Below are positions 1 through 40,358 of a DNA stretch of 40,358 nt, one piece after another (the first letter of the stretch is position 1; the number at the start of each line of letters is the position of its first letter). The notes below the pieces were generated by a model that was not told the origin of the DNA, ran no database searches, and saw only the letters and a list, made by a program, of their open reading frames with translations. Source of the DNA: a virus; the IMG/VR virus record IMGVR_UViG_3300011271_000013, positions 1 through 40,358 of that record. The stretch is one strand, 5' to 3'. A program made the translations under genes and the position numbers.

Positions 1-664
1 AATCACTGATGAAAACGCTTCTAAGGCTTTCCTCCACGTTCTGTAGATTTCCGCCTGTGCCAAATTCCGAGTAGCTAGAGCTAAAGCGACCAGTATTTGT
101 TCCTGAGATATTGTAGCTTGTTCGAATTCGTCCATCGGGATCGACTCCGGTTCTGAGGAAATCTATTTTCTTCGCTAGTTCACGCATTGTTAGGAGATGA
201 TTAACGATCGGCCGGGCCACGAGAAAGGTCTGCATCTTCTCTAGGGCCTTGTGATCGGTGGTAGGGCGTCCCTGCTTGCGGATCACAGGGATCCCAAGGT
301 AGCCGAAGAAGAGCTTTTGGAGGTCGGGGTTGGAGCGCCAAGAGAAGGTTGGCATTCCCACTCCGTCGAGGACTATTTGTTCTAATTGGCCTTCCAGTTG
401 GTCGATCTTGTCGGCGTAAAGATCGATGACTTCCTGCCTCCTTCCCTGATCAACCAAGATACCCCGCAGTTGCATTTCAAGAACCGGCCCTTGTAACGCG
501 CGACTGAACGCATATGTCGGAGTGGTATGATCGTCCAATTGAGGGAGTAGCACTTCCAGAATCTCCGAAGTAATAGCGCAGTCGAGTCCATTATAAATAT
601 CCTCCCTTTGTTGTTGATCTTCGATGTCTTCGGGGTTGCGTTCATGAGTCTTAACAATCTTCAT
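1..664 (-). CDS. Family A DNA polymerase, polymerase-domain chain (partial, runs off left edge)
   Basis: This is the C-terminal chain of a phage family A (Pol I-like) DNA polymerase; 221 codons are visible before the window edge. It begins with residues that complete the 3'-5' proofreading site: Y24-N-G-L-D28 fits the exonuclease III motif YxxxD of Klenow-type enzymes. Thumb and palm follow, and the segment ISGTNTGRFSS followed by GNLQN is the conserved family A signature just before motif A, so the catalytic Asp residues lie beyond the edge. The ATG at 664 overlaps the stop of the preceding 51-residue gene (TGATG) and has an AAGGA ribosome site 6 nt upstream. Exonuclease motifs I and II sit in the separate upstream gene 821-1921, so two chains (or a rejoined product) are needed for proofreading. 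Family assignment is firm; how the chains assemble is inference. Confidence 0.9.
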   Translation of the reverse strand, partial: MKIVKTHERNPEDIEDQQQREDIYNGLDCAITSEILEVLLPQLDDHTTPTYAFSRALQGPVLEMQLRGILVDQGRRQEVIDLYADKIDQLEGQLEQIVLDGVGMPTFSWRSNPDLQKLFFGYLGIPVIRKQGRPTTDHKALEKMQTFLVARPIVNHLLTMRELAKKIDFLRTGVDPDGRIRTSYNISGTNTGRFSSSYSEFGTGGNLQNVEESLRSVFISD

Positions 665-819
665 CACTCATCCTTGATGGTGATATTGAATCTAGCCTCT
701 AACCTTTCTGCTATTTCAGCCGCTAATTCATGTTGAATTGAATCATCCCATAAGCAACAGTCCAGTTCAGTATTCTTAAGAGCACAAATAATCAATTCCA
801 GTAGTGGGTCTAGTTCCAT
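664..819 (-). CDS. 51-residue protein inserted between the two polymerase chains
   Basis: This is a small acidic protein of unknown function (begins MELDPLLELIICAL). The chosen ATG at 819 lies just after the stop of the UDG-exonuclease gene (821-823), with AGAGGG 9 nt upstream. The frame stays open upstream to 873, so longer in-frame starts exist (828, 873). Its stop overlaps the polymerase ATG. The DNA looks AT-richer than its neighbours. It lies between exonuclease motifs II and III of what is one continuous gene in ordinary Pol I enzymes, so it looks like an inserted gene. No homing-endonuclease motif (LAGLIDADG, GIY-YIG, HNH) is visible. It might bridge the two polymerase chains, but that is speculation. 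Confidence 0.55.
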   Translation of the reverse strand: MELDPLLELIICALKNTELDCCLWDDSIQHELAAEIAERLEARFNITIKDE

Positions 820-820
820 T

Positions 821-1921
821 TCATGCATCCCTCTTAATTGTCTTACTATTTCTATACTCGATTTTCCAGGCATGATGGTCTGTATATATTGAACCTAAGT
901 ATCCGAGTCCTTTGAGGCTTTCCGGTTGAAGAGCATGGTGAAGGAGCATGGTGTCGTGTTCGGCGCCCCGCACCGCAATCCCTGTAGTCCTGAGGATGAA
1001 AGGGATGTCATACAACCCATTTTGGAACAGTTTGGGGATTGATTGATCCTCAAGCACCTGACGTATAAGTTCCCAACATGATCGTTCAGCTTTTGCAGTC
1101 GGCCAATAGCTACCGCTCTTCCTTCGGGAGTCATGGAACGGAATAACCAAAGCAAGGTCTGGTCGGGGAGCAAATCCAATCCTCGTAATTTGCTTCCCGC
1201 TTGTTTCAATATCAACCGAAAGGATCTTGCACCCACGGACGTATCTATGCCAGAAGATGCGGATCTCAGCGAGCGACGGGTCTGTCCAGATGGTACATGG
1301 AGGCCGCGTGACATTTGGAGTATCCTTTTCTTTCAAGATCTTCGATAGATCAGCTACGGTTGTTGGTCTGAGTTCCCATTGTTTTGTGACCGCAGAAGGG
1401 TGGTAAGTAAGCAGAAGCTTATAACCGCTAACAGTATGAGTACTGACGCAAGTAGTACCACGAAGTTTTGTAATACCGGTACGGCCAGCCATAGCCCAAA
1501 GAGCGGTATTGCCCAAAGCAACAATGAGATTAGGGTCAACCCTAAGCACCTCATCACCAAGGCGGTCAAGTTCATGTTGAAATTCCTTTCGGACGTACTT
1601 TGATTTCTGCAAGATCGGATATCCAGCGATACCTTCGGCCTTCCCACCACAGAAGTGGAGAAGGTCATTGTTGGGCGGGTGTTGTTGAAAGACGTTAGTG
1701 CGATACAACTCTGGGTGAAGGTCCCATATCGCGGCGAGGGTCCATGGGTCCTTCGTCCGGTAGTATTTGGAGAGGTAGGATCGGTCTTCAGAAGTGAGGG
1801 TTATTACGCCTGCGTCGTTTAGCATCCGGAGTAGCTCGGCTCCAGTCGCCTCGACGAAGCCCTTGCCGATCTTCTTTTCATTCTCGCCCATTGCCTTCCC
1901 GACTAGGAAGATGGGTTTCAT
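821..1921 (-). CDS. Uracil-DNA glycosylase domain fused to 3'-5' exonuclease domain of Pol A
   Basis: This 366-residue protein has two domains. Residues 1-200 match the family 4/5 uracil-DNA glycosylase fold: FLVGKAMGENE (5-15) resembles the GEAPGxxE water-activating motif but with Lys in place of the first Glu; TNVFQQHPPNN (75-85) is the usual N-x-PP-N segment; LIVALGN follows at 132-138; LLTYHPSAV (170-178) is the HPS motif. The four cysteines of iron-sulfur UDGs are not present as a set. Residues 230-350 are a DnaQ-like exonuclease of the Pol A type: D237-I-E239-T (Exo I) and N301-G-L-Y-D305 (Exo II). The chain stops before Exo III, which is in the next polymerase gene. Likely roles are recognising template uracil and, jointly with the other chain, proofreading. 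Its ATG overlaps the stop of the 48-residue gene upstream. Confidence 0.85.
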   Translation of the reverse strand: MKPIFLVGKAMGENEKKIGKGFVEATGAELLRMLNDAGVITLTSEDRSYLSKYYRTKDPWTLAAIWDLHPELYRTNVFQQHPPNNDLLHFCGGKAEGIAGYPILQKSKYVRKEFQHELDRLGDEVLRVDPNLIVALGNTALWAMAGRTGITKLRGTTCVSTHTVSGYKLLLTYHPSAVTKQWELRPTTVADLSKILKEKDTPNVTRPPCTIWTDPSLAEIRIFWHRYVRGCKILSVDIETSGKQITRIGFAPRPDLALVIPFHDSRRKSGSYWPTAKAERSCWELIRQVLEDQSIPKLFQNGLYDIPFILRTTGIAVRGAEHDTMLLHHALQPESLKGLGYLGSIYTDHHAWKIEYRNSKTIKRDA

Positions 1922-2064
1922 GGCTTTGGTCTGAACTCAGCCACACGAGAGAATGACACATCCCATGTATAGAAATCATTCACAATCATCTTATAGATAT
2001 CCCCGTTCTCACAGAAGATCAGGATGTAGTCGCGGAATTGAACTGTGGATACGATCTTGTTCAT
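1918..2064 (-). CDS. Small hypothetical protein, 48 aa
   Basis: The frame begins MNKIVSTVQFRDYILIF and ends FSRVAEFRPKP. The ATG overlaps the stop of the DUF3310 gene, and its stop overlaps the start of the UDG-exonuclease gene, so it is translationally coupled on both sides. Such perfect packing supports it as a real gene despite its length. No family is recognised. It looks like a small beta-rich domain. Confidence 0.6.
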   Translation of the reverse strand: MNKIVSTVQFRDYILIFCENGDIYKMIVNDFYTWDVSFSRVAEFRPKP

Positions 2065-2492
2065 CACCTTTGCCCCTGCAACCTTCTGATCTCATCATCC
2101 AAATACCACTGAGCCTTCTTCAAGTTCTCCACGGGGTCCCCCTTGTCTTGATACCGCCAAAGGTATTTAATGGCATTTCCTACGTTGAAGTTGAGGTGCC
2201 GGGTGACTTCGATACATTCGATCCCCGACGGATGACGTCGGTAATGTGAAGGATTGATCGGGTCCTCGGCCACGGCCTCAACACTGACGGGTTCTTCGTT
2301 AGACAACGTTGTATGGTTCTGTGACTCCTGTGCATCGCCTTCACCAGATAACATATGGACCTGCCTTCGACGTAGGCGCGGCGCACCAAACATCTGTCCA
2401 GCGGCGTCATGTGTTTGCGGGTCTGGCGCGAGCGCGGTGAGGCCATCCACCATCTCCTTTTGCATTTCGTTGGTGAGTTGGAAGGGTTTCAT
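2064..2492 (-). CDS. DUF3310-containing phage protein
   Basis: A 142-residue protein whose C-terminal half (DPINPSHYRRHP, then GIECIEVTRHLNFNVGNAIKYLWRY and DPVENLKKAQWYL) is the DUF3310 domain common in phage replication regions. The domain is often annotated as a nucleotide-kinase-like or SaV-like protein, but its biochemical role is not settled. The N-terminal 75 residues are low in order and rich in Gln, Glu and Ser, perhaps a linker. It lies directly upstream of the polymerase genes, which fits a DNA-metabolism role. A block of hairpins (2633-2731) and a gene remnant precede it, so it may head its own segment of the leftward transcript. Confidence 0.85.
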   Translation of the reverse strand: MKPFQLTNEMQKEMVDGLTALAPDPQTHDAAGQMFGAPRLRRRQVHMLSGEGDAQESQNHTTLSNEEPVSVEAVAEDPINPSHYRRHPSGIECIEVTRHLNFNVGNAIKYLWRYQDKGDPVENLKKAQWYLDDEIRRLQGQR

Positions 2493-2495
2493 CTC

Positions 2496-2607
2496 TTAGG
2501 ACTCCATCGATTCGAAGTTATCAGCAAAGTACTGGGCCGCGACTAGCCATACCATTGATCCATGGAATCATCTCGGCGATCTCTGTCCTTCGGTACTGCT
2601 TGAACAT
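2496..2607 (-). pseudogene. Remnant of a small conserved phage gene (internal deletion plus frameshift)
   Basis: A frame starting at 2607, with GGAG 7 nt upstream, reads MFKQYRRTEIAEMIPW and stops at 2521. In the next frame the same DNA reads WLVAAQYFADNFESMES and stops at 2496. From memory, short phage proteins of roughly 80-90 residues begin with a Y-R/K-R-T-x-IAEM segment and end with a WLVAxxYFxxNFE segment, separated by a middle part missing here. The parsimonious reading is a gene that lost its middle and its frame. Alternatively the 28-residue frame 2521-2607 is still made. Confidence 0.4.
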
Positions 2608-2632
2608 TAGATTACTCCGTAAAGGGAAAAAG

Positions 2633-2661
2633 GGAAGGGAGACATTTGCGTCCTCCCTTCC
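2633..2661 (-). terminator. Rho-independent terminator of the leftward transcript
   Basis: Read leftward, a 9-bp perfect stem (GGAAGGGAG with CTCCCTTCC, loop 11 nt) is followed by CTTTTTCCCTTT. It lies downstream of the ssDNA-binding-like gene and would reduce transcription into the polymerase genes. Confidence 0.65.
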
Positions 2662-2666
2662 AGTTA

Positions 2667-2687
2667 GCTGGGTTCAACGTACCCAGC
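2667..2687 (-). other. Hairpin, 7-bp stem
   Basis: GCTGGGT and ACCCAGC form a perfect 7-bp stem with a 7-nt loop. It is the middle one of three consecutive hairpins between 2633 and 2731. Without a T tract of its own it may be a processing or pausing element. Confidence 0.45.
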
Positions 2688-2694
2688 GGGAGGC

Positions 2695-2731
2695 CTCAAG
2701 GCAGAGGGGAGGTTTGGCGTTCTGCCTTGAG
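2695..2731 (-). other. Hairpin, 11-bp stem, just after the ssDNA-binding-like gene
   Basis: CTCAAGGCAGA pairs with TCTGCCTTGAG across a 15-nt loop. It starts 7 nt beyond the stop of the 2738-3184 gene in the leftward transcript and could protect the 3' end of that mRNA. There is no T tract. Confidence 0.5.
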
Positions 2732-2737
2732 GGAACT

Positions 2738-3184
2738 TTAACTCACCCGAGCCGTAGATCCGACCTTCGAATACACTCGTTTGCCATCATCACTCGCCTC
2801 ATGCTTGATGTTGACGATGACCTCCGAGTTCGGCACGTCGTCGAGGCCCTCAGCCATGGAGCGACCTGTGAGATCAACTCCACAATTGATGATGAACTCC
2901 TTCAGCATGTTTGCGGATTTGTCCGTGATGTAGAAGGTGTTATCCACTTCCTGTCCTGCAATGGTTTCACCATCCTGTTGAAACTCAGCAATGGCATCCG
3001 GGTCCACGTCATCGAGAGGAGCGATGATCTTATGAGTGAACTTCAAGAAATCAGTTTTCTTCTTCGAGCTTTGGCCCTGCTCCGGCAAGCCTACCACTAT
3101 TGTATGATAAGATCCCATCGGCAATACCGCCGGGGGTTTGATTTCTTCAGAAGGACGGTTCAAGATGTCTTGGAAATTAGCCAT
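2738..3184 (-). CDS. Putative ssDNA-binding-like protein, 148 aa
   Basis: The frame is open further upstream, but the ATG at 3184 (MANFQDILNRPSEEI) is the natural start because the preceding gene stops at 3207. The protein is beta-rich with a central acidic stretch (APLDDVDPDAIAEF) and a late segment EVIVNIKHEASDDGKRVYSKV that looks like OB-fold strands. It lacks the acidic C-terminal tail of classic SSBs. Its position next to a Sak4-like ATPase and a PD-(D/E)XK nuclease suggests a recombination or replication partner. The functional call rests mostly on context. Confidence 0.55.
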   Translation of the reverse strand: MANFQDILNRPSEEIKPPAVLPMGSYHTIVVGLPEQGQSSKKKTDFLKFTHKIIAPLDDVDPDAIAEFQQDGETIAGQEVDNTFYITDKSANMLKEFIINCGVDLTGRSMAEGLDDVPNSEVIVNIKHEASDDGKRVYSKVGSTARVS

Positions 3185-3206
3185 TTGGTCACGCTTTCGT
3201 AAGGGG

Positions 3207-3425
3207 TTAGATTTCGGCAACATCGTCTGGATTGACGAAGTTAGGGGCAGGCTTAGCTGGCCTTCGTGGCCATTGCCTTGCTTCTGTTTTCTCCTTTTCT
3301 GCTTCTGCAACTTCCTGTTTGAGGAGTAGCCATACACTCGCGGCAAGGTCTCCGCATTCAGGTGTTCGATGTAACGCCTCAAGGGCGATGGATAGATTCT
3401 TGATTCGGAGTGTGGCATCACTCAC
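3207..3425 (-). CDS. Small helical hypothetical protein, 72 aa, GTG start
   Basis: Begins (M)SDATLRIKNLSIALEAL and has a Lys/Glu-rich middle that looks like a coiled coil, then a Pro-rich end (RRPAKPAPNFVNPDD). The GTG start shares a G with the TAG stop of the ATPase gene, with an AGAGGAGAG ribosome site 4 nt upstream, so translation is coupled. Function unknown. Confidence 0.65.
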   Translation of the reverse strand: MSDATLRIKNLSIALEALHRTPECGDLAASVWLLLKQEVAEAEKEKTEARQWPRRPAKPAPNFVNPDDVAEI

Positions 3426-4297
3426 TAAACTCTCCTCTGCATCACTACCGCCTTTGGCTTCACCTGTGTTGCGGCTGATACAGGTGCTATCGCGGCTGGT
3501 TTGCCGCGAAGGGTTTGGAAGATCTGAGCCAGTCCTGTGTCGGCGTCGAGGACTTTGTCCTTAAAGGAGTCCATCTTGGGCATAGCTAGATCTATCATTA
3601 CATCGCTTTCAAGTTGCACCGTTCGCTTCCCAGCGATGTTCTTCAATCTCACATAAACAGGGAAGTACTGTGGGATCTTAGGGGAGAGCTTCTGTCCCAC
3701 CCCTTGAGGAAAGATCTTGGTCTTTCCATCCTCCATAGACATATAAACCCCGTGGCACACCACGATGACGTTGGTCTCGAAGGTGTCTGAGGTGAGGTTA
3801 GCGAGGACCATCTCCACTGCGTCTTGGGCCTGACCATAGACGGCGCGGCCATCCATCTTAGGCCCGGCTAGTTGGACGTGGTAATCATAGGCGGCATCAC
3901 AGAGTCGGGATAGCGAATCAATTACGATGATACAATCCTCACCCCATTCCTTCGGCTTCCCAAACTCCACCTTGGCATTACCGTCCTGATAGGTCCAATT
4001 ATCCAGCATCTTCATAGCATTGATGAAGGCCATAGCGACACCGTCAATCATTGGGCCGGTTGGCCCGGCTTTGATCTTGTCCCGTAAGGTACGGAACTCG
4101 ACGTTGCCAATCTTGTCGTGGCATTGTTTCATGACTGCGTACTTGAGAGAGTCCAGGAGGTTATCCATGTCGAGGATGCGGAGCTGGTAACCTGCTTTTA
4201 CTAGAGAAACGAGAGAGGTGGTCTTCCCTGATTTGGCGTCGCCGAGATAGAGGACCTTAACGAATGAATTGGATTTGTGATCGCTGAGAGATGGCAT
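3425..4297 (-). CDS. Sak4-like RecA-fold ATPase (AAA_24 type)
   Basis: A 290-residue P-loop ATPase. GDAKSGKTT (19-27) is the Walker A motif and IIVIDSL (123-129) the Walker B motif; the compact single-domain layout matches phage Sak4/AAA_24 recombinases, which stimulate single-strand annealing with a cognate SSB. A further conserved segment, NVIVVCHGVYM, fits the strand carrying the sensor residue of this family. The C-terminal 35 residues are a basic, Ala/Pro/Val-rich tail. A possible SSB two genes downstream and the Cas4-like nuclease upstream are typical neighbours. I am confident of the ATPase fold and fairly confident of the Sak4 assignment. The ATG at 4297 has AAGGA upstream. Confidence 0.8.
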   Translation of the reverse strand: MPSLSDHKSNSFVKVLYLGDAKSGKTTSLVSLVKAGYQLRILDMDNLLDSLKYAVMKQCHDKIGNVEFRTLRDKIKAGPTGPMIDGVAMAFINAMKMLDNWTYQDGNAKVEFGKPKEWGEDCIIVIDSLSRLCDAAYDYHVQLAGPKMDGRAVYGQAQDAVEMVLANLTSDTFETNVIVVCHGVYMSMEDGKTKIFPQGVGQKLSPKIPQYFPVYVRLKNIAGKRTVQLESDVMIDLAMPKMDSFKDKVLDADTGLAQIFQTLRGKPAAIAPVSAATQVKPKAVVMQRRV

Positions 4298-4300
4298 GAT

Positions 4301-4492
4301 TTATCCTTGTGGGGGTTTCATCAGGACTTCCGTATACAGCGTAAGCAGATCCCCATCACGGATATCGTAAAGATCCATGTTGATAGAGATAGTGATAGTT
4401 GTAGAACCCCCAATGGCAAGTTTGAAGAAGTTGGGGCCCCGGTCTACTACTCGGCCTTTACCGAGGGAAAGGATAGCACGGAATTCATTCAT
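4301..4492 (-). CDS. Small hypothetical protein, 63 aa
   Basis: Begins MNEFRAILSLGKGRVVDRGPNFF, with alternating hydrophobic residues suggesting a small beta-barrel. The start at 4492 has AGGA 9 nt upstream; an in-frame ATG at 4501 is possible. The gene overlaps the end of the 63-aa gene before it. Function unknown; it lies between recombination genes. Confidence 0.6.
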   Translation of the reverse strand: MNEFRAILSLGKGRVVDRGPNFFKLAIGGSTTITISINMDLYDIRDGDLLTLYTEVLMKPPQG

Positions 4493-4676
4493 GTCCTTCA
4501 TTCCTAAATATAATCCTAACTCTATCTCCTACGGCCCAAGTGGGCACCGCGCGAAATAAGATCGGAACTTTGTAACAATCAAACCAAACATTAAATTCAT
4601 CCTCCCAAGGTTCAATCTTTGTTATAAAAGTAATGTCTCCATGTTCAATCCTTAACGGGCCTTGAGTGGATTCCAT
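4485..4676 (-). CDS. Small beta-rich hypothetical protein, 63 aa
   Basis: Begins MESTQGPLRIEHGDITFITKIEPWEDEF and continues with VGDRVRIIFRNEG, an OB or SH3-like pattern. The GGAGG site 7 nt before the ATG at 4676 is strong. It overlaps the nuclease gene by 25 nt upstream and the next small gene downstream. It could be a nucleic-acid-binding accessory to the nuclease or ATPase; that is inference from position. Confidence 0.65.
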   Translation of the reverse strand: MESTQGPLRIEHGDITFITKIEPWEDEFNVWFDCYKVPILFRAVPTWAVGDRVRIIFRNEGHE

Positions 4677-5641
4677 CTCTCATCCTCCGGTAGTTGTATG
4701 AAGTCACTCTTCAAGTAATGTTCTCGCACGGAAGGGTTCTTTGAACAGACATCCCGGAACCTACACCCCCCATACATCCCACAAGACTGGTCATTCTGAG
4801 GCCAATGATCCGCGTTCGCGAACGCCTCAGCCGCGTTTAGCCAATATTCCAAATCTACAAGCCACTCGTCGATGAGATCGTCAGAGCGATACGTGAACCC
4901 CCGGACGAACTTCGTGGTGAATTGCTCAAGGCCTATCTGTGCCCCTTCTATAATAATCCCCTTCACTTCCATATCCATCACTACCTTCCCGGCAAAGGTG
5001 TAGAGGGTCATTTGGTTGTTCGGCGCGAAGCCTTTGAACCAATAATCCCCAAGGCTGGAGGTTGTGGTTTTATGATCAATAACCATTATGTTTTCATTTA
5101 TGTCTACGACGCGATCGAGATGGCCACATAAGAGATAGTTCTGTTGCGGTAAGGTGACTAACTTACCGTCAATCATTGCATCATATGTACCAACAGGGCC
5201 GAAGTCCAATTCAAACTTGAACGAGAGTTCCACCGCCGGCCGACCATTCTCTAAGATGATGGTTTTCGCGGCGTCCTCACGATAGTTATCGAAATAATCC
5301 ACCACGAGCTGAAGAAGGGTACGCGGGTTCTTATACGTCCCAGCCTTAGTCCCGGTGTCTGGGTCCCAATCTTTGATACGCTGAAGTAAGAGCCGGATGG
5401 TTTCCCTAAGAGCATCCTCAAACTGAAGCCCGTTGGCGCGGAAGTTCTCGAAGTCTTGGATCGCGAAATGATACTCCCCTCCAAAGCGAAGGTGGATGTT
5501 TTCATCCTTCGCGACGTAGCCGTCGATTATGGTGTATTTGTAGTATTGGGGGCATTGTTTGAGAGCACCGAGGCATGTGGAGTCCCACGCGATGCGAAGG
5601 TAGGTTCCGGGCAAGTATTGGAAAGAGGGCACGTTGTCCAT
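4652..5641 (-). CDS. PD-(D/E)XK exonuclease with iron-sulfur cysteines (Cas4/RecB-like)
   Basis: A 329-residue nuclease; the in-frame GTG at 5644 is an alternative start. Counting from that GTG, H59 (GGEYHFAI), D176 (LCGHLDRVVD), D190-H-K192 (VIDHKT) and Q211 with Y215 (QMTLY) form the PD-(D/E)XK core. One Cys near the N terminus (C31, KQCPQYY) and three near the C terminus (C288, C294, C300, in CGMYGGCRFRDVC) have the spacing of the 4Fe-4S staple seen in Cas4 and AddB nucleases. The expected role is resection of DNA ends to ssDNA for the Sak4-like ATPase encoded nearby. The ATG at 5641 overlaps the upstream stop (TGATG), with GAGG before it. Confidence 0.85.
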   Translation of the reverse strand: MDNVPSFQYLPGTYLRIAWDSTCLGALKQCPQYYKYTIIDGYVAKDENIHLRFGGEYHFAIQDFENFRANGLQFEDALRETIRLLLQRIKDWDPDTGTKAGTYKNPRTLLQLVVDYFDNYREDAAKTIILENGRPAVELSFKFELDFGPVGTYDAMIDGKLVTLPQQNYLLCGHLDRVVDINENIMVIDHKTTTSSLGDYWFKGFAPNNQMTLYTFAGKVVMDMEVKGIIIEGAQIGLEQFTTKFVRGFTYRSDDLIDEWLVDLEYWLNAAEAFANADHWPQNDQSCGMYGGCRFRDVCSKNPSVREHYLKSDFIQLPEDERWNPLKAR

Positions 5642-6024
5642 CACCGACCTCGAAACAGGTGAACGCCTTGGATCACCGGCATGTAATCCTTGGCTTGTTG
5701 TAAGAAGTCCCGTGCGGCATCGTAGGGAGCCTTTTCGACATCAAGTCCATCAATTGCTTTCAAGGCCAAGATAGCAAAGTGGCGTTTGATGTCTGGATAG
5801 TTAAAACCGCGCTCACCGCGGATGGTATTAAGCTCACGGTAGTAGTAATCGAAATATTCAATCGTTCGCTTGTTGCGTAGCGTGAGTGGTCGTAATTGAT
5901 CAAGCAACATTCCACTGGTCTCGCTTGATCCTTCTGAAACAGTACAACCACCACCTTCTCTGATTTCCTTTATCTGAACAATGTCATGTTCGAACACAGC
6001 CCAGTCACCTATTTTCCATTCCAT
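5641..6024 (-). CDS. Hypothetical protein with SH3/KOW-like N terminus, 127 aa
   Basis: The N terminus (MEWKIGDWAVFEHDIVQIKEI, then SGMLLDQLRPLT) has the strand pattern of a small SH3-like barrel that often binds nucleic acid or protein. The C-terminal half is helical (FAILALKAIDGLDVEKAPYDAARDFLQQAKDYM). It is coupled to the nuclease by a TGATG overlap, which may indicate a partner. No family is recognised. Confidence 0.65.
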   Translation of the reverse strand: MEWKIGDWAVFEHDIVQIKEIREGGGCTVSEGSSETSGMLLDQLRPLTLRNKRTIEYFDYYYRELNTIRGERGFNYPDIKRHFAILALKAIDGLDVEKAPYDAARDFLQQAKDYMPVIQGVHLFRGR

Positions 6025-6025
6025 T

Positions 6026-6325
6026 TTAAAGCCTCCTAATGAAGCCCTTACCGGGCGGCGGTGGGGTGAGACCTACATCTTTAATTTGCTGAGATGTTTT
6101 CGAGAGTGGAGCCGCGGCCGGCTTCTGGATCTTCCCCAAAAGGGCCTTAATATCCACCGCCGGTGCTTCGCCTGTGGCCTTCTTCGTCCTGCCTCCGGCT
6201 TCGCGGGTCATCCGTTGCTTGCGTTGATAAGCGATGATCTTGTCGAGGTCTTGCTTTGTGAGATCGAGAGGATCGAGAGACATGAGGGCTGTGAGATCGG
6301 TTGGGGGTTCGGAGATGTCGGTCAT
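6026..6325 (-). CDS. Hypothetical protein, 99 aa
   Basis: Begins MTDISEPPTDLTALMSLDPLDL, followed by a helical, basic segment (DLDKIIAYQRKQRMTREAG) and a Pro/Lys-rich flexible tail ending PPPPGKGFIRRL. The ATGA overlap with the gene before it marks the start. This layout is common in phage early proteins of unknown role; the basic helix may contact DNA. Confidence 0.6.
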   Translation of the reverse strand: MTDISEPPTDLTALMSLDPLDLTKQDLDKIIAYQRKQRMTREAGGRTKKATGEAPAVDIKALLGKIQKPAAAPLSKTSQQIKDVGLTPPPPGKGFIRRL

Positions 6326-6552
6326 TCTAATTCCCTCACCAGTTTCTTTGCGATGAAAAGTACGTTAGGAGGGTTAGGCTGAAATATCATAAGTTCATCA
6401 AACCCCCCACTTTGCTTCCGGCATTCATAGAGGGCATTTACGAGCAAACGCTTATCATCCTCACTGGCACATTCTACAAAGAGGCCAAACTCCAACGCGG
6501 CGGCTTCTTCCCAGAAGTTCAGGTAAGAGAGGGGGTTGGCTTTTGTAGACAT
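6322..6552 (-). CDS. Hypothetical protein, 76 aa
   Basis: Begins MSTKANPLSYLNFWEEAAALEFGLFVEC and ends NVLFIAKKLVRELE. An alpha/beta mini-domain is likely from the residue pattern. The ATG at 6552 overlaps the upstream stop; an in-frame TTG at 6555 is an alternative. Function unknown. Confidence 0.6.
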   Translation of the reverse strand: MSTKANPLSYLNFWEEAAALEFGLFVECASEDDKRLLVNALYECRKQSGGFDELMIFQPNPPNVLFIAKKLVRELE

Positions 6553-6887
6553 CAATCCAACTCACTCAAAAGCTCAACCGAAGAGGGATCTAAACTCGTC
6601 CGCTCTGCATAAACCCACCACGCCCCATCAGTATCCTCCTTGAGCTTTAGCTGCAAAGGGTCATACTCACTTGAGCCCCAAAGAGGCATGTTCGGTTCAT
6701 GTACCTTCTTGTTCTCTTCCCGATGCAACACCCGAGCCTTGTTACAGCGGAGCCGGAAGTAATGCGCATCCGCATACGCGCCCAGACAAACCCGACCCCC
6801 TTTAGGGTCATCGACGACTCTTTCGAAGAAATCTAAGCAATCCTGATATGATTGGAGAGAGGTAGGGAGGGACATTTCATTCACCAT
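6552..6887 (-). CDS. Hypothetical protein, 111 aa
   Basis: Begins MVNEMSLPTSLQSYQDCLDFFERV and contains the segment YADAHYFRLRCNKARVLHREENKKV, followed by a strand-rich end (YDPLQLKLKEDTDGAWWVYAERTS). Starts at 6887 or 6875 are both possible. It overlaps the helicase stop, so it is co-translated with the helicase. No family is recognised; a helicase-associated role is possible from context only. Confidence 0.6.
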   Translation of the reverse strand: MVNEMSLPTSLQSYQDCLDFFERVVDDPKGGRVCLGAYADAHYFRLRCNKARVLHREENKKVHEPNMPLWGSSEYDPLQLKLKEDTDGAWWVYAERTSLDPSSVELLSELD

Positions 6888-8311
6888 TGTATCTGTTCAG
6901 AGTCGATCTCTGTTAGTCTATCGCTTGAGCGAGTTGAGATGACGTAATCAAGATTCTTATTTTGAGCGGAGGGGTCCTTCCGCACCAGCCAAGGATCGAG
7001 ATGAATGACATTCTCCCATTCCAAGCCCTTGGCCTTATGGCCTGTGGTGAGGAGGATGCTACCGCTTTGCTCGAAGATATGCTTGACGTAGGCAAGAGCG
7101 CCGTGGAGGTCTCGGCCTTGCAAGGCAAACACCCTCATACATGCAGCCATATCCGAAGCTGTCTTTGATTCCTTTTCGAGGCGATCAGCTTCCCACTCCT
7201 TAATTGAAGCCAAAACCCCATCCCTCCGGAGAGTTTCTGGACCGAGCTTCTTCATGATACCTATCAAACGAGGTCCAATATCACTGCCAGCAATAGAGAT
7301 ACTGCGGCCAGCCCCGAGCAGACGAAAAGCCATAGATAGAAGCGGTGCGTTGTTGCGGCATATGATAGTGATATCATCATGAATATCAGAAACGCTAAGA
7401 TGAGATAGCTTATCAACCCGGCCTCCTTCTGAAAACCATTTAAAGTGCGGGACGTGCCAATGCACGTTCTGTACAATCCGTGAGGGGCATCTGAAAGAGA
7501 TGCTCAGAGGCAATCCCTGGCACTTGTACGTTTCCGTGGCTTCTTCAATCCCACCTGCTTTAGCCCCTCTAAATCCGTATATGTTCTGCCAAGGGTCCCC
7601 AACTCCAATAAGCCTGCCGCGAACAAGCTTCCCAAGAAGGGCGTGATTGATCGGTGACAGGTCTTGGTATTCGTCAACGAGAACAAGTGGAAACTGAGGG
7701 TATGTACCACCGAACAGCGCGGGCATGTATATCTGATCGTTGTAGTCAATGAGCCCTTCGTAGGATTGCTTGATGCTACGCTGAAGGACGATATCGATGA
7801 GGTCGGCGGTGAGGTCATCAGGGAGTTCCTCTAAAGCTCTATGTAGTTGTAAGCGCGTAATAAGTCGTTTGGCGTTGGGATAGAGATCGCCGGGGATGTA
7901 GCCCAGAGCTTTGGCGAGCCCCACTCCAGCCAAGACTTCATGATACACTCCCCATAAAGTATCGCGGTAGTCCTTGGGGGCGTTATCAATGATGTCTCTA
8001 AGGATAAGATTAGATTTCTTTGCTTCAAGGCGCAGACTTCTGCCTGTAGCCCAGATACGATGTCCGATGGAGTTGAACGTTCGTACAGTGGTGGTGGAAA
8101 GCATACGCTTCGAGGCTTCATCGGCGTTCTTCCGGTTGAAGACAAGGTAGAGAATTGGACCTCGCGGCACAGCCCTTTCAAGCAACTCAAGAGTGGAGGT
8201 CTTCCCTGTCCCGGCCAAGGCAGAGATCATCAAGTTGGCTTTAGAAGCCTTTGCTGCGGCAAGGATGGCATCTTGTTCTTCGGTGTTGGCATGGCTCATT
8301 GTATCGGTCAT
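6881..8311 (-). CDS. UvrD-like superfamily 1A DNA helicase
   Basis: A 476-residue helicase with the SF1A motifs in order: motif I ALAGTGKTS (31-39); motif Ia LVFNRKNADEA; TVRTFNSIGH (76-84); the DYNDQIYMPAL segment; motif II LVLVDEYQDLSP (209-220); motif III LIGVGDPWQNIYGFRGA (234-250); motif IV ISFRCPSRIV; motif V LLTTGHKAKGLEWENVIHL (420-438); and motif VI LDYVISTRSSDRL. It is shorter than UvrD (about 720 aa), with compact 1B and 2B insertions. The expected role is 3'-5' unwinding in replication or recombination beside the Cas4-like nuclease and Sak4-like ATPase. A replicative DnaB-type helicase is not seen in the window. Confidence 0.9.
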   Translation of the reverse strand: MTDTMSHANTEEQDAILAAAKASKANLMISALAGTGKTSTLELLERAVPRGPILYLVFNRKNADEASKRMLSTTTVRTFNSIGHRIWATGRSLRLEAKKSNLILRDIIDNAPKDYRDTLWGVYHEVLAGVGLAKALGYIPGDLYPNAKRLITRLQLHRALEELPDDLTADLIDIVLQRSIKQSYEGLIDYNDQIYMPALFGGTYPQFPLVLVDEYQDLSPINHALLGKLVRGRLIGVGDPWQNIYGFRGAKAGGIEEATETYKCQGLPLSISFRCPSRIVQNVHWHVPHFKWFSEGGRVDKLSHLSVSDIHDDITIICRNNAPLLSMAFRLLGAGRSISIAGSDIGPRLIGIMKKLGPETLRRDGVLASIKEWEADRLEKESKTASDMAACMRVFALQGRDLHGALAYVKHIFEQSGSILLTTGHKAKGLEWENVIHLDPWLVRKDPSAQNKNLDYVISTRSSDRLTEIDSEQIQW

Positions 8312-8544
8312 GATATAAGCTTTCCCATCGCAAGTTCCGTAACCTTCTCACGCATCCTCTTCTGCAACTCTGCCACAGCAAGCCATCCCATTGCCATCAC
8401 TCTGTCCTTATCCGTGTCTTCGGTTTGGTGCAGATGTGCGATGACGGCGCAACAGTCTCGCGCTTCGTCGAGGTGGTGGAGGAGCATGGTGTAAGTCTCG
8501 GATCTTGTAACAATACCCCCCTTTGTAGAGAAATTAGTTACCAT
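8308..8544 (-). CDS. Small helical hypothetical protein, 78 aa
   Basis: Begins MVTNFSTKGGIVTRSETYTMLLHHLDEARDC and is nearly all helical (WLAVAELQKRMREKVTELAM). The ATG at 8544 overlaps the stop of the previous gene (TGATG) and its stop overlaps the helicase start. An upstream GTG at 8547 is an alternative. Function unknown. Confidence 0.6.
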   Translation of the reverse strand: MVTNFSTKGGIVTRSETYTMLLHHLDEARDCCAVIAHLHQTEDTDKDRVMAMGWLAVAELQKRMREKVTELAMGKLIS

Positions 8545-8762
8545 CACCTAGCCTTTCGGTTCCAAAAGTAAGAGGGGTCATTGTGCCAATCTGGCACTTG
8601 TGCTGCGTCTATCATATGTGCACAGGCCTTAGTTACACGTTCTGAAGGCAACTCAACCACCTCCCCTGTCCTTGTCTTTCTCACCACCGGCATCTCTGGG
8701 TCCCTCCAATCGAGGACGTTTGGGTTCCGTTGGAGATACCTTCTCTGCTGCTTCGTAATCAT
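8544..8762 (-). CDS. Small hypothetical protein, 72 aa
   Basis: Begins MITKQQRRYLQRNPNVLDW and ends DPSYFWNRKAR. The ATG at 8762 has AAGGG 9 nt upstream; an in-frame ATG at 8768 is also possible. Its 5' part overlaps the 3' end of the gene 8653-8979 by about 110 nt in another frame, a long overlap for this region. The basic N terminus and TRTGEVVELP strand pair suggest a small nucleic-acid-binding protein, but no family is recognised. Confidence 0.5.
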   Translation of the reverse strand: MITKQQRRYLQRNPNVLDWRDPEMPVVRKTRTGEVVELPSERVTKACAHMIDAAQVPDWHNDPSYFWNRKAR

Positions 8763-8979
8763 AAGCATAAACCCTTCTAATCTCGCCCACCATAAGGGTG
8801 AGGATTCGGTCGCTTTCATCTTGCATTCGTTGCATAGTCCCGGCCAATAGTGCTTGAAAGTGTGGCCTCATCTCATCCCAGCTGGAACATTGGGACATCT
8901 GAAATATAAGCTGGTCTTGGTTCCGGATAAGGGCGACAAGACGCAGGACTTCGTTTGAAGAAGGATCTGGAGTGGTCAC
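8653..8979 (-). CDS. Helical hypothetical protein, 108 aa, GTG start
   Basis: The frame is open to 9072, but the GTG at 8979 overlaps the stop of the preceding gene as GTGA, the local pattern of coupling, so I choose it. The product has a long amphipathic helical core (NEVLRLVALIRNQDQLIFQM, then QALLAGTMQRMQDESDRIL) and a charged tail ending GEKDKDRGGG that is encoded in the overlap with the next gene. Function unknown; a coiled-coil oligomer is plausible. Confidence 0.5.
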   Translation of the reverse strand: MTTPDPSSNEVLRLVALIRNQDQLIFQMSQCSSWDEMRPHFQALLAGTMQRMQDESDRILTLMVGEIRRVYAYDYEAAEKVSPTEPKRPRLEGPRDAGGEKDKDRGGG

Positions 8980-9356
8980 AGGCGCCTCGCTATGTGTGGC
9001 TTCGGTTGCGCCTTGAAAAGGGAAGTGATGTCGGGCTTCGGTGCGGGAAGGGATTTGAAATGGTCGGGCCAATCCACAGGTAGTGGCGGTGCCTCTATTG
9101 GCTTTGGGTCAAACACACTTGGGTTTATTCTTGAGTCGCAAGCTAGTTCATCCCAAGGCCAATAGTGGAATGGAAACGCCCGGTGCCCTGATGTTGGGAT
9201 GATCCACCAATAGCCAAGCTCCTCACAGTCGAAGCATCCCCAGATGACCTGATCTATTCCCGTGACACAGTGAGGACAGTCCATCCTATGGGCGACATCA
9301 AACGCGGCTTCGCCTCGTACCTTATGAGCTATGAGAAAGAGTTCAGACATTTGCAT
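8976..9356 (-). CDS. Hypothetical protein with CxxC / CxxCE zinc-type pairs, 126 aa
   Basis: Near the N terminus, MDCPHCVTG followed by WGCFDCEELGYW forms two CxxC pairs about 15 residues apart, a zinc-ribbon arrangement. The rest is Trp/Pro-rich (FPFHYWPWDELACD), and the end KPDITSLFKAQPKPHIARRL is a flexible tail like those on other small proteins of this operon. Start at 9356, or 9350 at the second Met. Likely a small zinc-binding protein; its target is unknown. Confidence 0.6.
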   Translation of the reverse strand: MQMSELFLIAHKVRGEAAFDVAHRMDCPHCVTGIDQVIWGCFDCEELGYWWIIPTSGHRAFPFHYWPWDELACDSRINPSVFDPKPIEAPPLPVDWPDHFKSLPAPKPDITSLFKAQPKPHIARRL

Positions 9357-9597
9357 GGAATATCCTGTTATGTAGTTTTATCGAAGCTAACATGCCCACC
9401 ATAGCACCCAATCCACACGGGAAGGCTATTAGCCAATCATTGCGTGACACCAAGCCAATTAGAAACACATCTAAAAAGGCCATAGTGTAAGCAGTCACAG
9501 CTACCAGTTTCATGTGTCCTCCTATGACGTTCTTGTATTGAAACCCTTTCACAAACACAGTTACAAATGTAGTGCAGCCACCAATCAGGTAAGCCAT
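9343..9597 (-). CDS. Small membrane protein, 84 aa, about three membrane segments
   Basis: The ATG at 9597 (MAYLIGGCTTFVTVFV) follows the stop of the previous gene by one base. Three hydrophobic stretches are visible: residues 3-18, about 30-50 (LVAVTAYTMAFLDVFLIGLV) and about 55-73 (WLIAFPCGLGAMVGMLASI). This is holin-like in size and membrane count, but it sits in the leftward early block with no endolysin beside it, so a lysis role is only one option; superinfection exclusion or membrane takeover are others. Confidence 0.6.
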   Translation of the reverse strand: MAYLIGGCTTFVTVFVKGFQYKNVIGGHMKLVAVTAYTMAFLDVFLIGLVSRNDWLIAFPCGLGAMVGMLASIKLHNRIFHANV

Positions 9598-9598
9598 C

Positions 9599-9853
9599 TT
9601 ACTGCAACTTTCCCTTCTCGTGAGCTTCATTCGCTTCAAGATTCTCAAGAAAGCTCTCGCTGTAATCAGCGAGCATAAGCTTGGCATCGAAGCCGGGTCG
9701 GGAGTTGTTGAGCCAAATTGTAAGATGGATCATCTCAATGAGAGTGACAGCTTCAAAAGGAGTGTCGGTGAGGCCGATGATGGTGCCGTAGAGGCCCTGG
9801 GCCATCATCTTTAGCTCGCTGACGCGTTCGGGGGAGATTGCAGGCTCGGTCAT
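9599..9853 (-). CDS. Small helical hypothetical protein, 84 aa
   Basis: Begins MTEPAISPERVSELKMMAQGLY and is acidic and helical throughout, ending ENLEANEAHEKGKLQ. The ATG at 9853 overlaps the previous stop (TGATG). No family recognised. It immediately precedes the membrane protein gene. Confidence 0.65.
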   Translation of the reverse strand: MTEPAISPERVSELKMMAQGLYGTIIGLTDTPFEAVTLIEMIHLTIWLNNSRPGFDAKLMLADYSESFLENLEANEAHEKGKLQ

Positions 9854-10149
9854 CAGATAACTCCTATCTTCTTGAGTGCATCCCGTGCCGCCTCGCGATC
9901 ATTCTGCGTAAGCCCCTTCATAGTGAGAGCCTTTGGTGGGATCTCGGCGCGGTGGAACGGGACGCCACTGTGCTCAATATGAAGCGCACCCATGTGGTGC
10001 AAGCCCGCACTCAAGCCTCCTTCGGAGCGGGCGAAACGTGCGATGTAAGGTCCGTTTATGGAAGGGAGTTGCATGTAGATGTTTAACTCGTCGGCCCAGC
10101 AAAGGACGGCGTAAGGTGGCGCGGCGGATTTGGCTGAATAGGCGCTCAT
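9853..10149 (-). CDS. Hypothetical protein, 98 aa
   Basis: The central part ADELNIYMQLPSINGPYIARFAR and GALHIEHSGVPFHRAEIP looks like a beta-sandwich; the end TQNDREAARDALKKIGVI is a helix. ATGA overlap with the gene before and TGATG with the gene after. I recognise no family. Confidence 0.6.
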   Translation of the reverse strand: MSAYSAKSAAPPYAVLCWADELNIYMQLPSINGPYIARFARSEGGLSAGLHHMGALHIEHSGVPFHRAEIPPKALTMKGLTQNDREAARDALKKIGVI

Positions 10150-10343
10150 ACTGTAATCCTTCCTACGCCATTACAATCACGGCATTGTTCATAGATAGGA
10201 ACGTGAAGCCATTGGCTAATAAGGAACCGGCCCGCCCCATCGCATGCCGCACAAAGTATCGTGACCTCATGCTCAGGTTGGGCCTTCAACTCCCCCTTCA
10301 TCCGCGCCGCGATGTCTTTGAAGTCGTAGACAAAGGAGGTCAT
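10146..10343 (-). CDS. Small zinc-finger protein of DnaJ cysteine-rich type, 65 aa
   Basis: Two motifs, CAACDGAGR and CRDCNGVGR, match the CxxCxGxG repeats that bind zinc in the DnaJ cysteine-rich domain, spaced about 19 residues apart. One pair of repeats would hold a single zinc ion. Small phage proteins of this type are common and mostly uncharacterised. It is coupled to the gene after by ATGA. Confidence 0.65.
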   Translation of the reverse strand: MTSFVYDFKDIAARMKGELKAQPEHEVTILCAACDGAGRFLISQWLHVPIYEQCRDCNGVGRITV

Positions 10344-10415
10344 TTAAGCACCCAATAGATCAAGAAGCCAAACCGCGCTAAGCTTGCCGCGGCCAGGGGT
10401 ATATGGGATTAGCAT
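10344..10415 (-). CDS. Very small protein, 23 aa, with strong ribosome site
   Basis: The frame reads MLIPYTPGRGKLSAVWLLDL and three more residues. An AAGGAGG site 5 nt before the ATG is among the strongest in the leftward block. The ATG overlaps the stop of the SWIM-like gene (TGATG), and its TAA is followed at once by the ATG of the zinc-finger gene. The hydrophobic end could insert in or lie on a membrane. It could also be a translational relay only. Confidence 0.4.
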   Translation of the reverse strand: MLIPYTPGRGKLSAVWLLDLLGA

Positions 10416-10726
10416 CAAAACCTCCTTTTGATGTGAGTTGGCGCAGTTGAAGGAGTGATTTGGCCTTCTGGTGGTAGGGTCGCAGGCTGCGACCAGCCTT
10501 GCATCCACCATCCCCGATCAAAATCAAACATCCATTCATCCCCAACATGCCCCCTCGCGATGAACTTGCATAACATCTGCCGATGGCGACAGGTGGAGCG
10601 GACTCCGGCAGGGCACTCGCATTCTTCAAGCGTAAGCAGATAGGAGCCTTGCGGATTCATATCTGAGTCGAACTTCGTAATACGATATTGATCGCCGGAG
10701 TGGCGGCAGTTATACAGAATGGCCAT
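10415..10726 (-). CDS. SWIM-type zinc-finger protein, 103 aa
   Basis: The segment C36-E-C38-P-A-G-V-R-S-T-C46-R-H48 fits the SWIM consensus CxCx(n)CxH, a fold that binds DNA or protein. The N-terminal YNCRHSGDQYRITKFDSDMN resembles the strands before a SWIM finger. The C terminus is Trp-rich then Pro/Thr-rich (WWMQGWSQPATLPPEGQ). Its role in the phage is unknown. Confidence 0.6.
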   Translation of the reverse strand: MAILYNCRHSGDQYRITKFDSDMNPQGSYLLTLEECECPAGVRSTCRHRQMLCKFIARGHVGDEWMFDFDRGWWMQGWSQPATLPPEGQITPSTAPTHIKRRF

Positions 10727-10907
10727 TAGTATGTTCCCTGTTCAAAGCAGTCGCGATCCATTTGGCATCGCTCTCATACGGACATTCACAGATGGTCTGG
10801 AAGCCACACTTGTTGTATTCATTTGGCTTCGTCGTGTCTGCTACAGATGCCTCATTGCAACAGGCATGATTTATGTCATCCAATGTTACTATATATCGAT
10901 CTGTCAT
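10710..10907 (-). CDS. Small Cys-containing hypothetical protein, 65 aa
   Basis: Begins MTDRYIVTLDDINHACCNEAS and contains CGFQTICECPYESDAKWIATALNREH. The ATG at 10907 overlaps the stop of the zinc-ribbon gene. The end DAKWIATALNRE resembles the helix that closes many small phage proteins of the form DAxxIAxxLN. Function unknown. Confidence 0.6.
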   Translation of the reverse strand: MTDRYIVTLDDINHACCNEASVADTTKPNEYNKCGFQTICECPYESDAKWIATALNREHTNGHSV

Positions 10908-11047
10908 GACCAAAACCTTTCCTCTTCTTCTCTGACGCAGGGGGCCTTTTCCAGATCTATAATCTGCCCACAGTTGGGGCAAATGAAGATGATATAGGGC
11001 TCATCTCCGAAGGCTTCACAAGGCGTGGCGCACTCTGTGCAGGTCAT
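10904..11047 (-). CDS. Zinc-ribbon protein, 47 aa
   Basis: CTECATPC near the start and ICPNCGQII about 20 residues later form two cysteine pairs typical of a zinc ribbon, followed by an acidic tail (REEEERFWS). The ATG at 11047 overlaps the stop of the secreted protein gene. A transcription- or nuclease-associated ribbon is possible; nothing more specific can be said. Confidence 0.55.
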   Translation of the reverse strand: MTCTECATPCEAFGDEPYIIFICPNCGQIIDLEKAPCVREEEERFWS

Positions 11048-11322
11048 GACACCCCTCCAAAGAACAAACACCGTGGGGTTCCACTTGAGGTGTGGCACAC
11101 ATGACACCCTCCATCTTTTGAAGGGAAAGAAGCGTTCTTAGGGAACATCATTCCGTGCCATTTGTAGTAGTCAGGCGAAGTGCTTATCTCAGCACAGTCC
11201 ACGGGGTGACAGTCTTGATCTGAGCAGCAATGCTTGGGGTACCATTCATGTGCTGGAGCGCGATGCGTAACCAAAGCCAGAGCCAATGCAATCACAGCCG
11301 GAAGAGGCAAGAGCTTAATCAT
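11044..11322 (-). CDS. Secreted cysteine-rich protein, 92 aa
   Basis: The start at 11322 gives a Sec signal peptide, MIKLLPLPAVIALALALVTH-RAPA, followed by HEWYPKHCCSDQDCHPVDCAEI and, near the end, CHVCHTSSGTPRCLF. The eight cysteines suggest a disulfide-bonded periplasmic protein. From memory, this family (HEWYPxxCCSxxDCxPV) occurs widely in alphaproteobacteria and their phages without known function. It is the first gene after a consensus promoter (11369-11397), so it is probably made early and strongly. A role in the periplasm, such as blocking superinfection, is inference. Confidence 0.7.
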   Translation of the reverse strand: MIKLLPLPAVIALALALVTHRAPAHEWYPKHCCSDQDCHPVDCAEISTSPDYYKWHGMMFPKNASFPSKDGGCHVCHTSSGTPRCLFFGGVS

Positions 11323-11368
11323 ATGAACATCCAATCCCGCAAAGGCAATTCTCCATTGTATACTTAGT

Positions 11369-11397
11369 ATTATACCACGATTTCGAATAAAAGTCAA
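11369..11397 (-). promoter_or_regulatory. Leftward sigma70-type promoter
   Basis: Reading leftward, TTGACT (11397-11392) and TATAAT (11374-11369) are separated by exactly 17 nt. This near-consensus promoter would start RNA near 11362 and drive the block from the secreted Cys-rich protein toward the helicase and polymerase. It lies between that gene and the terminator of the preceding gene. Confidence 0.85.
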
Positions 11398-11460
11398 GGG
11401 GTCTGATTGCTGCCAGACTCCCTGATTTGCCTGATAGCAAGCTAAGCTTAAGGCAGAGAA

Positions 11461-11486
11461 AAGGCCCCGCTTTTACACGGGGCCTT
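11461..11486 (-). terminator. Rho-independent terminator after the coiled-coil gene
   Basis: A 9-bp perfect stem (AAGGCCCCG with CGGGGCCTT, loop 8 nt), read leftward, is followed by TTCTCT, giving a run TTTTCTCT. It sits 10 nt past the stop of the 11496-12500 gene and separates it from the next promoter. Confidence 0.8.
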
Positions 11487-11495
11487 AAGACGAAG

Positions 11496-12500
11496 TTAGG
11501 ATTGATGTGAAGCCCTATTCGCCTCTGGCAGAGGGCGCCATTCGTAATCTTCCCTAGTGCCGCCACAGTTGAGCCACTCATGGAGTGGGACATAGTTAGT
11601 CACATCGTAGTACTTCCGACCTTTGTAGAAAGTGGAACGGTAGCGGTTCCGTTCAGGCGGCGAAGCGCTGGAGGGCGCAGCGTCCGTGGAAGTGACAGTA
11701 CCAGACAATGCAGTTTCGGACTGAGTGCCCTGCGGAGTGGCAAAAGGGCCAGCACTCGGACCCTCAGTCAACCCACGCTCCGCAGACGAGACACTGGAAT
11801 CCTCCGGCGCCGAGGCGGAGTTTGGAGTGGGGGCAGTAATAGGGTCCGTTTCACTCTGACCCAAACCCTGAGGGGTGGGGGCCGAGGCGGACGGAGTAGG
11901 GAGAGTTTCACTCAACCCTTGCTGAAGCCTAGGTACGCTTCGCGGCAAATCATCGTTGTAAGACTCAGGCTTGGAGGGGTCCGTGCCTTCGCCGCTGAAG
12001 GATGATGTATCTTCCGAAGGGGCGAAAGGGCGGGTGAGTTGTTCTTGCGCCAAGGACATTTCACGCTCTAATTGAACAATACGATCATAACGCTCTTCAG
12101 CAAGATCCCTCACATGAGTTATCTCTTCATTGGTAGCATTGAGAACACTTTGAGCGATCATCGTTTGCTCAATGCCTGTAACAGCCCCAATGATCTTGAG
12201 ACCATCCTCGACATACTGGTGCACAACCTTAAGCAAACCCTGCACCTTGTCATCTGCTTCCAAGTGGCGAAACCCTGCATCGTCCCGCTCTGCCTCCACA
12301 GAGCGGAGCTTCGCAATAAGGGTTTCCTCAGCCTGCTTTAGTTCATGAATGCGAAGCTCTCGCGACGCGATGGTTTGGCCCAAGGACAGATTGTTGCCTT
12401 CAAGCTGTTGGATGCGAGATTGATAGCTTGGCTCCGCGTCAAACGCACGCTTTGCCTCAGCGATGGAGTTCAAGAACCCCGAGATACTTTCATTAGTCAT
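11496..12500 (-). CDS. Coiled-coil protein with Ser/Thr/Pro linker and C-terminal domain, 334 aa
   Basis: Three parts are visible. Residues 1-155 are helical with heptad patterns (SRIQQLEGNNLSLG, IHELKQAEETLIAKLRSVEAE, ERYDRIVQLEREMSLAQEQL) and probably form a coiled coil. Residues 160-290 are a low-complexity linker rich in Ser, Thr, Pro, Gly and Glu. Residues 290-334 (YRSTFYKGRKYYDVTNYVPLHEWLNCGG) form a small Tyr/Trp-rich domain. GGAG lies 7 nt before the ATG. It has its own structured leader and terminator, so it is likely a separately controlled early gene. I recognise no family; a scaffold or decoy for a host protein is conceivable but unsupported. Confidence 0.7.
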   Translation of the reverse strand: MTNESISGFLNSIAEAKRAFDAEPSYQSRIQQLEGNNLSLGQTIASRELRIHELKQAEETLIAKLRSVEAERDDAGFRHLEADDKVQGLLKVVHQYVEDGLKIIGAVTGIEQTMIAQSVLNATNEEITHVRDLAEERYDRIVQLEREMSLAQEQLTRPFAPSEDTSSFSGEGTDPSKPESYNDDLPRSVPRLQQGLSETLPTPSASAPTPQGLGQSETDPITAPTPNSASAPEDSSVSSAERGLTEGPSAGPFATPQGTQSETALSGTVTSTDAAPSSASPPERNRYRSTFYKGRKYYDVTNYVPLHEWLNCGGTREDYEWRPLPEANRASHQS

Positions 12501-12718
12501 GACATGACTCCGTTAAGGGTTGCATTCATAAGCTCCTATGTCAGCATTGCTGAGCTTGAGCTTATCGTTGCGAAAAGAAAGGCGCCCAAGGCCTTGGCGG
12601 ATATACCGCTAGGTGCGTGAGCGTTGCCTCTACTGGAGGCGAAGCTTTCAAGGCCATCCTGAGCTTATGTGGAAGGTCGCCCCTTCGTGCTCATTGCTGA
12701 CCTTGTTTCCCCAAAGGG
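12501..12718. other. Gene-free 218-bp segment with nested hairpins
   Basis: No convincing gene is seen. Reading leftward the segment would be the leader of the coiled-coil gene. At 12528-12565 an 8-bp stem (ATAAGCTC with GAGCTTAT) encloses a smaller stem (TCAGC/GCTGA, 12541-12553). A 12-bp palindrome CCAAGGCCTTGG lies near 12589-12600, and GCGG-TATAT-CCGC lies beside it. A second GAGCTTATG copy occurs at 12661. These may be terminator or regulatory structures. Confidence 0.4.
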
Positions 12719-13405
12719 TTAGTGCGCGGTAGCCCCTACAGGCTTCTGCCGTGGCGCAACCTTCCCTGCCTGCGTAGCGGAAAGCGTAGCCTTGGCTTCA
12801 CCCTTCGCCCGGGGCTTCGGCGGAACCTTCGGCTTTGCCTTCAAGCTTTCATCGCCGGCCTTATCGCCGAGCATAGCTGCGACGTTCAAGCCCTTGATGG
12901 GAAGCTCTGCACGGGCCTTGAGGTTCTCTTCCGCTCGCTTGTAGAGATCTGGGTTACCCGATAGGACTTCTTTCGCAAAGGCTGTCAATTCCTTCGCGTC
13001 AAAAGCCGAGATCTTATACCCATTGCTCCGCAAGGTATCCTTCACCAGAGCCTTTGCAAGGCGCATGGCCTCTGTTTGCGTAGCCCCAGTGCGCTTGGAC
13101 GTGGCCTTCGCACCCTTGAGATTTCCGTCATACATCGCTTGCACAGTGCGCTGCGCTTGTTCCACAATCTCCGCGGTACGCCTGACCTTATCCTCGCCTT
13201 CAGCTTTGGTGATGCCCACAGCGATCTTGGACATCCCCACTTTGTTGACGATCGTTTCGAGGCCGACCGCGAAGATGTATCGAAAGATTTCCAAATCCAA
13301 GATCATATCCGGGTCAACCACAACCGTACCAACGCCACCCTTGAGCTTGACCTCAATAGGGTCAGACTTTTTCGAGGAGGCTTCGCTTGCAACTGCGTCA
13401 GTCAT
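12719..13405 (-). CDS. Hypothetical early protein with basic Lys/Ala/Pro tail, 228 aa
   Basis: The start at 13405 (MTDAVASEASSKKSD) has AAAGGA 8 nt upstream; the frame runs open to 13447. Residues 20-150 appear to be a folded alpha/beta part (IEVKLKGGVGTVVVDPDMILDLEIFRYIFAVGLETIVNKVG), followed by a helix-rich region and a tail rich in Lys, Ala and Pro (LKAKPKVPPKPRAKGEAKATLS), like a histone-type or DNA-coating tail. No family is recognised. DNA binding is inferred only from charge. Confidence 0.7.
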   Translation of the reverse strand: MTDAVASEASSKKSDPIEVKLKGGVGTVVVDPDMILDLEIFRYIFAVGLETIVNKVGMSKIAVGITKAEGEDKVRRTAEIVEQAQRTVQAMYDGNLKGAKATSKRTGATQTEAMRLAKALVKDTLRSNGYKISAFDAKELTAFAKEVLSGNPDLYKRAEENLKARAELPIKGLNVAAMLGDKAGDESLKAKPKVPPKPRAKGEAKATLSATQAGKVAPRQKPVGATAH

Positions 13406-13513
13406 TGCTATAGTCCTTTCATCTGACGTCTTTGTGCGAAAGGGCACTACTGCCGTCCTTCACCGAGCGAGGCTCGTACCGAAGCGCAGTCTATGGCTCT
13501 CTCAATGCCTTAA

Positions 13514-13540
13514 GGCCCGTAAGGCTTGCACCTGCGGGCC
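13514..13540 (-). terminator. Possible hairpin terminator or attenuator
   Basis: GGCCCG (13514-13519) pairs with CGGGCC (13535-13540), with further pairs inside. It lies between the small gene ending at 13566 and the gene starting at 13405. No T tract follows leftward, so termination would be weak. Confidence 0.35.
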
Positions 13541-13565
13541 GTAAAGTATTAGTTGGAATAAAGGC

Positions 13566-13715
13566 TTAATCCACGTTTATGACCTCGATGGCCCAATAAG
13601 GAACACCATGGTTATGCTTGGCAATATGCCAATATCTACCATCAAACCAAACGTACTTATAGCCTCTATCTTGTGCTCTCTTCAAGGCCATTTCCTTAGC
13701 TGTTATCTGTCCCAT
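13566..13715 (-). CDS. Small hypothetical protein, 49 aa
   Basis: The frame reads MGQITAKEMALKRAQDRGYK then YVWFDGRYWHIAKHNHGVPYWAIEV, a plausible helix plus three-stranded sheet. An in-frame GTG three codons upstream is an alternative start. The composition is protein-like and rich in aromatic residues. A 21-residue frame (13721-13786) precedes it and may be a leader. Function unknown. Confidence 0.55.
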   Translation of the reverse strand: MGQITAKEMALKRAQDRGYKYVWFDGRYWHIAKHNHGVPYWAIEVINVD

Positions 13716-13720
13716 CAGCT

Positions 13721-13786
13721 TCACTTTCTCTGCAAGCTCTTAGGCCCTGTAGACGTATCTGTGATAATGAATGTGGTAATGTGCAT
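13721..13786 (-). CDS. Possible leader peptide, 21 aa
   Basis: MHITTFIITDTSTGPKSLQR plus one residue, ending 5 nt before the next ATG (13715). No strong ribosome site is seen. It may only be a chance frame; listed because it fills the space between two small genes. Confidence 0.25.
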   Translation of the reverse strand: MHITTFIITDTSTGPKSLQRK

Positions 13787-13799
13787 TAAGAGCACACTT

Positions 13800-13976
13800 T
13801 CAGCGGCATCCCTTGACACACTGCGCTTGCAACTTACATGCAGCAAGCACCACCTTTGCATGACTAGTGTGTGCGTGCTTTGTTAAAGAGCTTGGCACCC
13901 CAACGCTAGGCTCAGACTCAAGCTCACTAGGCGTGGCAGTAATAGGCGTAGCAACATGGCTTTTATCATCAGGCAT
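13800..13976 (-). CDS. Small hypothetical protein, 58 aa
   Basis: The start at 13976 (MPDDKSHVATPITATPSELE) has GGAGG 5 nt upstream. The first half is low-complexity Ser/Thr/Pro/Glu; the second half (HAKVVLAACKLQAQCVKGCR) is a basic helix with three cysteines. Upstream in-frame ATGs at 13988 and 14009 lack a comparable site. Function unknown. Confidence 0.5.
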   Translation of the reverse strand: MPDDKSHVATPITATPSELESEPSVGVPSSLTKHAHTSHAKVVLAACKLQAQCVKGCR

Positions 13977-14063
13977 AAGCTCCTCCATGTTCGGTAGTGT
14001 GCACCCCAAATGCGGCGCAATTGTGGCGGGGAAATCACATTTTTGTGAGGCCCATAAGCAAGG

Positions 14064-14471
14064 CTATATGTCCCCATCGCCATAGATAGTATCAGGCCCT
14101 TTAAGGATTGATGTGGCCTTATCAATCCCCCTCGTGGCCTTGCTCACCTCCGAAGTCTTTAGCCTCTCACAATTTGCTTTCGCGTAAGGCCTAACTCCAT
14201 GCTTCAAGTTATACACAAGCCAGCACTCTGTCCTTTTAGTCTTGCTTGCAATGTGCACATGCTCCCCCACAACCTTGCCCTGTATCGGTGCCAGCCCTTT
14301 AATCCTAACCCTAACCCTGCATCCCATGACAACCTGTGCGCTTCGCAAGTCATGCTCAGCCCTTAGCTTAGCCTCTTGCTGCCGTAGGCCATTTAGCCGT
14401 AACGCTTCGCGTCGCAGCGGATCATCCCGCTTAGGCCCAGGTGTTCCCGGCCTTGCCATCCATCTCGACAT
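14064..14471 (-). CDS. First leftward early gene: basic protein, 135 aa
   Basis: The ATG at 14471 has AAAGGAG 8 nt upstream and lies about 20 nt after the predicted start of transcription from the promoter at 14500-14528. The protein is strongly basic: an N-terminal Arg-rich helix (PLRREALRLNGLRQQEAKLRAEH), then a small strand-rich domain (GCRVRVRIKGLAPIQGKVVGEHVHI) that looks like an SH3/KOW-type barrel, then a Lys-rich end. This suggests DNA or RNA binding. As the first gene behind an operator-bearing promoter it could be a regulator, but no helix-turn-helix is evident. Confidence 0.65.
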   Translation of the reverse strand: MSRWMARPGTPGPKRDDPLRREALRLNGLRQQEAKLRAEHDLRSAQVVMGCRVRVRIKGLAPIQGKVVGEHVHIASKTKRTECWLVYNLKHGVRPYAKANCERLKTSEVSKATRGIDKATSILKGPDTIYGDGDI

Positions 14472-14499
14472 CGGCGTAGCTCCTTTGATTGTACTTACC

Positions 14500-14528
14500 A
14501 GTATAACACAGATCCGCGTCTGTGTCAA
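14500..14528 (-). promoter_or_regulatory. Leftward sigma70-type promoter with palindromic spacer (possible operator)
   Basis: TTGACA (14528-14523) and TATACT (14505-14500) are 17 nt apart reading leftward. The spacer holds a perfect inverted repeat, ACACAGA (14506-14512) and TCTGTGT (14519-14525), separated by 6 nt and overlapping the -35 box. A dimeric repressor bound there would block RNA polymerase. Confidence 0.8.
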
Positions 14529-14545
14529 CCCTAGCATTACCCGGG

Positions 14546-14743
14546 CTCACCCTGATACTCCCTACATCTATGCCTAGTATCATCTCATTTGCTTGTCGTA
14601 GCCGTGGGGGGTACCCCGGGTAGGGTAGTATATAAAGAGGAGAGAGAGAGAGAAGAGAGACCTACCTACCCGGGGTGGGGGGTACGGAGATGGTAAGCTT
14701 ATGTGATGATACTAGGCATAGGGCTAGAGTAAATCAGGGTGAG
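14546..14743. repeat. 198-bp interrupted palindrome with polypurine core
   Basis: Three pairs of perfect arms share one centre of symmetry (between 14644 and 14645): 14546-14556 with 14733-14743 (11 bp), 14568-14584 with 14705-14721 (17 bp), and 14613-14624 with 14665-14676 (12 bp). Between the second and third pairs, 14586-14606 is also largely complementary to 14683-14703, with several G-T wobble positions. The centre is an almost pure purine tract of about 27 nt (14634-14660, GA repeats). It lies in the strand-switch region between the divergent transcription units. It may be a replication origin, a bidirectional terminator or a partition or packaging site. Confidence 0.85.
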
Positions 14744-14764
14744 GGCGATTGTAACATTTCGTGA

Positions 14765-14793
14765 TTGGACCTTTCACGCCGATGTGCTACATT
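14765..14793 (+). promoter_or_regulatory. Rightward promoter candidate
   Basis: TTGGAC (14765-14770) and TACATT (14788-14793) are separated by 17 nt. This would start RNA about 40 nt before the ATG at 14842 and makes the region divergently transcribed. Confidence 0.5.
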
Positions 14794-14841
14794 CGGGTTG
14801 TTCGGCGCTTCTGCCGTCCACTGCACAACGGAGCCAAGCCC

Positions 14842-15102
14842 ATGACCATCCTCCCCAACCTTCAGCAAGAGATCGATACCCTCAAGGCAATCATCGCGAA
14901 GCAAACTGAAGCCCTTGCTGCGGCCTCGAAGCCCAAGGCTATCACCCTCAAGGTCTCTGAAAAGGGTGCGCTCTCGATCTACGGCCTTGGTCGCTTTCCC
15001 GTAACCCTCTACCGAGGCCAGATAGAGCGGCTTATCGCTTCGGTGCCACAGATCAAGGCCTTTATCGAGACCAACTCCGCCTTGTTCGCCTCGAAGGACT
15101 AG
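14842..15102 (+). CDS. Small conserved phage protein, 86 aa
   Basis: The start at 14842 (MTILPNLQQEIDTLKAI) has GGAG 9 nt upstream. The N-terminal 35 residues are helical; the rest, ITLKVSEKGALSIYGLGRFP then VTLYRGQIERLIASVPQIKAF, matches a small protein seen in many phages and some bacteria (KVSEKGAxSxYGLGRFPVTLY). Its function is unknown to me. It stands alone between a promoter and a hairpin, so it is probably transcribed early and apart from the virion genes. Confidence 0.75.
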   Translation: MTILPNLQQEIDTLKAIIAKQTEALAAASKPKAITLKVSEKGALSIYGLGRFPVTLYRGQIERLIASVPQIKAFIETNSALFASKD

Positions 15103-15123
15103 CCAAGGTCTTGTCCTACCTGA

Positions 15124-15152
15124 GGCCCCCACCTCGAGAAGGGGTGGGGGCC
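15124..15152 (+). terminator. Strong hairpin after the small conserved gene
   Basis: GGCCCCCACC pairs with GGTGGGGGCC (10 bp, loop 9 nt), 21 nt past the stop at 15102. The following AAAATTCTG has little T, so it may be a factor-dependent terminator or an mRNA-end barrier. Confidence 0.55.
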
Positions 15153-15228
15153 AAAATTCTGTCTCTGCGTGGGGCCGCAGTCTTATCGTCGGCGCAAAAT
15201 ATAAATTTTGAAATCTGGCCTTTGGTAT

Positions 15229-15795
15229 ATGAAAATAAATGATAAATCGTATACGAATGTGCTTGACGACGGTACCGGAAGTAGTGTAATATGGGAGCCA
15301 GGCTGGGAGGAAAGGGCCCGGAGCTATGCCATGCTAGAACACGGATTTATGGATATTTCGAAGCTCATGCATTGCGGAGTGTATGCGCTTCTTAAGAAAG
15401 GGGAAGTGGTTTATGTGGGGAAGACAAAGCAACCTATGCAACGGATTTACAGACATGTTTACAATCGAGGAAAGCCTTTAGGCACAACGATTAATTCACA
15501 ATCAAATGCCAAGTGCCCTACGTTTAATGGAAAGGGAATTACATTCGATAGTGTTTGGTTCTTGCCTTGCATGTTGGGGCAGCTTAGTGTGCTTGAAGTA
15601 CACTTCATCAGGATGTTCATGCCAAAGCATAATGTGGCTCACAACCCGGAAGCTAAGCCCAGACCAGAGAGGGTACCTACGGTGATCATTCCTATACCGG
15701 ATGATATCAAAGCCCTCTTGGCGCAGATGGTGACGATCACAGGCCTGCCTCCGATGGAAGACAGGCCTAAGGTTTATATACGAAGGATGCTATGA
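15229..15795 (+). CDS. GIY-YIG family endonuclease-like protein, 188 aa
   Basis: The segment CGVYALLKKGEVVYVGKTKQ fits the GIY-YIG motif (GVY...VYVGKT), followed by QRIYRHVY with the expected Arg and His, LEVHFIRMFMPKHNVAHN with the catalytic-type Glu, and a final Asn. This is a nuclease fold used by homing endonucleases and repair enzymes. The DNA is AT-richer than its neighbours, hinting at acquisition. It lies between the strand switch and the small terminase gene, whose ATG overlaps its stop. The start is uncertain: ATG at 15229 or TTG at 15208; neither has a good ribosome site. It may be a free-standing homing enzyme or help in packaging or host-DNA degradation. Confidence 0.7.
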   Translation: MKINDKSYTNVLDDGTGSSVIWEPGWEERARSYAMLEHGFMDISKLMHCGVYALLKKGEVVYVGKTKQPMQRIYRHVYNRGKPLGTTINSQSNAKCPTFNGKGITFDSVWFLPCMLGQLSVLEVHFIRMFMPKHNVAHNPEAKPRPERVPTVIIPIPDDIKALLAQMVTITGLPPMEDRPKVYIRRML

Positions 15796-16397
15796 ACCCA
15801 ACTCTTCACCGAGGAAAGCTGGCGCGCCTACCGAAGGTCCTTTCGGTGCGCCCGCTCACGCGTGAGGATATGCTTCGCCTGCAAGCCCCACGCCCTTCGC
15901 AAAACCGCCCGAAGGCAATGCGGGAAACCCATCACCGGCTGGCGCGGATGGTCGCGGCTGGGTTTCGTACCGAAGAGATTTTGAAGCTCACGGGATTTAG
16001 CTCCACCAGGCTTTACCAACTTCGTGGGGACCCAGCCTTCTGCCAACTGGTGAGTTCGTATAAGGACAAAGTCGATGAGGCCTACGTCCGGGGCGTGGAT
16101 GAGTTTTGGGAAACCTCCACTTCAAACATGCTCCGGGCCGAGCGGATGATTGAGGAGCACCTCGACGAGGCTGACGAAAGCGGGGAGAAGGTCTCTCTTA
16201 AGAGCTTGATGGCTCTCACCGCCGATCGGGCAGATCGCTTTGGGTATTCTAAGAAGGTCATCAACCGGAACGAGAACTTAGACTTCGCGGCTATGATGGA
16301 ACAGATCGCTCGGGCTTCAGGGCGAAGCAACGTCATAGACGCCAAACCAATCCTTGCCCGAGCGACGAGCGAGGATGATGGAGGCAGGGATGAGTGA
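15792..16397 (+). CDS. Probable small terminase subunit, 201 aa
   Basis: Residues 45-85 (MRETHHRLARMVAAGFRTEE then ILKLTGFSSTRLYQLRGDP) form a helix-turn-helix of the type that binds packaging sites in small terminases. A long helical region follows (EFWETSTSNMLRAERMIEEHLDEAD), consistent with the oligomerisation core, and a flexible tail. Direct placement upstream of the large terminase supports the call. ATGA overlap with the GIY-YIG gene. Confidence 0.75.
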   Translation: MNPTLHRGKLARLPKVLSVRPLTREDMLRLQAPRPSQNRPKAMRETHHRLARMVAAGFRTEEILKLTGFSSTRLYQLRGDPAFCQLVSSYKDKVDEAYVRGVDEFWETSTSNMLRAERMIEEHLDEADESGEKVSLKSLMALTADRADRFGYSKKVINRNENLDFAAMMEQIARASGRSNVIDAKPILARATSEDDGGRDE

Positions 16398-16560
16398 CGA
16401 GGGTTCCCTGCATGGCTCCCTTTTGGCGCCGTCCCTGCCTCCTATTTCTTTCGTAGATCTTCACCTCCGGGGTAGCGATGGTGGTGCGACCCCACCCGCC
16501 GAAAGGTTGTGCCTGGGAGTAGTAATCCAGAACGCTGGGGGTGAAGACATTGCAACCTGA
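16390..16560 (+). CDS. Small protein between the terminase genes, 56 aa
   Basis: The frame begins MSDEGSLHGSLLAPSLPPIS at an ATG with a strong GGAGG site 5 nt upstream, overlapping the end of the small terminase gene, and its stop lies 17 nt inside the large terminase gene. This coupling supports it as real. It has no recognisable domain. Confidence 0.5.
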   Translation: MSDEGSLHGSLLAPSLPPISFVDLHLRGSDGGATPPAERLCLGVVIQNAGGEDIAT

Positions 16561-18127
16561 ACTCGCCGAGTGGCTAGTGAGTGTGAGGGACGATCCCTAC
16601 GCCTTCGTGATGGGTGCGTTTCCTTGGGGCCAAGCCGGGACGCAACTGGAAGCCTTCTCCGGCCCGATGCCCTGGGCTCAAAAGCAAATGGAACGCATAC
16701 GCTTGGGCCTATTCACCCCCGAAGAGGCCATACTCGAAGCGGTTGCCTCCGGTCATGGTATCGCCAAATCCACTACTGTCTCGCAGTTGATCCTTTGGGC
16801 CTTCATTACCTTCCCCGACTGCCGCGGGGTCATAACTGCAAATACCGAAATGCAACTAAAGACTAAGACCTGGGCTGAACTCGGTAAGTGGTTCAACCTC
16901 CTCAACCCTATCATCCGCGAACATTTTGAGCTTAAGGCCACCGCTCTTCTCTCCAAAGACCCCAGCCGTGAGCGTACATGGCGGATAGATATGATCCCGT
17001 GGTCGAAGACCAACCCCCAAGCCTTCGCAGGGCTCCACAACAAAGGCAACCGCCTCATCCTCGTGTTTGACGAAGCCTCCGAGATCGAAGACATCATATT
17101 CGAAACATCCGAGGGCGCATTCTCTGACGCCGACACGCAGTTGCTCTGGCTCGTATATGGCAACCCTACCCGCAATACAGGCCGATTCCGGGAATTCTTT
17201 GAGGGTGGCGCACACTCCTCAATGTGGCACACTACTGCCATCGACTCTCGCGAAGTCCCCATCACCAATAAGAAGCGTATAGCTGCGCTTATCAAGATCT
17301 ACGGTGAGGATAGCGATTACGTCCGCATCCGCATCCTGGGCCAATTCCCCCGTCAAGGCCTCATGGAATTCTTCCTCGCTTCGGACATCGATGGCGCGAT
17401 GTCCCCAGATCGAGAGATCTTCATTGACGCGTCAACCCCTCTCGCCCTTGGCGTGGACGTCGCCCGCTACGGCGCAAACAATTCTGTTATCTTCCCCCGT
17501 AAAGGACGCGATGCTAGAACCATATCTCGAAAAGTCTTAAACGGTATCTCCACAGTTGAACTCGCTAACAACGTCTTCGACTGCTGGACCCAATGGCGGC
17601 CAGATGGAATCTTCATCGACGGTGGTGGCGTCGGTGGCGGCGTCGTAGACAACTGCCGCGCCAAGCATCTCTACGTAACCGAAGTCCAATTCGGAGGCAA
17701 GGATGACATCACCGGAATCGTCTTCGATAACGCTGGTGAACAGTACGCTAACAAGCGAGCCGCTATGTATGGAGCGCTTCGTAGCTGGGTCCGCACAGGA
17801 CTCTTGCCCATTGACGCCGACCTGCGAAGCGCAATGCTCGCCATCCGCTACACCTTTAACAAAAAGGATGAGATCATCCTCACCCCGAAGGAAGACATTC
17901 TAGCGGATAATCCGGGCATGGTCTTGGACGATCTGGACGCACTAGCTCTAACCTTCGGTGGCCCCCTAGCCGCACACGCTAACGCTGGTGGCGAAGGCCC
18001 GCGCCAGGAGCTTCACCAGACTGAATACAACCCTTATGCCGAAGAGCATATGCAAGTTAATCGTGAGCACCACGTACAAGCTCAACGTAGTCCTCAGTGG
18101 GATCCTTACAGAGGAGAAGCAGCATGA
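16541..18127 (+). CDS. terL: Terminase large subunit (packaging ATPase-nuclease)
   Basis: A 528-residue protein with a GTG start. SGHGIAKST (70-78) is a terminase-type Walker A, and LILVFDEA (172-179) is Walker B followed by the catalytic Glu. The C-terminal nuclease has the RNase H-like acidic residues in LGVDVARYG (D306), IFIDGGGVGGGVVD (D360) and DDLDALALTFGG (463-474). It pumps DNA into the prohead through the portal and cuts the concatemer. The C-terminal 60 residues (HQTEYNPYAEEHMQ...) are polar and flexible. An alternative TTG start at 16550 has a better-spaced G-rich site. Its stop overlaps the next ATG. Confidence 0.93.
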   Translation: MKTLQPELAEWLVSVRDDPYAFVMGAFPWGQAGTQLEAFSGPMPWAQKQMERIRLGLFTPEEAILEAVASGHGIAKSTTVSQLILWAFITFPDCRGVITANTEMQLKTKTWAELGKWFNLLNPIIREHFELKATALLSKDPSRERTWRIDMIPWSKTNPQAFAGLHNKGNRLILVFDEASEIEDIIFETSEGAFSDADTQLLWLVYGNPTRNTGRFREFFEGGAHSSMWHTTAIDSREVPITNKKRIAALIKIYGEDSDYVRIRILGQFPRQGLMEFFLASDIDGAMSPDREIFIDASTPLALGVDVARYGANNSVIFPRKGRDARTISRKVLNGISTVELANNVFDCWTQWRPDGIFIDGGGVGGGVVDNCRAKHLYVTEVQFGGKDDITGIVFDNAGEQYANKRAAMYGALRSWVRTGLLPIDADLRSAMLAIRYTFNKKDEIILTPKEDILADNPGMVLDDLDALALTFGGPLAAHANAGGEGPRQELHQTEYNPYAEEHMQVNREHHVQAQRSPQWDPYRGEAA

Positions 18128-18252
18128 CATGCCTAAAATGTAATAAAGAAATGCTCTTCATGGGAACTTGGCCCGCCTTAGACGCGGCCTGCAAACTCTT
18201 CCGCCGTTACAAGTGCGCCGAGTGCAAGATCTACTCCGCGGAGCCTGCGTGA
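18124..18252 (+). CDS. Zinc-ribbon micro-protein, 42 aa
   Basis: Reads MTCLKCNKEMLFMGTWPALD, then AACKLFRRYKCAECKIYSAEP. Two CxxC pairs (CLKC and CAEC) about 28 residues apart make a zinc ribbon. It is coupled to the terminase by ATGA and to the next gene by TGATG. A link to DNA packaging is inferred from its position. Confidence 0.65.
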   Translation: MTCLKCNKEMLFMGTWPALDAACKLFRRYKCAECKIYSAEPA

Positions 18253-18437
18253 TGAGCCCAACTGAAGCCCCACCCCTTCCTCAACTACCTGCGGCACCTC
18301 CCCCGCCACCTGTCTTTGGGCAAGCTCCGATCGGCAAGAAGCCAGGGCAGAAGTCCTCCACTCCCTCTTTCCTAGGAGCCCAAATGCTTCCAGCCAAAGG
18401 CTCTTCGGCCCCAGCGGCCCTGACAGGAACGAAGTAA
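18252..18437 (+). CDS. Proline-rich small protein, 61 aa
   Basis: Begins MSPTEAPPLPQLPAAPPPPPVFG and includes KSSTPSFLGAQMLPAKGSS, a pattern seen in small proteins between terminase and portal genes of related podoviruses. It is probably disordered. Function unknown; a virion-assembly adaptor is possible. Confidence 0.65.
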   Translation: MSPTEAPPLPQLPAAPPPPPVFGQAPIGKKPGQKSSTPSFLGAQMLPAKGSSAPAALTGTK

Positions 18438-18647
18438 ATGCCCATCGCCCCAATGCTCCCCCCTGAGATGATGCAGCGAAGCGGCACCACTTCGCCAGCC
18501 AACTTCCTCATGGCCGCGGCTGATATGGCCAAACAAGGTCAACTGCCCGATGCCGCTCGGGGCCGTTCCATGCCGCCCGGCATCGCTCCGCGGATGCAGA
18601 CCGGCATCCCGCGAGGTCGCCGAGCCAAACTCCAGGTACTGAAATGA
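18438..18647 (+). CDS. Small hypothetical protein, 69 aa
   Basis: Begins MPIAPMLPPEMMQRSGTTSP with one predicted helix (ANFLMAAADMAKQGQL) and a basic Arg/Pro-rich tail (PPGIAPRMQTGIPRGRRAKL). It has an AGGA site 9 nt upstream and directly follows the Pro-rich gene. Function unknown. Confidence 0.6.
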   Translation: MPIAPMLPPEMMQRSGTTSPANFLMAAADMAKQGQLPDAARGRSMPPGIAPRMQTGIPRGRRAKLQVLK

Positions 18648-18892
18648 CTGATCCATTCTTCGATTATAACTTGATGATCGAGAATCTTGACAAGATCAAT
18701 GATGGAAGGATGCTCGCAATAAGGGTATCAGCTGAGCACTATCGTTGGCTTTGTAATGTTCGTAGTACCATTGTAGCCATCACGCATACAGCCGGTGGTA
18801 AGGTCGAAGGCCATCCAACTTCCGTGATTAACATCCTCCAGCGCATTCGCGAGCTTGTTGAAATAGAAAAGAAGCAGGAGCTTTGCGGATGA
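18644..18892 (+). CDS. Helical hypothetical protein, 82 aa
   Basis: Begins MTDPFFDYNLMIENLDKINDG and ends SVINILQRIRELVEIEKKQELCG; largely helical. It overlaps both neighbours by 4 nt (ATGA). No family recognised. Confidence 0.65.
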   Translation: MTDPFFDYNLMIENLDKINDGRMLAIRVSAEHYRWLCNVRSTIVAITHTAGGKVEGHPTSVINILQRIRELVEIEKKQELCG

Positions 18893-19029
18893 CCCCCATC
18901 CAGCAACCCAACCGAGCGCCACACCACTGCGAACAAAGCGCAACCACTTCGCACTTCACTACTGGTTGGGAGGCATTGGTAACGGTTGCTTTGCCTCCCT
19001 GCAACCAGTTGAGGAGCTACACTGGATGA
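18889..19029 (+). CDS. Small hypothetical protein, 46 aa
   Basis: Begins MTPIQQPNRAPHHCEQSATT. The ATG overlaps the stop of the previous gene and has GGAG 8 nt upstream; its own stop overlaps the ATG of the membrane protein. The packing supports it. The sequence is low in structure and unrecognised. Confidence 0.5.
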   Translation: MTPIQQPNRAPHHCEQSATTSHFTTGWEALVTVALPPCNQLRSYTG

Positions 19030-19250
19030 ACTACATCAGTGATTACATGCCTTGGCTCCTTTCAACAATCACCATTTGGATGAACCTACTTGCAGGCAAC
19101 AAACATCCCAACGCGTGGCTAGTAGGTCTGGGCAACCAACTACTATGGCTGATATGGATCCTAGTCTCAGAACAATGGGGCTTCCTTCCAATGAACCTCG
19201 CACTCTGGCTGGTCTATGGACGTAATCATCTGAAATGGAGCTATGCCTGA
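19026..19250 (+). CDS. Small Trp-rich membrane protein, 74 aa
   Basis: The start at 19026 (MNYISDYMPWLLSTITIWMN) has GAGGAG 9 nt upstream. Two or three hydrophobic segments are visible (residues 8-22, 32-49 and about 52-64), with eight tryptophans, many at likely membrane borders. It lies just before the portal gene. It could be a holin, given its size, or a membrane factor of unknown role; no endolysin is next to it. Confidence 0.6.
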   Translation: MNYISDYMPWLLSTITIWMNLLAGNKHPNAWLVGLGNQLLWLIWILVSEQWGFLPMNLALWLVYGRNHLKWSYA

Positions 19251-21010
19251 TGAACGCCCTCACCGACTGGCGTCAATTCTCCCGTAACACCGACCTCGCC
19301 TCCGAGCAAGATCAGCGTTTGCGCTCCTTCCAACAGGGGAGATTGCTTGGATTAAGGAATAATAGATATAGCTGGTGGACCCACTGCCGCGAACTTGCCG
19401 ACTACATCCTCCCCCGACGTTACAAATGGCTCATCACACCGAATCAGATGAACCGTGGCTCCCCTATCAATCAACACATCCTCGATAGTACCGGAACCCT
19501 CGCTGCCCGTAACCTTGCGGCAGGCATGTTCTCTGGAACCTGTTCCCCAACTCGTAAATGGGTAGGCCTTGAGGTCAATCGTATCGACTCTACTCAAACC
19601 TCCCCAGTCAGCTTGTGGCTCGCTGAGTGCGAACGCCTCATGTACCTAATCTTCGCGGAATCCAACTTCTACACCGCGATGGCGGTCTTCATGTTCGACC
19701 TCGTTGTCTTCGGCACCGCCGTCCTTCTCATCTACGAAGACTTCGACAACGTCATCAACTGCATCAACCCCTGCTTCGGCGAATACTACGTCGACATCGA
19801 CGGCAAGTACCGCCCTGTCATCTTCTACCGTGAATTCACCTACACCATCTCCCAAACCGTTGACGAGTTCGGGTGGGAGAACTGCTCCTCCATGATCCAA
19901 CAATTCTACGATCGTCGGGACGGAGCGGGGCTAACCCGAGAGGTCATCATCGCCCATGCCATTGAACCCAACACCGATCCCGAGAAATACAGCATCCCCA
20001 AGCACTTCAAATACCGCGAAACCTACTGGGAATGGGGAGGAGCTACCAATCCGCAAAGCGGTACAAGCTCTCGCGGTTTCCTTCGCAAGCGCGGTTTTAA
20101 TGAGCGTGCTGCTATCATTGGACGCTGGGATTTGGTGGGAAACGACCCTTATGGTCGTAGCGTTGGTATGGACGCTCTACCTGACATCAAACAACTCCAG
20201 CAAGAAACCCGGCGCAAAGCCCAAGGCATAGACAAGGGCATCAACCCACCTCTGGTCGCTGACGTTCAACTAAAGAACCAACCAGCATCATTGTTGCCGG
20301 GTGGAATTACATTTTTGCAAGGCATGATGTCCACCGGCAACGACGGAATGAAACCCGCCTACGGCAATTGGAAACCAGACATCGCCTCCATCACTGCCGA
20401 TCTAGAAGAGGTCCGCAAACGCATTCGCGATACCTTCTTCAACAACCTCTTCAATGTCGCTTCGCAATTCGAAACACGCTCAAACATCACCGCAGTTGAG
20501 TGGGACATGCGCAAGGCCGAATCTCTAATCATGCTTGGTCCAGTCTTCCAGCGTCTCTACAACGAAGTCTTCACCCCCATCATAGATCGGGTTTGGGGCA
20601 TCATGCTCCGTGCTAATATCCTTCCACCACCACCCCCAGAAGTTGCGGGGAAGAACATTGAGGTTAAATTCTCCTCACTCTTAGAGATCTCCCAAAACGC
20701 AGCGCAAGCTGGCTCTATCGAACGCATGTTCCAGATCGCTGGGCAAGTCGCTGGAATCGATCCTGCCGCAACCGACAACCTTGACTTCGATATGGCTCTC
20801 GACATCTATAGCAGCCTGCTGAACAACTCCCCACGTATAATCCGCTCCCCAGCCCAACTAACCGCCATCCGTCAAGCCCGACAACAGCAACAGCAAGCTG
20901 AACAGCAAGCCCAGCAGATGGAAGCCATGACCAAAGCTGGCGCCAACGCTTCCCAAATCGACGTAGGCGGTGGGCAGAACCTAGTCCAACGAATGGTTGC
21001 CGGGGGATGA
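19250..21010 (+). CDS. Portal (head-to-tail connector) protein, T7-type
   Basis: A 586-residue portal of the T7 gp8/Head_tail_con family. Recognisable parts are YILPRRYKWL near the N terminus, INQHILDSTGTLAARNLAAGMFSG (conserved clip-proximal helix), FNNLFNVASQFETRSNITAVEWD and QRLYNEVFTPIIDRVWGIML (stem and crown helices). The C-terminal tail is Gln-rich (ARQQQQQAEQQAQQMEAM), probably a coiled crown. It forms the dodecameric ring at one capsid vertex. The ATG at 19250 overlaps the membrane protein stop, with GGAG 9 nt upstream; a start 15 nt earlier is possible but weaker. Confidence 0.92.
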   Translation: MNALTDWRQFSRNTDLASEQDQRLRSFQQGRLLGLRNNRYSWWTHCRELADYILPRRYKWLITPNQMNRGSPINQHILDSTGTLAARNLAAGMFSGTCSPTRKWVGLEVNRIDSTQTSPVSLWLAECERLMYLIFAESNFYTAMAVFMFDLVVFGTAVLLIYEDFDNVINCINPCFGEYYVDIDGKYRPVIFYREFTYTISQTVDEFGWENCSSMIQQFYDRRDGAGLTREVIIAHAIEPNTDPEKYSIPKHFKYRETYWEWGGATNPQSGTSSRGFLRKRGFNERAAIIGRWDLVGNDPYGRSVGMDALPDIKQLQQETRRKAQGIDKGINPPLVADVQLKNQPASLLPGGITFLQGMMSTGNDGMKPAYGNWKPDIASITADLEEVRKRIRDTFFNNLFNVASQFETRSNITAVEWDMRKAESLIMLGPVFQRLYNEVFTPIIDRVWGIMLRANILPPPPPEVAGKNIEVKFSSLLEISQNAAQAGSIERMFQIAGQVAGIDPAATDNLDFDMALDIYSSLLNNSPRIIRSPAQLTAIRQARQQQQQAEQQAQQMEAMTKAGANASQIDVGGGQNLVQRMVAGG

Positions 21011-21444
21011 CCTATGATGCCTCCAACCGCAAAGATGTTCGCAAAGCAGAAAAGGCCGCCAAGCATGCCGAACTCTCCCGTATCGAATACACCCGCCGCA
21101 TCATGTCCGAAGCTCTTGGGCGGACTTGGATCCATTCCCTCCTGGCCCGTTGCAACGTCTTCCACACTCCATTTGTTCGAGGTGCTGTGGATATCACAGC
21201 GTTCAACTGTGGCAGTCAGAACATTGGATTGCAGTTGTTTGCTGATGTAATCGTAAATTGCCCAACCGAATACATCCTAATGATGCAGGAAGCCAGCCAC
21301 AAGGAATTAGCAAATGAGCGACGTGACAGTGACAACCGAAGCCCCTCTACCGAACAGTTCGGAGACTCGGACGCCGGACGGGACCCTGAAGGATCAGTCT
21401 CCGGCGGAGGAGACTACGACCCCTACGACAGAGAAGAAACTTGA
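21007..21444 (+). CDS. Bbp19-like virion-region protein, 145 aa
   Basis: The core GRTWIHSLLARCNVFHTPFV followed by NIGLQLFADVIVNCPTEYILMM matches the small Bbp19-type family found between portal and scaffold genes in BPP-1-like podoviruses. The N terminus is a charged helix (RKDVRKAEKAAKHAELSRIE). The last 43 residues are acidic and disordered and are encoded in DNA that also encodes the start of the scaffold in another frame. The role is unknown; head assembly is likely from position. Confidence 0.7.
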   Translation: MTYDASNRKDVRKAEKAAKHAELSRIEYTRRIMSEALGRTWIHSLLARCNVFHTPFVRGAVDITAFNCGSQNIGLQLFADVIVNCPTEYILMMQEASHKELANERRDSDNRSPSTEQFGDSDAGRDPEGSVSGGGDYDPYDREET

Positions 21445-22036
21445 CGGCCAATCCTTTCTCACTCAGAAGTCACCTGAGGCGCCGAAGGAAGAGCCAAAAC
21501 CCGAAGACAAGAAGCCTGATGCCGAAAGCGCTCCAGAGAAGTATACTGATTTCAAAGTCCCGGAAGGTTTCAAGTTCGACCCCGAAGCCCTCACTGAAGC
21601 CACTGCAACCTTCAAAGAACTCAATCTAACTCAAGATCAAGCCCAGAAACTAATCGACACTTACAGCAAAGTTGGTCGTGAAGCCACCGAAGCCCCCTAC
21701 CGCGCTTGGGCCAATCTCCAAAAGGAATGGATGTCAGACATCACCGACCGATTCGGTTCCAAATCCGAAGCCGTCCGCACGGACATCTCCAAAGCCATCG
21801 ATTCGGCCCTACCTCCATCTCTCGCCCGTGCCTTCCGCGGTGCCCTAGACCTAACCGGAGCTGGCTCCAACCCAGACGTTGTGGAAGCCCTCTCGATCAT
21901 GTTCAAACCTTTCGTAGAAGGCGGCTCGCTAAAGCCGGGAGGCACTTCCCCTGAAGCCAACAAAGCCCCAGGCTCTCCAGTCCGGCCCTCGGTAGCCGAA
22001 GCCATCTATAGTCACCTAATCCCCAACCGGGGATAA
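21314..22036 (+). CDS. Capsid scaffold protein, 240 aa
   Basis: The N-terminal 75 residues are disordered and rich in Thr, Pro, Glu and Lys (TTPTTEKKLDG, KEEPKPEDKKPDAE). A helical core follows (PEALTEATATFKELNLTQDQAQKLI, then REATEAPYRAWANLQKEWM) and a C-terminal part (SLARAFRGALDLTGAGSNPDVVEAL). This is the standard layout of podovirus scaffolds just before the capsid gene; they fill the prohead and leave before DNA entry. The first 131 nt overlap the previous gene in another frame. AAGGAA lies 7 nt upstream of the ATG. Confidence 0.85.
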   Translation: MSDVTVTTEAPLPNSSETRTPDGTLKDQSPAEETTTPTTEKKLDGQSFLTQKSPEAPKEEPKPEDKKPDAESAPEKYTDFKVPEGFKFDPEALTEATATFKELNLTQDQAQKLIDTYSKVGREATEAPYRAWANLQKEWMSDITDRFGSKSEAVRTDISKAIDSALPPSLARAFRGALDLTGAGSNPDVVEALSIMFKPFVEGGSLKPGGTSPEANKAPGSPVRPSVAEAIYSHLIPNRG

Positions 22037-22104
22037 TGAATCCTCCGTCCACCGCAGAGCGGTAGAACGGCAGCGCCCAGAGGAACAGAGGATGAGAATG
22101 AATC

Positions 22105-22118
22105 TTAACCCTCACTAA
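22105..22118 (+). promoter_or_regulatory. T3-type RNA-polymerase promoter-like sequence (tentative)
   Basis: TTAACCCTCACTAA is identical over 14 nt to the core of the phage T3 RNA polymerase promoter, and GG follows. It sits 13 nt before the capsid ATG. No phage RNA polymerase gene is in the window and I see no second copy, so chance or an unrelated role is possible. Confidence 0.2.
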
Positions 22119-22130
22119 GGATCCTCCACC

Positions 22131-23174
22131 ATGGCAGTACTCGGCACCACCGCACTTACCTACGCGGACTGGGCGAAGCGCATGGATGACGGCTACAAAG
22201 TTGCATCCATCATCGAACTCTTGTCTCAAACAAACGAAATGCTCGACGACATGATGGTCGTCGAAGGCAACCTCCCGACCGGTCATAAAACTACCGTCCG
22301 TACCGGCCTCCCTCAAGCCACATGGCGCCAGCTCAATACCGGTGTCCCCAACGCCAAATCCACCACTGCTCAACTCGTCGAAGCCTGTGGTAACCTCGAA
22401 ACCTACTCCGTCATCGACAAAGATATCGCTGACCTGAATGGCAACACTCCTGACTTTAGACTGAGTGAATCCCGTGCCTTCCTGGAGGGCATGTCCCAAC
22501 AGGTCGCCGCCACTATGGTCTATGGCAACCAGTTCGCCAACCCCGAACGCTTTACTGGATGGGCTCCACGCTACTCCACCAAAACCGTCGCGAATTCCCA
22601 AACCGCTAACAACGTCCTCGACGGCGGTGGCACCGCCTCCACCAATACCTCAATGTGGGTGTTGACCTGGGGTACCGACACCAACCACGCCATTTTTCCC
22701 AAAGGCAAACTCGCCGGCCTCCAGCAGCGGGATATGGGTGAGTGGCCCGTGGCCGATTCCGTAGGCAACACCTATCAAGCCTACCGCGAACACTTCAAGT
22801 GGGAAATCGGTTTTGCCCAGCGGGACTGGCGCTACATGGCGCGGATCTGTAACATTGACGTCACCCAACTCACCGGCGTCTCCGCGGCGAACTTGATCAA
22901 CCTCCTCGTCCGCGCCCTCTATCGCCTCCCTACCGCTCCTGTTAGTGCAACAACTATTCAGACGAGCGACACTCCCGCCGTCCGCGCTGATATGGGCCGT
23001 ACCGTCATCTACTGTAACCGCATCATCCGCACCTACCTCGACCTCCAGGCGATGAACAAAACCAACGTCCTCCTCCGTATTGAGGAATTCAACGGCAAAC
23101 CCATCACCACATTCCGTGGCATCCCCATCCGCACCGTGGACGCAGTCCTCTCGAACGAAGCTCAAGTTACTTGA
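22131..23174 (+). CDS. Major capsid protein
   Basis: A 347-residue capsid protein of the HK97 fold, as found in BPP-1-like podoviruses (Bbp17-type). The N terminus ALTYADWAKRMDDGYKVASIIELLSQTNEMLDDM is the typical N-arm and first helix, followed by VVEGNLPTGHKTTVRTGLP (E-loop region), a central P-domain (SVIDKDIADLNGN, FLEGMSQQVAATMVYGNQ) and an A-domain with PITTFRGIPIRTVDAVL at the end. AAGGA lies 9 nt before the ATG. It forms the icosahedral shell around the scaffold. Confidence 0.92.
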   Translation: MAVLGTTALTYADWAKRMDDGYKVASIIELLSQTNEMLDDMMVVEGNLPTGHKTTVRTGLPQATWRQLNTGVPNAKSTTAQLVEACGNLETYSVIDKDIADLNGNTPDFRLSESRAFLEGMSQQVAATMVYGNQFANPERFTGWAPRYSTKTVANSQTANNVLDGGGTASTNTSMWVLTWGTDTNHAIFPKGKLAGLQQRDMGEWPVADSVGNTYQAYREHFKWEIGFAQRDWRYMARICNIDVTQLTGVSAANLINLLVRALYRLPTAPVSATTIQTSDTPAVRADMGRTVIYCNRIIRTYLDLQAMNKTNVLLRIEEFNGKPITTFRGIPIRTVDAVLSNEAQVT

Positions 23175-23186
23175 AAGGAACATGAA

Positions 23187-23750
23187 ATGATTCTCGATGG
23201 CTTTCTTCAATTCTCCTTTGGCCAGTCGATCGCGGGTACGGTTCAGACCTTCCTCAGCACCAACATCATCGATCTCGGCCTCGGTCTCCAAACCACCTCC
23301 AACCCGTCTGGCGCAGCCATCCCTACTGCTGCTCAAGGCGGTGGTGCTCGAGACATTGGCATCGGTGACGATCCAGCCCTAAAGCTCTTGGTCCAGATCT
23401 CCACTACTGTCACTTCAGGTGGTGCAGCTACCCTCCAAGTCAAGCTTCAGGGCGCAGTCGACACCGGTTCTGGTGCACCCGCTGCCTTCTCTGATTGGTG
23501 GCTCTCTCCAGTCTACGCCCTGGCCACTCTTGTTCAAGGCGCTCGGCTCTATGACATGGATATGCCACGTCCTCCCGACGGCATCGCCATCCCCCGCTAT
23601 CTGCAAATGGGCTACGTCGTTGCAGGTGCGACCACCACAGCAGGAAACGTGTCCTCCTATATCGTCCTTGATCGGCACGATCTACCTTATACAGGCATCG
23701 CCAACTCAACTCTTGGCGGCTATCCCGCCGGGATCAACGTCGCGAATTGA
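23187..23750 (+). CDS. Bbp16-like capsid cement (decoration) protein
   Basis: A 187-residue beta-rich protein beginning MILDGFLQFSFGQSIAGT with a strong strand pattern (LKLLVQISTTVTSGGAATLQVKLQGAV; ARLYDMDMPRPPDGIAIPRYLQMGYVVAG). It matches the small protein that follows the capsid gene in BPP-1-like phages (Bbp16), which forms a jellyroll-type cement on the shell. The 12-nt spacing after the capsid stop and AAGGAA site fit high co-expression. Confidence 0.8.
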   Translation: MILDGFLQFSFGQSIAGTVQTFLSTNIIDLGLGLQTTSNPSGAAIPTAAQGGGARDIGIGDDPALKLLVQISTTVTSGGAATLQVKLQGAVDTGSGAPAAFSDWWLSPVYALATLVQGARLYDMDMPRPPDGIAIPRYLQMGYVVAGATTTAGNVSSYIVLDRHDLPYTGIANSTLGGYPAGINVAN

Positions 23751-23760
23751 GGGCACCTCG

Positions 23761-24237
23761 ATGACCAAATTCCGAACACTTCTGGTGGGGGCCCTTGTGG
23801 CCCTTGCCTTCGCCGGCCTCGCTCTGGCCCAACAGTTAATCTCCACAACCCTTACAGGTAACGAAGTCGTCGTTGGTGCCACAGGTGGTCCAGGTGGCCC
23901 ATCCATTTTCATCCCTGTCGGTGAACTCCGAAACGCAACGGCGATGAAGACCTTCTCTGGTGCTGGTGCTCAAACCTACCAGATGGTGCCTTCAGACAGC
24001 ACTCTATTCTGGATCGGCACCGCTCCAACCACTTGGACCATTACCACCCCTGTATCCCCATACGACGGTCAAATTCTCCAGATAGCCACAGACACAACCT
24101 TGACAACGCTAGTGACCGTGACTCCAGCTACAGGACAAACCCTCCAAGCTGCCTTCAGCGCCCAAACGGTCACGTCAGGTACTTCTATAGAATGGGTATA
24201 TACCATAGGCACGACTAAGTGGCAGAGGCTACGATGA
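23761..24237 (+). CDS. Sec-exported beta-rich protein, 158 aa
   Basis: The start at 23761 gives a signal peptide, MTKFRTLLVGALVALAFAGL-ALA, with a probable cut before QQLIST. The mature part is Thr/Val-rich with many strands (QILQIATDTTLTTLVTVTPAT) and ends in EWVYTIGTTKWQRLR. Strand-rich proteins of this look are common as phage decoration or fibre parts, but the signal peptide is odd for a protein that must assemble in the cytoplasm. It follows the cement gene by 10 nt. Function unknown. Confidence 0.65.
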   Translation: MTKFRTLLVGALVALAFAGLALAQQLISTTLTGNEVVVGATGGPGGPSIFIPVGELRNATAMKTFSGAGAQTYQMVPSDSTLFWIGTAPTTWTITTPVSPYDGQILQIATDTTLTTLVTVTPATGQTLQAAFSAQTVTSGTSIEWVYTIGTTKWQRLR

Positions 24238-24644
24238 TGCGTAAGCTCAGCATTGCATTCTTCCTCTTGCTTGCGTTCACCAGTGTAGCACAAGCAGAAA
24301 ACACCGTCGGTCCTTCGGCCCAAATCCTCTGCAACAAGGTCGCGAACGTTGCTGTAGGCCCTTCCTCAGCGACCCAAGTCGTCGCTGGTGTAGTCGGTCA
24401 ATCCATCTTTATCTGTGGCTACCAAATCACCAACACCGCTGCCACAGGTACCTTCAGCCTCATCTACGGCACAGGCTCTACCTGTACCACACCCACAACT
24501 CTCGTCACTACCCAAAACGTCACCTCCACAGCCCCAGCGACCTACAATGTTGGCGTGGCCCAAATGCAGGTCCCTGCTGGTGCTACCCTCTGTGTCATTC
24601 CAATAGCAACCGTTGCCACCACCATTTGGTTCTCCCAATTCTAG
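24234..24644 (+). CDS. Sec-exported protein with cysteines, 136 aa
   Basis: The N terminus MMRKLSIAFFLLLAFTSVAQA is a classic signal peptide with a cut before ENTVG. The mature part has four cysteines and a strand-rich pattern (FICGYQITNTAATGTFSLIY, TLCVIPIATVATTIWFSQF), suited to disulfide bonding outside the cytoplasm. The ATG overlaps the stop of the other exported protein gene, so the two are probably partners. No family recognised. Confidence 0.65.
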   Translation: MMRKLSIAFFLLLAFTSVAQAENTVGPSAQILCNKVANVAVGPSSATQVVAGVVGQSIFICGYQITNTAATGTFSLIYGTGSTCTTPTTLVTTQNVTSTAPATYNVGVAQMQVPAGATLCVIPIATVATTIWFSQF

Positions 24645-24660
24645 AAAGGCAGCCAATATC

Positions 24661-25029
24661 ATGACCATACTCCGTGATGCCATCGAACATCTAACGGCAG
24701 CCGAGAAGCTCCTTGAGGAACTGGGCCCCCTCGAAGATGCTACCGATAAAGCCGAGGCCGAATATGACCAAACCGCAACGGCCCTGACCGATATCAAATC
24801 TCAACTCAATGATGCCAAAGCTGGACTCTCTTTAGTCCACGTCAAGAACCTCCGTGACTATGAAGAATCTATCTTCGGCAAAGCTCAGCAATCTAAAGAC
24901 CTCGACGCCAAGATCGCTGATCAACAAATCCGCTTGGACACCCTCAAAGTGGAGGTCGCCTCCTCTGAAGCTCGGCATCAGCAAATCGAAGACTCTATCC
25001 AATCTTTGAGGAAACAACACTTTGGCTGA
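24661..25029 (+). CDS. Coiled-coil protein, 122 aa
   Basis: The start at 24661 (MTILRDAIEHLTAAEKLLEEL) leads into heptad-patterned helices over nearly the whole length (EYDQTATALTDIKSQL, QIRLDTLKVEVASSE, HQQIEDSIQSLRKQH). It is probably a trimeric or dimeric coiled coil. It sits between exported proteins and a beta-rich protein in the virion block, so it may be a fibre shaft or spacer. Confidence 0.65.
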   Translation: MTILRDAIEHLTAAEKLLEELGPLEDATDKAEAEYDQTATALTDIKSQLNDAKAGLSLVHVKNLRDYEESIFGKAQQSKDLDAKIADQQIRLDTLKVEVASSEARHQQIEDSIQSLRKQHFG

Positions 25030-25354
25030 CATCTACCGAACAGAAGTCCCGGGCGGCATCCTCTACACCCCCATCGAGGTCTCGGCCTCAGGCACTCTTG
25101 TCTTCGGCGTCGCCGGCCGTAAGATCGTTGTTCTCTCCTTCTACTTCGTCTGTTCCGCCGCCTGTAACGTCAAGTTCCAAACCTCCACCGGCTCCATCGA
25201 CATCTCTGGCCCTGCCTACTGTATCGCCAATGGTGGCGCGGTCCTTCCATTCAACTCTGGAGGCTGGTTCCAAACAGCCATCGGTGACTCCCTCTTAATC
25301 AACCTCTCTGCTGGCGTGCCGATCGGTGGCAGCCTCAGCTTCATCTTGGTATAG
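25022..25354 (+). CDS. Beta-rich virion-region protein, 110 aa, TTG start
   Basis: Begins (M)ADIYRTEVPGGILYTPIEVS at a TTG overlapping the end of the coiled-coil gene, with GAGGA upstream. The sequence is a run of strands (GRKIVVLSFYFVCSAACNVKFQ, DSLLINLSAGVPIGGSLSFIL), as in small decoration or fibre-tip domains. No family recognised. Confidence 0.6.
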   Translation: MADIYRTEVPGGILYTPIEVSASGTLVFGVAGRKIVVLSFYFVCSAACNVKFQTSTGSIDISGPAYCIANGGAVLPFNSGGWFQTAIGDSLLINLSAGVPIGGSLSFILV

Positions 25355-25356
25355 CA

Positions 25357-26382
25357 ATGCGAATGGGCGGCCTACTCACAACCATCTTACCAATCGATTT
25401 TTGGAGCGCACTTGATGGACGCGGCGCTGCACCATCCGGAGCTGCACAATATCCAACCATGTTCACTGGTCTCAACGGTTCCTCTTATGCCGTCCGACCA
25501 CCATGGCATGTTCCGGGTGTTGACTATCGTGTTGGCATAAATACTGGTGTTGTGTTGAAAAACCCAACAACGATCGACGCATCAATAGCGATCCTTTCCG
25601 GCACAAATCCAACCTCCGTCATTATTCAACGGGATAATGTAACGCTTGATGGTTATGACTTCGGCTTTGGTGGCACTTGGTACAATATTGTCACCAATGG
25701 CTTCGTAGGCCTGACGATATCAAATAGCAGACTTATCAATCGTTCATTATCAATCGGTTCCGGAACCCCTGCCGCACCGACAACCATTATCTATTGCGAA
25801 ATGGATGGTTTAGGCAATTCTGGTGAAACAAGTTTCTTGGCATTAGCCTTCATGACAGGAGGTTACACAGTCTGGAAGTACAACTGGATTCATGATGCTC
25901 AAGGCGATATGTTAGATTTTCCTACACTCAACACACATATATTTTATAATTTATTCGATACACAAGGTTACTTCAGTACTGCTCATGCAGACATGATTCA
26001 ATTTGCTGGGGCTGGGACAGCCAATGACATACAGATAAAGTTTAATACTTGCTTTCAACGTATAGCTACGAATTCTTATAGTAGTGCAATCGATCTCGAA
26101 ACGCAAAATGATGCTGGGGCAACGATGACTAATCCAGAGGTCGCCTATAACGTTGCATCGAACAATGCTCCAGGGAATGTATCTGCCGGTTTGCTTTATC
26201 GGATCAATCAAACGACAGGGTCACTCACCGGCGCTAATTTTCATGATAATTATGCAGACTTCACTAACATGGTCGCTGGAAATTCACCGCCAGCTTATGG
26301 CGTATTGTCTAATTCACCGATCGGAGCAGGATATCAAGAAAGTCGTAATATTCTTTTGAATACCGGTGCAGTATTCTCGTAA
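25357..26382 (+). CDS. Right-handed beta-helix protein (pectate-lyase/tailspike-like), 341 aa
   Basis: The central part has short repeating strands with periodic Asn and hydrophobic residues (TSVIIQRDNVTLDGYDF, GLTISNSRLINRSLSI, TIIYCEMDGLGNSGE, WKYNWIHDAQGDMLDF, HIFYNLFDTQGYF, IQIKFNTCFQRIATNSYSSA, EVAYNVASNNAPG), the hallmark of a parallel beta-helix such as pectate lyases and phage tailspikes. It probably binds or cleaves a surface polysaccharide. From about 25,500 on the DNA is clearly AT-richer than the flanking virion genes, which suggests acquisition. Catalytic residues cannot be assigned by eye. The ribosome site is weak. Confidence 0.65.
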   Translation: MRMGGLLTTILPIDFWSALDGRGAAPSGAAQYPTMFTGLNGSSYAVRPPWHVPGVDYRVGINTGVVLKNPTTIDASIAILSGTNPTSVIIQRDNVTLDGYDFGFGGTWYNIVTNGFVGLTISNSRLINRSLSIGSGTPAAPTTIIYCEMDGLGNSGETSFLALAFMTGGYTVWKYNWIHDAQGDMLDFPTLNTHIFYNLFDTQGYFSTAHADMIQFAGAGTANDIQIKFNTCFQRIATNSYSSAIDLETQNDAGATMTNPEVAYNVASNNAPGNVSAGLLYRINQTTGSLTGANFHDNYADFTNMVAGNSPPAYGVLSNSPIGAGYQESRNILLNTGAVFS

Positions 26383-26391
26383 AGGTATAAG

Positions 26392-27087
26392 ATGGCTGTA
26401 ACATTCGATGCAAAAGGCAACGCTAACACAGGTAATAGTGTAACCACTAATACCAGCCTCGTTGCATCTCCAATCACCATTGCTGCTTCATCGAGCATTG
26501 CCGTAGGGCTTGCATTCGGCGGCACTGCAGGTCTGCCTACCTCTATCACCGTCACCTACGACACCGGTTCTGGTGGTTCCAATCAAGCTATGACTGCCAT
26601 CACTGGCGCCACCGGCAACGACACCGCCCTCGGCGGCACAAGTTCAATCATTTGGTACTTCCTCCAAACTCCAACTCGTACTGGTAATCAACAAATATCC
26701 GCCAGTTGGACCGGCGGCCGTTCATGCAGCATGTATGCAATCTCCGCCACAGGCGTTGGTAGTGTTGCCCATGGTACTGCCAACTCCGCTAACGCTGCAA
26801 CCAATAGCCTCGCTATCACAAGTGCCACTGGTAATCTTGTCGCTGGAATGTGGAATGATGATGGCACAGCTTTTACTTCCACAATCACAAATGGCACCCA
26901 GGACTATCTTGATAGCACCACGGCCGGCGATAGCAATATGGGAGGTCACGCCGCAGGTGCATCAACCGTAACTCTCACCGGCAATCTTACTATTTCTGAT
27001 ATTAGCAATGCTGCTGGCTTTGATTTCGTGGCGGCCGCTGGCGGTGATACCCTCTTAGGCCAAGATCAAAAACTCATTCAGATATAG
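26392..27087 (+). CDS. Ser/Thr/Ala-rich beta-sandwich-like virion protein, 231 aa
   Basis: Begins MAVTFDAKGNANTGNSVTTN and consists of short strands rich in Ser, Thr, Gly and Ala (SIAVGLAFGGTAGLPTSITVTYD, QQISASWTGGRSCSMYAISATG, NLVAGMWNDDGTAFTSTITN). From memory it resembles proteins that recur in phage structural regions and in some secreted bacterial proteins. It follows the beta-helix gene with an AAAGG site. A fibre or decoration role is inferred. Confidence 0.6.
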   Translation: MAVTFDAKGNANTGNSVTTNTSLVASPITIAASSSIAVGLAFGGTAGLPTSITVTYDTGSGGSNQAMTAITGATGNDTALGGTSSIIWYFLQTPTRTGNQQISASWTGGRSCSMYAISATGVGSVAHGTANSANAATNSLAITSATGNLVAGMWNDDGTAFTSTITNGTQDYLDSTTAGDSNMGGHAAGASTVTLTGNLTISDISNAAGFDFVAAAGGDTLLGQDQKLIQI

Positions 27088-27096
27088 GAAACCTCA

Positions 27097-27459
27097 ATGG
27101 CAGCTACTCGCAACGATATGTACCTTCTATCCCAAGACAGTGTCTTCCAACACAGGATCCAAGCTTCTTTGGCATCCACTTGCGTAGCGATCTCCAACGA
27201 AGCTTGGTCCGCCCTTCATCGTCAACGCCAGAACTTCGTCGTACAAATTCTTCAATCTACAACGCAACTAACCAATTGGGTAACACTATTCTCTGTCTTG
27301 GCCTCTACCGATCCCAGTGTCATCGCTGACGCAACCGTGGCCGGCACAATCCCCCTCACTGGTGCCAATACCGCAGCGCAAGCCCTGCTTGTAACCGACG
27401 CCCACATTGACTCCGCCATCTCCGCAGAGTTCAACGCTTTCTTAGGGATTAACGGATGA
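27097..27459 (+). CDS. Helical virion-region protein, 120 aa
   Basis: Begins MAATRNDMYLLSQDSVFQHR and is helical (RIQASLASTCVAISNEAWSAL, FVVQILQSTTQLTNWVTLFSV), ending in AHIDSAISAEFNAFLGING. Similar small helical proteins occur in virion blocks of related phages, but I cannot name the family. AGGAA precedes the ATG; its stop overlaps the next ATG. Confidence 0.65.
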   Translation: MAATRNDMYLLSQDSVFQHRIQASLASTCVAISNEAWSALHRQRQNFVVQILQSTTQLTNWVTLFSVLASTDPSVIADATVAGTIPLTGANTAAQALLVTDAHIDSAISAEFNAFLGING

Positions 27460-27764
27460 TCCGTAAACGCGATCTTGAAGGCTACGTTGAAGTCGACCAC
27501 CGCAACAGCCCTGGCATCTCCGCGGAGCAAGCCCATTCTGTTGGCTCTCGCTTGGCGGTCCCGGGAGGTACCGTCTTTAAGTCCGCAACGATGATGTGTT
27601 CAAAGTGCCAGTACATGATTATCCTAAACCCTGATCGATCCCGTAGCCGTGGCTATTGTCGCAGCTGCGACCACGACATCTGTGACCGATGTTCTTTGAT
27701 ATTAAAGCTCGGCCACACATGTAGCCCAGAGACTTGTTGGCATCAGAAGCGACTTAATTTTTAA
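27456..27764 (+). CDS. Cysteine-rich zinc-binding protein, 102 aa
   Basis: The C-terminal half has CSKC, then CRSCDHDICDRC, then HTCSPETCWHQ, enough Cys/His for two zinc sites in a treble-clef or ribbon-like arrangement. The N-terminal 45 residues are polar. It is in the virion block and coupled to the helical gene by ATGA. Zinc proteins are unusual among late genes; its role is unknown. Confidence 0.65.
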   Translation: MIRKRDLEGYVEVDHRNSPGISAEQAHSVGSRLAVPGGTVFKSATMMCSKCQYMIILNPDRSRSRGYCRSCDHDICDRCSLILKLGHTCSPETCWHQKRLNF

Positions 27765-27782
27765 CTTGAAAGGAACACCCAA

Positions 27783-28298
27783 ATGGCTCGCAGAATCTCT
27801 GCCCAAACTACCTTTACCCCGACAGCGGTAGCGGACACCGTTGCCTTCACTGCCGGTCAAGCCGCTGGATTCTGGAAAGGCTCATCCGCTACCCAAATCA
27901 CCTACTTCTGGGAAATCTCTATCTCAGGTCAAGCAGCATCCTCGTCATCGCCGACGTTTATGCTATTCTCTCGTGACTCAACCGTCGGTACCGGTGCCCA
28001 ATCGCAACAGACTGGCGGCACTGACGCTCCAGGCAATTTCGCCACCGCCGCCCTGGCCTCAGCTGTAGGCGTAGGATCCAACTGGGCCACCACCTTCCCC
28101 CAACGTGATGCTGCCAATCACCTCCAGAATTGTTCATTGAATGCCTTTGGTGGCGTCTACTTCTGGCGTGCTAACCGTCTTGAAGAATGCTTCAACGCAA
28201 TTGGAAACACTGCCTCAGGTGGCGAGGCCTCCCTCTCTGCCTTCACTGGTGGCACTCCAGGCGCAATTGGCACCCATGTCATTTACGAGACAGTCTAA
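27783..28298 (+). CDS. Hypothetical virion-region protein, 171 aa
   Basis: Begins MARRISAQTTFTPTAVADTVAFTAG and is strand-rich and Ala/Gly/Ser-rich (ITYFWEISISGQAASSSSPTFMLF), ending in GTHVIYETV. It has an AAGGAA ribosome site. The pattern fits a decoration or fibre-associated protein. No family recognised. Confidence 0.65.
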   Translation: MARRISAQTTFTPTAVADTVAFTAGQAAGFWKGSSATQITYFWEISISGQAASSSSPTFMLFSRDSTVGTGAQSQQTGGTDAPGNFATAALASAVGVGSNWATTFPQRDAANHLQNCSLNAFGGVYFWRANRLEECFNAIGNTASGGEASLSAFTGGTPGAIGTHVIYETV

Positions 28299-28654
28299 TG
28301 CGTTGGTTCCGTAGACTCCGTGAGCAATGGAAGCTTTGGAGAATGGCTAAGGATGTTCTCCAAACTGGCGAAGCTAGTGATATGGCCACGCTCAAGGCCA
28401 AAGCCATCCTCGCTGCCATTGCCGCCCGCCGCCCCATCTGTCGTCATTGCTTCAATCCGTACGTCCCTCACAATCGTGAGTTCGCGGAGTGGTTCCAACT
28501 TCGCTCAATCCTGATGATTCCTGATCGCGAACTCGACCCAATGCTCTGCGACAGCTGCTTCAACATCGCAGTTACATCCTACAACCCACAAGCAACCAAC
28601 ATTGGCACAAGCAATTCTGGATCTTCCAACATCGTCCTCCAAAAGCTTCACTAA
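28298..28654 (+). CDS. Hypothetical protein with CxxC pairs, 118 aa
   Basis: The start at 28298 (MRWFRRLREQWKLWRMAKDV) overlaps the previous stop. The basic amphipathic N-terminal helix could lie on a membrane or DNA. CRHCFNPYVP and, about 35 residues on, CDSCFN form two CxxC pairs that could hold zinc. The C-terminal 25 residues are Ser/Asn-rich. Function unknown. Confidence 0.65.
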   Translation: MRWFRRLREQWKLWRMAKDVLQTGEASDMATLKAKAILAAIAARRPICRHCFNPYVPHNREFAEWFQLRSILMIPDRELDPMLCDSCFNIAVTSYNPQATNIGTSNSGSSNIVLQKLH

Positions 28655-29947
28655 ATGGCCACAGTCACCCGCCCACCGTTCTACGTCCCTCGGCCAGCAG
28701 ATGATACCTACTGGTCGGGGACACCTGTGCGCTCTCCTATCATACCATTCCTCACGAAGCAGAAGTTCTTCGGCGCCGGTGGTCAGGCCCCTACCAAACG
28801 TTGGGCACAGTTCTACACCTATGACGACCCATCACTCTGGTACGCTGCCCCTGTCCCATCCACCATCCTAGAGTTCCTTACAAAGCAAAAGATGTTTGGT
28901 CAGGGTGGCCAAGTGCCGGCGAAGCAATGGCGTTATGACTACGACTCTGGCGAAACCGTTTGGTACGCCACCCCCATTGACAGCGCCGTGCTCCACCCAC
29001 TCCTTACCGCCGCTGGCCAAGTCCGTTCCCGCGAGTGGCTCTTCGGCTACGACGATCCTCCTGTGTGGTCTGGAGCTCCAACCACTAGCAAACTCCTCGT
29101 TCCAATCCTCAGCAGCAAACCCTTCACCCGCCTTCGGGGCTTTGACAACGATGACTTCTCCGCTTGGTTCCCTTGGACCAACCGCAACCTTGCAGCATTG
29201 TTCCCATCTGTATCGCCTTTCGTCAACTACACTTGGCGGTTCAACAACGATGACTCAGCAGTCTGGTCGGGGGCACCACAAGACTCATCGACAATTCCAT
29301 TCTTCACGGTTGGTGGAAAGCCCCCTACCAAACATTGGAATTACGACTACGATGATTCCTCGGCTTGGCAACTAACCTACCAGCGCAACCTGATCCCTGC
29401 GGCTGGTGCCCCAACCATCGCTCAGCGTTGGAACTACAACTTCGACGACACTTCTGGATGGCAATGGCAAGCGCCGAGTCTCATTGCACTTCAGCTAGTC
29501 CCCTACACCGCGGGTTCATCCTTCGCCGACAACTACGATGACCCTGCAGTGTGGTCTTGGAATCCCCCACGCGATCAGCCATTATTAACCGTTCAAGCCT
29601 TTCCATTCTCACCCCTCTTCCAGCCCGGCTACGATGAACCTCCGGGCTGGAGTGGTGGCATCCGTTCAGTTCCACTAACTATCTCAACCGTCCCACACAA
29701 CCCATTCACCATTCCTGCCTGGCGCTTTGGTTATGACGACCCATCACTCTGGACTGGTCAATCGCAAAACGCTTTCTTCATCCAACACCAACCCATTCCA
29801 TTCATCTCTACCATGTGGGTATTAAGCTTTAATATTCCACAAGACACTCCAACTACTATTTCATCACAACCCTCCGCCGTCCTCTATCTTCCCACTCCCG
29901 CAGCTGCAACCCTCATCCAACGCACCCTCACCGGTGTAAGTTTATAA
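28655..29947 (+). CDS. Tandem-repeat protein with W..YDD..W units, 430 aa
   Basis: The protein is built of about 11 consecutive units of 30-42 residues. Each contains an aromatic-acidic core of the form W-x-[FY]-x-[YF]-D-D-x-x-x-W, for example RWAQFYTYDDPSLW, EWLFGYDDPPVW, TWRFNNDDSAVW, HWNYDYDDSSAW, RWNYNFDDTSGW and AWRFGYDDPSLW. Each core is followed by a variable Pro-rich hydrophobic stretch. The first unit (ADDTYW) and a twelfth are degenerate. I recognise no named family. A repeated WxxYDD unit could make a rod or toroid with metal- or sugar-binding loops. It lies in the virion block, so a fibre or appendage is the likeliest place. The ATG follows the previous stop directly, with a weak ribosome site. 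Confidence 0.75.
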   Translation: MATVTRPPFYVPRPADDTYWSGTPVRSPIIPFLTKQKFFGAGGQAPTKRWAQFYTYDDPSLWYAAPVPSTILEFLTKQKMFGQGGQVPAKQWRYDYDSGETVWYATPIDSAVLHPLLTAAGQVRSREWLFGYDDPPVWSGAPTTSKLLVPILSSKPFTRLRGFDNDDFSAWFPWTNRNLAALFPSVSPFVNYTWRFNNDDSAVWSGAPQDSSTIPFFTVGGKPPTKHWNYDYDDSSAWQLTYQRNLIPAAGAPTIAQRWNYNFDDTSGWQWQAPSLIALQLVPYTAGSSFADNYDDPAVWSWNPPRDQPLLTVQAFPFSPLFQPGYDEPPGWSGGIRSVPLTISTVPHNPFTIPAWRFGYDDPSLWTGQSQNAFFIQHQPIPFISTMWVLSFNIPQDTPTTISSQPSAVLYLPTPAAATLIQRTLTGVSL

Positions 29948-29959
29948 AGGAGAACTAAA

Positions 29960-30673
29960 ATGGCACGATGGAGATTAACCGAACCTCACTACCTCGCCGT
30001 CCCGACTGAACGTTGGGAACACACAACCACCGACAGCCGCACCGGCAAACTCGTCCGGAAGATGTACAAAGTCCCCCGATATCTCGACCCACGAGTCGAA
30101 GACGATTGGAACGTTAAGCTGAACGGTATGGACGGTGAGATCCATGTTTGTTGGGAAGGCAAGGGCATCCCTAATGACATCGTCTTCGAAGGCAATCCCA
30201 CCCCAGGAATGCTACCACTCGATGCCGAAGCCGAAGAGATTTCAGGCAAGTTCAGCTGGACCCCAACCCAAGGCATCGACGAGGACTCTCAACGTCAGAG
30301 CTTCTACGCCAGGCTCGGCGATTCCTTAATCGAACAAATGGCCGAACTCAAGGTCGCCCGAGAGTTAGCTCCAGTCACCCCCAGTCTTGATAAGTTCATG
30401 GAAACCATGTTGGCGATGATGGGCCAGAACCAACAGATCCTTGCTGCGTTAGCAGGGAAGAGTGTAGCTTTGCCAGATGCCGGTATGGAACAAAAGGCCC
30501 ATCTATACGACGAGGAGAGAATCCCCTCGTCACAGGTCATCGACGAGGAAGAGCCTCTTGAAGACGTAGAGCCAACAGTGGACGAGCTTAACGAAGCTGC
30601 TCTTATAGAAGAGGCACGTCAGGCCATATCCGAGAAAAAGGCTCAGAACCGCATGACCTCACGGAGGATCTAA
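29960..30673 (+). CDS. Acidic hypothetical virion-region protein, 237 aa
   Basis: The N-terminal 95 residues look folded (MARWRLTEPHYLAVPTERWE, KMYKVPRYLDPRVEDDW, GEIHVCWEGKGIPNDIVF). The rest is helical and acidic (SLDKFMETMLAMMGQNQQILAAL, then EEEPLEDVEPTVDELNEAALIEEARQA). A strong AAAGGAG site precedes the ATG. Related podoviruses carry similar proteins near tail genes, but I cannot assign a function. Confidence 0.65.
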   Translation: MARWRLTEPHYLAVPTERWEHTTTDSRTGKLVRKMYKVPRYLDPRVEDDWNVKLNGMDGEIHVCWEGKGIPNDIVFEGNPTPGMLPLDAEAEEISGKFSWTPTQGIDEDSQRQSFYARLGDSLIEQMAELKVARELAPVTPSLDKFMETMLAMMGQNQQILAALAGKSVALPDAGMEQKAHLYDEERIPSSQVIDEEEPLEDVEPTVDELNEAALIEEARQAISEKKAQNRMTSRRI

Positions 30674-30675
30674 TA

Positions 30676-31113
30676 ATGGTCCAAAGCCTGAACGCCCAGC
30701 TAGACTTAGACAAAGGAGGCAACTCCTTTCAAGCCACAAGGGTCTACCTCGGGCCAACACTTGGCTGGGTCCACATGCAGATTCAGCCCAGCCAAGTGAT
30801 CACCGTCGGCGGAACAGTCAGTCTTATTGGTGGGGCACAGATAGTCTTCATCAACGTGGCAGGGTCAGTAACGATCAATCTTCCTGATGTTACCAAATGG
30901 GTTCTTGAGTCTGCGTATAACCTCGCAACTGCCTTCGAGCGGGCGATATGGATTAAAGACCTTGGCGGTAACGCAGCAGCATTCCCTATCTCCGTGGCGC
31001 CATTCGGTACCCAGGCAATTGACCTACTCGCTCAGCCATTCACCATAGTCCAGAATCGTCAGCTTCTGCGATTATACCCCCTTAACGATCTCTCAGGTTG
31101 GTTTTCAGGATGA
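30676..31113 (+). CDS. Beta-rich virion-region protein, 145 aa
   Basis: Begins MVQSLNAQLDLDKGGNSFQA with strand-rich segments (VHMQIQPSQVITVGGTVSLIG, GAQIVFINVAGSVTINLPDV, FTIVQNRQLLRLYPLND). GGAGG lies 7 nt before the ATG. Its stop overlaps the ATG of the Gly-rich fibre gene. Possibly a fibre-anchoring or fibre-tip domain; no family recognised. Confidence 0.65.
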   Translation: MVQSLNAQLDLDKGGNSFQATRVYLGPTLGWVHMQIQPSQVITVGGTVSLIGGAQIVFINVAGSVTINLPDVTKWVLESAYNLATAFERAIWIKDLGGNAAAFPISVAPFGTQAIDLLAQPFTIVQNRQLLRLYPLNDLSGWFSG

Positions 31114-32609
31114 AGAAAACTCTCGCACTTGCATTCACACTCTGGGCTTCCTGTGCAGCAGCTCAAGACATCCCCAATCATGCTATGGCTGTTGGTGCTG
31201 GGCCTGGTGTGGTCGGTTTCAAATTTATAGGTCCTTGTGCCTCTGGTCAAGTCCCTGTTTGGCTCACTGGCCCAACAGCCGATCCAACCTGTGGCGCCTC
31301 AGCCGTGGGCTTCACCATTGGTACTTCCACAATAACTGGTGGTGTTTCTGGGCGTGTTCTATTCGACAATGCTGGCATCGCCGGTGAATATCCAATCACC
31401 GGTACAGCAGGCAATGCTGTACTTTCTGTCGGTCCAACCTTCACCGGCACCATCCTCGCCGCGGCACAGACTTGGTCAGGTACTGCAACATACAACGGCC
31501 TTGCCAACTTCACTTCAACCTTTCAAATCAGTGGAACCACCCAAACCTTCCCGGCCTCTGGCCTCCTAGTCGGTACCACCGACTCCCAAACTATAACCAA
31601 TAAATCCATTGCCGGCTCTGAAATCAACTCAGGCACTATTGCTGGCACACAACTGGCGCAGATCAATCTCGCAGCTTCAGGTAACGGTGGTGTGGGTGGT
31701 ACTCTTCCCTATGCCAACGGCGGTTGCAACGCCACAACTCAAGCCGGCTGTACCAACAACATCTTCCCTACCCCTACCAGGGCTGGAGATGTAGCTTATT
31801 GGAATGGTGCAGGCTGGGTCACACTTGCTGGTAACAATTCCGGTACTCAGGTCCTATCTGAGAACTCCACAGGTACTCCAAATTGGATAACAGCTTCCGG
31901 CTCAGGCACTGTTACTTCAATCACTTGTGGTGCTACTGTAATCACCACCACCGGAACATGTCCGACCATTGCAGTTGTTAAGATTCAAAAGTTCACTGCT
32001 TCTGGCACTTACACTCCATCAACCGGGATCGTATATGCAACTATTGAATGTGTTGGTCCTGGCGGAGGAGGTGGTGGAATCGCCAATGGTAGTGCCGGAA
32101 CGGGAAGCTCGGCTGGTGGCGGAGGGAGTGGTGGCATTTCCCGGATTACAGTATCTGCGGCCACAATAGGCGCATCGAAGACAGTCACCATCGGAACTGT
32201 TGGTGCAGGTGGCGCCAATACAGGAACAGCCGGAGGCACCGCTACGGATACGTCCGTTGGTACCTTATGTGTTGGTAAGGGTGGTGTGGGTGGGAGTGGC
32301 GCAGCATCAGGTGCAGGCGGAGCAGGGGGTGCGGCTGGTACAGGAGATCTTACCCCTGTCGGGAATGATGGCGCTCCAGGTGCCAATCAAGGAATCACCA
32401 CAATAGGAGTAACAAGCTCTGGAAGAGCCCATGGTCCGTGGGGTGGAGGATTGAATTCATATACTAGAGTTAGTAGCGCAGCTGGCTCTGCCGGTGGAAA
32501 CTATGGGGCTGGTGGTGAAGGCGGTGTGACATGGAATGGTAGCGGTGCGGCAACGGGCGGAGCTGGAGGCGCCGGTATTGTCTTCATCACTGAGTATACA
32601 AATCAATAA
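31110..32609 (+). CDS. Glycine-rich tail fibre/adhesin-like protein with signal peptide, 499 aa
   Basis: Starts with a Sec-type signal sequence, MKKTLALAFTLWASCAAA, before QDIPNH. Residues 40-290 are a strand-rich repetitive region rich in Thr, Gly and Asn, typical of fibre shafts (VLFDNAGIAGEYPITGTAGN; TNKSIAGSEINSGTIAGTQLAQINLA). The C-terminal 200 residues are a glycine-rich domain (TASGTYTPSTGIVYATIECV, then VGPGGGGGG, AGGGGSGGISRITV, GKGGVGGSG), the Gly-rich type found at receptor-binding ends of phage fibres. A fibre with a signal peptide is unexpected. The start is set by the ATGA overlap. Confidence 0.7.
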   Translation: MKKTLALAFTLWASCAAAQDIPNHAMAVGAGPGVVGFKFIGPCASGQVPVWLTGPTADPTCGASAVGFTIGTSTITGGVSGRVLFDNAGIAGEYPITGTAGNAVLSVGPTFTGTILAAAQTWSGTATYNGLANFTSTFQISGTTQTFPASGLLVGTTDSQTITNKSIAGSEINSGTIAGTQLAQINLAASGNGGVGGTLPYANGGCNATTQAGCTNNIFPTPTRAGDVAYWNGAGWVTLAGNNSGTQVLSENSTGTPNWITASGSGTVTSITCGATVITTTGTCPTIAVVKIQKFTASGTYTPSTGIVYATIECVGPGGGGGGIANGSAGTGSSAGGGGSGGISRITVSAATIGASKTVTIGTVGAGGANTGTAGGTATDTSVGTLCVGKGGVGGSGAASGAGGAGGAAGTGDLTPVGNDGAPGANQGITTIGVTSSGRAHGPWGGGLNSYTRVSSAAGSAGGNYGAGGEGGVTWNGSGAATGGAGGAGIVFITEYTNQ

Positions 32610-32622
32610 AGAAAGATCACAA

Positions 32623-33003
32623 ATGATTGAACCAGATCACTCCGCCGAGGTCTACCTCAAGCGTATCGATGCTAATATAAAACTCGTCCGGGAGATGCTA
32701 ACCACCGTCGTCACCTACATGCGGGATGCCGAATCCGAAGTCTCGGAAAAGATGCGCCGGTTCATTATGTACATGCACGACGTTCATGACATAGCCCATC
32801 TCTATGAAGAACGAGGCCTTCCAGTTCCCCGCCATGTAATGGCAGAGCTAGAACGCTGTGATGATCGCTATCGCCAACTTCTCGAAGAGGCCCATCTCGA
32901 TGGAGGCGTATTTGAAAAGGTCCGCCGAGGAATGGCAGAAGACCCACTAAATCGGTGGGACCACACGAGGCAACTATCGAAACCAAAGGAGAATGGAATA
33001 TGA
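32623..33003 (+). CDS. Helical hypothetical protein, 126 aa
   Basis: The start at 32623 (MIEPDHSAEVYLKRIDANIK) leads into long helices (EMLTTVVTYMRDAESEVSEKMRRFIMYMHDV). It probably oligomerises as a helical bundle. It lies between the Gly-rich fibre and tail-tube genes. Similar proteins occur in related podoviruses without a known role. Stop overlaps the next ATG. Confidence 0.65.
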   Translation: MIEPDHSAEVYLKRIDANIKLVREMLTTVVTYMRDAESEVSEKMRRFIMYMHDVHDIAHLYEERGLPVPRHVMAELERCDDRYRQLLEEAHLDGGVFEKVRRGMAEDPLNRWDHTRQLSKPKENGI

Positions 33004-33230
33004 AACAAGGCAAAGCATCTATCTCAGGCTCTTACGCCAACAAAGTCGAGCCAAGGTCCAAGATCGTAAACCCCGGAGCCGTTTCCTATCTTGGCGAAAA
33101 GGTCGGCAACCACTCCACCGACACTGGGGACTTCACTTTTCAAGCCACCCCGTGGTCAGGCGGCCGCGGCTACATGGCCCCCGGTATCGGCTCGAAGCGT
33201 CACAAGAACGGCTCACAGGGAGAACACTGA
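33000..33230 (+). CDS. Gly/Lys-rich hypothetical protein, 76 aa
   Basis: Begins MKQGKASISGSYANKVEPRS and includes VSYLGEKVGNHSTDTG and PWSGGRGYMAPGIGSKRH. Small proteins with this SYLGxKxGNH type of segment are recurrent just upstream of tail-tube genes in podoviruses; the function is not known. ATGA/TGATG overlaps at both ends. Confidence 0.65.
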   Translation: MKQGKASISGSYANKVEPRSKIVNPGAVSYLGEKVGNHSTDTGDFTFQATPWSGGRGYMAPGIGSKRHKNGSQGEH

Positions 33231-33466
33231 TGCGGCATGATCTGAACGAAATCGCGGCTCTGTTGCAAATCCACGAAAAAGCCATGGGCCATCCACGGCT
33301 TAAACCCCTCGCGGATGCGGCAATGAAGGCCCTTCAAGACATGGCTGAGGAGACGGCCAAGCCTGAACCTTTAGTTGATACAGATCCAAAGGGGCTTGAT
33401 GATGTTGAACCTGAACTTGAAGATGATGGCGGTCCTGTACCAACCAACCCTATAAGGAGACTCTAA
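33230..33466 (+). CDS. Small hypothetical protein, 78 aa
   Basis: The N-terminal half is helical (MRHDLNEIAALLQIHEKAMG, AAMKALQDMAEETAK); the rest is acidic and disordered (DTDPKGLDDVEPELEDDGG) with a short basic end (IRRL). Overlaps neighbours at both ends. Function unknown. Confidence 0.65.
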   Translation: MRHDLNEIAALLQIHEKAMGHPRLKPLADAAMKALQDMAEETAKPEPLVDTDPKGLDDVEPELEDDGGPVPTNPIRRL

Positions 33467-33741
33467 TGGCCCGCGACATCCTTGGGGGCTTCGGCCCCAA
33501 TTCCCGCCAGCCTCAAGCCTCCGGAGTGTCCTGCGGTGGCGTTCTCCCGGGTGACACTAAAGACGTTCGGAATTACCAAGCACCACAAGGTCCAAAGAAC
33601 ATCAACGATCCAAAGTCCCCGGGCCTTCATGGAACTAACCATGGTACCGAGAATGGCCCTGATATGGGCGGTTCCCACTCCGGCTCGCCTGGCATCGGTG
33701 GCACCAACCACGGCTGCTGTGGATCTCAAGGGAGATACTAA
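33466..33741 (+). CDS. Gly/Asn/His-rich small protein, 91 aa
   Basis: Begins MARDILGGFGPNSRQPQASG and is rich in Gly, Asn, His and Ser (GLHGTNHGTENGPDMGGSHSG), ending CCGSQGRY. It is probably disordered, and similar short proteins precede tail-tube genes in related phages. AAGGAG lies before the ATG. Function unknown. Confidence 0.65.
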   Translation: MARDILGGFGPNSRQPQASGVSCGGVLPGDTKDVRNYQAPQGPKNINDPKSPGLHGTNHGTENGPDMGGSHSGSPGIGGTNHGCCGSQGRY

Positions 33742-34836
33742 ATGACCGCACAGGTCGACATGGTCAACCGCTCCCTCCAAACCTTTGGATCGCGGACCAA
33801 TGTAACCGCAGCGCAATTGGTGGCTAACTCCTCAAACGAAGCCATTCAATTCAACATCATCTACGTCCCCTTCCGGCGCCGCCTCCTCCGGATGGCACCA
33901 TGGGCCTGTGCGTTCAACACTGCAAACCTAAACTTCATCTCCTCCGTTCCCGGCACCCCCGAGAACACTTCCCCCTCCACGCAACTCTGGGTGAAGGGCC
34001 AACCGGCCCCACCTTGGGCCTATGAATACCAATACCCCGTTGACTGCCTCCGCATGTGCTGGGTCACTCCCCAAACCGCAACCGGCTTTGCCTCCGGCGT
34101 CCCTATCACAACAGCCGTAACCGGCGGTAGCCCTACCTTCTGGCAAGGCCCACCGGTCAAATACACCATCGGTGTGGATCAATTCTTCGGTGTCCTATCC
34201 GCGTCCATCGCAGCAGGAGGCTCAGGCTATGCCATCGGAGACACTATCACTCTACCTCAAGCACCTCAGGGAACCGCTCCTGTTGGAGCCCCGGTGGTTC
34301 TCACGGTGCTTACGCTCGGTGGTGGTGGTGCTGTTGCTACTGTTAGCGTTGTTAATGTCCTCAAAGGATCGGCCGTCCCAATTGGTGGTAGCTACTTCAC
34401 GGTTCAAACCAATCCAGTTGCACAAAGCACAACCTCTGGTGTTGGCACCGGCGCGATATTCAACCTCACTCAAGCATCGACTGCGTCTGATCAACGAGTG
34501 ATACTGACAAACCAAGAATTCGCCATCGGCAATTATATCAAAGACATCTCTGACGAAAACGTCTTCGATGATGACTTCGTCGAGGCTCTCTCCTTGATCG
34601 TTGGTGCCCGTCTCTGCATCGCCCTTAGTGGAGATAAATCACTCGCGAACTCCAAAATAGCCGAAGCTAACGCCATGGTAATCGAAGCCCGTGGTACCGA
34701 CGCCAACGAAGGCCTAAAGGTCAACGACGTCACCCCTGACTGGCTACGCATCCGTGGCATAGACTTTGTCGAAGACTACTCCGGTCCCTACAACACCGGC
34801 TTCAACTGGGGAGCCATCTGGCCTGGGTTCTCATGA
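33742..34836 (+). CDS. Tail tubular protein A (gatekeeper/adaptor, T7 gp11-like) with inserted beta domain
   Basis: The N terminus (VDMVNRSLQTFGSRTNVTAA, then RRRLLRMAPWACAFN) and the C-terminal part (NEFAIGNYIKDISDENVFDD-type segment; LCIALSGDKSLANSKIAEANAMVIEA) match the helical T7 gp11 family that forms the ring between portal and nozzle. Residues 150-245 are an extra strand-rich module (GGSGYAIGDTITLPQ, then GGGGAVATVSVVN, TGAIFNLTQ) not present in T7 gp11 and similar to modules in the next gene. It is 364 aa against about 196 in T7, the excess being mostly this insertion. Its stop overlaps the next start. Confidence 0.85.
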   Translation: MTAQVDMVNRSLQTFGSRTNVTAAQLVANSSNEAIQFNIIYVPFRRRLLRMAPWACAFNTANLNFISSVPGTPENTSPSTQLWVKGQPAPPWAYEYQYPVDCLRMCWVTPQTATGFASGVPITTAVTGGSPTFWQGPPVKYTIGVDQFFGVLSASIAAGGSGYAIGDTITLPQAPQGTAPVGAPVVLTVLTLGGGGAVATVSVVNVLKGSAVPIGGSYFTVQTNPVAQSTTSGVGTGAIFNLTQASTASDQRVILTNQEFAIGNYIKDISDENVFDDDFVEALSLIVGARLCIALSGDKSLANSKIAEANAMVIEARGTDANEGLKVNDVTPDWLRIRGIDFVEDYSGPYNTGFNWGAIWPGFS

Positions 34837-37673
34837 GTGACAACGTAATCCAAACCTCCTTCAACTCTGGTGAGTGGTCCCCTTCACTCTACGCTCAGGT
34901 CAACCTGAAGCAGTACCACTCTGGTGCGACCTTGCTGCGCAATTTCTTTGTGGACACTCGGGGTGGAGCTACAACTCGACCCGGTACGAAGTACATCGCC
35001 ACGTGTAAATCTAACGGAGTTGTCCGTCCTATCCCCTTCCAAGCCTCATTCACCGTCTCCTATCTGCTTGAATTTGGCCAAGGCTACGTTCGATTCTTCA
35101 ACAATGGCGCGCCAGTCCTTGAAGCCGGCAAGACCATCACAGCTATAACTCAAGCCAACCCCGGAGTTATAACCTCTACCGCTCATGGCTACTCCAACGG
35201 TGATTGGATAGTCATCTCAGGCGTTGTGGGAATGGTCTTACTCAACGGCAATACCTTCATCGTCGCTGGCGCAACCGCCAACACCTTTACCCTTACCGAT
35301 CTCTTCGGCAATGTTATCAACACTACTGCTTATGGTACCTATGTCTCCGACGGCATAGCCCAACGAATCTACACCATCGTTTCCCCTTACCAAGCCTCGG
35401 AAGTCTTCGGCATCCGCTACACCCAGAACGTAAATCAACTCTACCTCTGCCATCCAAACTATCCACCTTATGTCCTGACTCTAATCGCCGCGGCCAATTG
35501 GACTTTAGCTCCGATGGTAATCGGTCCTACAATCGTCGCGCCTACCGGCCTCATCTTCTCCGCAGCGCTTACGGCAGGATCTGTTAATTACTCCTATCTC
35601 GTAACCGCAGTAGATTTAAATGGACAAGAAAGTGCACCATCCACACCGATATTCTTCGGTGGGCTTGCAGACTTGCGTAGTGTCGCAGGTACTATATTCC
35701 TTGGCTGGAACGCAGTCACCGCGGCATCTAGTTATAACGTATACAAGGCCTTACAGTCATATACCTCTCCAGTTGGAGCCGGTGCTTTATATGGTTTTGT
35801 CGGTAATGTAACCGCCAACAATTTCTCGGATAGTAACATCTCTCCAGATTTCAGCTTGGGAGCACCAATTCCACAAAGTCCATTCTCTGGCTCAGGCGTT
35901 AAGACTATAACCCTAACCGCGGGCGGGAACTACACTAACGTGCCACAGGTCGCGCTTGCCGCACCACCGGCAGGAGGCACAACAGCAACGGCGTTTTGTT
36001 ACTTGACCTGCAATATTGCTGTGATACAAACTCCAGGTTCCAGATATACCCCTGGCGATATTATAACCTTACCTCTCGGTGTTATCATAACTGTTACCGC
36101 CGTTGATATATTTGGTGCGATCACCAGCATTGTCTTGAACTACGGCGGACTTGTCACCTCCGGCACGCCTCCAATAAACGGTGTAACCGGAACAACCAAC
36201 AGTCTCCACGGTTCTGGCGGGGCGTTTAATCTTGGCTGGACTATTAACACCTTACAACTACAAAGTCCCGGTTCTGGATATCTCGTGGCCCCCGCAGTCT
36301 CATTCTTCGGCGCCGGCAGTGGTGGTGGCGCAGGGTTCACTACTCTTGGTACTGCTTCTGTGGGTAACCCAACCGTTCCAGCCATGGCCAATCAACGCCT
36401 TATTCTTGCTGGGCCTGTAAGCTCCCCAGGTCAGATCAATGCTTCTCAACCCGGCGCGCCATTCAATTTCAACATCAGCAGTCCTTTAGTTCCAGATGAC
36501 GCAATCCAACAGACTTTAGTTGCCGGACAGTTAAACACAATCCAAGCCATGATCCCAATGCCAGCAGGCCTCATCGTCTTCGGTGACAAGCTCGCTTGGC
36601 TCGTCAATGGTGGTTCTACCGGATCACCCTTTAGTGCCACTTTGCTTGTGGCCAACCCGCAAGCCTATAATGGCTCTTCGCCACTGCAACCAATCGTAGC
36701 TTCCTCAGACATTCTCTACGTCCAAGCCAAGCAGTCAATCGTCCGCAACCTTGTGTACAACTTCTACACCAATGTCTACACAGGCGCGGACATTTCTATC
36801 CTATCCAACCATCTCTTCTATGGCTTCAGCATTATTCAATGGGCTTGGGCTGAAGAGCCGTTCAAACTCGTCTGGGCCGTGCGCAATGATGGTCAGCTTC
36901 TATGCCTTACATTCCTTAAGGATTTGGAGATTGTTGCTTGGACACATTCTGACACACAAGGTTTATTTCAAGGTATTGCCACAATTACTGAATCCACTCC
37001 CATAATTGGCAACGTTGATGCTGTTTATCATGTGGTCCAGCGTCAAGTTCAAGGCGTGACCATGAACTACATCGAACGATTTGTTGAATTGACCTTCCCG
37101 AGTAATTATCAATCCTCTTGGCAGGTTGACGCAGGAATTGGATACAATGGTGCAGCTGCGACTATTTTTAGTGGTGCTCAACACTTAGGAGGTAAGGCTG
37201 TTACAGGCCTTGCCGATGGAGCCGTCATTAACTTTACCATGCCTGTTAATGGCATATTCCAATTTGGCATTGGTGGCACTTCAGGCCTAACCACTATCCC
37301 CAATGCTTCAATTGTCACCGTAGGCCTTTCCTTTCTTCCACAACTTGGCACTCTCCCTCTTGATCTTGGAGAGCCCACCGTTCAAGGCAAGCGGAAGAAG
37401 GTCTCTGCCGTCACCCTTCGGGTCCGTAACACTCTTGGTCTAACCACTGGGCGTAACTTAGATACAGGCGTCCCAATGCAAGACCTTGTACTTGGCAATG
37501 TTGGAACCATGTCCAACCAGATCGTCTCAGGCCTCGTCACTGGTGATGTTCGTACTATCGTAGATCCGCAATGGGATGTCTTCGGTCAGTATTACATCCA
37601 ACAACCAAATCCCTACCCCGCCTCCATTCTTGGTGTGATTCCAGAGATCGAACTTGGTGATACAGGGAAATGA
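34833..37673 (+). CDS. Tail tubular protein B (nozzle, T7 gp12-like) with extra domains, 946 aa
   Basis: The N terminus MSDNVIQTSFNSGEWSPSLY, then RNFFVDTRGGATTRPGTKYIA, is the conserved start of podovirus nozzle proteins, and the C-terminal half (AWAEEPFKLVWAVRNDGQLLCL, KRKKVSAVTLRVRNT) completes the beta-propeller-like platform. Extra modules are inserted: AHGYSNGDWIVISGVVGM (117-134), a fibronectin-III-like segment (235-308, YSYLVTAVDLNGQESAPSTP), and GxGY/GDIITL-type strand modules (355-500). These probably project outward from the tail and may contact the host surface. It forms the hexameric tail nozzle. ATGA overlap with tail tube A. Confidence 0.85.
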   Translation: MSDNVIQTSFNSGEWSPSLYAQVNLKQYHSGATLLRNFFVDTRGGATTRPGTKYIATCKSNGVVRPIPFQASFTVSYLLEFGQGYVRFFNNGAPVLEAGKTITAITQANPGVITSTAHGYSNGDWIVISGVVGMVLLNGNTFIVAGATANTFTLTDLFGNVINTTAYGTYVSDGIAQRIYTIVSPYQASEVFGIRYTQNVNQLYLCHPNYPPYVLTLIAAANWTLAPMVIGPTIVAPTGLIFSAALTAGSVNYSYLVTAVDLNGQESAPSTPIFFGGLADLRSVAGTIFLGWNAVTAASSYNVYKALQSYTSPVGAGALYGFVGNVTANNFSDSNISPDFSLGAPIPQSPFSGSGVKTITLTAGGNYTNVPQVALAAPPAGGTTATAFCYLTCNIAVIQTPGSRYTPGDIITLPLGVIITVTAVDIFGAITSIVLNYGGLVTSGTPPINGVTGTTNSLHGSGGAFNLGWTINTLQLQSPGSGYLVAPAVSFFGAGSGGGAGFTTLGTASVGNPTVPAMANQRLILAGPVSSPGQINASQPGAPFNFNISSPLVPDDAIQQTLVAGQLNTIQAMIPMPAGLIVFGDKLAWLVNGGSTGSPFSATLLVANPQAYNGSSPLQPIVASSDILYVQAKQSIVRNLVYNFYTNVYTGADISILSNHLFYGFSIIQWAWAEEPFKLVWAVRNDGQLLCLTFLKDLEIVAWTHSDTQGLFQGIATITESTPIIGNVDAVYHVVQRQVQGVTMNYIERFVELTFPSNYQSSWQVDAGIGYNGAAATIFSGAQHLGGKAVTGLADGAVINFTMPVNGIFQFGIGGTSGLTTIPNASIVTVGLSFLPQLGTLPLDLGEPTVQGKRKKVSAVTLRVRNTLGLTTGRNLDTGVPMQDLVLGNVGTMSNQIVSGLVTGDVRTIVDPQWDVFGQYYIQQPNPYPASILGVIPEIELGDTGK

Positions 37674-38086
37674 CAACCATTGTCTCAAAGCTAGAAGACC
37701 CCCTTTCGGAAATAATCCTGGCTGAATTCGGCAAGATTCTCTCCGATCGTGAAATGGAAATACTTGATCAATCACAGCGGTTAGGTGAGGTCTGGATTGG
37801 CTATGTCGATGGACACTTCGTTTGTTGTTGGGGCCTTATCCCACCTTCATTCCTTTCCAATCAAGCCTACATTTGGATGTGGGCATCAGGCAAAGTCCCG
37901 CATCAATTCCTCTTTGTTCGCCACTCTCAATTGCAAGTAAAAAAGTTCCTTGAACGCTACACTTCGATTACAGGTCAATGCAGGCTTGAAAATGGTGCAG
38001 CCCAACGTTGGCTTCATTGGCTTGGCGCGGAGTTCGAGCCTCCTGTTAATGGCTTGCGGCCTTTTGTTATTAATAGGAGCGCTTGA
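37670..38086 (+). CDS. T7 gp13-like / GNAT-fold (DUF2833-type) protein, 138 aa
   Basis: The segment IWMWASGKVPHQFLFVRHSQL, followed by VKKFLERYTSITGQCRLENGA and RWLHWLGAEFE, matches the podovirus family related to T7 gp13, which has a GNAT-acetyltransferase-like fold and is involved in virion assembly. It lies where gp13 lies, between the nozzle and internal core proteins. Acetyltransferase activity has not been shown for the family as far as I know. Overlaps both neighbours. Confidence 0.75.
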   Translation: MTTIVSKLEDPLSEIILAEFGKILSDREMEILDQSQRLGEVWIGYVDGHFVCCWGLIPPSFLSNQAYIWMWASGKVPHQFLFVRHSQLQVKKFLERYTSITGQCRLENGAAQRWLHWLGAEFEPPVNGLRPFVINRSA

Positions 38087-38628
38087 TGGTAGATCCAATC
38101 TCTGCCATAGCTATTGGCAGTATGGCTGCTACTGCTGGCGGGGCAGCCATCTCTGGCATTGGTGCTGAGAAGTCAGGCCAAGCCAACGCCGCAGCCTACC
38201 GCTATAAAGCTGGCGTGGCCCTCTTGAACAAACAGATCAACGAACAAAACGCCTCCTGGGCCACTCAAGCTGGAGGCGTCAAGGCCGAGGTTGAAGGGCT
38301 TAAGTCACGTGAAGCCATAGCTTCCACCAAGGTCGTCCAATCCGCGTCAGGCTTTGACGTCAACTCCGGCTCGAACGAAAGGGTCCGTGAGAGCCAAAGC
38401 GACGTAGCGCAGTATGACCAAAACGTCATCCGTTGGGATGCAGCTAAGACTGCCTACGGCTACGAAACGAAAGCCACTACGGACGTGGCCGAAGCCAATC
38501 TAGATAAAATGGCCGCGGATCAAAGCGAAGAAGCTGGCTTCCTCGGCATGATGGGTTCCTTTATCTCTGGAGCCGGGAACGTTGCGGGAAAGTGGATGCA
38601 AGGTAAGAGCGTAGGAGCATTTGGATAA
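38086..38628 (+). CDS. Internal virion protein, T7 gp14-like, 180 aa
   Basis: The N terminus (MVDPISAIAIGSMAATAGGAAISGIGAE) is a Gly/Ala-rich membrane-type segment, followed by a long helical part (SGQANAAAYRYKAGVALLNKQINEQNA; KSREAIASTKVVQSASGFDVNSGS). This is the layout of gp14-type ejection proteins that form a pore in the outer membrane. The conserved ASGFDVNSGS segment is common in this family. TGATG overlap with the gp13-like gene; a TTG one codon upstream is possible. Confidence 0.8.
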   Translation: MVDPISAIAIGSMAATAGGAAISGIGAEKSGQANAAAYRYKAGVALLNKQINEQNASWATQAGGVKAEVEGLKSREAIASTKVVQSASGFDVNSGSNERVRESQSDVAQYDQNVIRWDAAKTAYGYETKATTDVAEANLDKMAADQSEEAGFLGMMGSFISGAGNVAGKWMQGKSVGAFG

Positions 38629-40358
38629 TGCCTCAAGTACCTGGTTTAGTCCCTGATCAAACCCCTTCGCTGGGTGGAACCCCTGATGTCAATCTGGCTG
38701 TGCCTACCGATGCTTTTGGTGGTGCAGTAGGCCACGCCCTCTCCGGCCTCGGCCATGACATAGAAGGCGCCAGCGATAAGATCTGGGCGCAAGCGATGAA
38801 CATGCAGAACCTCCAGAATGAAACGGAGGCGAAATCTGCTGACGCGGATTATATGATGAAGGCGGGGATGCTTCATGCTAAATTCAACGCCAAAGAAGGT
38901 AACCAAGCTTCGCCTGAAGCCCTACAGGCGCACATCCAAGAACTTCAAGACCTTCGGGTAAAGACCCGTGGCGGTCTCAGCAACCCAATGGCCCAGAAGA
39001 TGTTTGATGGATCTTCCTTATCGTTCATGGGCCGTACAATCTTCAACGCTGCGGGCCACGCGGCCCAGCAATCAAAGGTTGCCTCGAACAACGCTTCCAC
39101 GGCTCGGGTCCAAGCTACGCAAGAAGCCATAGAAGCTTCCCCCACTGACGATGTGACCTATCAACGTGGCAAGCAGGCCATCAAGAGTGAGATTCAACGC
39201 CAAGGCGAAAACTCCGGTTGGCTACCAGAACAAACCGAAGAGACTTCAAAGCAAAAGGTCTCTCAGACCATTGCTAAGCGTGCTGTTGCTCTCTCCAAGA
39301 AAGATGTCTTTGGCGCTCAGCAGATGGCTGAACAAGCTGCGAAGTCCAAGGATCTGCTTCCTGAAGATGCTCAGAAGGTTGACAACACAATTCAAACCCA
39401 ACTCCGTCTTCAAGGCTCCCGAGTCGTCTCCGACACTGTTATGGGGGATAGGCGTAGTGGTGAAGAGACTAACGTTCCGGTACAGGACTATATCGACCGT
39501 GGAATGAAGATGGCTGAGTCCGATCCGCGGCTCAAGTCTGCCATAGTAGCAGACCCCCTTCTAAAAGACTTCATCCGTGAACAGATCACTATCGACTACA
39601 ATCGTGTCAACGCAATTGAAACTGACTCTGATAACATGAACGTTCGGACCATCGGCCAAGCTATGATGAAGGCCAACCAAGAAGGCCTACGCCCTACCAC
39701 TGTGGAACAACTCCTCTTGGTAGACCCACAGGTTGGCCCGGCATGGGATGCAATATCCCGCAACCCCAAGCTCCAGATGAGCTTTCTCAAAACCCTTGAG
39801 CATAACGCCACGGCACCACATATCGCTCCGTCCTCGGAAAACCTAGCTCTGCATCATGCCGCTATCGATCGGGCCAATACCGGTTCTCAAGAACAGCAAG
39901 CTGAGTTCATGTCACATGATTGGGCCAACGAAACCAAGATGACCTACGCTCAGCGAAGCCAGCTTTTGAACCTGCAAAGCCAGAAGCTAAAGGCAGGCGA
40001 AGCCAATATCGCCGCGGATCCCCGTGTCAGTAGGGCCCTTGGTATCCTCAACCAAGAGATGTTTAATGCTGGTATTACAAAGACTGGTAGCCCCGACAAC
40101 TACCATGCCCTTCGCGGGGCTCTTCAATCTGAATTGATTCAGTATCAAAGTGATAACAAGAAAATGCCCAAGCCCGAGGAAATCCTCGAGATGGGCAAGA
40201 ATCTCATGAGATCCCAGACCATCAAGGGTGGTGGATGGTTCGGGTTTGACGCCAACACTCCGGTGTATCAAATCCCAATTACCGATGAAGACAAAGCCCC
40301 AATCGTCAAAGACTACACCGCGAAGTTTGGCAAGCCTCCAGGTGATGCCATGATTGAA
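38628..40358 (+). CDS. Large internal virion (ejection) protein, partial, runs off right edge
   Basis: 577 codons are visible, starting MPQVPGLVPDQTPSLGGTPD at an ATG overlapping the TAA of the gp14-like gene. The protein is helical throughout with many Gln, Ala and Lys (KIWAQAMNMQNLQNETEAKSADADYMMKAG; MAQKMFDGSSLSFMGRTIFN), as in T7 gp15-like core proteins ejected into the host with the DNA. A lytic transglycosylase domain, if present, would lie beyond the window. Position after gp14-like gene supports the call. Confidence 0.75.
   Translation, partial: MPQVPGLVPDQTPSLGGTPDVNLAVPTDAFGGAVGHALSGLGHDIEGASDKIWAQAMNMQNLQNETEAKSADADYMMKAGMLHAKFNAKEGNQASPEALQAHIQELQDLRVKTRGGLSNPMAQKMFDGSSLSFMGRTIFNAAGHAAQQSKVASNNASTARVQATQEAIEASPTDDVTYQRGKQAIKSEIQRQGENSGWLPEQTEETSKQKVSQTIAKRAVALSKKDVFGAQQMAEQAAKSKDLLPEDAQKVDNTIQTQLRLQGSRVVSDTVMGDRRSGEETNVPVQDYIDRGMKMAESDPRLKSAIVADPLLKDFIREQITIDYNRVNAIETDSDNMNVRTIGQAMMKANQEGLRPTTVEQLLLVDPQVGPAWDAISRNPKLQMSFLKTLEHNATAPHIAPSSENLALHHAAIDRANTGSQEQQAEFMSHDWANETKMTYAQRSQLLNLQSQKLKAGEANIAADPRVSRALGILNQEMFNAGITKTGSPDNYHALRGALQSELIQYQSDNKKMPKPEEILEMGKNLMRSQTIKGGGWFGFDANTPVYQIPITDEDKAPIVKDYTAKFGKPPGDAMIE

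Follow-up and report, generated by a model that had tools for sequence, protein, structure and literature searches.

How is the proofreading domain of a phage DNA polymerase kept when its catalytic motifs lie on two different genes? The question is raised by the polymerase locus of the window, by which we mean the whole 40,358-nt stretch of viral DNA that was analysed (IMG/VR record IMGVR_UViG_3300011271_000013). An earlier note, made from the letters of this DNA, had described an exonuclease domain broken between Exo II and Exo III, with gene 821-1921 carrying DIET and NGLYD and lacking Exo III, and with Exo III (YNGLD) at residues 24-28 of the next polymerase gene, which starts at 664. This description is borne out by the present analysis, and the features are located as follows.

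821..1921, minus strand: chain 1, 366 aa, with a UDG-superfamily-like N-terminus and the first part of a DEDDy 3'-5' exonuclease; it ends in RNSKTIKRDA and a stop
1202..1213, minus strand: Exo I motif DIET, chain-1 residues 237-240; D237 and E239 in 74/74 rows
1007..1021, minus strand: Exo II motif NGLYD, chain-1 residues 301-305; D305 in 76/76 rows
824..841, minus strand: chain-1 tail T-I-K-R-D-x, conserved, among split relatives only
664..819, minus strand: 51-aa gene, ATG at 819-817 and stop at 666-664 (54 aa if ATG 828-826 is used); predicted small helical protein
671..675, minus strand: AAGGA, likely ribosome site for chain 2 as judged from sequence, within the 3' end of the 51-aa gene
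2..664, minus strand: chain 2, ATG at 664-662, with the remaining exonuclease domain (Exo III) and a family-A polymerase domain (DNA_pol_A, 1.6e-13)
581..595, minus strand: Exo III motif YNGLD, chain-2 residues 24-28, including Y24 and D28; Y and D in 76/76 rows

Chain 1 matches two Pfam families, UDG (3.7e-10, residues 3-186) and DNA_pol_A_exo1, the family-A exonuclease domain (5.3e-6, residues 229-348), as well as the PHROG 17 DNA polymerase family (2.2e-22). Chain 2 opens with MKIVKTHERNPED at 664, and its start codon overlaps the stop of the 51-aa gene in the sequence TGATG (666-662). The gene continues beyond the end of the window; in relatives it is complete, at about 500 aa. On the same strand, 2064-8311 holds neighbouring replication genes: DUF3310 / nucleotide kinase-like, SSB-like, Sak4-like, exonuclease and helicase. 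The UDG-superfamily-like domain (residues 1-190 of 821-1921), N-terminal to the exonuclease, is also present in intact relatives, and the N-terminal regions of the SPO1 and Gordonia phage polymerases are similar to it. In the complete chain 2 of relatives (e.g., L005, L008, L009), polymerase motif C reads HDA, compared with HDE in Klenow; it is HDS in Kuura and Mel-JY34.

Relatives were collected from viral contigs using chain 1 or chain 2 as queries, both blind to the split state, and phage records added few. The scan of the collections relied on conserved peptide patterns and kept only the best 80 loci, so the frequencies given here are not population estimates. After removal of duplicates, at least 164 distinct loci are split between Exo II and Exo III, at least 46 carry a single full-length gene with an uninterrupted exonuclease domain, and at least 15 have an intact exonuclease domain and a break later, past the NLQN motif. 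Five intact genes (gap below -1400; imperfect Exo III pattern) were excluded from the split count, bringing it from 169 to 164. A tree was built from both domains, and GTE2 and SPO1 served as its outgroups. It places the 160 full-length split loci, without exception, in a single clade of moderate support (0.78); the sister of this clade consists of the 46 intact and 15 later-split loci (support 0.98). No intact gene falls within the sampled split clade, and identity within it goes down to about 40%. In every split relative the two genes are direct neighbours, and their order and strand do not vary. A single-chain exonuclease domain, usual though not obligatory in family A, is therefore absent here (164/164 listed clade loci split), and comparison with the intact sister clade identifies the gene as broken. 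At the level of sequence comparison, this distribution shows a fission that is old, monophyletic and fixed in a large phage clade. The clade includes an isolate, Caulobacter phage Kuura. A DNA-level search of phage records gave no match.

The earlier note also drew attention to the small gene between the two polymerase genes. It is indeed AT-richer (38% GC versus 49% for both flanking genes) and has a ribosome site of its own, AAGAGGG at 835-829. The split, however, does not depend on it. Among the 164 listed loci, 50 have the identical split with no insert at all: 29 with an ATGA overlap (-4), 14 with a one-base overlap (-1) and 7 with the genes 0-3 nt apart. These gapless relatives read SKTIKRDA and a stop, then MRLVHTHLCEPE, and are still two genes. 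The split is thus independent of the insert, which removes the 51-aa gene as its cause and leaves nothing to splice.

Both sides of the junction are distinctive. Split relatives share the chain-2 start consensus M-[KR]-I-I-x-T, and most of the 164 listed loci carry a KRD, KKD or GRD variant of the chain-1 tail. Intact homologues run from WKDEGKEWDLASGNENW directly to VYNGKD, with neither the chain-1 tail nor the chain-2 start, so that about 20 residues spanning the junction are missing from them. The tail is encoded as AAG AGG GAY, and its arginine codon is AGR in 74% of cases compared with 22% elsewhere in the same genes. AGR is also commoner where an insert lies downstream (62/70, versus 22/43 without one; P=1.7e-5). 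Given this codon bias and its increase next to inserts, the last chain-1 codons (AAGAGGG in the window) probably double as the ribosome site of whichever gene comes next.

A single polymerase might nevertheless be made from the two frames. The earlier note had considered an element removed from RNA, joining the frames at TAAGAC, which does occur at 845-840 and 653-648, two copies in one codon phase at a distance of exactly 192 nt; this distance is divisible by 3, and joining the two sides leaves an open frame. Against such an intron stand the 50 listed relatives that are split with no insert, mostly in another frame and with a stop just upstream, and inserts that are protein-coding from end to end (median coverage 1.02). 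No Rfam intron model matched window positions 1-4300 up to E=1, so the proposed covariance search over the junction region came back empty. Nor do intact homologues join at TAAGAC: the residues spanning the junction, both tail sequences included, are missing from them. As a splice or recombination repeat, TAAGAC was rejected, since it is found in 11 copies in the window (both strands), which is chance level, and is not conserved. Words of at least 6 nt are shared between exonuclease tail and polymerase head in 65% of loci, compared with 56% of randomly paired loci. Joining at the protein level, by a split intein, has been proposed for MIJ3 PolB, and split inteins co-occur elsewhere with homing endonucleases and split polymerase genes (PMC6892783). 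In our case, chain 1 continues for only about 13 residues past its last conserved exonuclease residues, and chain 2 reaches Exo III after about 23, with no intein-sized domain in either. The locus thus contains neither an intron nor a split intein, and we regard both readings as extremely improbable. Slightly more credit, though still very little, is due to a fusion protein made by programmed frameshifting or stop-codon read-through, which would render the split only apparent. Gapless junctions are mostly in the -1 frame, and L007, L055, L059, L067 and L159 are in frame with one stop between the genes. Yet at 42 of the 49 gapless junctions of full-length loci a stop at most 10 codons upstream of the polymerase start closes that frame, and frameshift fusion is therefore not a shared mechanism. 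Moreover, neither the stop codon nor its distance is conserved, and inserts are tolerated at any length and in any frame.

If two chains are made, they could meet in one active site, as the earlier note had suggested, or the exonuclease domain could be dying, with proofreading dispensable, the break tolerated and the chains under no need to meet. Fission within a domain is often the sign of a pseudogene. Chain 1, however, is an open gene in all relatives, and the catalytic residues on both chains are invariant clade-wide: D237, E239 and D305 on chain 1, Y24 and D28 on chain 2. The full DEDDy set (Exo I D.E, Exo II D and Exo III Y...D) is thus present, spread over the two chains. The Exo III Y...D pair was found in 225/225 listed distinct loci when the split and intact clades are taken together, and Exo I was absent in only five of these 225, whose contigs are cut. 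A decaying domain is for these reasons unlikely.

The fold was modelled with AF2 on a natural in-frame fusion, L007 read through its TGA, whose two parts are 91 and 93% identical to the window chains; the model is thus of one covalent polypeptide and not of two chains. The alignment contained the viral-contig loci and the window, with two proteins of named phage records left out. The fusion was predicted with a pLDDT of 91.1 and a pTM of 0.85, and pLDDT falls below 50 only at residues 359-367, at the junction. The model matches the Klenow fold over both domains (E 2.5e-25, about 620 columns), and a sequence profile likewise aligns with Klenow in one continuous stretch through both halves. In the model, the residues MKLI at the conserved start of chain 2 adopt a strand. 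Because the junction is the sole stretch of low confidence in a model that otherwise matches Klenow, the break most likely lies in a loop at the surface, after Exo II and before Exo III, a position at which two chains could come together and leave the fold intact. Mutual information between the chains places the chain-1 tail with chain-2 residues 1-22 among the top pairs more often than expected (3 versus 0.2), and the UDG domain with residues 1-22 as well, an enrichment that variable columns may explain. Two chains forming one active site is most likely, given invariant catalytic residues across both chains and a Klenow-like fusion model. We infer that the chains would assemble and proofread, and that their production would be coupled.

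The junction itself is a place of continual change. Inserts of 57-1362 nt are present in 114/164 listed loci, and their 157 ORFs fall into 91 clusters. Several are endonuclease genes, although the window break contains none: Pfam HNH_3 was found in the inserts of L018, L075, L103 and L107 (weaker in L006 and L080), Endonuclease_7 in those of L012, L064, L065 and L110, and LAGLIDADG_3, as a weak match, in that of L060. Decay is visible as well. Set against the complete HNH gene of L018, the L019 insert is a remnant; of the endonuclease-VII-like gene seen in L012, L016 has kept just the ends. In both remnants the middle is deleted. Presence and absence of an insert require at least 37 changes on the tree, compared with a mean of 42 after shuffling. 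L216 (no insert) and L241 (194-nt insert) are 92% identical over the last 300 nt of chain 1. Sequence comparison thus shows turnover of inserts at this junction. At L012:4373-4567 and in the L127 insert the chain-1 tail occurs a second time (DTIKRDE and DTVKRDA, each with a stop; 20/24 nt), perhaps a trace of insert stacking. Tail copies were rejected as a general signature of insertion, being clear in L012 and L127 only.

In the sister clade, the break past NLQN (15 loci) is in several cases occupied by HNH-like, MazG-like (named by eye) or other gap genes, and apparently arose more than once on the tree. It lies between NLQN and motif A in L003, L282, L298, L301, L312, L322, L329, L333, L334, L339 and L341, often with genes in the gap that were named by eye, HNH-like in L298 and L333 and MazG-like in L312 and L334. 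The first break in the clade of the window likely also came from insertion of an endonuclease gene.

With this background, the 51-aa gene of the window can be placed. Its family has six members including the window, every one at the same junction, and dN/dS is 0.11-0.28 for close pairs; together these features indicate that the frame is a real gene. The AF2 model (pLDDT 87) found no fold match with an E better than 1.4, and the protein was not found in phage records. In L006 an HNH gene adjoins it. The family's purifying selection and, among the collections searched, its restriction to the polymerase junction might suggest a dedicated assembly factor or inhibitor of the window polymerase, and the earlier note had thought of a helper in assembly. 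The gene is, however, carried by just 6/164 listed loci, dispersed over the tree, and other junctions have unrelated genes or none in its place. A dedicated role is accordingly a poor prospect, and as far as can be told the 51-aa gene is a passenger of the junction.

In the arrangement that we propose, chain 1 (UDG-like domain with Exo I and Exo II) and chain 2 (Exo III and polymerase) would be made from adjacent, translationally coupled genes and would come together at the exonuclease domain, each contributing residues to a restored DEDDy proofreading site. The fission took place once, before diversification of the large phage clade, and has persisted since. The stop/start junction is a tolerated insertion hotspot, at which homing-endonuclease genes and other small cargo genes arrive, degenerate and are lost again; the 51-aa gene is one of them. 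We consider it highly probable that this is a two-chain family-A polymerase with a proofreading site rebuilt by assembly, a single ancient fission and a junction serving as an insertion hotspot. With a more modest degree of confidence, it may be extended to an obligate two-chain replicase throughout the clade, in which the site is complete only once the chains have come together. In this wider reading the clade would have inherited the fission as a fixed trait from its ancestor, the operon would offer homing endonucleases and cargo genes a lasting place to land, and the last chain-1 codons would supply the ribosome site for any such arrival.

Precedents for such assembly and activity are known. 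As recounted in a review (PMC2988022), PolB of the Aeromonas phages 25 and 44RR is split as gp43A/gp43B (Petrov, Ratnayaka and Karam 2010), and the phage 25 chains co-purify and are active. As far as that account goes, the likeness lies in a replicative phage polymerase encoded by two genes that are separated by a homing endonuclease gene or by an untranslated spacer; in contrast, gp43A/gp43B belong to family B and to few phages, whereas the present clade is family A, cut inside the proofreading site, fixed and with many different inserts. NrdA of phage Aeh1, a case of genes-in-pieces split by mobE (PMC2988022), is the second precedent: insertion of a homing endonuclease gave two chains and one working enzyme, as may also have happened here. 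It is a different enzyme in a single phage, whereas the split in this clade far outlives any one insert. MIJ3 PolB is also split, with an HNH gene between the parts as in some loci of this clade (the window itself lacks an endonuclease), but its chains are proposed to be spliced by a split intein (PMC6892783), of which the window polymerase has none. E. coli Pol I Klenow shares the exonuclease and polymerase fold in one chain, unlike the two chains and N-terminal UDG-like domain seen here. No split family-A polymerase of this kind was found among the open-access papers searched, a result that does not prove that none has been described.

In the papers searched, the split phage polymerases described are isolated family-B cases, and the clade of the window adds a family-A polymerase that is cut within the proofreading site. 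It also carries a warning for annotation, as the exonuclease half in Kuura is listed as a “hypothetical protein”. Near-identical phages with empty and filled sites, such as L216 and L241, offer a natural experiment on gene turnover. As the split has persisted while its clade diverged to about 40% identity, it becomes testable whether fission is of benefit, with proofreading set by the supply of a subunit, or is simply irreversible, with homing endonucleases re-entering the junction again and again.

Follow-up and report, generated by a model that had tools for sequence, protein, structure and literature searches.

An imperfect palindrome of 198 bp, which lies at the switch of gene strands in an uncultured virus, appears to be a DNA-level control element of uncultured podovirus-like phages. 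The function that we consider most likely, and hold tentatively, is that of a replication origin in which inverted iterons would surround a tip that opens. In the sequences compared here the element is conserved in architecture across a clade of these phages, while its letters diverge quickly. Its anatomy, its conservation, the pairing of its arms at the DNA level and its promoter-like neighbourhood are established by sequence analysis.

The palindrome and its surroundings

The window, by which we mean the whole stretch of DNA that was analysed, is a 40,358-base IMG/VR virus record without end repeats. It encodes TerL (phrog_2), a podovirus-type head-tail connector (PF12236), a major capsid protein of the GP7 family and a UvrD-like helicase together with further replication genes. 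Early and replication genes, most of them on the minus strand, occupy the part left of 14.5 kb, and the terminase and structural genes to its right are mostly encoded on the plus strand, with the palindrome at the switch. A candidate small terminase (TerS) gene, labelled by its position and an HTH-like sequence without a family match, is found about 1 kb right of the palindrome. The features are the following:

14546..14743, no strand: whole imperfect palindrome, 198 bp
14546..14605, no strand: left outer arm, a degenerate 11-bp repeat array in relatives and weakly periodic in the window
14613..14624, no strand: left half of the inner stem, 12 perfect pairs
14629..14661, plus strand: tip of 33 nt, TATATAAA followed by (GA)n
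14665..14676, no strand: right half of the inner stem
14684..14743, no strand: right outer arm, inverted counterpart of that on the left
14500..14528, minus strand: predicted leftward early promoter PL, TTGACA-17-TATACT, with 17 bp between its -35 box and the edge of the hairpin
14749..14768, plus strand: conserved motif TTGTAACATTTCGTGATTGG on the right side of the hairpin, which in relatives is one half of a dyad like ATCACG-N4-CGTGAT
14765..14793, plus strand: putative weak rightward late promoter, TTGGAC-17-TACATT, picked by eye
14064..14471, minus strand: first gene behind PL, its start shifted from 14537 to an ATG at 14471 with AAAGGAG upstream
12719..13405, minus strand: conserved early gene with a Lys/Ala-rich tail, present in all seven large relatives; candidate DNA-binding protein
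14842..15102, plus strand: conserved small protein, 86 aa
15208..15795, plus strand: GIY-YIG nuclease gene near the palindrome

The palindrome in the window is real. Among the inverted repeats of the 40,358 bases it ranks first, with arms of 60 nt and a score of 84 against 37 for the next one, and its folding energy lies far below that of 200 dinucleotide shuffles, with z-scores of -8.4 for RNA of the plus strand, -9.0 for RNA of the minus strand and -7.8 for DNA; none of the 200 shuffles was as stable. An earlier note on this DNA had described perfect arms of 11, 17 and 12 bp that share one centre. The script check returned a centre sum of 29289 for both the 11-bp arms (14546-14556/14733-14743) and the 12-bp arms (14613-14624/14665-14676), and the pairing display placed the 17-bp arms (14568-14584/14705-14721) on this same centre. 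The G-T wobble positions that the note had seen between the arms are there as well (6 G-T and 2 A-C among 81 opposed positions), as is the nearly pure purine centre, which is the inner loop 14629-14661 after TATATAAA. Its statement that the palindrome contains no gene also stands, because the ORF 14064-14537 is better started at 14471 behind AAAGGAG and no gene is needed inside the palindrome.

Some further observations concern the window as a whole. At 821-1921 on the minus strand, a uracil-DNA-glycosylase superfamily domain and a DNA_pol_A_exo1-like domain are joined in one protein, whose match to phrog_17, a phage DNA polymerase family with 1445 positions, covers just positions 543-789; this partial match suggests a split polymerase. 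Between 16000 and 38000 the coding strand of the structural genes mostly has more C than G (skew to -0.24, near zero at about 31-34 kb). The contig ends differ on the same gene map, with the hairpin 3.3 kb from the start in the large record G001 and 14.5 kb from it in the window, and in L043 TerL is found at base 252, so that this contig ends elsewhere on the gene map than the other two. The differing ends suggest circular or permuted genomes. The sole hint of a host is a Terriglobia MAG contig with a TerL that is 59% identical and without a strong hairpin.

Occurrence in related phages

Relatives were collected with TerL and with the 86-aa small protein, which gave 80 and 38 viral loci with many contigs common to both. 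We ran an inverted-repeat scorer, which counts both G-T and A-C as mismatches, on all loci. Out of 119 loci examined, 61 score at least 58, and these reduce to 44 non-redundant hairpins. Four of them have long or coding-like loops (L057, L108, L116 and L068) and were left out of the set of 40 hairpins; for the promoter, dyad and repeat-unit analyses L068, which is at the right junction, was restored to give a set of 41.

In a survey of 52 loci, the window included, that extend 2.4 kb or more upstream of TerL, the best inverted repeat of the locus is mostly found 1.3-2.8 kb upstream of TerL and in a few loci at 3.2-5.7 kb. A long hairpin (score at least 46) is present at the early/late junction in 37 of the 42 relatives with matching gene order and coverage. 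These 42 are what remains of 51 loci after removal of six without the neighbour genes (L041, L042, L047, L078, L079, L080) and three without coverage (L040, L061, L063), and the 37 include L057, where the best repeat is off the expected spot and a second one with score 51 is at it. The five weak loci are L010, L012, L065, L077 and L118. A lack of conservation of the arms in close relatives, which the earlier note had named as grounds against its own reading, is not what these 37 of 42 loci show. In seven of seven further large records (46-50 kb, G020 read in part) the hairpin is the top inverted repeat, with scores of 72-113 against 41-56 for the next one. It is absent from the cultured relatives phiV10, Pseudomonas AF and UFJF_PfDIW6 and from the circular metagenome-derived record MW202637.

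One relative carries a second strong inverted repeat (L050:712-816, score 118) about 530 bp left of the hairpin, with tandem TTGCAAT-like units, which is perhaps another repeat array.

Pairing between the arms

The earlier suggestion that pairing has been kept is borne out by two-sided changes in both alignments of relatives. In the alignment of seven relatives 67.2% of cells are paired, compared with 59.1% in shuffled versions and 38-47% after sliding the partner 1-3 columns along; two-sided change occurs in 47 of 82 pairs (32.1 in shuffles, 19-24 when slid) and the covariation score is 0.310 (0.190 in shuffles, 0.12-0.15 when slid). The second group of four sequences has 74.8% paired cells (72.1% in shuffles, 41-46% when slid) and 17 two-sided pairs (8.9 in shuffles, 3-8 when slid); in each of the two alignments the structure was taken from one member sequence, which biases the comparison against the slid versions. 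In pairwise comparisons 76 of 136 double changes restored the pair, where one third is expected (p 6e-8; the counts are summed over the forward direction of 15 comparisons that share sequences). Pair breaks on a single side are also numerous among the relatives.

If selection acted on an RNA, G-U would be tolerated on the strand of that RNA and A-C would not. Among the 643 mismatches in the 40 non-redundant hairpins there are 125 G-T and 153 A-C on the TerL strand, where the composition of the arms leads to an expectation of 110 and 114. The asymmetry between G-T and A-C has a p of 0.11, and neither strand has an RNA-like bias. With the two kinds of mismatch about equally frequent, the pairing therefore appears to be kept at the DNA level and not in an RNA.

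Repeat arrays in the arms and the simple-repeat tip

When the arms of the 40 hairpins are read inward, identity at lag 11 stands out against Markov shuffles with z-scores of 11.9 and 10.8, followed by lag 22 (6.8 and 6.0) and lag 33 (3.5 in the right arm), all computed as if the hairpins were unrelated by kinship. Within the range 2-30 the best lag is 11 in 23 of the 40 hairpins and 22 in four. The locus's strongest period-11 stretch lies inside the hairpin in 26 of 40 loci and outside it in 14. The repeat unit varies by phage: it is CCTCGATAGYY-like in L020-L023, ACCTCATTAGT in L016, TATCTCAAAGC in L039 and GGCTGGGATAA in L060, often with a YSAT or CAT core and with about 4-5 units per arm. 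In the relatives the sequence periodicity shows arms that are inverted arrays of degenerate 11-bp repeats, a unit of about one helical turn. Taken by itself, the window has a weak 11-bp signal (z 1.3, with lag 6 scoring best; period-11 strength 9.8 in the hairpin and 14.5 elsewhere), and its repeat units were read by comparison alone. An array of short repeated sites, as in iteron-type origins, is accordingly found over the 40 hairpins and weakly in the window by itself.

The tip carries a mononucleotide or dinucleotide run in 35 of 40 hairpins, compared with 29 of 4714 control windows from the same loci. The runs comprise (GA)n, (GT)n and (TA)n, tracts of A or T and a single C-tract, and most of them are sequences known to respond to negative supercoiling by melting or by switching to H-, Z- or cruciform DNA. 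Only some of the tips are AT-rich; those with (GA)n and (GT)n are not especially so. In 16 of 18 tips with a dinucleotide repeat containing G/C, the G-bearing strand is the TerL coding strand (p 0.001, with kinship of the hairpins left out of the count). Triplex DNA, which had been proposed for the purine run of the window, loses its footing in the relatives: the GA run is not kept there, and (GT)n, (TA)n or A-tracts are found instead.

Promoters and neighbouring genes

An outward sigma-70-like promoter is present within 130 nt left of the hairpin in 33 of 41 hairpins and right of it in 3 of 41, with 3.5% of 1490 control windows as background, and the -35 box of the left promoters is often 16-30 nt from the hairpin edge. 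The 11-bp arrays, the rule for the tip and this link to the early promoter are all first seen here and were not part of the earlier note. Its divergent promoters stand in part: the left one is clear, the right one is weak and was inferred by eye, with the rightward candidate not recovered in a promoter scan of the window, and the divergent transcription units are confirmed. Transcription is not divergent in every relative, since some carry the right-hand neighbour gene of the hairpin on the minus strand.

The dyad ATCACG-N4-CGTGAT is found, with at most one mismatch, right of the hairpin in 12 of 41 cases (background 0.8% of 1043 windows), and the version in the window has three mismatches. 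Often the dyad is followed by a weak promoter-like pair and then by a small ORF, which some relatives (L046, L070) lack or carry inverted while keeping the hairpin. The small protein, whose gene moves or inverts around the hairpin and is on the plus strand in the window and on the minus strand at L046:3748-4011 and L070:4306-4680, has a conserved SIYGLGRFPVTLY-like core; among phage records the protein was found only in MW202637 and MW202789. A GIY-YIG nuclease is conserved near the hairpin in many relatives, and its gene was not found in L014, L024, L028, L030 and L032, though the hairpin is kept in them. It recalls Odn of phage ICP1, a nuclease of the GIY-YIG type that is described as cutting the origin of a satellite at the iterons (PMC8263062).

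A proposed replication origin and its alternatives

An initiator-driven origin, which we put forward with some reserve, best accounts for the inverted arrays, the single dominant copy per large record, a tip that seems suited to opening and the position between early and late genes. An origin had been one of the earlier candidates and it stays a live one at this modest level of confidence. A phage initiator would bind the inverted 11-bp sites. In the window, outward transcription in both directions would leave the hairpin under negative supercoiling, upon which the tip, be it (TA)n, an A-tract, (GA)n or (GT)n, may open or the arms may extrude, and replication proteins would load at the opened tip or the extruded arms. 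The inner stem pairs outside the repeats, which favours a real strand-pairing step in the form of cruciform extrusion or a single-stranded hairpin. Iterons, an opening element and transcription-driven supercoiling are given as ingredients of lambda and plasmid origins (PMC5043065).

Several observations speak against an origin, namely the lack of the hairpin in the three cultured phages and in MW202637, the weak 11-bp periodicity of the window, the 14 of 40 hairpins without their locus's strongest period-11 stretch, the (GA)n and (GT)n tips with no marked AT-richness and the relatives in which transcription is not divergent. No initiator was recognised. The nearest conserved early protein (12719-13405) has no family match, and its predicted structure has no PDB fold match at E 0.001; with a mean pLDDT of 74.6 and a pTM of 0.42 for this prediction, we assign it no role. 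In several large relatives the GC skew shifts close to the hairpin, where the strand of the genes switches as well, and left of the hairpin in the window it is near zero; being confounded by gene strand, it was dropped as evidence for an origin.

A bolder form of the origin reading, which we consider doubtful as a whole, would have the origin set by shape and not by letters. An initiator would read inverted sites that are phased at 11 bp and whose sequence drifts freely between phages, and divergent transcription would drive extrusion or opening of any tip that leaves B-form under negative supercoiling. The fast turnover of repeats would then come from an arms race in which recognition of the origin is at stake and GIY-YIG nucleases may be the opponents.

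The main rival is an operator array, in which a phage regulator would polymerise along the inverted 11-bp repeats and switch PL, and the late promoter where present, without a role in replication. PL is the one constant neighbour in 33 of 41 hairpins, often with the -35 box at the distance given above, and the small ORF and the GIY-YIG gene come, go or invert around a hairpin that stays, as such an array would have it. We nevertheless regard it as unlikely, as it leaves the complementarity and covariation of the inner non-repeat stem unexplained, and likewise the simple-repeat tip.

A packaging (pac) site recognised by the small terminase and a mutational relic come next, and both seem improbable. 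The hairpin is near TerL and the TerS-like gene, pac of SPP1 is described with direct repeats (PMC4737164), and contig ends vary relative to the gene map as expected of permuted genomes. The place of the hairpin relative to the terminase is not fixed, with TerL 1.3 to 5.7 kb away (3-5.7 kb in some relatives) and PL as the constant neighbour, and the repeats of SF6 are reported not to direct binding of the TerS DNA-binding domain (PMC4737164). As a relic, the palindrome would be renewed by template switching and the tip repeats made by polymerase slippage, both without selection. The rapid change of the sequence and the presence of simple repeats in the tip are in keeping with this. What speaks against it is that many divergent phages have the hairpin at the same junction next to PL, with a single dominant copy in each large record, and that slippage at the tip is not expected to make 11-bp arrays in the arms.

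An antisense or regulatory hairpin transcript, as had been suggested earlier, would agree with the very stable fold of either strand. We find it very improbable and reject it on the symmetry of wobble mismatches described above, with no excess of the G-U type on either strand, and on the Rfam searches, in which the window has no match at the gathering score and five relatives have nothing at the hairpin and one weak match (E 0.51) elsewhere in L085. Moreover, the hairpin of the window lies upstream of both predicted promoters, PL and PR, and is hence probably outside either transcript.

A partition site of the kind of plasmid R1 parC, which is split in two around a promoter (PMC5016525), shares the repeat blocks that flank a central spacer and is barely credible here, as the arrays are inverted and not direct and no partition genes (parM/parR) occur among the families listed for the window (PHROGs: 25 of 53). 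The bidirectional terminator of the earlier note falls as well: the terminator scan found no short GC stem with a T run at the hairpin, and the predicted flanking promoters point away from it. A mobile element or MITE was rejected on the lack of a second copy in the window's record, the same junction in 37 of 42 loci and one dominant copy in seven of seven large records, and a protelomerase-type hairpin telomere on a centre that is not a perfect palindrome. A retron or reverse transcriptase association was likewise rejected, since no reverse transcriptase is among the Pfam families listed for 57 ORFs of the window (PHROGs: 25 of 53).

If the origin reading is true, diverse uncultured phages start replication at an element that is kept by architecture and not by sequence, and searches by sequence similarity would miss such origins. 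A promoter, 11-bp inverted arrays and a simple-repeat tip would then make a rule by which sites of this kind could be sought in phages from metagenomes. That (TA)n, A-tracts, (GA)n and (GT)n replace one another at one spot would amount to a natural experiment on whether the propensity for non-B DNA is itself selected.

Comparison with known systems

OriL of herpes simplex virus is reportedly placed between divergent genes, and for the inner stem a parallel is said to exist in the pT181 origin, with cruciform extrusion or formation of a single-stranded hairpin. OriS and OriL are described as palindromic origins with inversely oriented initiator sites and an AT-rich spacer, which form a hairpin when unwound (PMC12543377), and the strand-pairing step proposed here is likened to the unwound hairpin of OriS (PMC12543377). 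OriS differs in having three boxes and belonging to an animal virus, whereas the phage element has 4-5 repeats per arm. Where a herpesvirus-type origin has inverted initiator sites around an AT-rich centre, the phage element has inverted arrays around a centre that is AT-rich in part only; the spacer of OriS is AT-rich, and the tip of the phage element may be (GA)n or (GT)n.

The lambda ori and iteron plasmid origins share with our element an array of initiator sites, an opening region and the help of transcription-driven negative supercoiling (PMC5043065). In the portion of this source available to us they are not described as a covarying palindrome of 200 bp (PMC5043065). The tip here, unlike their opening region, is not uniformly AT-rich.

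The repeat unit of R1 parC is reportedly 11 bp, and it is not known to have hairpin pairing. Its tandem repeats form two blocks around a centre, in direct orientation and with a promoter in the centre (PMC5016525). A centromere of this type has direct repeats with parM/parR; the arrays found here are inverted, and neither gene is among the families listed for the window (PHROGs: 25 of 53). The pac sites of SPP1 and SF6 resemble the phage element in having repeats, in their case direct ones, near the small terminase gene, and long inverted pairing is not reported for them in the text available (PMC4737164).

The origin of the PLE satellite of Vibrio cholerae, with RepA_N iterons, is alike in that the iterons contain inverted sub-repeats, and these iterons can change under pressure from the phage GIY-YIG nuclease Odn (PMC7145576, PMC8263062). 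It has three repeats of about 30 bp, and the parts of these papers at hand do not describe a long palindrome with a simple-repeat tip (PMC7145576, PMC8263062).

Our searches of the open-licence literature turned up no phage element that combines inverted arrays of 11 bp with covarying arms and a simple-repeat tip of interchangeable sequence. As far as we found, the combination in a phage element has not been described before, while each of its ingredients is known in origins.
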